64,000 nt of DNA from Strix aluco (lineage: Eukaryota; Chordata; Aves; Strigiformes; Strigidae), in NCBI RefSeq assembly GCF_031877795.1, contig NC_133932.1:78605937-78669936 (forward strand), given 5' to 3'. The notes beneath the pieces were generated by a model. That model saw nothing but the letters and a program-made list of their open reading frames with translations, ran no database searches and had not been told where the DNA came from. This document shows positions 1 to 64,000 of this stretch, one piece after another. Within the stretch, counting starts at the first letter, position 1. Every line of letters begins with the position of its first letter. Made by a program: the position numbers and the translations under genes.

Positions 1-483
1 ACAGCTCTGAGAAAAAAGCACGCAGGTCAGATTCTTGCGTGGAGGGGAATAATAAAAGCAAAAAAAATTTAAATCTATGTACACAGATAGCTCCTTTACA
101 ACAAGCACTATTAAATAAACAGGTTATTGCAGTTTTATTCACCAACACATTCGATAGCACATCCTTTAAGTTTTTCCAGCCTAATTTAAAGTATATCACA
201 TTTGTGTTCATTAAAGTGTAGACATAACTAGTGCTTAACCTCTTCAACATTAACAGTGAAAATATTATTTGAAGCAACAACTTTACATAGTTGTGCCAGG
301 CACTGATACATTTTGTGCACTCCTACAATGTGTACCAAGAAAACATTTAACACGTCATTAAGATAATTGATAGGAGGTTCACACCTCATTACCACTTTAA
401 CTCATCTGGCTATAGGCTACTAAAGACAGCAGTAATACTTTGATCTATAAAATGACAACTAAGGCAGAAGAGTAGATATTTTT

Positions 484-514
<31 letters not shown>

Positions 515-798
515 TTTAACCTTAAGCTGCTCTAAAGCAGTGATTCGACCTACATGAGGGCCTATGTATCCATGCACTACTTCTAAAGTATCAGCAAAGA
601 CAATTGAGGAGGAAACAATGTATGCATCCATCTGATCATTGTAAATTCTGTATTTGTAAACTTATGTTAGCAAAGTAACTAGACGTTCCTCACTGGCAAA
701 CTGCTGTAGCAAAATGTAAGATAATACCCGAAGATAAATTAAACTCATCTTTTTCGAAGAACTAACAACTAAAATGACAAACAGTATAATATACTTAC
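1..798 (-). other. TM9SF2: TM9SF2 intron 2 (partial)
   Basis: AT-rich sequence downstream of TM9SF2 exon 2 on the minus strand. I looked for the next expected coding segment, which in human TM9SF2 starts around FDFCQ, and did not find it, so exon 3 must lie beyond the left edge. The stretch contains a TA/CA microsatellite near 484-512. The short open frames here do not resemble TM9SF2. Confidence 0.75.
484..512. repeat. (TA)n/(CA)n microsatellite
   Basis: About ten TA units are followed by a few CA units and then TA again. It lies within TM9SF2 intron 2 and is likely length-polymorphic. Confidence 0.9.
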
Positions 799-866
799 GC
801 AGTATATTCATAGGGAAGGACAGACTCTACAGAGTCAAGCCTGTTCACAAACAGCTCGATTCCAGA
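799..866 (-). CDS. TM9SF2: TM9SF2 exon 2 (transmembrane 9 superfamily member 2)
   Basis: This 68-bp exon reads SGIELFVNRLDSVESVLPYE followed by YTA and a split codon, which matches the segment after CKAE in human TM9SF2 almost residue for residue. The acceptor is TTTCAG just above 866. The donor is GC|GTAAGT just below 799. The exon enters in phase 0, which agrees with exon 1 ending on a full AAG codon, and leaves after two bases of a codon. It encodes part of the luminal N-terminal domain of this nine-spanning endosome/Golgi protein. In the first two residues the human AE is replaced by SG, which is a mild difference at the junction. Identity is confident. The rest of the gene lies outside the window. 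Confidence 0.93.
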
Positions 867-3800
867 CTGAAAGAGTGGAGATAATCATCAGTTATATTAA
901 AGCACTTCTTCAATTCTGACAGATATATGTAAATAGATTTGTGTGAATAAGGTAAAGAAAAGATGAAAATGTAAGGTTTGTGTAATTATACATCTTGAAA
1001 CGTAGAATCTTGTGTAATGAACTGTATCTGCTGAGAGCATAAGTAAAACACTATCTAACCATCACAAAAACAGTGACCACATGACAAAACCACTTTAAGG
1101 CTAACATAACCATTCAAACTAAAAGATAGCAAGAAATCATGCACAAGAATAATACAATTACCACAGTTGCCAGTGTTTTACTTTAACGTATCAAGTTAGA
1201 GCCGTATTAGTCATCACCACAACTTTTGTGTAATAAAAGTCTTAAAAGAACATCACTAAGAGTATGGATGAGATCAGTACTTCTCCCTGTAATTAAGCTG
1301 CTCCACAATTTTATCTATATAGCAACTGAAAACTGAACTGTGAGGATTTAAACAATGTTTCCAGTCTAATACACTATTGTAAGTTTGAACAGAAGCCCTT
1401 TCCAAAGAGAAGGCAAGGGTATCCACGTTTACCTTCTTATAAAAGTTTATCAATAATTCTTGCAACTCTTGAGCAAGAGCCTGAAATTCAGTCTGCTGTG
1501 GTTTCAGACTAGTTTGGTCTATACACATTAATTACAGATGGGGTAGCCTGCTGCTATGGAAAGGGAGAGGCCTCTCACTCTTCCCTCTTAGTCTCAAAAT
1601 CCCTTCCCTTATTCTAGTCCCGCACTCCCACTACATTCCAACTGTTGACGTTACACTGGTTTTGGCAGTTACCTGTTTGCACAGTAAACCAATTCAACTG
1701 TCTAAAACAGCAAAAGACTTACCCCCCAAAATTTTTAAAGAGCAGTTTTTAGCAGCACAGCAAGTTGAACCGTCTTACTGTGCAATCAGACAAGAACTGG
1801 AGACAGCAAAAGGAAGGTGAGTGCTTTCAGGAACAAGACCTCCCCCTTTCAACAGCAAGCCATCTATTTTCTCACCATGAATCAACAGGAGAGCTTTTCC
1901 TCCCTATGAAAATTCACTCAAGTTTAGCCAAACCAAGAAATTCTGGAGGGGAAAAAAAAAGAAGAAAGATGGAATTGTTCACATGTATCTGTAGCTCAGA
2001 TACTTCAGTCAGGTACTGTGTTTTACTGACACACTGTAGTTATCCATGTGCAAGTCAGGAGGCAATTCCATGAGAGGTAGGCAGCTGTTAGGTTGACTCA
2101 CTAAGTGATGTCACACCTTACTGCTCCTCTTTCCTGTGCCCTAAGCCATGCAGACCTGCTGCTTACCTCTGGGTAGTTAGTGCACGCTTGTCATAATTCT
2201 GTAAACCACTTTAACTCACTAACACAGCAAAAAACTAGTCTGGCAAGAAGTTGGATAGCTTCCTGCCATGTTATTAAGCTCAAAAAAGGATTTATCAGGT
2301 AACACAGCTGTGACAATGCTGAGGACAAGAACACATTGCCAGAGGAAGACGGGAATAAAATCTCTTAATTCCAGCAGCAAGGAATTAGACTGCCTTAGCT
2401 GGTCACAAAGCCATGGCCTTTGATTAGCTATTTTTCATTGTAGGAGGAGATTTACTTGAACACTCCAATCTTCTATAAGAAGTATATGCATTACTGCAGA
2501 TTGGCATCTTTGATAATTTCCCATACAACAGCAAGTCCCCTTTGGAGCCATTAGTATTTTTTTAAACCCAATAAGGATTCTTAATGTTCAGGCAAGAGTT
2601 ACTGTTTAAGTCTGCACAAATCACATTCCATTTCTGATGATACTCCAACCAGAAACAGGAAAAGTAGCCAAACTGAGTTTTCCAAGCAGATTAGTAGACA
2701 GTTTGGAGGAAGGGGGAAAGTCATGAGTCTCATCTTGGGCTGCTAGCTACATGCCCCACAACAACATCCCATCTCACCAATAGAGGACAAGAGATCCACA
2801 GAGATGGCACCATTTAGAGACCTGGTCTGTGGATCTAAATCCTCAAGGCAGAGAAAACTCAATATTATTACCAACATCATAATCAACAATGACAACTGTA
2901 AGAACTCTGTGAGAACATGTGAAAAATTAAGGTTGTCCAGGGAAGCTTAGTTTTACTCACTTACATCAATATTATGATATAGCAATTATCTGATCACATA
3001 CTGTTTCTCCTCACCAGGGACCAGACTACATTCAGTTGCAGACTACATGGAGAGAATTAGATGTGAAGAATGATTTAGACTTCTCCATATGCCTATGTCT
3101 CACTTAGTATGTAAATTAGCTGGCACGAGGTAGAGAAATACAAGAGGTGGTTAATTTCAGAAAGAGATTTTTGCAATAATACACCTGTTGAGTTTGTCCT
3201 AAAATGTTCAGCTAGTCACTGGTGGTAGATTTACATTACCTAAGCACCTGACTTCACATTTACAAAACGATAGATTCTCAGGATAATGAGACAAACGTTT
3301 TGTACAAATTATATGAGGGAAAAAAGAATAGACATCTGAGAAAGATCACCCCATAAGTGTCTCAAGCTTGGTTACAAAAGACAGGAGGCAACCTGGTTTA
3401 CTTGACTTAAAAAATAAAAATGTTTCTGCCACAATCCTAACTTAAAACAGGAACAATTCCAACATAGCAATGTTTTTTAGGGATGTTGTGAAAAACTACA
3501 AACTGCAGCTTAGCCTGTATTTGAAGAAAAAAAAAATTCCTTAAGAGGATAGTGCAGCACTGTAACAGGTCACCCAGGGGTGTGATGGATGCTCCATGCT
3601 TGGATGTTTTCAAGGCTTCCTTAAACAAAGGTAGAGCTGAGCTGATCTTGTGCTGGCAAGTTGTGCTTCAAGCATGAGGTTGAACCATGTGACCTCCTGA
3701 GGTCACTTCCAAACACCATTTCTGTCATCCTATAAAAGGACGTCCACAGAATGTTTTACTACTACAACAGAAGTGGCATGGAAGCAAGAGTGAAAAAATC

Positions 3801-4863
3801 CACAGCTATGCGTTAGGTGCAAGATTTGGCTGGTCTGAATGGAATGATACACTTAAAGAAGGGAAAAGACATTTATAGCAACTATGCCTTCTTCACACGT
3901 TTGGCTTATTACTTGCTCTACCAATTCATGAAAGCAAATGGATAAAGTCAGTGCAAGGTATTTACCAAAAGCATACAGTTTAAATAGACTCTTATTCTGA
4001 AGAATCATGCACCAGTATTTCATGTAATACAGAAGCTGGAGATCAGAAAACGTGAGATAGCCACTTTCAACAGCAGTAAGACAATGGATCATAAAAGCAA
4101 TTAGTCTTGAACTTTCTCATTCAAGTCTTAAAACACAGTCTGACGTTAATTTCCATGACAGCAGCAGCAAACAACTTCTAAAGCTCACCCAAAGGAGCAA
4201 AGACAGACCCCCTGCCAGCCAACATCCTTACAAATACTTAATTTGGTTATGCGAACTTTGGTTGTCACTTGTGTAGGCATGAAAATAAGTTTAAGCTTGG
4301 CTTGAGACTCTGGGACCGAGAAGCCCCTATGCTTCAGATTCCTGCAGCCAGGAAGACACAGCAAGGAAAGTGTTGCTGCTACGCCTGCCTTGGTTTTGTA
4401 TCTGCTTGCGGCCATCAGCTCCTTGCTCCTCCCAAGAAACACACACCGCCGGCACGACCTGTCAACCGCGATTCTTACTTTCTGCAGCTTTCCCAGCAAG
4501 TATTTAAAATGGCCCAAGAGATAAGCGGTCGGGGCTTCCTATTTCCGCAACGTGACCATAACTCAACGAGATGAACTGGTAGCTCTTCCCTGCGAGGGAC
4601 CGCGGGCACTTCACCATTGGCGATTACAGCGGGAACTCAAACGCGCTCAAAGCCCCCCACGGCCACGGGGGCGTCTGGTACGTTATAATGAGACAGCTAC
4701 AAACCCTCCGGGAAAAAAAACCCAAACACAACACCCCCACGCAAACCCCACAGCGGAAGGGTACAAGTCAGGCCGCGCAGCAGCCCGGGCCTCAGGGGCG
4801 CGGGTGCCGCCGAGGCCTCCCCTGAGGGCTGCGGGCCCCGGGCCCCCCCTTCCCCGGGCTCAC
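867..4863 (-). other. TM9SF2: TM9SF2 intron 1
   Basis: Four kilobases between the first two coding exons, mostly AT-rich. It contains a CR1 tail at about 3540-3735 and an unexplained 84-codon frame at 1274-1528 on the minus strand. The 300 bases next to exon 1 belong to the CpG island and carry a CCATTGG (inverted CCAAT-type) motif at about 4614-4620. No RNA gene or other exon is evident. Confidence 0.8.
3540..3735 (+). mobile_element. CR1 LINE 3' fragment
   Basis: This reads as the degraded 3' end of a CR1 element on the plus strand. It contains versions of the tail phrases 'ggatgttttcaaggc', 'gacctcctgaggtcacttcc' and a terminal 'tctgtcatcctat', which corresponds to the short 3' repeat of CR1. 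It is strongly 5'-truncated, as most CR1 copies are. It sits in TM9SF2 intron 1, antisense to the gene. Confidence 0.8.
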
Positions 4864-4992
4864 CTTGCACTCCGGCTTCTCCTTGCCGGCCTCGCAGAAG
4901 TTGACGGGCGCCAGGCCCGGCAGGTAGAAGGCGGCGGCGGGGGGCGCGGCCGCCGCCAGCGCCGCGGCGATGAGGAGCTGCCGCAGAGCCAT
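4864..4992 (-). CDS. TM9SF2: TM9SF2 exon 1, coding part (signal peptide and mature N-terminus)
   Basis: This stretch encodes 43 residues beginning MALRQLLIAAALAAAA, a clear signal peptide, followed by FYLPGLAPVNFC. That motif is the diagnostic mature N-terminus of TM9SF2; TM9SF4 has FYVPGVAPINF instead. The exon ends ECK, then the donor AAG|GTGAGC. The frame stays open upstream to 5319, but I chose the ATG at 4992 because it sits in a strong CCGCCATGG context and puts a hydrophobic leader directly before FYLPG. TM9SF2 is a nonaspanin of endosomes and Golgi, linked in the literature to glycosphingolipid synthesis and protein sorting. The human leader is different and longer, as is usual for signal peptides. 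Confidence 0.93.
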
Positions 4993-5306
4993 GGCGGGGG
5001 GGCGGCGGCAGGGGGGCGGCGGCGGCGGCGCGGGCGGGGGCGCACGCGGCAGCCCGCGGCGGGGCGGGGGGGAGGGTCCCTGGACGCCTCTCGCGCGCGC
5101 CGGCGGCGGCGGCGGCAACAGTCGGCGGCTTCGTCTCCCCCCGCCCTGACGGCCGCCACTTCCGGCTTCTCGCGCGCGCGACACGTCACCCTGCGCGGAC
5201 CGCCTGATCGAGCGCGAGGGGGCGGGGCCGGCGCACGCGACGAGCGGGCAGGGCCGGGCCGGGCCCCGCGCGTTCGCTTCCGGGGTAGCGCCCCGCCTCT
5301 GCCCCG

Positions 5307-5320
5307 GTTGCCGTGGCAAC
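5307..5320. promoter_or_regulatory. Palindromic RFX-type X-box
   Basis: GTTGCC-GT-GGCAAC is a perfect inverted repeat with a 2-bp spacer and fits the RFX consensus (GTNRCC, 0-3 N, RGYAAC). It lies about 315 bp upstream of the TM9SF2 start codon within the CpG island. RFX binding is inferred, not shown. Confidence 0.6.
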
Positions 5321-5690
5321 GCGGCGCCCTCCGCCGCTCGCCCGGCCCGGCCCCGCCCGGCCCTCCCCGGCAGCGCGAGGGGCCGCCCCGGCCGCCGAGG
5401 AGCGGGGGGGGGTGTGTCCCCGGGCGGTGGGAGCGGCGCCCAGCCGCCGTGTGGGACTCCCGCCTGGGGGGTCCCGGCGAGGCCTGGCCCCGCTCCCGGT
5501 CAGGCTGCCCTTAATTCGCGGCTGTTCAGCGGTCTCTGCTCTTTTAAAAATATATTATTTTGTCTTTTTGGGGTTTTTTTGGGTTTTTTTATTTTTTTCG
5601 GTCTCAAGGGTTTTGCTATGGACAGCTCTCAACGGTTTTCAAACTAAACTTGGGGTGAGACCTACCTCCGGCGGAGTGGAGCCGGGAAGG

Positions 5691-5716
5691 AGACAGACAG
5701 ACAGACAGACAGACAG
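5691..5716 (+). repeat. (AGAC)n microsatellite
   Basis: Six and a half consecutive AGAC units just outside the TM9SF2 CpG island. Confidence 0.9.
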
Positions 5717-7210
5717 CTGTTGGCTGTGATGGACAGTCCTTACAGCTCAACATTCAGAACAACCCGGATCCGCGTTCCCTCTGCCTCACTGGTGGCTGCC
5801 GTCGTGTGGCACGACCTACCGAAAAAATAGCCCCACAAAAAAAACCCCTATAGAAGAGGCAGGCATAAAAAGTCTGTTGTTTTGGTAACGCAGGAGAGAA
5901 CATTGCTCAGATTCTCATTTTACCTTTCCCTACTTCCTAATATTTTCCATCAGTTCGGGTTTATGCGGCTTTGGAAATTCCAAACAACAGCCTCTAATGA
6001 AAAACTATGTTTATAAATGTTGCAGCGTTTCCACTGATTTCGTTGCTTCTCACAACATCTGTGATTTCTTCTGTTTGTTACAGGGTTCAGGGGACATGTC
6101 TGCTGCTTACGTGATCCTATCTATGGCCAAGGTCTGTAGGCAGCTAAGGTACTGCTAGTAAAGTCAGTAAGGAATGAGCCAGGCTGTCCAAAGGTCTGTA
6201 TCCTGCAACACAAGGTACCGGTGCCTGAGAAAGCAATCAATGAGAAACGTGGCTACAGTGGCTGGCCTGTCTCTGGCAGGTTAATTCACACAGTGTCTGA
6301 GCAGACACAGGACCTCGGCCACATAATGTAATAAGGTTATTTTAATGTATTTTTATATATGGTCTACATTACATAAGCCATTCTTAGTTTTAGATAAATA
6401 CATGTTAATTTATAACATTATATACATTTGATATTATTGAACTCTCTATATGTTTAAAATTTAAGTTGTTCATCTAAGTTTCTCACTCGTAGGTCTAATT
6501 CCTACTTGTCTCATCCTGTAGATATCCTAAGAGCACAATTATAAGATCAAGCCCTGTGACAAGCGCAGCTGGAGAAGAAATCCCAGTTCCCTCTTTTTAT
6601 TTAAAATTACTCATGGTTAGGGTAATCAGGTTGTAAATGACCCAAGTTCAGTTTCTCTTCTGCCACAAGGGAGTTCAAACGTATCTCCCATTTCCCAGGT
6701 TAATATTCCAAGCAAATTACTTTTGTGGGCCTAATTCCATTCTTTCGCATGAGAGAATATTTATAAGCCTTTGCCCATTTAATCCTCATCTTCCTTGAGA
6801 ACGCTCCAAAAGCAGCACGATGAGTAGGAGTTGCGGTGTGCTTTGTGATCTCTTCAAATCCCTTCTCTTGCTCTGCCTTCGTGACTACAAAACCTGCTGA
6901 CTCTGAGCGATTTTAAGGGGTGCTCTGCCAGCCAGTCCAAAGAGCATTTCAGTAGATGTGATGCTGTATGCTGTGATGCTCCCTCCTCTCTGCTCTACAA
7001 AGGTGACACGGAAAACCAGTTTGTAGGCTGTGTTATTTAATTCAGTATAGCAACTCTTTTGGATCAGCTATAACCGGGGGTTATAATCCCAGGAATGGCC
7101 ACGGTCCTTCAGATCCAATTTCAGCCTGGGCAAAACCCATCTTCTCTAATTTAACGAGAACTTCAGTGGGAATTTGCTTCATAATTTCTCATCTTAGACT
7201 CCCTCTCTAC

Positions 7211-7263
7211 GGTTTTACAGCCATAGGTTAGAATTCAGGGGGTGTGGTTTTAGTACCAGAAGA
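7211..7263 (+). repeat. Direct repeat, copy 1
   Basis: About 53 bp starting ggttttacagcca and running through agtaccagaaga. It is repeated with a few mismatches at 7843-7896. The similarity fades into the flanks, so the original unit may have been longer. I do not recognise the family. Confidence 0.75.
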
Positions 7264-7842
7264 ACGAGTATCACAGGTTTTATCATGAGGAGTTCTAAGG
7301 TTACGCAAGACTGTGAAGTGAAACACATGAAAAATTACTGTTTCGGATATTAATGAACCAACAGAAGCCAAAGCAAAAGAACAGCCTGGGTTTTTTCCTG
7401 AAAAGTACTTGTGATAAGAAAATATAAAAAGTATAGAGTGGTCAGAAACTGCTGGGAAAGTAAGTGTTACTCCTTGAAAAATGCTACCACTCTTTTTATT
7501 ACCAGAAACTGTTGTGAGTAACTTTTGCTATTATTGTGGTGGTTCTTACCTTTTGCTGCTTAGGTCTGGGCTGCGAGGGGTACCTCCTTCTTTGGGGGGT
7601 TCACAGTTCTCATAACTTAGATCTTCATTTCAGAAACAAACTCTTAGAAGTCCCTTGTATCCTACACCTCAGTGACTAGTGCCTTCTCCCAGCGTATTCC
7701 TTCCCTTGCCTGAGGGCACTGAATCCCCCTTTTCTCACTATAGCGCCTTAGCAGCCAAGCTGTGGGGCTGTTCCACTTGCTGTGAAATAAGTACTCCTTG
7801 CGGCGGATGGTGCAAGAACGCAGTTAAGATTCCCCTGCTGTG

Positions 7843-7896
7843 GGTTTTACAGCCACAGGTTACAATTCAGGGAGTGTGTTTTTAGTACCAGAAGAG
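7843..7896 (+). repeat. Direct repeat, copy 2
   Basis: Second copy of the sequence at 7211-7263, in the same orientation about 630 bp away. It keeps the core phrases ttttacagcca, attcaggg and agtaccagaagag. Confidence 0.75.
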
Positions 7897-10800
7897 CAGA
7901 ATAATACCCTGCTGTGTAATATATAGGGTGCTGGATACAAGTAACATCCACTTTACTGCTAATAGTAATTTCAACCTTTTTTTTTTCCTAAATGTTTAAT
8001 ATAAGCTATATGTTTGCAGTCTGGAACCCAAATCTCCCTTCTTGCAGATGAGTTCCCTTAACAACTAAAATACAGAGTTTTGTAAATGAGTGCACTTTTT
8101 TTCCTCTTCTGAGACAACTGGCACTAATAACTTAAAGACAAATCTTATATTTGGGGGAAATCCCTTGCTCCTAGACTGGTAGTTTGGCCATTTTTCTAGA
8201 AAGTGAGAAGTATGGCTGAGGAGCTCATCAGGTAGAGGCGGAAGTGGAAGTCCCAGATGGCTGAGCTAACGAGGATCGAGGATCGCTGGTAACAGTTTCC
8301 CCCCCAGCAGCTGTATTAAGTGTGTCTAAGAACTTCTCGCAGACGAAACAGGTGAAGGATTATGGTTTATGAAGACTGATGCTACTTTGGCCTGAGGAGA
8401 TGTGAGCAATGCGGTCTTGCTAAGCATAAGGTGCTTCTGCGAGTGATGGGAAGACAACCTTTAGGGAGCTCTGAGCCTGAAAATGGAGGGGTCTGCATGC
8501 CTCCTCAGTGGGATGACAGCAGAGCAGGGATGCAGGAGGGCTACGGCTCTGTGCCTGAAGCAGAAGTCGAGCACATCAAGTGCTTTTGTGGATCCAAAGC
8601 TTCCTTGGCAATAGCAGCGTGTGATTGACCAAGTTACTTGTGGGACTGGTGGGAGCAGAGGCGTGGCATCAGCATGCCCCACCCCACGCAGATGGGTGGC
8701 AGCAGCATCTGTGAAGCACTGGGGCAGAGATCCTGCTGGTCTCCCTCCCTCTTTCCCAAGGCACTGTCCTCCGGAGGGCAGGTGTTGGCCTTCTGCAGCC
8801 CTGCTGCAGCCTGTGAACACTCTGTGGGGCTTGGTGGTATGTGAGGTGTGCTTCTCCTTCGGGTCAAAGTAGAGCCACAGCGTTCCAAGAAAAGTATATC
8901 TTCTTGAACAGCAGCCAGTTCACTACCTGAGTAAACAGTGCAGCATTCAGCGTAGTCACACAGCGTGTAGAAACTCATCTGGCTGTGCCATTGCTGTCTT
9001 TGTTTGGCTTTATGATTTGCAAGTCTGTTTGATTTTGGGGCTTTTTTTATTTTAATCTTTGTTCATGCATTAGATCCAGCACCTCCCGTGACTTTATGAC
9101 CAGCTTCAAATTAATATTTAACACAAATCCTTTCAGGCTTTTGGTATACCATAGAGACCTCTGTCCTTGTCACCCCTATTTCACATGGTGCTAGAAATGT
9201 GCAATCAGTCTGATACCTGACTTGCCAAATTAAAAAGAGAAAGGACTGACTGAATAAAATAGGCAAATAAAAGCTCTGTCAGGTATAAACCGCTGCTGAG
9301 TTACATCTAAAAAGAAAATGCTGAGACAAATATACAGCCATCACTGTATATTTAAGGCTGACTTCGGCTCAACTGACTCCTTTGCCAAGGCAATGGGGCA
9401 GAGCCTTCGCAGAAGCGAGTGTGCCGAGAGGGACGTGGAGATGCCTTGCAGCAAACACAAACCAGACTCCTTTGGGAGGGAGAGGGGGCACGTGGCACTA
9501 GCTAGTGCAGCCTCAGCACTAACGGCCTTGGGAGCAGCTGCATTTATGACTCTCTTCAACAGCTGCTATAGGTAAGGTTTCTGGGAGGTCCCTGGTGAAT
9601 TTTAAACCAGCGCAAAAGAAAATGTGGGAAGATCGCTGCCTGCCTGGCCCACGTCTCCCATGTTTGGAGTGGGTCTGGTTCAGGCTGCACCAATTAGTTC
9701 ATTCAGCCCTCAGTGTGTAATAATATAATTGCTGTTCACATTAGCACCAATTACTGGGATTGGGAAGAAACGAACCTTTATACCAGAATATGTTTGTGGG
9801 TAAAACAAGGGAATGCTTTCTTTTTATAGGTCTGTGAGCCCCAAATCAATTGAGCTGTTACCTGTTCAGCAGTGAGTGTGGTCAGTAATTAATAGTTCCA
9901 CTGTAAGCTTAAATATCCAAGCTTATCCAAGTTTCCAAGCTTAAATATCACTCTTGGTGATCACTGTTTTCTATCAACTAGAAAAAAAATAACGTGGTGG
10001 GTTTTGGTCCTTTGAGAAGAGACTGTTCAGGATCTTTAACAAGAGTTAAGCTAGATTTTGGGGAAAAAAATAATTTTGTATAATAATCTATATAAAAATT
10101 ATTCTAGCCCGTAAGTGGGAACACACAGATACACACACAGAGACATCATCAGGTTATTAGCAGTTAATCTGTGGTCACATTTCTCAAGTATTCTGTCCTC
10201 GCCCTGTATCCTGTGGCATGACATTTTAACGCATGCAATCAGCCACATTCATTGACAAAGATCTTTACCCAAGTCCAGTTCCTGCTGGTGAATCTTGCAC
10301 CGTTGTAAAACAAATCGTGTTTATGAAATTCAGATTATGGGAAGCCTTTAGGAACAACACAGTAAAGGCTGCAGAGCTGATTTGGGATGTGGCTGCTGGA
10401 AATCTAGACAAGAACTATGGAAGTATTAAGGCGGTTAAATCCTTTTGAGATTCCTATTTTTCCACTAATTTCGGTTGGGATCTGAGTGTTCATGTACGTT
10501 AGGGTTGCACCGTGCTTCTTAGGTCTTAATTTCAATCCTTGCATTTTGTAAATGGTAGGATGGGTATTTTTTGACTCATAGGAAGAGTATTTGTCGTAAC
10601 GACTTCTCCCCACCAGTACTGCAGGAGTTGCGCTACCACATGTCTGGCACTGCCTGGTATTCAAGTCTCTAACAAGGCCTATAGAGTGCTCTGTAAGAAG
10701 CACTGTTTAGGAAGGAAGTTTCTCAATAATCTCGTCAGTTCCTGGAATTTTATGCCCTGAAGTATGAGAAAAGTTACCTGTCGTAACCTTTTATCCTGCT

Positions 10801-11736
10801 TTGTCAATGTCATCTAACTGGAATCGTGACTTAAAGGCTTAAACTCTTAAAGGCTTAATCCTTTTTAGATTTCAAAATATTTTGGTCTCAGTTATGACAT
10901 AGTGTATCTTCGCTTGACAAATAAATTATGAATTATGTAAGGAAAGTCTCTATTTTTTTCAAATTTGGAGCTTTTAAGTTTCATCCTCTACTCCTAGTGT
11001 TGAAGAAAGGGGTAGATGTCAGACCCCAGTTTCCCTAATCTGCATCATCAAGGTTCTCTTATGACTACTTATGCTAACCTATCTGATGGAAAAATCTCAG
11101 CCCCAGTGTCAGTCAAGCTCTGAGGAATATTCCTATCAACACCTGGTAAAAAGGTGTCCTCTAATACACAGGATTTTCAAATAGCAGAGAAAGCGGGACT
11201 GGGGCAAAGAGGTGCTGGAGTTATAGTGTCCTCCTTACCTGTTGGGACCTAACTCATGCCGAAGTAGACCCGCAGGAGGCACCAGCTAAAATGATGTATA
11301 GGTTGTCCTAAATTACGCTGAGCATTGGGCTGGTTCCCTTATCAGCTGCTACAGAAACAGCTACAAGTCACCTTTGTCCCATCAGGCGGTTGCAGTGGGC
11401 ACAGCTCCATGGGACTGTTGTCGTACCCGGTGAGGTGGGTGGGACCGTGGGCATCTTCCCTGGGATGCCACCAGTGGGAAGGTAGCTGGAGGAAGGCCTG
11501 CAGTGGTCCTGTGGCTGGGCCACGCTTCAGCTGAGCATTCAGCATTTGGAGCTCCTCCCCCTGCTAGCAAACGCTAGCCTTCATGGACGATTCCTGCCTC
11601 TTGTGCCAGGGTCAGAGCGAGCGGTGCCTGGCAGGAGGCAGGTGAAAAGATCGTGAAAGAAGCAGCCATCAGCCGGTGACTTGTGCTGGGAAGCAGCGGG
11701 CGAGTAACCTTGCTCCATTTTATGGTAGTGCTTCAC

Positions 11737-11862
11737 CTGCAAGTGCCCGCTGTGAGTGAAATTGCCTGGGCTGGTGCTGTCCTTTATCAATTTCGCTCTC
11801 AGCAGGCTCCGCAGGTGAAGCATTTCATTGCGGGAGTCGGACTCTGCTTTCTCCTTGACAGC
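11737..11862 (-). other. Candidate internal exon of an unknown gene
   Basis: On the minus strand a long pyrimidine tract ending TTTCAG at 11863 is followed by 126 bp (42 codons, phase 0-0) of open frame, then CAG|GTGAAG. The translation starts [14 protein letters not shown] and continues as a basic, leucine-containing helix-like stretch ([13 protein letters not shown]). I recognise no family. The good splice signals, the length divisible by three and the non-repetitive peptide are what raise it above background. A chance splice-flanked frame is entirely possible. Confidence 0.25.
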
Positions 11863-14800
11863 CTGAAATAGAAAGTGGGGAAAGGAAAGACAGAAGGTAA
11901 TAAATGGCCGGAGAAAAGCAAAAACATGACAGAGACCAAAGAGAAGCGGGATGTGTGTGAAACAGTAATGGTAATTCACTGCACCCAGCCCTCTAATTCT
12001 GGGGGAATTAGAATTAGAAATTTACAATTAGAAGTGAAAAATTATGGTGAATAATATGTTTAAAATACTATGTAAGATGATGTGGGTAAAACTAAAAGAT
12101 AATTTTCTTGATCTTCGACCTTATAGTGAATTATAGTGGCTGTTTCTGGGAGAAATCCAGGCAAAAATTATTTTTTCCTGTTTTTCTGAAGTCTGCATTT
12201 CAGATTTATATGTCTTGATTTTTGTGAGGTTTGGTTTTTTTTCCCTTTCTTAAGACAACCTGCATGTGACTGTCAGTGTTGTTGATGCCACTTCCCCTGA
12301 CTTCAGAGAGAAATTCAGCATCCAAGATAAGAACCATGCAAAATCAATTACCATGTCTGAATGTTTGACTGCCTGTTACTGGGGAAAGAAGCCCGTTGAT
12401 TCAGGGTTGGGGATGTTGATGCAGCTTTAAAGTTCATAGACTCATCTCTTTCCAGCCAGTTACACCATAGGGCTTACAGGGAGTGGGGGACAGCACAGAG
12501 GAGAAGCATTTGAGCTGGTTCCTGGCTCCTAGGGGAATTGTTTGCCTGGAGACTGGGAGGCTCATTGCAGAGCTGCAAGCATCTTGCTTCAGTTGCAGTG
12601 AGCTGATACCTTGAACCAGGTCCCTGTGTGCAGCAGGAGAAATGGGGAAGTGACTCCTATACCTTCTGTAGGATACATCCTACAGCCGCAGAAACTCTGT
12701 CCTAGATATATGTTTGGGAGGCAACTGCACCATGTAGCCCATCCCTGAAGTTTTGGGGATAAAGAGCGGCTTTTTGTTTCAGTGATGTGAGGCATACACA
12801 GCTGTACCTGGTGGCTTGCGGTTTGCTACTGGTTAATGTGGGAAAACTGGTTGAGAGGCTGCTGCTGGAGGCAGGTGTCTGGGTGGAAAAGATCACAAAT
12901 CAGCAGAGCGCTCGAGTTTCAGGAGAGGAGGGAGTGAAAGCAGTGGACTAATGAACTTAAACCAGAAGACTTCAACCCGCTCAAAGAATTGGTAAATGCA
13001 GTCTAGTGGAAAGGAATTTTAATGGGAAAGGGAGCCCGGGAGAACTGTCAGCTCCTAAAAGAGGCACCGAAGATGTGATGAAAAACCTCCCTGGTACAGG
13101 AGGCTCTCAGCAAGAATGGGGAGAGGCCAGCATGGCCACATAGGAAGACAACCTGACAGTCAAAAAGATGGTGTAAAAGGTGGCTTGCAGGCAGGCAGTA
13201 CAAGGCAGCCTTCTAATACTGACCCATATGACACTCTCATGGGCAAACCAGGGACAGGTGATCTTCATTAAACCACTGTAAAGTAGGATAAAAAGGAGGC
13301 AAGGGATCAGGCAAGCATGTGGAAGACAGAAGAGGAAGAAAGAGGTGTTGAGAGGGAAGAAGGCACAAAATAGGGTAACTTTTTTTCCTTCAAGAATAAC
13401 AAAAAAAGGTGCAAAATAAAAAATGCAACACAGTATTACACATCTAGTGTTGTAGTTTCATGCAAATGCCTTTGTCTTCATCCCAGTGGTGTGTGACTGT
13501 AAATAGAACCTGATTTGCCAGATCAGTAAATACAAACCTGCCCTATGCTGACAAAAATATTAAGATCCTTTGCATGAAGCTTTTTGTTTTCTCAGATGAA
13601 GGAGAAAAGCAAGCAAACCCACTGCAACTCCTCCCATAATGAAGTTCCATTTTATATTTTAGAGGGTGGGGTCTCTAAGTATCTGAATTTGAATGATTAA
13701 AAAAAATCAAGAGGTGCATTTTTCTAATGAGTAGACTACAAGAGGTAGTTTTGCCAGCTCCTACCCACAAACTGGTTTAATAATGTTATTTGCTCTCATT
13801 TGCAAGTAAATTTCTTTCTTAGGTACCCCTGTTGCCCTTTGCAATGTGACTTCTTAGGAGTGCTTAGATAATTCAGGGGAAAGAGTACATCAGAAGCAGG
13901 GGGTCCTCCTATTGATTTTTGTATAAGATCTCTGTTGAGATATTTTTTAAAGCATTACTTCTCATGCTTTAAAAATTCTTCTCAATATGTCCCAATCAAT
14001 AACAGAATGGAGGTTCATCTAAAACTTAATTGAATTAACAATCAATGGGATTAGGATGTCAAAAGTTAATGTAAAATATCAGCTAGGAGAGTTATCTCTG
14101 TTATTTTGTGTTATAAATTCATTGTAAACTAGAGGAATGCTGGAAATTTCAAATTACATGCTCATTTATGTCTTCCATATCTCACCAAAGATAATAAGAT
14201 TATAGAATACAGATAAACACAAAATTGCCTCTTTAATTTACAATTGGTGGGAGGAAGGTTGATCAGATATGAAAAAAATCCATGCATGTTATTTACATAG
14301 AAAAGAGAAATGCTTGGGAAGTTCTGGTGAAAAGATGATGGCTCTCTTGGTGACATTTTCTTTCTGGAAATTACAGTACATTCCCTGGGAGGATTACTTG
14401 CCATGCTATACATGATCACAGCACAGACAGACAGGAGAAGAAAATTGGGGCTGTAGTGAAAAGAATCTCGCCTGATGTGTGAGTTTGCTAACAAGGCAAA
14501 TCTCAGGATACATATAATGAAAATAATCTATAAACACTCCTACATGACAGGTAGGTCTGCAAAGGTTACTTTGCACTGCTCAGAAAGAGGTGTTTGTTTG
14601 CCATTCTCGGATTTGGATGATCAGGAATACAGTGCAGTGCTGCTGAAAGAATGAAAAGGTAACACAACCCAAAATCTGCCAGAGCCAAGACTTTTGCAAG
14701 TCAGGTTTTGTTTTTTTTTTTTTTCAAATTAGGTGGTCTGCTAAATAGTATGACTTTGTAATGTGCAGAACACTTGTAGTCCTAAATTTAAATAACAGAA

Positions 14801-15100
14801 AGTTTAAGTGTGGAAGAAGTGATTATTATTCTGACATTACACAGTGCTGTGGCTGTATTCGCAGATACTCAATCTGGGTGCACTGGCCGATATCCTGTAT
14901 GTGGATGTTTGACAACGCTGTTTCAGCATGGATGAGTTTTCATACTGTTCCTCTTTCATACAGATGAGTGAGTGCAGAGTGGTAGTCTGGTGGGCTGGCA
15001 ATGCATATGACAGTGCAGTCTATGGATTCCTATGGATCGTAGAGCCTCTTAGTGCTGTATTTGTGTTTGGAGCAAGGGTGCTCCAGGAGTTTTGCAAGCC

Positions 15101-15119
15101 AAAAAAAAAAAAAAAAAAA
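15101..15119 (+). repeat. A19 homopolymer tract
   Basis: Nineteen consecutive A residues following about 340 bp of non-repetitive sequence. It could be a simple repeat or the tail of an old retrocopy, but no target-site duplication was seen. Confidence 0.85.
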
Positions 15120-15450
15120 GCGCAATCGGTGGTGGCTTGGCCTGCCAAGAACGGTGAATCTGGAAGCAATTACAGACAATCAACGTCTGAGTCTGCTAGT
15201 GCCTCGGCACCTCTGGTGTGGTGGGAAAGACTTAATAAAGGGCATAATTATATTTGTGTGATCTGGCTTAGTGGAAAATGCATGCAGCTGAATATGCAAC
15301 CCGTGCATTCATTGCAGCAAGTTATGTGTCTACTCATGTATGTAGTGTTGCATTGATTGTTTGCAACATTATTTCTTTGAAATACCATCTGTGCTAGTGA
15401 AGTAGGACAGTACCTACATTGAAAATTTTTACATAAAGAAATGAGATCTC

Positions 15451-16540
15451 AGAATCACAGAAACGTTGATTGGATGGGACCCTGGAGATCACTCTGCTCA
15501 AAGCAGGGCTACTACCAATGTTATACCATTAGGTTAGCTGTGCCTTTATCCAGCCAAGTTGTGAAAAGCCTCCAAGGAGGGAGCTGCCACCACCTCTCTG
15601 GAGCACTTGGTGGAGAAAGTTTTCCTAATGGCCAGCTTGAACCTCCCCAACCACCATGTGTGGCCGTTGTCCCTTGTTATGTCCTCTGGCACCAAGAAGA
15701 GTCTGGCACTGTCATCTTCATACCTGCTCTTCAGGCAGATGCAGGCAGCTGTTCCATCAACCTTTTGGCTCTTCTTCACTGGGCAAAACAAGCCCAGCTC
15801 CCTCCACCTCTCACACCGGACCTGTACTCCATGCACTGGACCATGGTGGCAGCCCTCAGCTGGACCTGTCCAGTTTTTCCACATCCCCCTTGGAGCAGGG
15901 GTCCCAGAAGAGGAAGCTGTACTCCACCTGCAGACCTACCAGTGTCATGCAGATGTCCAGTCAATCTGCTGGCCACCCTGCTCCCAACACTGCTGAACAT
16001 GCAATTTGCAGTTATTTGCAATGAGAACATACCATAGTCTCATATTCCTCTTGTCACCACCATAACCTCCGGGTCCTTTTCAGCAGAGCTTGGGGTTGTT
16101 CTGTCGCAGCCGCAGAACTTTTCACATCTCCTTCTTGAGCTTCATGGGACTTCTGGTGGTGCAGTCCTTAGGTTTTCAAGGTTTGTTTATCGGTGCTTAA
16201 CCATTTGGCTTGTCAGCCACTCCCTTAGTTTAGTAACATCCACCGATTTGTTTGAGGATGACACATTTATGGATTTGCATTCTGCCTCCTCATTCAGGTC
16301 TTTGATGAGAATAAGGAGCGATACTGGCACCAGTATCAACCCCTGGGGCACTCTGCTTGCTACTAGCTACCCAATGGGCATCAAGACATTGATCACTGCC
16401 CTTTGAGCCCCATGGTCCAAGCAATTTTCAAATCACCTGACAGTAAACCAGGCATTGGACCATCCAACAGACATTTGACCCAGACTTCCTCAGCTCCCAA
16501 ATGCAGGTGTCATGCAACAGTCTGCCACGCACTCAAGGCT
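15451..16540 (-). mobile_element. CR1 LINE, 5'-truncated, minus strand
   Basis: Read on the minus strand, this is the end of CR1 ORF2 and the 3' UTR. The plus strand begins at the CR1 tail (agaatcacagaaacgttgat, then tgggaccctggagatcac). It continues through the phrases for 'ctctggcaccaagaagagtct', 'ccgggtccttttcagcagagc' and 'accagtatcaacccctgggg', the last from the reverse-transcriptase region (CCCCAGGGG... on the minus strand). Frames are broken by stops and indels, so it is not active. Plus-strand frames of 112-198 codons here are antisense shadows. It is the same subfamily as the copy at 20.98 kb. Confidence 0.88.
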
Positions 16541-19500
16541 CCTTATCATTTCAGCTTGTCTTCTGATACATGAAGGTGCAGAAAGAGGCTGATGTTGCTG
16601 CTGTGTAAAGGGTATGTAGTTCTTGCGCTTGTTCTTCTTGTAACTTTTCACATTTTTCACAGTATACTGGTGACACAGTAACATAGCTCCAGGAGCTACC
16701 AACCCTTTCAGTTGCACACAGCCCCCAGTAGTCTCTCAGCTCCTGTCTCTGTGACACAACATGCCTTGGTCTCGCAGTGTCACTGAAAATCTCTCTTCTT
16801 CTTGACTTTCCTAATTTCCCACCTTGGCCTTTGTTTTTCTTAAGCCTCACATATCCATCTTTATTCATTTCTCTTCTATCCAAAAGTTTTTTTCCTGAAT
16901 GGTGCCCACCTCTGCTGGCAATCCAGCCCTGGCCCTCTCTCTCTCGCTAACATGGAGCATTCCCAGGCAAGAGCAGCTCCTGTGGGTGGGGAAGTGCCTG
17001 TGGGAGGGCATGGCCATGGCCCACTGCCCTTTTCCCTGCTCTTTGCTTCCTCACCAAGCCAAATAACGAAGTATTTGTTCCTGACAAGCAGATGGGGATG
17101 AATTGGCAAGGAGCCCGGATTCCTTATAACTTAATCTCTGTCTACTCAGCTGTAAGTAAAGAGAGTTTTGTCTCAAAAGAACATGATTCCTTTGGCTTCC
17201 CTACCAAATATTTGCTCACTGACATCTTTTTTCTCATACTGTTATCCCAAGAGAAGAAATGGAGATTTCCAGCTACCGAGAAAAATTATCCATGGGCCAG
17301 GGAGGATGGGTAAGAGGTCATTCACTAAAAGGCAGATTACTTCTGATGAGGGTATTGTGCTGCTTACAAGATTTATCTCTCTATAAAATGCAGTGCTGCC
17401 TCCAGTATTGCAATAGTAGGAATTCAAGGCGTAAGGAAGTGTGGTCTTCCATTTACTCCAAGGAAATCACACTGAGACAGATGAGCTGAAGAATTCCTGT
17501 AGAGAGATTACAAAGTCATGGTAGGCTGCTCCACCAAGGAGTTTTGGAGACTATCGAGAATTTTTACTGCATTGGAAGGTCTATTTTGTTAGGAATGGAC
17601 AAAAAATGAAATCAATAATAAGCTGACAAGTGACATTATATTTCAACATGCAAGAGGTCACAACCATATTCCTTTACCTAGAATATGGCAACAAACCTTT
17701 AAACATCCATAACCTTTTTCTTTGTCAGACAAAGTGCAAATGCGCATTTGATTTTTCTCCCTTGACCATCTTTTTCAATTCTTACTGCACTAGGAAAAGG
17801 GATGGACACATGTAACTCCTACAGAAGCTACAGCTGGGGTGTAGCCTAAAATCCACACAGGGACACGAGGTGTCTTCCCTCTTCTCTACTTGCCCACTAT
17901 TTTGAACAAATTTCTGAGTGAAGGGGTAAGTGTTGGCTGGCAGTGAGTGTTTGGCAGCGGTGGAGATACTACTATCTGGCATCAAGCTGAGGCTGAAGTC
18001 AGGAACACAGACTATGAACATATCAGATATTCCTGATATGTTCTCAAAGTTAACCAATGCCCAGCAAAGGCAATACTTTCCATTTTACCTCCCTGGTAAG
18101 ATTAAATCCTTTCCTGCTGGGACTGGGGATCTCCTGAGGGAGCCATCCTGATTAACGAGTGAGAACAACTCCTGCAAAAGGAGCCAGGCTTTGAACTCCT
18201 GAATTTTACCCATGTCAACAGCACCAAGGGCCTGGTTTGTCCAAACATCCACACAGGAGCGATATTGTCTGGTCAGGAGTCGGCACAGGGATGGAGGAGA
18301 GGACTGCACAGGGCACGGCGGGCTGGCAGAAGCACAGGAGGAGCTGACTCCATTCCTGGGGCTGCATGGTTTTTCTGTGCACAGTAGTGACCTGTAATAT
18401 AAATTATCCATCCACCCCAGGGCTGAGAGCAGAGGGTACCTGACGTGGCACTGACAAAGTGAAAGATCTGGTGCAGAAAGCTAGCACTGCAGGTAGGCAG
18501 GCAGTGAAGACTTGGCCACAGGGGGCACCCACCATCTCTTGGTAGTGCTAGTCAGGGCTATATTTAGACTATTTGGTTAATGAGTAAAAGATATGTGAGA
18601 AAATAGCTGCTACTTCTGTGTGCATTGTGACGGCGCTTGGTGGCACTTCAGAGGCCAAGAAGCCATGCCTAAGGCTACCCCAAAAACACCCTGTGAGCTT
18701 GGTTCCCCCAAGCACCGTGCTGTGCCTCTTTCCCGCTCCCGCTCAGCTCTCCAAGGCCTTGGCAGCCCTGGCAGAAAGAGGAGGCTGCACCGGCTGGTGA
18801 GCCGTCCCCCTGCTTCAGCCACAATGGTGCCCACTCTGAATGGAGCAGCTGTGCATGTCCCCCTGTGCCACCAAGCAAAAGGCTGCCATCCCGCCCTGGA
18901 CCTCAGGCTGGGCCCCCAAGGATGGCTGCTGAACTCTCCCCTGCTGCCTGTTGATAAGCTTTGGTGCTTTGAAACTCCCCTTTCCAATTACCGGCCCTGG
19001 TCCCTGTGCTGGCTGGGCCTGACATGTGCCGCCGGCTCAGCAGCGACGCAGGGGCTGTGGGGCTCAGGGAGGGAGGAGACAGAAGAAGCAGTGGGGCAGA
19101 GCAGAGACGTGCATCAGTCACTGGGAGGGCATCATCTCGCAGCTGCCTTTTGCGGAAGTCCTCGGAGATACCTTTACAGCTGCAGATGGAGTTATCTGGA
19201 TGAGCCATGCAGATGTGGCCCTTATGTGAGTTACATGTAGGAAAAATCTTTTTAGGTGTTAGAGCAGGGACCCAGCGAGTACACTGGTGAAGGATGTTGT
19301 GGCATGTCCGTCACTGCAGGCCAGGTGAGAGAAATATCTTTCTAAAACAGCATAATTGACCGGTTCAGGGACATGAGAACAGGGAGGGTGAGCCCTGCTA
19401 CCCTTTTCCCTTTGGCTGCATTGCTGTATTGCTACTGGGGGGATTGTCCATATAAATCTAAAGATACAGCAGTTAAATACCAACACCACCATTCTAGGTA

Positions 19501-20979
19501 TTGGGGGCTTGGTGCTTTCCCTTATCATAGGCACATTCCTATTTCTACAACATCCATGTAGTTACTTGAAGCTCCAGAACTGACCTCCTGTCAAGAAGCA
19601 GTGATCCTGCAGTCACTGGCTAGCTGCTGGCTTACTTCATGGTGGCACCAGCACGAGGCAGGGTGCCCAGTGGGGTGTCTGGCATAAGGCTGACACTCTC
19701 CTCTCTCCTCCCCCTGATGCAGGCAGAGCACTGCTGAGTGCCAGGCATCCCTATGGCATGTTTTGTACCCAAGACTGCTTTGCAAGTAGGACAAATTATG
19801 GTGGAACTTGTCCAGCCAGAGTTGCTCAAGAGGGATGGATGAGCAACCTGAGGACTGCAGGGGGCGAAAGTGGGGAACTGGCATCTTCATTTTCCCTCTT
19901 CTCTAAATTCCTTCTTCCCGTGGACTGGGCTCCTAACCCAAGCTGGCACTGAGGTTTTATTGGTGTGAGACCGGAATCCAGCTCAGACTGCCACTGTAGG
20001 GACTGTACTCTGCAATTAGCTCAGAAAAGAGGTCTCCAGAGGGACAAAGGGTTTCTCACCATGAGAAAGAGCTCTCTATTAAGTGTCAGCTTGAAAGCAA
20101 ATCTTATCTGATTTGAGAACAAAGAGGCTCCAGGATGGGTTATGATTTTTAATATTTAAAGAGCTCTCTTTTTGAAAATACATTTTTTTCCCCCTAAAAA
20201 CATGAGAATGAATGTGAGCAAATCATGAAGATCCAGTCTCAGCCTTGAAAGGAAAGAGGTAACAAGCATGGCCCAGCAACTATCCTAAAACCCCTGTGGC
20301 AAGCAATAATCTTGAAAAAGCCAGTGCAAGCTATGTTTTCAATTTATAAATTAAATGTATTTAAAATTTATGAACTTTGACTGCATGAGTAACTACTTCA
20401 TTAGACTTTAAGGCTGCATGTTTCCTTGGCTTTTTTCATGGTAAAGTAAAACACATTTCTAATAAACATGGAAAGAGATTCCAAGCTAGAGTCACTACTT
20501 TTATGTAAAGGACCCTCCAGACTCATTAAAAAACTTTACCACCTAAATAAAGCAAGCACATTGTAATTCTTGAACTCATAAAGTTGGTAATATATACATA
20601 ATATTAGCCTACTCTTACATGTACACCGCTTGGTATCGATGAACGACATACAGTAAAGGGTTTACTATAAGGAAATTAGCATATAAAACTATGTTTTGGT
20701 AAGTCTTAGACTGAAACATGAACTCGAGGAACAAGAGAATGTAAGCTGGGCGCTGCTCTGATTTACCAAAGAAACATGGCTAATTATATGCAGATCCTGA
20801 GGAAACAGCTCTCTGGTGTTTTGACACTGAAGCTTTAGCTGTAACTGAAACCGTCTTGTTTCTCCTAGTTTATATCAACTGTTTAGACCCTTTCAATAGC
20901 CAGTAGTGGGCACATGGGTGCATTGGCCCACAAAACAAGGCTGTGGCTGAAAGAGCTGGCACCATGTACTTCCCCTTCC
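16541..20979. other. Intergenic, no recognised gene
   Basis: Unique sequence between two CR1 copies. The longest frame is 206 codons at 18620-19240 (plus). It lies in a GC-richer patch with competing frames on the other strand, matches nothing I know, and is most likely fortuitous. No promoter-like CpG island is present. Confidence 0.55.
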
Positions 20980-21490
20980 CTGAGTGGCACTGGTGGACCC
21001 ACACCTGGAGTACAGTGTTCTCTTTTGGGATCCCTGCTTCAAGGGGGATGTGGAAAAACTGGACAAGTCCAGCTGAGGGCTGCCACCATGGTCCGGTACC
21101 TGGAGTACAGGTGCGGTGTGAGAGAGGTGGAGGGAGCTGGGCTTGGTTCACCTGGTGAAGAGGAGACCAAAAGGGTAATGCAACAAAACCCTTGTCTGCT
21201 TAAGGGTAGGTACAAAGTTGACAGAGCCTAACTCTTCTTGGTGGTGCCAGAGGACATAACAAGGGACAATGGCCACACATGGCAGATGGGGAGGTTCAGA
21301 CTGGCCATTAGGAAAAACCTGCTCCACCAGGTGCTCCAGAGGAGTGATGATGGCTCCTTTCTTGGAGGCTTTCTATGACTTGACTAAATAAAGGCTGACT
21401 TAATGGTATAATGTTGGCAGTAGCCCTGCTTCAATGGGAGTTTGTGACCTCCAGCAGTCCCATGCAATCAACATTTCTGTGGCTCTGTGG
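20980..21490 (+). mobile_element. CR1 LINE 3' part, plus strand
   Basis: This starts within the CR1 ORF2 tail (acacctggagtacagtgttc) and runs through gtgccagaggacataacaag, gaggttcagactggccatta and cttggaggctttctatgac. It ends at a degraded 3' repeat (tttctgtggctctgtgg). It is close in sequence to the inverted copy at 15451-16540; both carry the same 'gaggacataacaagggacaa' and 'taatggtataa' variants, so they belong to one subfamily. Confidence 0.88.
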
Positions 21491-24400
21491 TCCTTTTCCC
21501 CAGAGCAAGGGAGGAGTGTGTCCCAAACCATCAGTCAGTTCACCCGATCAGGGAGAGAGAGGGTAACTCTGCCAGATCCTGGCTCCTGAGGGCTGGTCCC
21601 AGCCTAGCTCTTATGAATAAGTGCATTAGGCTCTGCTGGGGTTCAGAAACAAGTTTGTCACAAAACCTGTAAGCCTTAGCTAGCCAGTGTCTTAAAGCCA
21701 CCAGAGCTGTGCCTTGCAGTAGTCACAGCTTGATGTACTTGTTCATCACAAAGCAGCGTAGTGGCAGTAACCCTCTCGCTCCAATCTCATTGTGGACCAA
21801 GCTGTAGGAGACTCCAAATGAGGCTGAAAGATGCACCTTCAATTTCAAACCTTTAACCTTTCCTCACAAATCCTTTGATTTTTCTCTCTGTCTCTAGGAG
21901 CAGCCAATACAAGTTGTCTTCTGAAGACAAAACCTTGTTTTGTGACAGCCCAAACTAAATTGGAGTCCAGTGATGGAGCTCTTTGATACAGTAAATCTTC
22001 TGTTTAGGGGGCAGAAGTTATCCATACACTGTACTCAATCACCAAACCTATCTCTGAGAAACAGCTTGAAGCTTCCTTGAGTTTACCACTTTTGCCTTCC
22101 TTTCCCAGCCCTTTCTTCCCTTTTCTGCTCCCTACCTCCCTGCTCCATCTAACCCAGCTTCCTCCTGACACCTGTTGAACTCCCAGATCCTCTTATTGCC
22201 CACCTCATGGCTGACAATCCTTAGGGCTAAAAAGGCTCATGGGCTGCCCTTTGCACAGCTTACACCACTTGGCCCTCAGGTGAGGCACGCCAGGTTCTTG
22301 TTCATTTAGCATGCGCAGAGGCAGGGGAGGACCCAAATCAACCAGAAGCTCTATCAGGCTGCTCCAATGCAGTGAAGTACAACAGTCTCAAAGGACATTG
22401 GCAGAGCCACATGCCTCGCTGGCTTCACTGCAGGGCGTTTTCGCTAGGATGAAACAAAAATAGGACTGTCACGGGTGTGACCACTTACATGCTGCTGCAT
22501 GGAATGGAGCAGGTGAGGCTGAGGGCTGAGGTCCATCTCCACAGCCTGATGCAGCAGAAGGTCCCTTCTGGGCAAGCCTGAGGGAGCTGCAAGAGTCTTT
22601 GGTCTTCAAAACTCATCTTCCGGCAAGATGTCACCTTATTTTCAAGTCCAATGGTGACAAATCCCTCACTGACTTTTACTCTACCTTAGCAAAGCTGTCT
22701 GCCAGAGAATAAGCTTCCCTTTGGTCTTTATATGAAGCCTTATATGTATTATTTGCATTTGGTTCTTCTCCTGCATTGCAGTTAGTCACATGAGAACCAC
22801 AGGATTAGCTTTTTCCGGTGAAAACTCTCCTCTACAGAAACGCTTTCCCAGCTGTTCTCAGAAAACTGTCCCCAGACTTTACATGGTCTCAAAGCTGACA
22901 CAGCCAGTCCTCTCCCTACCTTGCAGCTCCTTTCCTTTTTGGCCACAGGGGTGCTCAAAATAACACCGGAAATCTCACTTCACAGTTTCTTGCATGACAG
23001 CAAGCAAGAAACCACCCAAAAGACCATTTTTTCCTGAAACAACTCTCACGTTTGCAAAAAGGACAGGGTTTCTGAGCAAACAGACCTGCTCCATCTCTGA
23101 TTTCTTTGATACTAAGACCATACAGGCCACCAAGCTGGTCCCCACTCCCTGGAGCTTTTGTCTTTGGATATTGCAAGTTCCTTTTTTAAAAAAAAAAATA
23201 TCAAAAACCCCAATGAGTTTACTAAGTGAAACAAGCAGGTAAGGTAGTGCTGCATATGGTGCTAGTAAAATTGTAATAGTGAAAGTTGGCAAGACCCAAG
23301 CAGCCTTTGTATTAATTCTCTGGAGCTTCAGGTAGAGCCTAATGTAATTACTTGCTCTACTTTGTAGCATTTTAAGAGAAAAGTGTGTCTTTTAAAAAGT
23401 TATATTTCCAAATAAAATGGCCAGGTCTGGAGCAGAAAAAGTGCCTGATTCTGGTCCCTCTGAAGTCAATAGCAAAACTCCTGTTGACTTAAGTCAGAGC
23501 AGGATTATGTCCCAAATCTAAATAACAACAAACAGAGCTGTGCTCTTTTTAAATTCACTGTCCAGGCTACCAGAATGTAACTTTTCACTACTTTTTTCTC
23601 CATTTGAAACTCCAGAAGGTTTGTCTTTCCTCAGCTCCACTGGCTGGGTCTCAATAATACAGTCAAATTTTTTTTCTCACATGAAGACAGCTGCTTTGCT
23701 GACATCTCAGTGTAGGTCGGTGAATTCAGAGATCCTGAATCTCATCCACACAAACACAATGATTTAATTCAAGAAATATTTGTGTCTTACTTTTATATTT
23801 CAAAATATCCACAGTCTGTCAAAATGGCATAAATTTAATTTTCCTGCATAGATTCAAAAGCCCTAAATACTGAGGCCATTTATATCACTGCAAGTAGAAT
23901 TTAAAGTGTTCAGGTGATTTCTGGGGGGAGCTTTTTTTTCTTTTTGACACTTTATGTTTGCAATCGATTAAGGCATTAACTAAGATTAACTTCCCCATCG
24001 ACAGCAAGTCTGTAATCCTTAAAAACTGCCTCTAATTAATTGAATTCTGACAATAAATGTTTGCTAACTCTTATCAAAAGTTATACAAGACTGGAATAGG
24101 TCTTACTAGCAGCCCTTTCCCAATATGCTATTGATAATACTAGTAAAGCCTGACCATTTGATCACCAAAAGGAATATGGATCCATTGCTTTTATTTCTTG
24201 GATTTGGTATGTAGTCTATAAAGACAGCACTTGTGGGAATCATTTTTTTCCTTGAATGTACAAAATCATCTTATTATACATTTTTATTTTAACTAGCTTG
24301 TCATTTCAGTTTCTTGAAAGTACCTGCTTCCTGGGTACATGTAGGTGTTCCAGATTTTTGTTTAGCACATTTCATTAACAAATATGAGGATCTGGGCTGT

Positions 24401-27327
24401 CTTCTTGTCTCTGCCTTGCTTTGAACTCACCACACTGGTTGTCAACAGAGCAGTCACAAGTGACACAAAGCTGAAATGCATCAAGATCCTTGCTCTGCCT
24501 AAATGTTGGCTTAAGAACGAGTCACCAGACCTCCCTCTATATCAAACAATGTGTGAAGGAGCCCTGCTATGGCCATCTGGTGCTGGATGGAGTTTTGTAT
24601 CAGTTTGCAGTTCACCTTCTCCTATGGTTCCTATGAGCAATGGCTTTTCCAGCACCTTGCCTTGCCCTGTTATTTCTGTCCAAGTGTTTATGGTCTCTAA
24701 TCAGCACCTAAGTTGCCTGTACTGGAGTTTGTCCCATGCCTATGGTGGGTTTTTCATTCAGGTTTCTCCTGGCCTGCTTTCAATCACTGGGGTCACGTGC
24801 CTTCAGAGGGAGATGAAAAGCAGATTTTATTAAATGGTCATAAACCGCAATAAAGCTGCACTGGCTTTTGATAATTTCAGTCTGATGAACCGTGGTGTTT
24901 ATTATCAAGGTTTTCTTATTGATTCTCTGCAGCCTCTGTAGGAGATTTCCTTAAAAGGGGAGAAAAGCGTAGTCCCGCGCTTGAGGTGGCACCCACTCCA
25001 GCTGAGACTAGTGGGACCTTCACCTCCCTTGGCTTTATGTTCCCTGTCTACTGAGAACATCTCCTCCACACCTTGGGAAAGGCGTCACTGTTGACTCTGG
25101 TTGTGAGGTCTGGGGGTCTCCCACACCACATGGGCCCTAATGCCAGATGACACTTTTAAATGCCATAATACCTAGGGGTGTCCTCCAGAAATCAGGGTCC
25201 CACTGCCCTCAGGGTGATGTGCTTTCTCCTGTTGGCATCTTTCCTCCCTCCTCCTCCCAACCCCCACATCTGGCCTTGTATAACATGGATTATCTCTGAC
25301 AAGAAATTAAACTGGAGCATGTACACCAGCACCTTTTTGTTTACCAAGAAGCAATATTCACTCTCCCACCTCCTGCCATGACCAAGGAGATGCCGTGCAG
25401 CTGGGTGGCTGCGGAAGTTCTTGGGACTGCCTGTACAAACACAGGTTGTACAGGCCTGCAAAGCTCGTGATAACGCTTTGGAGACATGGAAATGCCTGCT
25501 AGTGCTCGGGGTTCAGACTGGGAGAACAAGGGGACATAAAGGTCCAGAAATACTTTGTACAGCAGCGTCCTCCTGGCTGAGCCTCCCGTGCTGCAGGGCC
25601 CTGGACCTCCTCCTCCATCTTCTCCTGCAAGCCCTGGCAGCTGAGAAAGTGGCTGAAAACCAGGAGCTGAGTGACTATCTGGTCCTGCAGGTGCATTAAA
25701 ATTTCCCTAGTGAAAGTGAGACTCATTTGTAAAATAAAATAGTTGGGGCCTTTGAGGTGTGATAAAAGAAGCGGCGGTATTTTATGAGCTGCAAAGGGGA
25801 GGGATTTGCCTGTCCCAAAACTGCCGACCAGCCTTATGGTATCTGCATGTGGTGGCAGCATTGAGGCAAAACAGTGCTTCCAAGCATTTGCAGCACAAGA
25901 AAAATGCATTTTTCTGCAGGAAATTTCACGGGAAGAGCTCCTGAGGGTGACCCCCTCACAGTCCCACAGGAGCTTGGCTTTCACAGGGAAAGGCATTTTG
26001 GGTGCCAGCCTCAGCCATGCCACGCTGACCGGGTTTTGCTCCCTGGTGCCATACACCCATCACCTTCCAACGGCCAAAAATCCTCCCGTCCTCCTTGCTG
26101 TGTGGCATTTCCCAGTCTGATGTGAGGCTTTAGGTCCATGTCCTCCCCAAAAAGCAGTGTCAGGAAAGCGGTGGCTCAGCAGAAGGTGCCGGCATGGAAA
26201 ACGAGAGTGGGTTTGCTTGATGTCAGTGGTGATTGTTACCAGCATTTCCGCCAGCTAAATATGGGGGTAGCCACTAAAAACAAATCCTGCTCTCGGTTTC
26301 ACCACTGAAATCGAGGGTGTTTCATCTGGTTTCTAATGGGAGCAATAGCTGCCAGCATCGGCTCTGAATAATTTCACTCTAACAATAAATGAAGATGTGT
26401 GATAGTCCAAGGTTTGAGATCATGAGAGTTAGCCCAAGGCTTTTTCTCAGTTTTGCTTTGAGGTAAGCCAGTGATTCAAAGTGAAACCTGGCTAAAACCA
26501 TGATGGTTACTTACTTTTAAATTTTACCCTACCCAGAAACATTTGAGGCATGTAAATGAGAGTTCTCCACCCCCAAAGAGGCTGAGGCCTGAACTTCAGA
26601 CATGAGTGAAAGCATCCAGCAAAGGAGATGGGGGAAGCGCTGGGAGAAAGATAAACAACTGCCTGATTGTAGGTATTTCCCTGAGGCAAGTTTAACACCT
26701 CTCTTACTTAAATGTCTTTAATTTGTGCAGAATAAGAAGCAAAGATTTTGGTGGTGTCTCCCTAAATCCCAACCGTGGCCAAGACCTCATTTCTGCCCTC
26801 ATCCTTGCTGTCATGTGGAGGTAAGAAAATGTGAAGATACGTTTGATGGAGGTGCCAGTGTGGGAGACACTTGGCACTGAAGCTTTCGGAAAAAAATCAG
26901 CTTCCAAGAGCTGTGGCAGGGAAGGTTTGGAAGGTGTCCTTCAAAAGCCACCTTGAGTTTCAGAAGCTCCAAAAAAAAAAGCATTTTCCATCTGAATGCT
27001 TCTAAATTCTCCAAGTAAGTAAGTAGAATTAGATTTTATTAAAATATTTAATTGTTATACTAATGACTCCTAGTAGTATATCAAGTATAGCAAAGTAACT
27101 CAAGAAGTCCTCGCTCTCAAAGCACAAACCTTAGATTTTTTTCCCTCTCTCCTGGAGTTAAAAGCTATTTTAACTCCATCCTGTCAACCAACCTTTCCCG
27201 GAGTGTTTTCAAAGTCTGGACATAGGTAAACGCTAGGGAAACCCCATGTTCGTAAGGGATTGCCTGCACCCCCACCCTGCCCGTGCCGCCGCTGCCGGTG
27301 CCGCTGCCGGTGCCTCAGGGCCGATAC

Positions 27328-27440
27328 CTCGTTGAGACGGTGACCTCTAGTGGCACCGGGAAGCCGGTTCTTCCCGCCGGTCTGCTCCATTTCCAGGCAT
27401 GAACCCCAAAAGCCTGCTTGAAGGCAGCTGCCATTCACCT
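27328..27440 (-). other. Candidate internal exon of an unknown gene
   Basis: On the minus strand, CGTTTTCTTAACTCGCAG is followed by 113 bp that stay open in one frame, then a GAG|GTATCG donor. The peptide begins VNGSCLQAGFWGSC and ends RGHRLNE. It exits in phase 0, so it would join in frame to the candidate exon at 11737-11862. Just inside the downstream intron is a short GC repeat of the CCGCTGCCGGTG type. The family is unrecognised and the donor is only moderate, so it could well be chance. Confidence 0.2.
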
Positions 27441-29227
27441 CTGCGAGTTAAGAAAACGAGTGTTTAAGCAAGATGGACGCTGCGTCTTGACTTCGCGCAT
27501 CCAGGTGCGCAGACACGTTACCTGTAATTTGTGGTGTGTGTCCTGTGCGTATATTTTTCCCTATCTTTCCTATTAAAAATCCAGTTCTTTTAGTAGGGGG
27601 CAATGAATGCAGTATTTAATCACTGCCAGTGCGTAATCCCAAGCTGACATCTCTCATGTGCATGGGAAGGTGAGCCTACTTACAAGGGATGGTGGGAAGT
27701 GGCAGATTTCACCTCTAGATATCCTAAAAAAAACCTGAGGATTAAAATCTATTTTTGCTGTCTCTCCCTTTTCCTAGTTTCTTGCTGTAAATCAACATTT
27801 CTTTGGCATCCCTGACTATGGAGAGGACATGGGTTGGGGCCCAGCACCCCTGTGCCCCTCCATTCCCCCTCCCTGCTCCCGATGGGCTCAGAAAGAGAAG
27901 GAAATCATCTTCTTCTGCACTTCCACCTGTTTCCTTCCAGCACCTCACTGACCCTCTCACACAAGACCAGACCCAGGGCAAAATCAAGTTCTTCGGCCAA
28001 CATGGGCTGATGTACTCAGCCTCGCCAGCCCATCTTCTATCTGGGCATCCTGGGGTATGGAACCAGACCCAGTGTGCCCCAGCCCATGTGCCCCTGTCCC
28101 ATCCACATCTTCCCCACAGGACAAGGAGGTCTCCCACTGGCCAGGCCAGCTCCCTGTCACCTCGGCAGCCCCTGTGGTCCCAGGGCCAATGGCTGCTGCG
28201 TGGAGAAGTGCCTGAGCTGGCCTTCACCGTGCTCGATCTGCACCAAGTGGGGCTGCGCCAACTTGTCGCAAAACCACAGGTGATGTGGGATGGCGTTTTT
28301 CCCCCCTTACAAAAATTGCTTTTGTTCCCTTAAATGTTTTTTTTCCACTAACTCCCCATCCCTCCTTGCCTATGCAAGACAAGCTCTGTCGTGGGCCTCA
28401 TATAAGGCTTTACAATTGGTGTGCAGCAGCAGATCATCCGGAGATGAGAGCAACCACTTCCTCCTTCCACCACCTCTGCAAATCTGTTGACAGCTCTGTG
28501 CCACCCTTCTCGCTCAAGCCTAGAGAAATGCCTGCCATCACAAATTCAAAAGTTGCTCAATGCTTCTTCCCTGCTGCACATTGCACACACCAGTGTAACC
28601 GCAAGGTGACTCTCCCCCCATAGACACTGGAGCATCTTATAATGGGACCAGCATCATCGTGGCTTTGGTGGGTCCATCACCCCTTCCTGCTTCTCCTGAA
28701 AGCCCTGGAGGTGTTAACATGCCACCTGTGATGTGCCAGGGCTTGTCCCTGACATCTCCCTGCTCAGGGCTGAGCACCAAGGCCCCGCAGACACCCTGCA
28801 CACTCAGGACGGCAGAGAAAGTTTAACACCATCTGTGAAGGGGGGTTTTGCACCTTGTCACACTCCCTTCCTCCAGTAAGACTGTCCCACCCCGCTGCGG
28901 CATTGCCCTGTGCCAGTCCAGCTCCTTGCCGGCAGGCAGCACATCACACCTTGCAGCACAGAGGCACATTAGCAAACATTTCCTTGGAGGAAGTGATCTT
29001 TAAACAAACTTTTAGATTGGTCTAAGAATGTGGCTTGACACCTCTTGAGCTGGGTGGCTCGAGGGATGTCCATTTAACCCTCGCTGCAGACCTGGCCTCT
29101 GCTTGCCCTGAGAACAACGTGGTCTCTGCTCAGGGGTATTTCTTTCCACAAAACCCATGAATTTGAATCTAATTAGAATTTGCTCAGTGGACCTTACCAA
29201 AGGGCCCCAATTTCTTTTACCTCAGAC

Positions 29228-29279
29228 TGGTTTCTAGTGAAAAACTGGGTCATTGGTTTCTGATGAAAAACTGGGTCAT
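29228..29279 (+). repeat. 26-bp tandem duplication
   Basis: Two adjacent copies of a 26-bp unit (tggtttct..tgaaaaactgggtcat) differing at two positions. Confidence 0.9.
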
Positions 29280-32200
29280 CCAAGTGGTATGTACCTTTCC
29301 CCTGTCAAGTTTGGTACATTTTACAAGACCTTCTCCTTTCACAAGAGCCTCGTGTGACCGTGCACAAGCACTTGGATCCATCCAGCCATGGGGAATTCAC
29401 CCAGAGATACGCTCTACCTTGGAGACAAAGATGTTCGCATCTCAAGAAGAAGACATGTTTCTGAGCATAAAACCATCTCATTGCCATCCTCACCCCAGTC
29501 TGCACCCGACTGCAAACCTTAATCCTATCATCAACATGCATTGCACTCAAAAAAGTTTATGGTTTTGAAGTCACAGATCAGTCATGCAAAACAATTATTT
29601 GGAACGACTGCCCACGGAATAAGCATTGAAATTATGAATGATTTGGGTGCAGGAGCCTGACTCAGCAGCATGAAGCCAGTGGGCGAATGCCCACTCATGT
29701 TGGTGGGTCCAGCTTCAGGTTTGGCTGTCGAGGGTTTGCCGGGTCGCCCATGCGTACAGAGCCTGGAAGCGAAACACAGTTCTGACCGGCAACACGTGGT
29801 GGGGCGGCAGGAGCTGGGTGGCAGGAAGCGGCAGGTGGCTCCTGCTCTGAGCCCCAGGTGCTTTTGGAAGGGTGGCGGGACTGGCAACCTGTGGGCACCC
29901 CACTGGCAGCGGTGGCCAGGGTGGCATGGCTGTGACCAGACCTTTTGTTCCCTGTTACGAGAAAGAGCTGAAGGCAGAAACTGCTTTTTCACAGCAAGAG
30001 GCATTCAGTCTGCCAGCATAGCCAGGCTATTAATTTGTGAACCAAGTGTGGGTGGGGAGACAGTGCGTATCCTTATCTACACCTTCTGAGGAGTATCAAA
30101 GTCTAGCTATTGAAACTACCCTGTCTTCATTTCTAGTAAATACTAATTTTACTCTTCTTAGGAGCTAGCATTTAAATCAGATTAGAATGGTGACTTTATT
30201 GTCCCAGACTACTTGAATGCATTTTTTTTTTAAAAAAAGACCACAGCAAACAGGTCATCTCATGCGAAATTATGTGTTTAGTAATCAATGGTCAAGGCCA
30301 ACTGAAGTCATCAGATGACTACAACGCTGGAGAGATGGGAAATTACTGGCCTCACTCAAATTTCCCTCAGCTCTTGAAAAAAAATACCCTTTGTTTCTTG
30401 TCCTTTTAGAAATATTCTTAGTTATTCCCATTTTCTATCAGCCAAGCTTTGACTCATTCTGACACCGACCATTTGCAACCAGAGTGGTCACATCCCCTCC
30501 TAAGCAGGGACATACACACGGTTATTGGGAACCAGTGATTAAAGACACATTTAGTAAGAGAGCTAAATTCTTGCTCACTTGAGGGTCATCAGTAGTAGAT
30601 GATGCAATACCCACATGTGCTATATGTGATGGTACTAAAGAACCAGCAGCATGTTGTAATAGCTGTGTAAGGATGAAGACCTCTTCTTGCATTTGAAAAT
30701 TATTCTAAAGTAATCAGGATTTTAGACAACTTCGAGGTCAGACTTTGATCAGGGGGTGTGAAGAACGAAACGTTTCTCTCTGACTGCACGTTTCGAGATT
30801 ACACATTTTAACAGCTTCAAACTGCATGGGTTGCTGCAGACAATTAACACTGGCAGAAAGCCAAACCAAAAAAAAAGAAAATAAAAAAATCAGAAACTCG
30901 CTTCCACAACACGCTAAGCTGCGTGGTATTTTGTCACAAGCACAATACTCACTGAATAACAAATTCATGATTTTAACAGCCTCTAAAAGTTTCCAGCATG
31001 GCTCACAGACAAGGTCCTGCTTTAAGATTTCTGGTTCTGTGATGCTAAACCATACAACGGCAATTTGTAAAGAAAGTAATCTAGAACACCTCCTTCCCTG
31101 CGTCTGATCTCTATCTGTGAGATGTAAACCATTCCTTCGTGTCTCATGGCAGAGGTAAAATCTGTGCAGATGCTAGGGTGGCAAGCAGCAGGCAGGTTTG
31201 GTGGCAGATGGAGGGTGCCACCTCAAGGAGTGCCTCCTTGAGTCACTGCATTGGAAGTGCTGACCCTTCCCAATGTGCAAAGTCTTCCCAATAAGAAGGG
31301 GCTTGGAACAAGCCATGTCCAGTGCTCTCATTTGGGGTGTTAAAAGCTGATTTTTTTCTCCCCCTGCTGAAGTTGGACAGGTGCACCTGTTGACCTGGTT
31401 AAGCCGTGGCTCACAGTTTTTTGGGGTGTCTGAATGTGATGCTGAGCGGGCTCTTTTTTTATGTGTATGGAGGTGTTTTGTTGCTTCTTGGAAGCATTTT
31501 CCCTTATGCTAACATCTGATTGTGCTTTTTCCAAAAAAAGCTTCATTTTGAGGTCAATTTTCTCTATCTACCATGTACATAGAAAAGTCCCCTGGAGATG
31601 CAAAAGCTTGTACCATTTTTTTCTAGTTTTTATGGAGTGCTCAGAAGTCTCTCCACTTGCAATTATGCTGTCAGACCAAACTCTTCATGATCACAAATCA
31701 TTCAAAGCATTAAGCATCAAACGTAGCTACATTAGAGACGTGAGACTCAAATGTTTTCAATAAGCATTAGCAGCTAAAATGTTGCAGTCTCCATGAATAC
31801 GTTAAAAGTGACTGAAACCCCAGGAAGCAAAATTTCCACTATGAAGAAATAATTTGGTAACTATATTCCCAGGCCTGTAAGGGAGGAGACCAACCGCAAC
31901 TTGGACTCAGGAGGCAAGAGCGGAGAAGCAAAGGCATGTAATAAACAAATTAAAACAATATTTAGCCAACAAATCCTGAAAACTATGGACATTTAAGGTG
32001 ATTTAGTTTAAGATGTATCTGTCTGGTCTTACTTGTAAGCCCTAAAAGGTACAATTTGCTGACTGCAAAATAAATCCTTCAGTATAATCCAGACATTTAA
32101 AGCATCACCAAAAGTCAATCTGATTAAACGTTTGGGGTTTAACTCAATCTGGTTTAAGCAGCACATTTTCTTCGGTAGATACACAGAGCTGCAACACAAT

Positions 32201-34015
32201 CCTTACTGAGAGAAGGGGCAGAAACTGTGGAGGGGGTTTGGTGAAACAACCATCATGTGCCGCAAGTGGACTTCAGGGGAAAAGCTCTTCCAGGGAAGAG
32301 AGCTGCAGAGGAATGCAGAGCTGGGCTCTACATAGGACCTGCACGGGGGTTTGGTACCATTTTATTGGGGAAAGACACTGAGACCCTCACCAGAATTGCA
32401 CCATGGAACTGAATGTTGCAAGAAAGTCTCCCTTCCCTGCCCCAAATGGCTTCCAACACTTTCAAGGGTATTATTATCTAACAGCCATTTTTTCTTGCAG
32501 CCTTGAACAAAATTTTACTTGCATGAACATTGCCCTTCAAGGGGAAACAGCAAAGCAAAATGGAGGATTCATCCTGAGATGTTGCTCTCTACTCATTGTT
32601 CAGCCCCAGAAGTGTCTGGTCACCATTCCCAGTTTCCCAGCTCCTGGTGAAATCCTCTGGTACATGGAGATATGTGTAGATGCATATAGACATGCACACA
32701 CATTTGTGTCCTGGGCTCTCAATTCTGTTTTTAAATGGCAAATTCCCTTACATTTGCAATACACATGGGTGTCCTACATCCATCCCATGGGATGCCCCGC
32801 CGCATCACCAGGAGAGCCCCTGGGTGCCACGAGCAGGGGCTGAGCCTGGTCTGGCTGTGGGTTGGGAGCAGGCACTGCTCAGGAGCCGTGCGGGAGGCTG
32901 GGCTGGCAGCACTCGCTGTGGTTACATGTCCCCAACGCTTGCTATTGCCCACATCTTTTGGGTCCGTTCGGCTTTGGTCAGACAGGTATGGTTTGGGTTT
33001 GGGGCTGGTTTTGCCAAAAGACTTCCTCAGGTGAGCGCTGCTGGAAAATTCCACCTAAAAATGGTTTAATGATTTCTGAAGTTAAAAATCAAGAGAGACA
33101 TTATCTTTCATATGTGAAAAAATAATTCGTGGTTTTACAGAGATGTGCTAGCCTCCCAGGGGAGACAACCATTACAGAAGGATATGCTTACAAGGATGTG
33201 GCCATCAGCTTTTTGCTCACTGCATGGAATTCCCACATCCTCTGGCCAAGATGCAGGTCCCCCCAAAATATCAGTTCAGCAGAAATGTTAGTGTTTGCCC
33301 CCAATTCCATGAGGGTCTCATCCATATGCTGCTGCACAACACTTGCAAGCAGGACTGGTGGGGTCCCCAGGAGGACCTGGCACTGGCCGCACCCATGGAG
33401 GGAGCGAGATGCTGGAGCTCCAGGAGGGCAGCCTGCGATCTGTCAAACATGTATCCAGGCAGGAACCGATGTGCACCCACACCTCTGTTTTCTCTTGCTG
33501 TCTAAGGGGCAGCTGTGAAGCAACCAGCCCGTGGTGCTCCTTGTCTCCCCAGAGAGATGGTGAGTGTCACAGCAGGGCACAGAGGTCTGTGTCATGGCCA
33601 TGTCAGTGGCCAGTACCAGCGAGCATCACGGCTCTCTGAGGTGCCACGTCTTCCTTCTCCTGCCTGCTCTCAGCATAAAAATAAGAGGAGAGTAACAAAA
33701 GCAACACCAAAAAGCCACACTAAAGTTGCATTTCTAGTCTTATAAATTAGGGGAGGCATTCAGACTGTCTGTACCAAGTCATCCCAGGCCCTGTGCACAC
33801 ACGCACCTTGTACAGGGGTATGCGACAGCCTTCTGACGGGTGATCGCCGACTAATTTCTCCCCGAGACCGTGCCGCGCTCGGCACTGCGTGGGCAATGCT
33901 CTGCGGGTGAATCACTGTTGTGGCGTGAACAGGTTGCTCTCTTTGCTCTGCCCACACCAATTCTAGGCAGCAATAGCCACAAAAGCTAGAGGTTGCTCTG
34001 ACCACTGCTGATAAG

Positions 34016-34062
34016 GGAGGCTTTTATTAAGGAAGGTTTTCATTAAGGAAGGTTTTTATTCC
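34016..34062 (+). repeat. 16-bp unit repeated three times
   Basis: Three consecutive imperfect copies of a unit like ggaaggttttcattaa, the first one base shorter. Confidence 0.85.
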
Positions 34063-34389
34063 ACAGCGAGCTGGATATATCTTCTCCCAAAACCCATGGG
34101 ACTCTGCAGGATTTGGGGCTGGGGAAGTGGAAATCTGCAGAGGTGCTGAGCACTCGGGGCTGATGCTGCAGCCAGCTACAGCTGTGCTTTGGGCAAGCAA
34201 CAATGAACCTCTCTGAAAAAAAAATCAGGTGCCAAGGTCTCCAGCTATTGACTGTTCACCATGACTTCTCTGAGGTTTCCTTTCCCACAATAAAGCAGAG
34301 AGCACCCCTTTTGCCTGCACGCAAGTTCTGGGTAGATAAATCATCAGAGGATGCTGAGGCATTGAGGTGGGATGACAACTGGATGAATT

Positions 34390-35412
34390 GACAGGCCCAG
34401 AGGGTGATGATCAGCAGCGCAAAGCCTAGTTGGAGACCAGTAACTATCAGTGTACCCCAGGGGTCAATACTGGGTCCAATCCTGTTCAACACCTCTGTTA
34501 ATGATCTGGATGATGGGGCAGAGTGCACCCTCAGCAAGTTTGCAGATGACACCAAACTGGGAGGAGTGGCTGATATGCCAGACAGTCATGATGCCATCCA
34601 GAGGGGACCTCGACAGGCTGGAGAAATGGGCTGGCAGGAACCTCATGCAGTTCAACAAGGGGAAGTGCAAAGCCTTGCAGCTGGAGAGGAACAAGCTCAG
34701 GCACCAGTACATGCTGGGTCTGACCGCCTGGAAAGCAGATTGGCAGAAAAGCTCCTGAGGGTCCTGGTGAACACCAAGTTGAACAAAAGCCAGCAATGTG
34801 CCCTTGAGGCAAAGAAGGCAAATGGTATCCTGGGCTGCAATAGGATGACTGTTGCCAGCAGGTCAAGGGAGGTGATCCTTACTCCCTGCTCAGCACTGGT
34901 GAGGCCACACCTGGAGTCCTGAAGTCAAGTTCTGAGCTCCCCAGTACAACAGAGACATGGACATACTGCAGAGAGTCCAGCGAAGGGCCACACAGATGAT
35001 GAAGGGACTGGAGCTTCTCTCCTGTGAGCTGAGGGAGCTGGGATTGTTCACCCTGGAGAAGGGAAGGCTCAGAGGGATCTCATGGGTGTATATAAATACC
35101 TGAAGGGAAGGTGCAAAGAGGACACAGCCAGGCTCTGCTCAGTGGCACCCAGTGACAGGACCAGAGGCAATGGGCACAAACTGAAACACGGGAGGTTCTC
35201 TCTGAACATTGGGAAAGACTTTTTCACAGTGAGGGTGACTGAGCACTGGCACAGGTTGTCCAGGGAGGTTGTGGAGTCTCCATCCTCAGACATATTCAAA
35301 AGCCTTCTGGGCACGGTCCTGGGCAACCAGCTCTGGGTGATCCAGCTTGAGCAGGGGGGTTGGACCAAATGACCTCCAGAGGCCCCTTCCAACCTCAATC
35401 ATCCCATGTATC
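34390..35412 (+). mobile_element. CR1 LINE with reverse-transcriptase C-terminal remnant
   Basis: A 5'-truncated CR1 on the plus strand covering about the last kilobase. Within 34404-34922 the frame encodes PQGSILGPILFN and then KFADDTKLGG, corresponding to RT motifs including the catalytic (F)ADD block. Downstream come the ORF2 tail (cacctggagtcctg, agggccacacagatgatgaag) and the 3' UTR, ending near tcatcccatgtatctgtgag. Frameshifts split ORF2, so it is a fossil. It is the best preserved CR1 in the window. Confidence 0.93.
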
Positions 35413-38400
35413 TGTGAGGCATTGAAGCACTGTGCTGAGTGCTCCACAGAAATGCTCATGAGGATGATAATTTTTCCACTTGTCATAGGATTTACCTGGT
35501 ACGTGATAAACATGGCCAAAACCTGGTCATAACATGGCCTAAACACTGAATGCGAGGAATAAATGGAAATTAAGAAAAAAGACTAACAAGTCACAAAATA
35601 AGAAGGTGTCCTGCCAAAAGAAATTGTTGTATAGGATCATGGAGGTCCAGACTGAATTAAGATGCATTTTTGGCACTTTATCATGAACACTCATTTCTGC
35701 ATTTTGTGATCATGTTCTACACCCGTCGCTTTTGTTTGTGTCGTAGCTGCACAATACAAATGTGTGGGTGCGTATAGCATATGTGATCCTGGCATAAGAA
35801 AAAAACAGATAAAAATAGGACCTCAGTTCACCAAATTTGCCTTATGATTGTGTTTTTTTAACAAGTGTTTAAACATTGTTTTTAACCACAGAAATCAGAT
35901 ACCAAGAAAACTTTCATCTTATTCCTGCAAAATCAAAATGGAGCTTCTAAGTCACAGCATAGCGTGGGAACAAGCACCTTTCATACTCACTGGAGGAAGT
36001 TATTTCATAATGTGAATTTCATTGGTATTTCTCCTACCAAGGTGCCCAGACCTACATGACTAAGAGTTGTCCCTGTCAGCATACCTACCCGCTCCCTCAG
36101 CCAGGCGCAGTGAAACCATAGGCATGTGGAAACCGTGGCAGTTACACAGCCCACACATGAGGCTTCGTGCCCACATTTTGGGACTGAAGGTGAGGGGACA
36201 TGGAAGGAAGCAGCTCCTGTCATGGCCACATTATGTCCCACCGTTCGGGACGTTGGAGCGAGCTGTGACGCTCCTCTGACTGTGTCGTGACTTGGTGCTG
36301 TGACATCATTCCCAGAGCTGGTGCTGCACATGCAGAATAAATCAGGTCATATCATGCAGAAGCAGATTTCAACTGCTTCATTATTCAGTGCTTCCCACTT
36401 AGATTTATGGCCACATTAGATTTCAAGCATACCAAAACCTCAGTTATTATTTTCTTGGAATTTTTGTAACAAATTGGTAGGCATCTCGGTACAGATTTTG
36501 CTTTCTCTACAATTCCCATCATCTTGAGTTAAATCCTCTCAAATGTTGTCCTCCCCACATAGCTGCTGTTATCAAATGGATGGGTGGATGTTAAAATCAG
36601 ATGTTCTCCTAATTTCTGCTCTACCACCAGATGGCTAGTGGTGGCCTGAGACCCAGGGGCTGAGCTGTGGAAAATCCTTGCCTCTTGCATTGAAACCGAA
36701 AGCAACTGGATTTGAGATTTTTGTGTCTAAACCCAAAGCTTCCTGAAAATGTTTTGCACTAGAAGAGAGAAAAAGTAACCGAAGTTGATGGGGAAAGGAA
36801 AGAGGGAGAGATGATGATACAATGGAAAGAGGAGGCACAAACTTCCTGCTGTTTTTCTGTGAAGGGGCTGTTACCTCATTTGTTATGCTGCCTTGCCTTC
36901 AGAAAGTCCAGCTCCAAATCATCTCTCAACTCTGGGAAACCCCACCAGGTGTAAACAACAGCCTCAGCACCCCAAGCATGGCTTCGTACCTGAAGATGAA
37001 GCTCTGGAGCAAGCCCGGTGCCAGCTCTCCGTGGCTCTGATGGCTCTGATGGTTCTTTGCAAGCTTTCCTCACTGGCCACACTCACTGCCATGGCTGGGT
37101 TTACAACTGATGGCCCAAAGGAGATGGTCCCCGGAGAAACTGTGGGCTGGCTTTTCTGCTGGGTCAGGATGAAATGTCTATGCAAAGGCCTCTAGGAGGG
37201 AGAAGGGGCTACAGGGAGCCTTCATGGGATGGCAGGGAGAGATGTCCTCTGCAATGATGATGATGGGAGAGAGAGCCGTGGTGACTCGGAGGTGCACATC
37301 TACCCCGAAATACCCAACAGCTGGCTCTGGGAAGGGTGGCATTGACCCTCAGGCAAGCAGCATGGGGCAGCCGCCTGGCAGGGACCCAGGTGGGATTGCG
37401 TCGTGGCTAACAGCCAGGAAGGAGACCCTCCATGCTGAGTGTTTGCACATGACCCAGCCCTGGCTGGGTCTCTGGCAGCAAAGACACCCCAGGACAGCAG
37501 CTCCTGCTCACCCTGGGATGGGTACACAGGGTGCGGGACCCTTTGTTTGCTCCCTGACGGGCCCAAGGAAAAGTGGCTTTGTGCAAACGCGGACACAGCA
37601 GAAGAAAATATGGACCCAGCTTTGAAGTTGAACCTCACACCCCAAAGCCCACACCACGTTTTATCCAACTGCGGGGTTCAGTAAAGGGCAATATGTCTTA
37701 AATGAGATGACTGCACACTGGGGTTGACATGGCTTCTCTACGTTGCCCCAGGGGGATGTCCCTTTTCAGCTAACTCAGCATTGCAGAGGCAGGGATTGGG
37801 GTCCCACCAGCTGGGAAGGGGGTCCCCCCAGTCCTGTGCCCCCATCCAAAAGGGGCCGTTGCCTGCAGCGTGGTGCGGTGCAGCACCGCTGGGCTTGGTG
37901 GGGCCACCGGGGCCGTGCAAACGGGTGGAGCTGGGTTGCACTCCTGTAGCACGGCACCTGCTGCACGCAGAGCAGGAGCATGTTTTGCACAAAAGAAGAA
38001 CCCACTTCCTTTCTTCTTCATTGCAAAAAGAAAAATAAAATCAGGCAGAGAGCATTGTTTTCCCTCCTCCTTATTCCCAAGTCCTTGGACGTGAATGTCA
38101 CCTGGACCTGTGGGCTCTTCCGCCAGTTTTCAAGGTTGGTGATGCCACTTGTGGTATCTCCCTCCTCCAGTTCCCCCGGACCTGCTCTGTGCCTGCCCCC
38201 CGGGAAGGACCTCACCCTCCGCTCAGGGGCTGAGCTCCACTGGGCTCCCCTTTATTCAGGCCTCCCTTTGGCACAGGTGATGCCCTCCCACTCCCATGGA
38301 TTCCCACGAGAAGCACCCCCATCCCCAGGGTTTGTGTTAGTGGTGGGTCCAGCGTTGCTGGGTTATCCACACGTAATTCCCCTTCTGGGATCTGTAGCTC

Positions 38401-40460
38401 CGTTTTTAGTGTCTGCATGAGCACAGAGCTCGAGGGACAGGATGGATTGTACAGGGGGCATTTGACTACACAGAGAAAGTCCCGGGCATGAATTTGCATC
38501 ACAAAACACCCTGTCCAGTGTCTCAAGTGCTGGTGATGGCAAACCCACCCGAGGTGTTGTGGGCACCTGGCTGGAAGGCGATGGAATTTTTCCCAGCTTC
38601 ATCCCAGATTTATTTCCTTTATGGTGTTAATCTGTGGAGATAAAACTCTCATGTGAGAGAGCATAATGAGGGCAGACAGGAGCCTTTCATGGGCAAAGTG
38701 TCAGCTCTTCCACCATCAGTGCCACATGGCCCCTGACTTCAGGGTGACCAGTATTTATTTCAGCCGCAGCTGTATTTTATGCAGTGCACTAGGGAAATGA
38801 AAGGATAGTGCTGGATCTGCTCACCGATGTGGGCTCAGGATTTCTGTAGGAAAAGCACTTCTGTGATGTTATATCCATCAGGCATTCTCATGGTCATGAT
38901 GAAACAGCTCAAGAACATTTGAGCCCCACACAAGTTTGATGAGTTTAACTCTTGACAGATGTGCATGTAGAAAATTCCCATCTTACTAAGGAATATTTTA
39001 ATAATTTACTCAGCAGTTATTCTCTCATTAGTAGACCTTTCTCTTCCTGCTATATAAATCCCCAAGTGACAAAAGTGTCTCCATTAACAGATGGTTGTTA
39101 GCAAATTTTCCCTATTACTCTTGCTAGGTACCTTCAATTTGTAGTAATTCATGGCAATACCATTCAATGTGTAATTTCCATACAAATGACTCACTGTACA
39201 TGAGTACACAGATCAGTATTGAGTTTAATGCCACTATGTTGTAAAACATTGTAAATATTATGCAATTAAAGAATTGGTTGAGCTTTCCTAGCTTGGAGGC
39301 AAATTTAAGTTTAGCTTTACTGTAATCTGAAACTTGCCATTTCTTGTTCTCAGTATTTTTCAGTAGTACCCTGAATGTCCTGTGATGGGAATTTCCTAGT
39401 TTATTAGGAGTTTCTAGGAGGGGGAAAAAAAGAAAACAAGCATGATCATCACACCACCACCAAAAAAACCCCTAAAACCAATTTAAAAAGCATAAAGTCC
39501 TCTTGGGATTTGAAAACCCCAGTGGTCTCCAGTAAATAGCCGCTGTGGGGAAGGCCATCCCGCTGGCCACAGGGCAGGCTGCACTTCTGCAAACATTTTG
39601 GGAAGTGCTGGGGAGGAAAGTAGTCTCTCTCCGCTGCAAGATGCGCTGGTTACCCACACTCGGGTCCCCCTCCCCGGCAGCACCGGGCTGTGGTCAGGGC
39701 TGCCCTGCTCGCAGGGGCTCCCCAGCCACGCCAGGCCTGGCCAGTCACCCCACGTGGGGCCGTGGGGTAAATCAGAGCCCTTCACTGCCCAGCACCCTGC
39801 AGGGACAGAGCCTGCCCCGACAGCTCCAGCTGAGACGAGGGGCTTTGCCCTACATTCACCGCACAATATATCATCCTATTAATGAAAATATTTTTCCACT
39901 AAGGGCAAATTGTCTTGTTTCACTCAGGTGAGCCCCTGCCTCAAGGAGCCGTGCCTGATGGCCTCTCCGTGTGTGTACGGAAGGCAAATCTGGGCTTCAC
40001 CACAGCCTGGGGAGCCACGCACAGCGTGGCTTGCGCTGGCCACGGGCACAGTAAACTCCACGGGAGATTTGTCCTGACTTGATGGGAAAGGTGCCGTGGT
40101 CCCACAGCGCTGCCATGGCCATGTGTATGTGGCCGGGGTGAACCCTCTGGACTGCGCGTGAAGCAGAGCTCAGGCTGTTTTCATTGTTCAGTTGCATTTT
40201 GCATCCTTGCAGAAATTTTCAGATTAAAACCCAAAGTCGGCTCAGATGTCGGGAGCGATTGCTGCGCAGGTACAGTCATTTATCTTCTCCAGCACAGCCG
40301 CTACTGAGAATAACCCCCGCTGCAGCAAAATGCCTCTCACACACCGAGAAAAAAAAAAAAAAAACCCAACACACAGAAAGAACACACATTTTTACTAAAC
40401 CTAAGAGAGAAAAAGAAAAAAGGAAAAAAACCCAAACCAACACAACCAACAAAAACCCCA
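35413..40460. other. Intergenic, no recognised gene
   Basis: Five kilobases upstream of the GPCR promoter. The GC content is mixed, with a GC-richer patch near 37.2-38.3 kb where overlapping frames appear on both strands. None is recognisable. An A15 tract lies near 40349-40364. Confidence 0.55.
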
Positions 40461-40579
40461 GACCTCAGGGTGCTTTTATAACGTGAGCGAATCCCGAGGC
40501 GCTCACACGGCCGGCAGCCCGAGAACCGGGCGCGGGCAGGGAGGCTCCGCGCCCGCCGCCCCCCGCCCAGCACCGGGCG

Positions 40580-40620
40580 GGAGGAGGAGGAGGAGGAAGA
40601 GGAGGAGGAGGAGGAGGAGG
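40580..40620 (+). repeat. (GGA)n purine tract
   Basis: About thirteen GGA units with one GAA interruption, inside the receptor CpG island. Confidence 0.9.
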
Positions 40621-40639
40621 CGGCACCGCCGCTCCCAGG

Positions 40640-40836
40640 TTGGAGCCCCTGATTTCTCTTTCGTGCCTGTCAGCGTGCCTGTGAGCATCGCAGCCCCTCG
40701 GGTGTCCCCGCCGTCGGGGGCGGGAAGCAGCGCGGTGCCCGGGACGCCCCGTCGGTCCCGTCCCGCCCCGCGGCTGGTGCGCGCCCGCGGAGCGGAGCCC
40801 GGCGGCGGGAGGCGGCCCCGAGGGCGGCAGCGAGAG
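40640..40836 (+). other. Probable non-coding first exon of the GPR183-like gene
   Basis: A good donor, CGAGAG|GTGAGC, sits at 40836/40837 inside the CpG island. A matching acceptor, TTCTTATTCCAAAG|GAG, sits at 41636/41637, 32 bp before the receptor ATG. This copies the two-exon arrangement of mammalian GPR183, a short 5' UTR exon plus one coding exon. The transcription start is not visible, so the left boundary is arbitrary. Confidence 0.4.
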
Positions 40837-41220
40837 GTGAGCGGGGGGTGCTGGGGGGCGGCGGCCGCCCCGGCTGGACCCGCGGCCGGGCCGGGCGGGG
40901 GGGCGCAGCCCGGGGGCTGCTGCAGCCCCGCGGGGCGGGGGGAGTGTCCCTGTCCCCGGGCCGGCGGGGGGCGCGGACCCGTGGCCCAAGGCAGGGCGAG
41001 CGGCGGGAGGGCGTGCGGGGCGCCGGGGTTTCGTGCTGGGGTGTTCCCCGCTCCCCGCTTCGGACGGGCATGGGGCGCGGGGCTTTCGGGGAAGGCTCGG
41101 ATTTTTTCCCCTCTTTGAATTCAGTTTTGTTTCTGCTCCGGTCCCAGACCGAGGGTTGCAAAGGTGCTCCTTGTCACCTCTGCCCGGCGCCCCCCCCCCC
41201 AGCCACACCACTCCCCCCGA

Positions 41221-41243
41221 CCCCCCCCCCCCCCCCCCCCCCC
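41221..41243 (+). repeat. C23 homopolymer
   Basis: Twenty-three consecutive C residues in the presumed intron of the receptor gene, preceded by a C11 run at 41190-41200. Such tracts are hard to sequence, so the length is uncertain. Confidence 0.85.
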
Positions 41244-41668
41244 ACTTTCTGGGCATTTTCTCAATGAAACTCCCCACTCCCCCTGCGGTGATGAATAAAT
41301 GACATCGCTGCCACCAGATGAGTCTGGGACCTTGTTTGTGTGACAGGTGATTCCCCCTCCCAGCCCCCTGCCCTTTCTGGTATTGATTGGACTTGCAAAA
41401 AAACAAAAATAAGAGGAGCGGGTGGCAAGAAGAAGACAATGAGTCACAGCCTTTGTTGAGACGCTCGCACCGAAATCACAAAAGATGTGTTTTTCCAAAT
41501 GACTCGAGCTGTGTGCTGCCATGGGGGTGGCAGGGAGCAGGGGACAGGCTTTTTGCTTCGTGGCAAGGGCCAGCCCTATGGGTGCCGCTCCCATTATCAA
41601 TAAGCTGCAAGTTTCATGTCTGTTCTTATTCCAAAGGAGAGGGCAAGAGCTCGTGAGGCACCGCGGAA

Positions 41669-42727
41669 ATGGCTGTTGCGGAGGACGTGTTCCCGCCCGC
41701 CAACCTCACCTCCAGCAACCAGAGCAGCTGCAACGTGCACAACCACCACTTCTCCGCCAAAGTCACCTTCTCCCTCTTCTACACCGCCCTGCTGGTGTTC
41801 GGTGCCTGCGGGAACATCCTGGCCCTCTGCATCACTTTCCAGCGCAGGAAGAAGAAACTCAACTCCACTGACCTCTACCTGGTGAACCTGGCCCTCTCCG
41901 ACGCCCTCTTTACCCTGGCATTGCCGGGCAGGATCGCCTACTACATCCTGGAGTTCGACTGGCCCTTTGGGGACTGGTTCTGCCGGGCCACAGCCTTCAT
42001 TTTCTACATGAACACGTATGTGGGCATCTACTTCATGACCTGCGTAAGTGTGGACCGCTACATCGCCGTGGTGCGCACCAGGCACCCCGGCAGGATCCGG
42101 AAGATGAGCCGTGCCCGGGGAGTCTGCGTCCTCATCTGGTCCTTGGTGTTCCTGCAGACAGCGCCGCTGCTTCTGCGGCCCATGACGCGGAGGATGGGGG
42201 ACAAGCTGACGTGCATGGAGTACTTCAACTTCGAGGAGATTCCCAAGCTGCCCTACCTGCTCCTGGGGGCCTGCGTAGTTGGCTTCTTCCTGCCCGTGGG
42301 CATCATCTTGGTGTGCTACGTGAGGATCAACCTCAAGCTCTGCCAGACGGCCAAGGAGAACCCGCTGACGGTGAAGAACGGGCATCACCGCCGGGCCTTC
42401 ACTGTCATACTGGTGGTGCTGCTGGCCGTCCTGCTCTGCTTCAGTCCCTACCACCTCAACATCGTCCAGTTCATGGTCAGGAAGATCCTCTACCAGCCAT
42501 CCTGCCACGAGCAGCAAGCCTTCAAGATGTCCCTGCAAGTCACTGTGGCATTCATGAACCTCAACTGCTGCATCGACCCCATCATCTACTTCTTTGCTTT
42601 CCGGGGCTACAAGCGGAGGCTGCTCCGCATCTTCAGGAACAGCGGCTCAATGGCCACCTCCTCCACTGCCAAGACCCCCTCTGACAGCAACAGCAACAGC
42701 CAGCCGCATGGCTCCATCTCTGTCTAG
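41669..42727 (+). CDS. GPR183-like (EBI2-like) class A G protein-coupled receptor
   Basis: An intact single-exon frame of 352 residues. An in-frame TGA at 41654 fixes the ATG. The N-terminus has two N-glycosylation sequons (N12-L-T, N17-Q-S). Seven hydrophobic helices follow. Landmarks are GN in helix 1 (48-49), LALSD in helix 2 (D78), cysteines 105 and 182 for the conserved disulfide, DRY at 129-131, CFSPY in helix 6 (257-261) and DPIIY in helix 7 (303-307). The C-tail is rich in serine. Best resemblance is to human GPR183 (361 aa): TCMEY.NFEE, LLLGAC, TAK.NPLT and GYKR are shared. GPR183 binds 7alpha,25-dihydroxycholesterol and guides B cells and dendritic cells. Third-position GC is very high, unlike the AT-rich flanks. 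Location outside UBAC2 suggests a paralog, so no symbol is given. Other purinergic-like receptors are less likely. Confidence 0.93.
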   Translation: MAVAEDVFPPANLTSSNQSSCNVHNHHFSAKVTFSLFYTALLVFGACGNILALCITFQRRKKKLNSTDLYLVNLALSDALFTLALPGRIAYYILEFDWPFGDWFCRATAFIFYMNTYVGIYFMTCVSVDRYIAVVRTRHPGRIRKMSRARGVCVLIWSLVFLQTAPLLLRPMTRRMGDKLTCMEYFNFEEIPKLPYLLLGACVVGFFLPVGIILVCYVRINLKLCQTAKENPLTVKNGHHRRAFTVILVVLLAVLLCFSPYHLNIVQFMVRKILYQPSCHEQQAFKMSLQVTVAFMNLNCCIDPIIYFFAFRGYKRRLLRIFRNSGSMATSSTAKTPSDSNSNSQPHGSISV

Positions 42728-43900
42728 TGGCACAATCCCCTTCCTTTCGCTCTGGCCTGCAGCTTATGGACCATCCCCGATGGCGGGAGCCGGAGCTGGG
42801 CTGCAGAGCAGGACCAGCACCTCTGACAGGCTGCCTTGCTCCCCTGCCTGGAGCCAGGGCTCTCGCAAAGCCAGCCTGGCCAGGACACAGCCCTACCTGG
42901 CTCTGCACACCTGGCTCTGTGCTCACCACTGCTGGATCCACCATCCTGGAGCACAGAGTGGCCCATTTTCATCCCAACCACAGAGGAGGCAGCTCGTGCA
43001 ACCACACTGGCTGGCAACCACAACTGGGGGTTTTCCAGCGCTGCACTGCGCCGCCCTCCCATGCCTGTTCTGTGTCCTCTGCGGGGCTGGTGGCTGCTGG
43101 TAACCACCAAGGCTGTCCCTGCCTCTCTGCCCCCTTCCCCTGCGCTGCCCCCGGAGTGCTGGGGCAGCATCCCTGCAGGCCTCGGGGCAGCCAGCATGGA
43201 GCACACAGACTCAGGGCATTTCAGGAAAAAGCTGAGATGTTACTTCTGTGCAGAAAGTCACCTACAGCTCTTTCCCCACACCCACAAACAGCAGCTCCGC
43301 TCTCCCCCTGCCTGGTGTCCCGCTCTTGCACCCAGGTGCTGCACGGGGTGAGTGGTAAGCGCGGGGCACGTGGGAGCTGCTGGAAAAGCCCTTCTTCAAG
43401 GGAGAGGGTTGAGGACGTGAATCTACAGAGCTCCTGGGAGTGCTGCTGCCTTCCCCAGGGTGCCCTCCCTCGCAGCTGACGGCGCTGTGGTCGCCCCACA
43501 GCGCCCCAGGACCCGCTGCCAGGAAGGGGATGCCAGGGCTGGGCTGGCTCACAGCTTGGCTGTAAGGCTGCGAACCCACGCTGGGGGTGCTCATCTGGGA
43601 AACCGTCCCACCCCTCCTTAACTTGAAGGGAGTGGAGGAAAAGGGACAAGGGGACGAGGACTGAGGGTGGCCTTATATGACCTTGACTGACCTTTGCTTG
43701 AACCCAGTGCCCTGATAAGTCCAAGAGCCTTGCTAAAGGCAGGTTACGTGTGACTTGCCAGAGCGAGAGGAGGAGCCCTGAGACGTCGGGTTCCCATCGG
43801 TGTTTAAACCAGTGTGATGAGGAGAAAGTCGGCAGGAGCAGGGACTTCCTCAGCTCTTTTCTGAAGTCACTGGACTACAATAAAAAAACACACATAGGAT
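42728..43900 (+). other. Probable 3' UTR of the GPR183-like gene
   Basis: GC-rich sequence directly after the stop codon, gradually falling in GC content. The first AATAAA on the plus strand that I find is at 43879-43884. Open frames of up to 250 codons in this stretch (for example 42727-43479) carry no recognisable domain and reflect high GC. Confidence 0.5.
43879..43884 (+). terminator. Candidate polyadenylation signal
   Basis: AATAAA about 1.15 kb after the receptor stop codon. A TTTATT at 43989-43994 provides an AATAAA on the opposite strand about 100 bp away, so a minus-strand transcript could also end here. Confidence 0.45.
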
Positions 43901-44454
43901 TTCACAGTTCCTGGGATGGCTGGTCTTCTCTTTGAGGCTGGAAGGGACAGAGACAGGCACAGAGACATGAAGAGGAAAAAAAAGCATCTTTATTTTGCTG
44001 AAAAGTAAACCTAAAGAAGTCTGATGAACATACACTTTTGATTAATACAAATCATTCTTTAAGGTAATAACCTTTCTTTATAGCTAGAAAGTTAATAATA
44101 GTCACATGCAGCCATTTAATGTTTTAAATGAGCATGAATGAGCTTTTGGACAATGGTTTTACTTAGGGTACAGGTAACTGTAGCATCCTGAAGGCTAAGG
44201 TGGATGCCTAAAATAATTCAGGTGGGAAAGGGACTCCAGTAGGTCCTTTTAGGAGGCAAACTGAGCCCTCCTCAAAGCAGGTCTAACCTCAGTGCTGACC
44301 TGCAGAGAGCCTGTGTCCTAAAAAGCATGTTACAACGGGCAAGGAAGAACTGGTATGCAATAATATAAGGATTTCAGTGGTCTGAACACCCTAAAGGAGC
44401 TCGGCTAGGCTGATAGTTGCTGTGCAGTTATGCTGCCCTATTAACTTGTTAAAG

Positions 44455-44860
44455 AAGTGTTGTCTGGAAGGGACCTCTCTGCAACACCTCATCCAACAGC
44501 CTGCTCGGAGCAGGACCGTGGCTGGCACAATGTCAGGCTGGCCACGGCTTCGTCTAGCCAGGGCTTGGAAACTCCCAGCAAGGCAGCTCCTCCCGCCGAG
44601 GTGACGGCTCCTGTGCTGCATCGCCCCACTGCCCAGTGGGAACCTCCCCATCCACAGCTGGTGGCTGTTGCCCCTAACATCACCTACTTGTGCTAAGAAG
44701 AGTTCCCCTATGACTGTGGCGGGGGCTGCCAGGAGAGGAGTGGTACGTAGCTCTTGGTCTCAGCGAGCCTCCGCATGAACACATGAGCACAGGTCTGCAG
44801 CGGTGGCCAACCTTTCTTCTCAAGACCAAGGCGTAGAGATGTTCTGCCAGGCTGGAGCCT
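44455..44860 (-). mobile_element. Old CR1 LINE fragment, minus strand
   Basis: Diverged CR1 3' region. The plus strand shows ctggaagggacctct, catccaacagcctgctcggagcagga and gcttggaaactccca, which are the inverse of the usual CR1 tail phrases, followed by looser similarity. It is more decayed than the other copies and the right boundary is uncertain. Confidence 0.6.
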
Positions 44861-45229
44861 ACAGCTGAGGCAAATCTGTGCTGAAGCCTTCTCTGGAAAA
44901 GGCGGAGTATAAACATAGCCTCGTTCCCTCCTTGTTGGGCTCTGTTTTTCTCCAAAGTGTTTTATTACCAAAGGTATCCCCACCTTTCATCCTCTTGCTG
45001 CCATTAAGAGCCTTTGGAGAAGGAAATAAGTGCACAGCTGTGTGTAGTGCTGCAAAATGGCAGCAGGCAGGAGGGATCCTGCCTCTCTCCTCTGGGCTGA
45101 CACCAGCCTGGGGCCCTTTGCTTTGGAGAGAGCTGAAGGGCACCCAAGAGCTGGAGAAGGAAGGGACTTGGGCAGGACGGGTCAGGAGAGCCTGGGCAAA
45201 GGAGAACTGCCTAAGGAATCCCGTATCAC
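44861..45229. other. Intergenic, nothing recognised
   Basis: Unique sequence between an old CR1 fragment and the third CpG island. No gene or repeat was seen. Confidence 0.5.
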
Positions 45230-45700
45230 CCGAGAGCAGCTCACCCAGCCGGCGGCGCGCCCTGCCTGCTGGGGAACGGAGCGTTTCACCGAAATCGAAG
45301 AGAAACCATACAGAGCGTTTTGTCTAAAGGCACAATAACAATTTTTCCACGCTTCATCCGTCCGCCGGATCCGAGCTCCCCGCACGCCGCTTGCGTTAAC
45401 CAGCTCCCGCCCGGCGCCACGCGTGTTCCCCGCTCCCCGCTTTGCCCCACGGGCGACCCCCCCCCCACCCCCCCGCGACAGCCATCGCTCCCCGTTTGGC
45501 TCCCGGCTCCCCTCGGCCGTACCCCCGGACACCAGAACGCCCCTGAAGGCCCCCCCCCGGCTGCTGCCCAGGGTGGGTGGGACACTCGGGGGATGGAGGG
45601 GGGGGAAGCGCCTGCGGGGCGCAGCGGGCGGGGCGCTCCGCGCAGCGCAGCCTCCGCAGTGAGGAGAGGGGCAACGCCGGTTCCCGCCGAAAGAGGGAGT
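45230..45700. promoter_or_regulatory. Orphan CpG island
   Basis: A GC- and CpG-rich block with sharp edges, about 2.5 kb downstream of the receptor and 6 kb from the UBAC2 3' end. It contains an E2F-type TTCCCGCC at 45681-45688 and several C- and G-runs. No recognised coding exon starts here. An AATAAA at 46546-46551 lies about 0.9 kb downstream on the plus strand, so a short unannotated transcript is possible. It could instead be a distal promoter or enhancer of a neighbouring gene. Confidence 0.6.
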
Positions 45701-47773
45701 TGAAACCTTTACTCGGGGTTAAAAATACGCCCACGAATCTGAAGGAAAAAAAAAAAAAAAAAAGATGCGGCTGGTGCTCACCCCCCACGCGTCTCCTGCC
45801 ACGCAGGGACGTGGTGCATGTAATAAGTAGGATGGTTGTGAAGCGTATGGCAAACACCCTGGGCTCCCCGGTGGCTTTCCATGTGGGGAGGCACTACTGC
45901 AGCCTGCAGGTGCTTCTTGCTTCAGCCCAGGCTGCAGTCTGTAGCCGCACTGTCTGCTAAGAAAGGAAAATTGCATTTTTTTCTGAGGGCAGTGAGTACG
46001 CTTTGTGCAGTCACACTACCAGCCCTGTGTGCGGTTGTACCGATTATATATGTACATGGTGCAAACGGAGATTTTCTTGGCAAACTCAGGCTGTGACCCT
46101 TGTAGCTCAAAGGCCCTTGTGACCCAAAGCCCTCTAACAGTGGATTTCAGGTATCTCCTGAGCTTCTGCAGAAGGGTGACTAGGTCATGCAATCGAACAG
46201 AGTGCAGAACGCAGACAGGGTCTCTGCAGATGACCCGCCTGTCTGATGAGCTGTATCTTGATGGTAAAGAAGCGCAGGGAGCTCGAACAGCACCGCCTTT
46301 TTCCCTTAGCAGTGGTTCCCAACTTTATGCTTTCAGCTAAGAGCGTAGATTTCCAGGAGAGTGCTGGGGGACAACAGCTCTTGGTTGCAGTTACACATTA
46401 CCTGTTAGTAAACTCCCTGTGCTGTACAACAAACCTCTTCAGCCTGTGCTTTTAATTGTCCTGAACTGAAGCTATTGCATGTTGTGACATCCATCTATGT
46501 AAGCCAGTAAAATACTGTCATGTAAAAATGCACATATCTACTTAAAATAAAAGCTTCTCATGGCCAAGTAACAAGCCCCTCTGTGATTGCTTGAGCCAGG
46601 GGACGTGGGCAACTGTTTTCCTCTCAGAGGTGCACATGTGCCTCTCCCCTCTGCAGGCAAAGCAAACGCTCAGAAGCAGCGAGGGACAAGCCCAAGCTCT
46701 TGATCCACCTCCTTTATGCAGGACACTTGTATCCCCAGGAAGGTGGTGTGTGCTCTCCTGGCATGGGGATTTATAAAAAACCTTCGATGGGAAAAGCAGT
46801 GGGACCTGGGAGGAGCTGCGTCCTTTCTGGAGCAGGTGTCTCTGCAGCTGGGATGGGGTGCTGCAAGAGTTGGGTTGGCAGGACTAACTGTGCTTAGAAA
46901 CCCAGAAACATCAGCTTTCTCCCATACCGCCGTGACTCCAGGGTTTGTTTTGCTGCTGTGTTGCTGGGATCACACTGTTTTCTCTCTTGCTACATGCACC
47001 ATCTCATGCAAAACTGACCAAAGAAAACAAAGGGATTCCCCTATCGGACTCTGAAAAAAGGGTGGATTTTCAGTACAAGATTAGCCATCAATATTGTATA
47101 TTTGCATTTTTCACACAGAATCTATGTGAATTCTTTCAAAACTGAGCTAAGCGCAATGTGACATCCTGCCCCCTTTCTCTCAGCAGATCTTTTCTTTCTG
47201 TCCTCTGTAGCCTATTTTCTACTTTGCCCCTTTTCTCTATCAAGTCCCAGTTTTTGCTCAGTTTCACCTCCTCATCTCCCTCAAGTCCTCTCCTTTGCTA
47301 ATCTTAAATGACATGTATGGTCCCTACTTATCTCTGGTCAAAAGGCCAAATCCTGCTTTTGGTTCAGCAATGATCCTAGAATTTTTCATCCATTTTTAAA
47401 GTATGTATATTCCTCCTTTTTCCAGTGCTACCATTCAGGTTTAGAAACTCCCCTACAAACATGTGTGAGCCCACCTAACTTCTCGTTTCCTCTTAAAACT
47501 CTCCTTTGGCAAAAATGAAATGGCAAGAGCTAAACTACCAATTTGTTGAGATTCTTACCAGTCGCACCCATTCATCAGGTCGTACCGTGCCTCTGCTCCC
47601 ATCATCTGTTTCTTGTCTTATATTTGGACTGACAACTATTGGTAGCACGTACCCTCTTTGAGTTTCAGCTAAAAGTGGACTTTCTGTGGTCAAAGCATCC
47701 CTTTATATATGGAAACAGAGGAGGAATGTAATCCTACTAAAAATTAAACCAAACCCGGTACGTTTTAAGTAAA

Positions 47774-47836
47774 CACATATATACATATATATATATAAAA
47801 AAATGCATATATGTGTGCATATATATAAACACATGT
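47774..47836. repeat. TA-rich microsatellite
   Basis: Interrupted TATA/CATA units. Confidence 0.8.
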
Positions 47837-48232
47837 AGTGTTTGTGTGTTCATGTGACTCTCCTAATAGTATTTATACACATTTATATGAAATACTTATT
47901 ACTATGGCTAGTGAATTAAAGAAAGTTAATCTCACAGGTTTTTCTTGTGGAAGAAGACACACAAGAAACTAATTGCACAATGTATCAAAACCTGTGTTAG
48001 TTCAAATGAATACTGTGCATTTATTTCTCCTCAGATGCAGCTCCTCTACAACATGAGACTTGTAGTTCAGAGTGTTTTCAAATTTGGGTGCCTTTGCAAC
48101 TGTATATGTACTCCAAATACACACGTTTGAGAGATGGGAGTCTTTGAATACAGACTTTTAATTTTCTTCCACAAACTCTTAGCTCCAGTTAAATTAATCA
48201 AACCAATACATAAATATTCTCTCTCACTCTCT

Positions 48233-48302
48233 GTATATATACATATGCATACACACATATATATGCATATACATATACATATATATATACACACACACAA
48301 AC
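48233..48302. repeat. (TA)n/(CA)n compound microsatellite
   Basis: Alternating purine-pyrimidine tract of TATA, CATA and CACA units. Confidence 0.85.
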
Positions 48303-51300
48303 AGGAGAGCCAAAAATGTTGCCCTTTGCCCAGTACAATATGCAATATATTTTGCTTGCTTGTTCTTCAGTTTCAGACAAAAATAACGAGACTTTTTCTC
48401 CATCACATGTTCACAAAGGCACCTACAAGTGCTAGACAGCACAGGCTGGTACATGAACCAACTGCGACAGTCCGTGTACTCATGTAAGTAGCAGGCAACC
48501 TTTAACACTTGTTTTGGGAGAGGAAAATGGTTTTGGTAGGTACGGAGCCCAATCATTCTGCATCTTAGCTAAAAGTTAAGGCTTGAGAACCCGGTGTGGC
48601 CGATCAGGCAGATTTCCACAAACAGAAACCTCACAGTGGGTATATTTCAAAGTATCACATAACTGCCTAGGAAAGTCCCCAATAAATTACTCTGTTGTTG
48701 TTGTTTCAAAAGACAACATTCCCAGTCTAGTAGAGAAATTTTAACAGCAGCAGCTACTTTTATTTCAAAATACCAAATCTTGGCTTTACTAAAACCACCA
48801 TGAATTTCCTAGGGACTTAAAATCCTCTCCGTAGAAAAGCATTTTGCATTCTCTCGCTGCCTAAAAACTATCATTGGGTCACCCACAAACTAGAAACTGT
48901 GCGATGAGATATTCAAAATGGTATTGGACAAACACTGCGTCGGCTGTGAAGAACACGCTCCTCGCATTCCCAGAAATGGTCCATGAAAGTTTCACCATCA
49001 AATGGAAACCGTCTTGTTTTCTATCTCTAATGTGTGAATCTTTCTTCTATGGTTCTTGCATGAAACAGGAACTATATTCAACTGCATTGGAGAGCCCTCC
49101 TTTTACCACTTCTTTTTTTTCTTTTTTTAAATTGGAAATCACAACCCTGGGAGCATTTTGAGCACAAACTGTTCTCACAGATGTCAAGGGGAGTTTTCAA
49201 GTGACATCACCGAGACCTGAATTCTACCCCTTACGTTTGACAATGTTTTGTGAAATTCCCAGCAAAATGGGATTTTCCATACAACTGTGACATCTGGATA
49301 CCCCTTGTACAGATCATAAAAAGAAAGGATTCAGACTTTGAGAATATCCACTTACATGTCCCAGATGCCACTCAACATGTTTTAAAATTCCAAGGAATAA
49401 ATGCCCTTTGTGCTTGTCCCTAAAGCAGGGCAATGTCTGAAGGGGCACAGGTCATATTTAATTTACCCTGGGCTAGGGGGACTTCTATCTCCTACAGACA
49501 AAATTTGACTTCTAAAGTAATTCACTAGTCTTTGTTGCTACTTTTGATAAAATATTTGTGAAGGAAGAATCTGTATGTTTCAAAATTAAAACCCGTACTT
49601 GTTTCAAAACATTTAACTAGTTTGCATATGCAAATTACTGTAGGGCTTTTTTTCTTACATTTGCCCTCTGCTTTCTAAGACAGCAGGTCTACAGAGTTCT
49701 CTGGGTGAAGAAATGCCCCTAGCCTACACCCACAGAGTGCTACTCAGCTTCACACAAACAAAATCTTTCAGTTAAGAAGCAGACTCTGCCCAAATAATGT
49801 GATCATACCACCAAGCCAAACTCTGACGGAGGTTCATCAAAGCCCAGGAAAACACATGGTCATTCCAAAACCCCCTTCTTTCAACCACTGGAAAATACTA
49901 AAAAATACTTACAGGACATTGACTTTATTAAAATTATGTCATGTGCCAAGCACTGCACAAATTTCATGTAATTTCTGGATAAGGACTTGTATGCCTGAAG
50001 GACTTTTTTCAGTTTTATCAGTCAAGTAAAAGAGAAAAAGAAAGATACCTCTCTCTCCCTAAATCTTGTCCTGTTATTTCCCAGTATATTTTTCAGGTCA
50101 AGCGAGACCGCACAGATCTGTACTTTGGTACTCACATGCTCATTTGGATTTCCAAAACATCCTTCTCTCTCCTGTATTCTTTCATCTCCTCCCCTTTGCA
50201 CCTGCTATTGCCTTTGTTTCGCTTCTGATGACCTATTTCTTATTCTAGATGTATTTATGTATTAAATATGCCTGTGTGTATATAAATAGACACATATGAT
50301 ATAGAAACACAAGTACATACAGAAACATACAATAAATGCTTAAGATACATGTGTAGATTGGTTTCACGGAATCGCATTTTGGAATCTTGTATTACTTCAG
50401 CCCAGTTTTATCGAGATGTTCACTTCTCTCCACCCCACCTCCTAAAACTCCTAAGGTGCCAATACTGAGCACTTCTGGGAGTCAAGCCAAGCAAGATTAT
50501 TTATCAATCTAAACTTCAAACCCAATATTGTACTACCTTGGCATTACTGTCCTGTTACCTCCTCTGTTAGCCTGAACCACCCTTAAGCTTAATATTCCAG
50601 TCTGTGATCAACAGGAAGTTGCTTCAGACAGTGAGGATTCAGCAAATGCACGGTCATCCACATCTTTGACAGTAGAAAACTAGAACTATGTATAGAAAAG
50701 TTAGCTTTTTATCATTTTTTTTTAAGACAGTATGTAGCCAGCTCAAAAAATGAAACCAGCACATAGGACACTGAGCATACATCCATTGTTACAGAAGTCT
50801 GTCTGAATTAGACATGGAAGTAATTAAAATAATTTCAGTTCTGATCTTACCGTGTCACTCAATTCAACTTTATTGCTTCCAGTGAGTATCTTCATGACCT
50901 ATATCAGAATAGTGATTCACTCACTTCGTAAAAATTTAAATTTACAGTGATCACTTACCATAGGTTGCACTACGCACGTGAATTTTCTCTCATCCTATCT
51001 GTGTATTATGTGCTGAATGACAACTTTTATTTAAAAAGAAATTCAAGAAATATTACAGGCATTAATAAAACTTTCCAAAGAATGACGTAATAGTCCCATA
51101 ACCCTTTGCTGAGTTGAAAATGAAGCAATCTTCAAACCTCTTATTACTGTAATCAAAAACCAAGTACCGTAAAATAACATGTAAGCTAGATAAATTACGA
51201 CTGGTAAATGAAGAAAATATGATTTTTCTTGATAGGTAAATCTAGTTGTTGTGGTTGCTGGAGCTTCTTTTCCTAGTCATTAAGTCTGATAACATGTCTA

Positions 51301-51321
51301 ACAAGGATTTACAAGAAAAAA

Positions 51322-51357
51322 ATCACCTACTTTATTTAAAAAATAAATTTAGGTGAT
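51322..51357. terminator. UBAC2: Palindromic bidirectional poly(A) signal at the UBAC2 3' end
   Basis: The plus strand reads ATCACCTA-C-TTTATTT, a short spacer, then AAATAAA-TT-TAGGTGAT, an imperfect inverted repeat of 8 + 7 bp with a small internal loop. TTTATT at 51331-51336 gives AATAAA on the minus strand, about 280 bp after the UBAC2 stop, a sensible 3' end. AATAAA at 51342-51347 gives the same signal on the plus strand. A further minus-strand AATAAA at 51026-51031 could serve a longer 3' UTR. Confidence 0.5.
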
Positions 51358-51611
51358 ATCCAGTAATAAGTAGAAACTAAAGTTACTTTGAAAAGGATAA
51401 CCAGACTAGAAACCACCAAGTGATCTGAAGGCTTGGGAACAGTTCACGTCATTTGTTAACATCACTTCGAATCACCAGTCACGCGGAGCCAGTTTCTCTT
51501 TTCTGACGCTCTTGTGGGGACGACCTTCGTGAGTCTGTCCAGCAGGTGGCTTTGATCCTCTTTCAGACGTGTACAAACCCATCAAGTGAAGTTTCTTCAC
51601 ACAGAAAACCA
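51337..51611 (-). other. UBAC2: UBAC2 3' UTR (short form)
   Basis: Sequence between the UBAC2 stop codon and the first minus-strand AATAAA. The true cleavage site is not determined, and a longer UTR reaching about 51000 is possible. Confidence 0.5.
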
Positions 51612-51719
51612 TCAGTGCTGCAGTAGAAAATTAGTGGCTACATTTAAGTCATTATTTGAAGCCCTCAGAGCTTCTAGAGCATCTCCCCTGGAAAATCCCA
51701 TTTCCATAAGTCGTGCAAC
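51612..51719 (-). CDS. UBAC2: UBAC2 last coding exon (UBA domain)
   Basis: This 108-bp exon reads VARLMEMGFSRGDALEALRA, then SNNDLNVATNFLLQH and TGA, which matches the C-terminus of human UBAC2 essentially without change. The acceptor is CTTTTCCAG just above 51719, phase 0. It encodes a three-helix ubiquitin-associated domain with the MGF loop that binds ubiquitin. UBAC2 is an ER membrane protein of the rhomboid pseudoprotease group. It works with the gp78 ligase and UBXD8 in ER-associated degradation and in controlling UBXD8 traffic to lipid droplets. The gene runs right to left, in the same orientation as TM9SF2. Confidence 0.97.
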   Translation of the reverse strand, partial: VARLMEMGFSRGDALEALRASNNDLNVATNFLLQH

Positions 51720-54700
51720 CTGGAAAAGAAATAACATAACACCACTTTAAAACCAGAGTTTTATTCACAGTGTGTGCGCATTAGTCATGTTAGCAGTGTC
51801 AGAGATCACTTTTCCACTGATCAGGCTGTTCAAAAGCTTACCTTTCCAGAGAGTGAGCAAGCATGGCTATGCACTGTCACAAAGACGTATCTGGGACTGC
51901 ATGCTTGAAAACACTGCCACAGAGATGACTGCTTTCAAAATCAACCGTTTCTGAAAATGCCACACCTGTATTTCCCTAGCCGGTCCAGTTTTGAAAGAAG
52001 AGTAAAACAGAAAGTATGGCACCACACATCACAACTTGGGGCTTGCTGCTCTTGACAAGAACAGGAGCTCAAGAACCCAACACTGACCAAAATATGGAAT
52101 TTTACAGCAGATGCAAAAACCTGTCCAGACATTCTTAGCTTTACCTTCCTTGAAAAGATCTACTTCTCCAGAGGGCATAAAAAAACTCAAACCTATTAAT
52201 TCGAGGTGGTTTTTAAAATAAACCTGGAAGTTAGCCCTAAAACAGAAGCAGCACCATACTTAAACGGGTTCAGTAAAATCCTTGGAAGGATTCTACATAT
52301 TCTCAGAACAGTATAAATCAATCACATTTGATGGAAGAATTACCTGGAAAAGGGCACATTAAGACAGTGATTTTGGTAATCAATAACCACTTGACCATCC
52401 CTTTTTATAATACCATGTACTCGACACCTAACGTTTTTGCTCTGTGCTAACAGATATTTAAACTGCCACATGTAAAAATCAATGTATGTATAACCAAATT
52501 TAATTTACGGTTAATTTCCAATCTAAAGCACATTCAAAATCTACAATTCTCAATTAGGTATGACTGAAAGTCACAATATAACTCATTCACTTTTATAATT
52601 AATCTTCCAGAGAGGGGAAAAAAACGAGGTGTGGTGGTGCAGGAAGTGGCACATAAAATTAACTGTGGCCACTGGCAGCATAAAGCATTCCCCATCTTGC
52701 TCCAAATGGCCTTTGTGACCAGCCACCACAACTCCTGAACCTGGAAGTCCTGGGTTACAGGAGCTGTGAGAGAGCTACCACTGCTCCTCCTCTGCCTGTC
52801 CGGAGCCTGCAGCAGCAGAATGAAGCTGAGCAGGAACGCAGCAGAGGCCGTTTCCGTCTCTGGAGGAATCTCCCCAGGGTGCAAGAGCAATGTGCACTCG
52901 GATTGAAAGTACTTTAAATGCCTTTTGAAAGAAAGGTGCCATTAAAAGCAACTTCCCTGTCCTCTAAGACACCTTCAGAACTCTTAGTATTTTTCACCTT
53001 CTCTGCTTTGGCAGCTTACTGAGAAATCTACTACTGCCAAGTATGCCTGGAGGTGGGGTCCTCCTTTTCTTAATCTAAATACACCGTTACAAAACATGTG
53101 AAATGGCCACTTTGTTTGTCAGAATATCAAATACGGTACTGATAGTTTTTGTGCCTTTCCCCCTTTTCCCCCCTTACAACCCAATGGCAGTTTCTCACCT
53201 TCTGGTAGGTAGAGAAATGAATTGTTACTTTCGACACCTCTGCAACAATAGTGTAACTTCAAACTGGATTTCATAGCCTTTTCTAAAGTTTCCTGTGTCT
53301 GATTTTTCATCTAAGATTGTGTTTTTTACGAGAAAAAGGGCAGGCAGTGGAATAAAAGCTAACCACAGAAATACATTTCAGAAGAAAGGTTTTTGCTGCA
53401 GTTGCCATGAATTCTAACCTTAAAAAGTGGTGGATGGAATTGCAATGTTCCCATTTACAGAAATAGCCAGCGAGCAACACAGGGAACAGATTGTAACAAC
53501 AAAAAGCTCTTTTCAACTGATTATATTTTAACCACAGGAACTGAATCCAGCTCCAGGAAACAGAGGTGTATGCTGGTAATGGTAATTTAAGGTGCTAAAA
53601 GACCCACAAGAAATGCAGAGATTTTTGTACCAAAAACATTGCAAATGCTTGCCATTTTAAATCTGAAGAACAGAAGAAAACCTTGCCCTTCTTACATTTT
53701 AAGACAACTTGTGCAGTTACTAGTACAGTCCTGAAAAATCAAAGGTGCTTAGATTACCTTTTTCTTTGCAGGATAACTAGACAGCATTGCAAATGACAGC
53801 AATTAGGTGAGCTCTACAACTTCAATGCATCAGAAAATATAAGCGTATACTGCTTTCATAAATCTGGGCCTAAAGGCTTTGGGAAAGAATCCAGCATAAG
53901 TCAGACTAATAACTATTTAATTAGTTCCAGCCCAACAATATAAGTTCCCATAAGCAGAATTTGTCAATAAAACAAACAAACAAACCAAGCCAGCAGGCAA
54001 ATCTTTTGGTCCACCCCATAACTGGCACTGAGTAGGCTTTCAGGCTGGCCAAAACTAAGTTTCTGGGTTTTGTCTCAGAAGGTATTCTCTGGTGAGGGGT
54101 TTTTATTTTTCTTTTCCTCTTTTTTTTTGTTGTGCTTTGTTTTTTTCTTTCTTTTTTTGGATGTAGCCTAGCACGTTTGCAGTCAAAACCACCAGTGCAG
54201 TTAAAGTTTTGAACATTTTGAACATAATCTAACATTGAATCAAAACTAGAAATCAGAACATAGCAGAGATTTCTGTTTGGGACAAGCTCATTTTAAACTA
54301 ACTAGAAATGACAGCGTGGTTCTTGCAAGTGTTGATTTATCTCCCTAAAACAAAGGAAAAAGGGAAAGAAAAAGTCACCCTTGAAACCTACTCTTGTTCA
54401 AGGGTAGCAGAGATCCTAGACTATAAAAAGGCCAATGCTGCTAACTGTAGAAAGGCTGCAACCTGGAAAACCTGATTGCATGCAATAAATGCTGAATATA
54501 GAAATAAGACTAATCTTAAATTCTTAAATTTCCTAGTAAATCATCCTCTCTTTTGAGAATAAAACTATCAACCAAAAAATCTAAAAGTCTACATCTATAC
54601 ATGATAGAAAAGACACAAACTTCTCTGTGGCATTAGTATGTGAAATCAGTCAACCACATTATTGAGGGAAACATCCAAGATCTAGACCAAGTGTGAGTTG

Positions 54701-55143
54701 CAGTCCACAGCTGGCATAACATTCTTATTTCCAAAAAACTACATGACTGAATTGGAAACTTAAGCTGGAGACCTCACTGAAGGAAAACGTGCATGTCTAC
54801 AAGAAAAATAATGATATCTATTTGTCATTCTTCCTTCTTTGAAACACTTATTTTACCAGATTTGAATAGCCCCCACTAGTGAAACTGTCTCATCTTTAAA
54901 TACAAAAGACAAACAGTTACACATAAAAGCAGAAACTCCCAAGTAAAAGCAGAAACTCCCAAGTTATCTGTAAGTCTGGTTTGGATGGCAGTAACAATTT
55001 GCTGTCTCTATATTGTGACTGTTATCTGATACTCTACTTTGTGCTGCTATAGAGAACATTTAAGAAAATGTGTCAACATATAATAAAAAAGTAGAATTCC
55101 TAACCATTTTTTTAATGCCATTTTAAAATAGAAAAATGTTTAC
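51720..55143 (-). other. UBAC2: UBAC2 last intron
   Basis: AT-rich intron between the two UBAC2 exons. It includes a 20-bp tandem duplication at 54925-54964 and some T-rich runs near 54110-54155. No nested gene or RNA gene was recognised. Confidence 0.85.
54925..54964 (+). repeat. 20-bp perfect tandem duplication
   Basis: Two adjacent identical 20-bp units (aaaagcagaaactcccaagt). Confidence 0.95.
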
Positions 55144-55266
55144 CTGCTCTTCAGAAACCTCCGTAGGTGGAGGTGTGTCTTGTTCAGACGGGCGATGATC
55201 TTGATAATTCGCATTATGTCTATGACGTAAAGGAGGAAACAGTCTATTCCAGTTAATCATCCCACC
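55144..55266 (-). CDS. UBAC2: UBAC2 penultimate coding exon (linker)
   Basis: This 123-bp exon (41 codons, phase 0 at both ends) begins GGMINWNRLFPPLRHRHNAN and ends PPPTEVSEEQ. Human UBAC2 has GGMINWNRLFPPLRQRQNVN and ends LEVSEEQ, so identity is clear. The acceptor is GTTTCAG|GGTGGG and the donor CAG|GTAAAC. It encodes the cytosolic linker between the membrane domain and the UBA domain. The start is conserved, while the middle (YQDHRPSEQDTP) differs from the human linker, as expected for a disordered stretch. Confidence 0.96.
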
Positions 55267-58200
55267 CTGAAACCAGACACTGCTGTCAGTCTTTGCAAAA
55301 AGAACAGAGATTTTTAAACAAAAAGATCATGCATCCCACATAATATGAAACACAAATGTTTGAGTAAAATATTTTAAACAACAAAAACTGCTGCAGTCTC
55401 TTATGAAGTAAATATGGGACTGCTTACTGCTTTACTAGTTATTAGACATAATCACTGTAAATTAAGTAAAAGTGCTAACAGAAGGAAGAAAGGATGTTTC
55501 ACATCCATTGTGAAAGATTTGGTTTACTACAGTGCTAGACTGCTGAGGCCAAAGGACCTCTCTCTTTACTGATTTGCCTGGCAAGAGATGCAACAGCAGG
55601 TCCTGTAAGTGCTTTGCAAGACTGCTGCTGGAGTTAACCAGGGAAAAAGAGTGCAAGAAATAAGTGGGGGGGAAAAGCAAAAATGGATTCTCAGTGCATC
55701 AGCAAAACCACATCAGAAAACTCAGAACAAGCTCAACCTTCAGGATACCTGTGATTTCCATGCAAGGGATTATTTCTGTGACACCAACACGACTGTTACA
55801 GACACACAGACCACCTCACCTAACTTCCGTGTATTAAATACCATTGCAAAATCTGTTGTATTCCAGTGCTAAAACATTTTGTAACTACATAGTAATAATA
55901 CAAATACACAGCAGTAATGTATGTATGGTGTAAATCACAGAACTGAAACTTCCTTTTAACAACCAAGCTTCAAGTCTTGTAATAAGACATTTAGAATATA
56001 AAGTACAAATACTAAAGTACAAGCTTTATAATTGTCCAGAAATAATTAATCCTCATTTTATTATCTTAAACAAACATTTTTAAGGGATTTTGTCTTACAC
56101 CAAAACCACAGGCCCTGTGAGCAGGGAGTAAAAGCAAACCCCAAATCTCTCTTTTCTATACAATTTAAAACACCTTTTGCAGTTTGTGTTGTCCTTTTCC
56201 TCCTCCCCTGCTCCCTCTGTTACTATGGAGAAGATCCCCCTCCCTTTCTGTATATATAGGACATGGACTTCCTTCCTCTAGTTGCTCTATTTTAGTTCCA
56301 TAATGTCGTTTCTCAGAAGACCTTCCTCTTAAGAGAGTTTTTTCTTTTCTCTCTCAGTGAGGGTGCTTCCTGCCTTCATGTACCCTAGAGCATTAACTGC
56401 TCTCTGCTCAATCAGATCAGCAGCAGCTAAACCTGCTGCTGGACAGAAAAAAAAAAAAAAAAAAAAAAAAATTCACTCTTTTAGTTTCTCTGCCCTTTCC
56501 TTTGGATTCTTCCTTTCTCTCCAGAGACCCAACCAGCCCAGACACCACAGGGGGCAGTGCAATAGCACACTTAGAAAAGCATTTGGGGAGATTTGAAACG
56601 CTAGCGTGTGAAGTGTTTCAGTCCCTTATACACTAGAGCACATTCTTCCCTGTGAAGATGTGCGAAAGCTAGGAATCATCACCGGTTTTCAAGACATAGT
56701 TTCCACTGTTAGTGATTCTGAATTTAAAAAATGATTACCTATCTACATTTCTGTTTTGTGTACTGTGTAAGACATTTGCTGAAAAGTCATGAGGTTTTAA
56801 TCAAAGGATTCTGTATAAGCCTTGCATTAGTCAAATGGTGTAGCATAGCAAAAAAGGAGAATTGGTTTGTAGTTTAAACCCAGAGAGGGATCTCAGACCT
56901 TTTACTGACACCACTGCACTACTCTGTGGTCTTGGAAAATCACGTCCTGTACTTCCTCATCAATAATTTCACCTAACTCAGAATTATGTTAAGTTTTAAT
57001 TCATTAACTTTGAATTTCTGAAAGTCTACTAAGCTCTATAGCTCAGCAAGAACACTGCACTAATACTGCTTTGCCTGTTTTTATCCTTTTGAAAAGACTT
57101 CATGAGAAGAAATTAATGCTTCCACAGGTCATTCACATTAAATTGGTGAATTGAAAAATGCCAAGGGGACTATGACACATTCCTTTGAAGCACCAGAAAT
57201 CATGCAGAATAATGTATATGAAATACAAAATCTACAATAAATGCATTAATTTAGCAGTATTCCAGAGTATCTGAAGACTGAAATAAATGTACCTTTCCAG
57301 CTGTGCCCTCAGCTTCAGTACTGAGCTGCCTATTCCAGTTTGGTTTTGCATCCTCCCTGTCCTGTGCGCTGCCACCTAACACTACAAAGAGACTTGTCTA
57401 CTTCCTCACCCTAAACTTACAATACATTTTAAATTAGTGTACCCAGAATTCATTACTTCCAATTAAAAAATGCAGATTCTTTACAAAGGTAACTATTTAG
57501 TCCTGAAGGTTTACAGCAGATATCTTGATAAACTACAGATGTGGACTGATGTATTCAGAAGATTTCCATGTGAAGACTGCTAACCCTTTCCCAGAAATAA
57601 AAGACTAGACAAATTAGATCAAAACAGTTGTGAAAAGCTCTTTTTCAGTTGCCCTCAGAATTTTTCAATTACCTTTGGAAACTGGGTCAAACATAACCCC
57701 TCAGTTCTTAACTATATTAATGAGGTAAGAATATCCAACATACAACAAACTTTTAATGGTATGTGAACACTGATGTTTAGGATTAATCCCAACATTATGG
57801 TCCACTTCTCATCTGTGCATTACTTTACAAACTACACCAAAACAAGGCACATTAGGCTGCTTTATCTTAACTGCAAGAAAATTGTTTCCCCTCACAGACT
57901 TGCCTCTGATTACGATGGACTTGCACAAAGTCAGGCTCAAAAGAGCATAGATTCAGGGAACTGCAGCAGGAACTGTGGGACTGGTACTATGGCCAATCCC
58001 ATAGAGTAAAGGTAAGGAAAAATGAGGAAGTGCAGCGAATATCTTGGATCCACAGAAGATGGAGATGAAGGCTATGCTATGGATTTCCAGTGTGGATGGT
58101 GACTGTGTAAAGACTTTCAGAAAGCCTTAAACTATCACAGCAGAAATACATGAAGATCTGTGAATGTTAATTTGACGCAAACAGCAAAAAATGTCTTAAG

Positions 58201-61200
58201 TAAATATTGCAAATTCCAGTTAAAAAATGCACAGAAGGAGATTTCCAGACTCTGCCTTGCCCCACTGAAATTCTTTTGCAGACCTCCCCTTCACAATTTT
58301 ATGATGATTTCTGTGTTACAGTGACTTTTGACTGTGCTAACACACTCTGCAAGAAGTCAGGAAGATCTCATCTGAAGATATCCAATCTGATGCATTTATT
58401 TAAGTGATGCTTATAAACCTTCTGAGAGTTCCTACAAGGGGATCAGCAAACAATATTTATGCATTTCACAATATACTTGAACCCTGGCACCAGCACACAA
58501 CAGCACAGATGAGCTCACTCCCATTTCCTTACCCTTCACAGAAGCCTTGTCTCAGATAACAGAGCTCTCTGGAGTGGTCCAAATCAGAGGCAGAAAAGGA
58601 GCTAATAATTCAGCAGTGAGGATGATCAAGTGTCCAATATGTAAGCTCCTTTCCTGAGCAGCACCTTCAGTGATAAGTGTCTGCCAGTCTAATTCATTTA
58701 ACGAAATCCAGGCAGTTCATCCATGATTCTGGTTTGTCATAAAAAGAATTCAGTTTAATACTAAATGGTTTGGGGGAGGGAACTTAACATGACTCAGGAC
58801 TAGGTAAGGAGGGTACATTAAACCTCTTACCTCCAGAGCCAGTTTCCACAACTGACAGACTCAGGCTATCTTGCACTGAGATTATTGCAAGTGACATTTT
58901 TCTTTGTCCTGGATCTTAGGTGTCAGGGAGCAGCAAGTGCAAGTGCTGCTCCAAGAGGAAAGGCAAGCTGAGAGCCAAGGGTGACAACAAGGCAAGCAGA
59001 GACAGTGGCCTCACTGAAATGTGCCATGTTCCCACAGGATCCAAGTGAGAAGAGCAAAGCAGGTCCAGTGACAGTAACCATGGTCAACCAAAAGTCCAGA
59101 CCACCAGACAGGTGGTAAGATCAAGCCTAGAAGTCAAGTCAGTGGGTCAGGAACAGGGAAGGAGATACACCAGTTGGCACATGCCTATATACAAAGCTCA
59201 GCAAGGACCAAGGGCAAGGACCTGAACTTAAAAGCAACTGCCAGAGTGGGTGAGGCCCCAACAAGGCTTCTCACAGGTATTTCTAACCACAGCTCTTTCT
59301 CACACAAGTCTGCTCCAAGGCTGAAGAGCTGTACTGTACCAGAGTTGGCCCTCAGCACAATAGCCAAACCCCTACAGAGCCTGTTGGTGCACTCAGGGAT
59401 GTGACACAAAATAACACCTTCCCTCATTCAGTGCTCTGGACAGTAGCCACCTGTCACGTTATCTACACAAAAGTAAGATTTCTTGTTCACATCTGCTTCC
59501 TTAGTCCAATCTTCCCATGTCCAGTTGTGTGAATGCTGCAAGATTTACTATACCAAAAGGAATTTTCTTTTGCATATTTAATTCCTCTGTTGCTTTGTTT
59601 GTGCTGCAGGATGAGAGGCTCGAGGAGGCATTCTCTGCTTATGGTGTGAAAACAGCACCAAGCTCACTATAGTCAAGAGGCTGAAGGTTCCCATCAACTT
59701 GCATGCACTGGTCCCAGTCCCTGCGGTGGGATGCTGTGAAGAATTTCTAGTCTCCATTGCCAGCTGTCATACTTGTTTTCATGGCGTTAATTAGAAACTC
59801 TGTTTTGGAAGTCCTGACTGCTGCGCTACTAGAAAGAGACAATCACTGAAAAATTCAGTCTACAGACCATCATTCATAAAAATACTTTGTACAAACTAGT
59901 GACTGGGCCCTTATTTCTGTCTGCAACATAGTCTTCCACGTCATCAGGAAAAACACTTGACAAAACAACTGCTTCATTAATTATTTGACTAGAAGGGTGG
60001 CAGACCTAAGAAAGGACTATAAGTCTTTCCCCCTCCCTTACTCGTTGGCTGTAATTTTTTTACTAAAGAAAAATTCCATTTACTTTGGTTTAGCAGCGCA
60101 AAGACTGGGTCAATCAGTTGATTGCAAATTCTTTGTCACTGCCTGATAGGAGACAAACATACCAAGGAGACCGTTTTATTGGTCTACTGATAAATCACCA
60201 CTAGAAGTGGATTAGGAGAGCACTAGTGGTGTTGGAATTTCTGTTACAGGAAGACAACAAACTGGTCACAAGTTTAGATGACCAAAGAATGGGATTTAAG
60301 AATGGACTGGATTAAAGGAATGGGAAAAGAGCAGCTCTTCATCGCAGAAAAGGTTGTAAGGAAATGCCATATTGATGACTTATTCTTGGATAGCTGCCAG
60401 GGCTTTACATACTGAGGTTGTGCCTTATGAGGTCACATCCTTGATGTCTTTTTTTGTTTTGGGTTGTGTTGTAGTTTTTTTTTTATGGTGTCTGGGACAA
60501 TACTGTTTACAAGGAAAGGAGGATACTCCTTTCCTACAGAATAAGGAAGATATCTAGAGGTAGCAAATGTCTCTGATTCTATAGCCTGCTAAAACCCCAG
60601 TTATATCATTTCTTTTCACGTAACCTCCTTCATCTCTTTTTGAAATGCAGCTCTACCTGTTTCCCATATACATACCTGTCACGGCATATTTTGTAAGAGC
60701 ACTTCTTATCCAAACCTTGATAATTAAAAATGTTGTATTATGGACAATTAACAAATATCCAGTTAAGTAGCTGTCACATCTGCACATATTTTATGAGATT
60801 AATTTCAAAGCAAATGAAAGCAAATGCTTTATAAAAGTACTCTTGAAAGTGATGCATGTGGTTAAGATATTTTGATAATGTTATCTCATGTATATGGTTA
60901 ATGCCAACTCGCCATCTGTTTGCACAAACAGGAAGCACCTCCTGATATCTGTCCTGTTCACCTTTTCTTAACATAACAACCACAGTAAAAAAAAAAAAAA
61001 AGGAAATTGCTTTGCATTTCATCTTTTAAAGTAACATTTTCAAAGTTTGCTACTCTGCATAGGAGACATAAATACTGTCTTACTTCTTTCATATAAAGCT
61101 TCATTTAAAAAAATGTACTGAAAGCAAGAAATGCTTTTCAGACATAAATTTTTCTACAAATTATTGACTCCAAAGTACACATACTGATGATATAAACAAA

Positions 61201-64000
61201 GCGAAAGCATAGTCATGAACAACACAATTACTTGCTGCCCTGAACATTGCATAAGAAAGATCAATGGTAATGGTGAAATTTCCAGTAGACTTATTCAAAT
61301 ATCTAGCCTGGGTTTTTTTTTTGTTTTGGTTTGTTTTTATCTTTTACTTTAATAATGTCCTTCTTTTGAAAGGGGGTAGAAATGTCACAGTATTAGCGTT
61401 CTGAGAATCATTCTTAATGATGGAAAGAATTTTTCACCAAGGAAAGCACTCCAGCAATTTCTAAAGATATTCCAATTTCCTCTGAAAATTTATCCTACAG
61501 ACAAGTCTCTCTAGCCAAGAGGCTCTGTCTCCAACTCTTAGTTGCTGCATCCTGAACTTTGATGCCTGCATTGTCCCAGAGGAGCTCATGTGTCACAGAA
61601 GTTCAGAAATCCACATGTGGTCTTTTCTGAAGCCCGATCAGCTATTTCCTTTGAAATCCAGGAGGAACACCTTAATCTGGCCTCTGAAGCTGCCTGAGAG
61701 ACAATGGAAGGGATTTCAGCATAGGCATGATGCCTTCATAGTAGCAGAAGCCAGAAATGCCAATGGGTAGTCACATCTGCTCCTTGGAGGCAAGGTGGGA
61801 ATGGCTGCTTCTGCTACTGCATTCAAGGGATGTACAGAGTTGTGAATGCTTCCTTGCATACTCATGCATGCCCAAGCACTTGGCCTTGTAGACCACTGCT
61901 TGTCACACACGTCAGGAAGGGGCGCTGTTATTTGACTCAGACACTCAACTGGCTGGCAGTAAGTGAAGAGCTGCGTAGGTACTCCCAAAAACTGGCATTT
62001 AGCTCAGAACACTGAAAGAGTCAGACTACTCTGTGTTTAACCTGTTACAGTCAGGGCAAATACCTATTCTGTACCAAACTGCATCACAGTAACATTCACT
62101 TTTCATTACTGCTGTGATGCTGTAATTCAGCCAGAAAGTGATGGGTCACTATGCCAAGAAGAAAGCAAGATATTTCATATCAAGCAGAAGTTGAAAGATG
62201 GCATTTTTGAGAGCTGATGTTATTCATTCATCCAACATTAGGGAAGTGTTGAGCAGGACTCTCAGACTTTGCAATAATAAATGGGGATTTGGATCTCTCT
62301 AGACAGTAGAGACAGATCTTCAACCATCTTTTCAAAGCACTTCCTTTTCCAAACTTCCCGGCTTCCCTTGCTTGTGTCAGCTGTTCTTCATCCAATCTGG
62401 GCTGTTGCTGGTGCTGTGACATCACAGATATTGTCACAGCTATATCAGTTGAAAACACGCATCTATGTCATACTATTGGCAGTGGGGCTTGTCACTTTTT
62501 CCCACAGAAATCTCAGGTTTCCATTATTAAAAATTAATCTTTATAAGTGAGTGCCTTGTAAGAGGTGAAGCTGTCAATCATAATCACCAGCTGAATTTTA
62601 AAGGAATGACATGATTTGGAGCTGTTCTTACGTTAGGCATTCAACACTTGCTCAGTGAGATAATTGGGTGGGGGGGGTCCAGTGTGCCAAATGCTGAACG
62701 CAGGTCCACCAGCATGAACACGGAGTCTGTACTTGAGGAAATAACTTTATCTCTGTTTTAGACATTTTACACAAAACTGAGACAGTTCTAATCCTTACTA
62801 CATGGCTCTTTGGATGTTGACTGGTATTAAAGCATGATGATTAGACAAATAATCCTTCATTCACCTCCTGTGCACAAAACTTTTCAAAGAGTAATAAGTA
62901 GAGGCCAAAACAAAAGTGAGAAATCAGAGTTCCAAAATCGTTTTGATTTGACAAGCTGAGATAACAAACACTGGGCACAAAGAAAACTCAAAACTGAGTT
63001 CTCCAACACACTAGCATAAACACATACTTGAATATATAAAGGGCTAGTCTATGATGATATAGAGAAAAAACCAGATTAGTATTCCATTTTGGGATGTAAA
63101 GATTCAAGTTCTGTCTTAGGTTGCAAACAGGAGGGGCTTCCATTTGTTGACATTCCAAAGTCAACATACAAGGTGTCATACCTCCAACACTGGTGAAACT
63201 TTTGTATCTATTGTGCCTCTTAAGGTAGTGCATTAAGGAACAATTGGTGAAACCAGCCTGCAGTCGTTATGTGACAATATCAGAGTTCTAATCAGAAAAC
63301 CTGAATACTAAGATGGACTATTTGCTGCCTGAACTACATGCTTCTTGTTTACTACATGCTATGGAAGATGACACTAGGAAGAAGAAATGGCTCATCAAGA
63401 GTCTCTCAGTGCAGACTGGAAGGACAACAGAAGCAGCCCTGGAATCCAATAACCAACCACCCCCCAAATTGGCTGCCTTATTTATCCCATGTTCAAAGCT
63501 AGAAATGAAGGGACAGGTACAGCTAAAAAGAAACTTGTCTTCTGTAAACAGGAATTGATCAGACAACAGAGAATTAAATACTCTGAAAATGCTTGGGGAG
63601 ATTTGTATGCCAGGAGCTTTTTTATGGGGAACTGCCTCAAGTTAAATTGTTGGAGGAAGAGAATATAGAACAATCACACAGGAGAATGTGTGAAACATAC
63701 TCTATTTTTCAAAAAAATATTTGCACTGAAATAAAACAGTATTTTGCTTTAGGAAGTTGTCCGACCACTGTATCAACCAACTGCTTCTCTAGGGAAATTG
63801 ATTACAAATATTAAACTAAATTCAAAGGCTACAGTCAAAAGCCCAGTCAGACAGAAAGAGAATTTCATAATTCCAGTCCAAGAAAAAAATTATAGTTCAA
63901 TGTCTGATCGCGGTGCTACCTAGGAGTAGGAGTCAGAGACAGTTAGCCTCGTGACTGTGACAACTGGCTGTCAATGAGACACATTCAGCTTATTTTAGTA
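55267..64000 (-). other. UBAC2: UBAC2 intron (partial)
   Basis: I looked on the minus strand for the preceding UBAC2 coding segment, which in human contains LMFSQFAQGRRQRQQQ, and did not find it before the right edge. The interval is AT-rich. It has an A25 tract at 56447-56471, a pyrimidine-rich run ending CAG at about 56521 on the plus strand, and scattered short frames. No GPR18 or GPR183 copy lies in this part of the intron. Confidence 0.75.
56447..56471 (+). repeat. A25 homopolymer
   Basis: Twenty-five A residues, located in the UBAC2 intron. Confidence 0.9.

Follow-up and report, generated by a model that had tools for sequence, protein, structure and literature searches.

Analysis of a 64-kb stretch of the Strix aluco genome (C2:78605937-78669936 of 1.41 Gb; hereafter the window) revealed a GPR183-like receptor gene that is, with a probability of about 0.93, an ancient paralog of GPR183. 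This reading is carried by an intact open reading frame (ORF), a clade separate from GPR183, its co-occurrence with true GPR183 and GPR18 at one locus, a predicted seven-transmembrane (7TM) fold, and a GPR183-like pocket. The coding sequence (41669..42727, plus strand) is a single unbroken exon running from ATG to TAG through 352 codons plus the stop and encodes a complete class A receptor, as indicated by Pfam, the structure 7tuz, homologues, and trees. The 7tm_1 profile (PF00001) spans the protein in full (192.7 bits, E 1.1e-56, profile positions 1-260 of 260) and the translation contains the class A hallmarks VDRY and DPIIY. The homologues P0001-P0003 cover 100% of the receptor at 91-93% identity, which places the ORF far beyond chance. 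The top match among solved structures was GPR183 (7tuz, E 8.8e-111), with CYSLTR2 far behind (3e-42). An AlphaFold2 model built from a 42-row alignment of both clades displayed seven long helices (pLDDT 79.6) and was closest to 7tuz, the oxysterol-bound GPR183 (TMt 0.92), a best fit that is expected from homology. A minus-strand ORF overlapping the receptor (41597-42538) reads as the mirror frame of a GC3-rich coding exon and not as a gene.

The receptor gene is antisense to UBAC2, which flanks it on one side, and TM9SF2 lies on the other. Its stop codon is separated from that of UBAC2 by 8.9 kb, in agreement with the first-pass annotation of a complete 352-codon class A receptor in opposite orientation about 9 kb past the UBAC2 stop. 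Of the UBAC2 coding exons, the window contains only the final two, both on the minus strand: the second-last (55141..55269; 74% identity over 43 amino acids, with AG/GT splice sites) and the last, encoding the UBA domain (51612..51722). The match to the latter (...NVATNFLLQH) ends at 51615 and is followed by a TGA stop, and 36 of 36 residues of this exon agree with what we take to be the UBAC2 sequence. A further 160 kb to the right was read and mapped jointly with the window, and in these extended coordinates additional minus-strand UBAC2 exon matches were located at 69578-69823, 85236-85289, 87188-87316, 135542-135646, 136088-136213, and 141027-141155, such that UBAC2 matches span 51615 to 141155; the first UBAC2 residues were not found in the window and the 160 kb to its right. 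On the other side, the TM9SF2 N-terminal exon (4864..4932, minus strand; match to AFYLPGLAPVNFC..., 74% over 23 amino acids) falls in a CpG-rich region (4501-5500), and the next coding exon (798..860, minus strand; IELFVNRLDSVESVLPYEYTA) was assigned by residue match, 21 of 21 residues agreeing with what is presumably the TM9SF2 sequence. Between TM9SF2 and the receptor, the ORF at 34404-34922 includes a reverse-transcriptase-like stretch (VPQGSILGPILFN...FADDTKLGG), presumably a fragment of a CR1-type LINE.

The UBAC2 introns to the right of the window were searched for bona fide GPR183 and GPR18, and both were present in a single 48-kb intron between the exons at 87188-87316 and 135542-135646. 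GPR183 (104532-105635, plus strand, extended coordinates) was recognized as a homology match open throughout to its stop, and GPR18 (132988-133950, plus strand) as an open frame of 320 codons. They lie 62 and 90 kb, respectively, to the right of the GPR183-like receptor, and the three genes are co-oriented and colinear. The GPR183 frame opens behind an AG and the conserved ATG is absent from the exon, which makes an upstream exon the probable site of its first codon, a difference from the GPR183-like receptor with its ATG in the coding exon. The first-pass annotation had proposed as one option that the receptor in the window is the GPR183 ortholog moved out of the intron, and databases do label some clade members from birds and turtles as GPR183 or GP183 (P0004, P0008, P0013). 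Almost no weight can be given to such a relocation, as the intron of the same genome still holds a protein whose identity to bird GPR183 reaches 97% (Chunga), and the receptor, 8.9 kb past the UBAC2 stop, is outside the intron position that marks the ortholog. The first-pass annotation would have abandoned the paralog interpretation if this genome had no other GPR183 and the phylogeny made the protein the direct ortholog of mammalian GPR183; a second and true GPR183 was present.

Base composition also differs along the locus. The third-position GC content (GC3) of the GPR183-like receptor is 0.89 with flanks of 54% GC, compared to GC3 values of 0.42 for GPR183 and 0.44 for GPR18, both AT-rich with flanks of 38%, at a distance of 62-90 kb; this constitutes a sharp compositional step inside one locus. 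Upstream of the coding exon, a CpG-rich stretch (40501..41500, plus strand; GC 0.81 then 0.59 and CpG observed/expected 0.84 then 0.61 in a scan by 500-base steps) is a likely promoter and non-coding first exon. A donor scan identified the candidate donor AG/GTGAG at 40835-40841 (plus strand), and a consensus reading of the sequence gave a putative splice acceptor AG (ttcttattccaaAG) at 41635..41636 (plus strand), just ahead of the coding exon. The acceptor, the CpG-rich stretch, and the donor-like AGGTGAG at 40835 fit a non-coding first exon, which the gene may therefore possess. Two pure C runs of 11 (41190-41200) and 23 bases (41221-41243), situated between the coding exon and the CpG-rich stretch, could mark a weak point of the assembly or favor G-quadruplex formation.

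A search of the whole genome with the receptor protein, in which 115 of 238 candidates were scored, identified GPR183 at C2:78710522-78711502 as 50% identical and the sole match at that level besides the receptor itself. The remaining scored matches reached at most 37%, the two at this value covering 109 and 124 residues, and those of at least 300 residues, besides the receptor and GPR183, did not exceed 34%. Clusters of receptors of the same broad class with 27-33% identity were observed on C10 (27.36-27.69 Mb) and C2 (107.12-107.25 Mb).

Phylogenetic analysis was based on 84 proteins hand-picked for taxonomic spread from 278 fetched, plus the window protein. The resulting 85-row tree without outgroups separated GPR183-like proteins (47 rows) from GPR183 (38 rows) by a branch with support of 100/100 that was recovered in 100% of 200 bootstrap trees. 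Addition of the own-genome GPR183 (86 rows) placed it with bird GPR183, and a single branch again divided the two groups (support 100/99, recovered in 100% of the 200 bootstrap trees). In a tree with two outgroups, both groups stayed single (91/88 and 93/90; 94% of bootstrap trees) and were sisters when rooted, the root being placed by two outgroups with very long branches (2.98 and 4.6). A clade sister to GPR183 was the pattern that the first-pass annotation had named as support for an ancient paralog. In all three trees, the receptor grouped with the coelacanth entry si:ch211-184m13.4 (P0019) and other GPR183-like proteins. Profiles of the two clades, built from the 84 proteins that are themselves among the 278 scored, assigned 157 of the 278 as nearer to the GPR183-like clade and 121 as nearer to GPR183, with P0052, assigned to GPR183, closest to the boundary.

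Both groups contain chimaera together with sharks or rays, as well as ray-finned fishes, lungfish, coelacanth, amphibians, turtles, crocodiles, birds, and mammals, and the same wide spread in each indicates that the duplication is ancient. The first branch within each group of the rooted tree comprises cartilaginous fishes; among the GPR183 proteins of that tree, coelacanth and lungfish fall with the ray-finned fishes, against the species tree. The simplest history seems to be one duplication before the split of cartilaginous and bony vertebrates. A tandem duplication of GPR183 specific to birds or reptiles, with recent departure from the UBAC2 intron, is extremely unlikely: the gene adjoins the UBAC2 locus in the orientation of GPR183 as such an origin would require, but its identity to the own-genome GPR183 is just 46-50% compared to 78% with crocodile and 76% with turtle in its own clade, and this clade includes sharks, fishes, and amphibians. 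The first-pass preference for a tandem duplicate that escaped its host intron likewise did not survive the locus map, in which the three receptors are colinear and co-oriented, two of them lying within the span of UBAC2, and an ancient duplication does not need such an escape. The trees and the locus map together led to the rejection of recent duplication, relocation of the ortholog, and intron escape. Its other proposal, that of a second GPR183-type receptor, was borne out by the true GPR183 and GPR18 in the intron and by the placement of the protein in a clade to which none of the GPR183 rows belongs.

The gene of this ancient paralog is already in databases under placeholder names, and the protein is little studied. 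Labels within its clade include GPR183-like, GPR183, GP183, and si:ch211-184m13.4 (NCBI/UniProt), and the members named GPR183 or GP183 thus bear the name of the wrong paralog. Literature searches on GPR183/EBI2 paralogs, birds, fishes, and oxysterols found no study of the GPR183-like protein. A census of vertebrate receptors without human orthologs names GPR197 (ENSLOCP00000021877) in its GPR183/CYSLTR section (PMC6504862). The species spread of GPR197 in that section fits the GPR183-like clade, yet no amphibian is listed there and the clade has frogs and caecilians; that GPR197 may be this clade is our guess.

Retention of the paralog is broad among mammals. Among the matches listed (120 of 333 and 120 of 228, with clusters that hide further species), GPR183-like proteins of at least 319 amino acids were identified in at least 24 placental, at least six marsupial, and at least one monotreme genera, and the first-pass suggestion of loss in mammals was consequently too strong in view of long clade proteins from at least 31 mammal genera in these matches. 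This count leaves out Saguinus, in which one stretch of the 344-residue protein is apparently out of frame. No named ape or murid copy was among the matches listed, and the primate Otolemur has one; similarly, the listed matches held no named squamate or tuatara GPR183-like copy, compared to GPR183 from at least 18 squamates and the tuatara. As the matches listed are a part of the total, some rows are unlabelled, and species are clustered, absence there is no proof of loss. Seven of eight short mammalian models (235-256 amino acids; P0241, P0253, P0255, P0256, P0257, P0264, and P0278) are without nearly the same stretch, from extracellular loop 2 (ECL2) to the TM6/TM7 loop, such that ...LLQ/LQT is joined to RAF or a similar motif. 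The joints vary by a few residues, and the pattern looks like a shared predicted splice or a deletion inside the coding exon.

The signs of decay in some mammals, such as the Saguinus stretch, together with the absence of a named ape or murid copy among the matches listed, could suggest that the gene is intact but silent or decaying in birds as well. This is very unlikely, as the representatives of the nearest clusters (P0001, P0002, P0003, and P0008, standing for 78, 177, 6, and 286 members and examined as representatives alone) are open frames over 91-100% of the receptor at 91-93% identity.

The two paralogs are probably linked in a number of other vertebrates. Comparison of the listings by eye identified 17 species in which the GPR183 and GPR183-like clusters have equally long longest contigs, and in which both genes are thus very likely on one chromosome. 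These comprise Rhinatrema, Microcaecilia, Discoglossus, Rhinophrynus, Hymenochirus, Dendrobates, Anomaloglossus, Dendropsophus, Dromiciops, Cynocephalus, Heterodontus, Heptranchias, Callorhinchus, Mobula, Amia, Arapaima, and Scleropages; Protopterus was left out of the count due to a rounded number. Three species, Xenopus laevis, Ascaphus, and Gymnothorax, had longest contigs of unequal length for the two genes. Consecutive tags (GDO86_004011/004012) mark the pair in the frog Hymenochirus.

The nearest known system is GPR183 (EBI2), the receptor for 7alpha,25-dihydroxycholesterol, which belongs to the same subfamily at 46-50% identity and shares the TM2-TM7 pocket core, the locus, and the orientation with the GPR183-like receptor. 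It differs in its separate clade, its position inside the UBAC2 intron, the rim positions 6.58, 7.32, and 7.36, and its GC3. GPR18, a class A receptor of the same locus and orientation, is 26% identical to the GPR183-like receptor, and a GPR18 query gave no match to solved structures at E 1e-45. The next relatives by solved sequence are CYSLTR2 and GPR17 at about 30-31% identity in the fold comparison. CYSLTR2 has R2.60, Y3.33, N3.35, Y3.37, Y6.51, and H6.52 in common with the GPR183-like receptor and is, to our knowledge, not an oxysterol receptor. The oxysterol-contact residues named for GPR183 in an EBI2 review are R87, Y112, N114, Y116, E183, and Y260 (PMC4209795), and C201 and H261 are named for inverse agonist binding in another report (PMC13392048). 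All six contact residues and the equivalents of C201 and H261 are present in the GPR183-like receptor. CYSLTR2 also has six of six contact residues and seven of eight of the combined set, such that the eight are weak evidence for the ligand and the six are not diagnostic of oxysterol binding. The contact residues were dropped as ligand evidence on this control, and a comparison of the whole pocket was used instead.

For this comparison, 32 pocket positions were taken from a generic class A list, which was fixed before counting and is distinct from contacts measured in 7tuz. The GPR183-like receptor and the own-genome GPR183 are identical at 27 of 32 pocket positions compared to 65 of 134 other transmembrane positions (Fisher p 0.0003). 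The controls displayed no comparable excess, with GPR18 at 14/32 versus 40/134 (p 0.15) and CYSLTR2 at 13/32 versus 48/133 (p 0.69). Across eight pairs of GPR183 and sister proteins, 22 to 27 of 32 pocket and 61 to 77 of 134 other helix positions were identical. Four of the eight were Fisher-tested, and the pocket excess was recovered for the window protein against stork GPR183 (p 0.0003), the coelacanth pair (27/32 vs 74/134, p 0.002), and rhinoceros against elephant (24/32 vs 61/134, p 0.003), and was not significant in the shark Heptranchias pair (22/32 vs 77/134, p 0.32). The pocket differences from GPR183 are at 5.38 and 6.44, off the rim, and at 6.58, 7.32, and 7.36 on the extracellular TM6/TM7 rim. 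Position 7.36 is Q in 46 of 47 GPR183-like rows and H in all 38 GPR183 rows, and 7.32 is K in 41 of 47 versus Q in 38 of 38. At 6.58, F occurs in 40 of 47 GPR183-like rows and H in 28 of 38 GPR183 rows, which are thus not uniform at this position.

The pocket identity with GPR183 (27/32 vs 65/134) points, with modest preference and from sequence comparison, to a Gi-coupled receptor of the oxysterol-type ligand class with a shifted preference. A ligand of another kind for the ancient paralog, either a different lipid or a nucleotide-like mediator as in the CYSLTR/GPR17 type, is possible though rather doubtful. The contact residues held in common with CYSLTR2 and the rim that differs across nearly the whole clade speak for it, as does the replacement of R2.60 in 11 of 47 GPR183-like rows (ten K, one T), all mammals, in which the ligand may differ. 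Against it, pocket identity with GPR183 is about twice that with CYSLTR2 or GPR18, and C5.43, T3.36, F3.32, Q4.56, and N7.43 are the commonest residues in both clades and different in CYSLTR2. In the favored scheme, the outermost of the three co-oriented receptor genes (GPR18, GPR183, and GPR183-like), antisense to UBAC2, would be expressed from a CpG-rich promoter of its own, the transcript beginning with a non-coding exon. Its product would couple to Gi at the cell surface, respond to an oxysterol or a comparable sterol-like lipid, and steer cells along gradients as GPR183 does. Its ligand preference would be altered relative to GPR183, as three of the five differing pocket positions are on the rim.

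The EBI2 review gives the receptor no close structural homologs, with GPR17 nearest at 31% (PMC4209795). This may hold for human and not for vertebrates at large, where a sister at approximately 50% identity is known from sharks, fishes, amphibians, turtles, crocodiles, birds, and many mammals. Work citing a single "GPR183" in species with both genes may conflate the two. Should the sister respond to another oxysterol, the pair would offer a natural comparison for rim selectivity and for dispensability in some lineages. Tentatively, and at slightly less than even odds, early jawed vertebrates would have had two adjacent oxysterol-sensing chemotactic receptors, of which many lineages including birds use both and apes, murids, and squamates use GPR183 alone, such that the EBI2 biology of human and mouse would represent half of the ancestral system.
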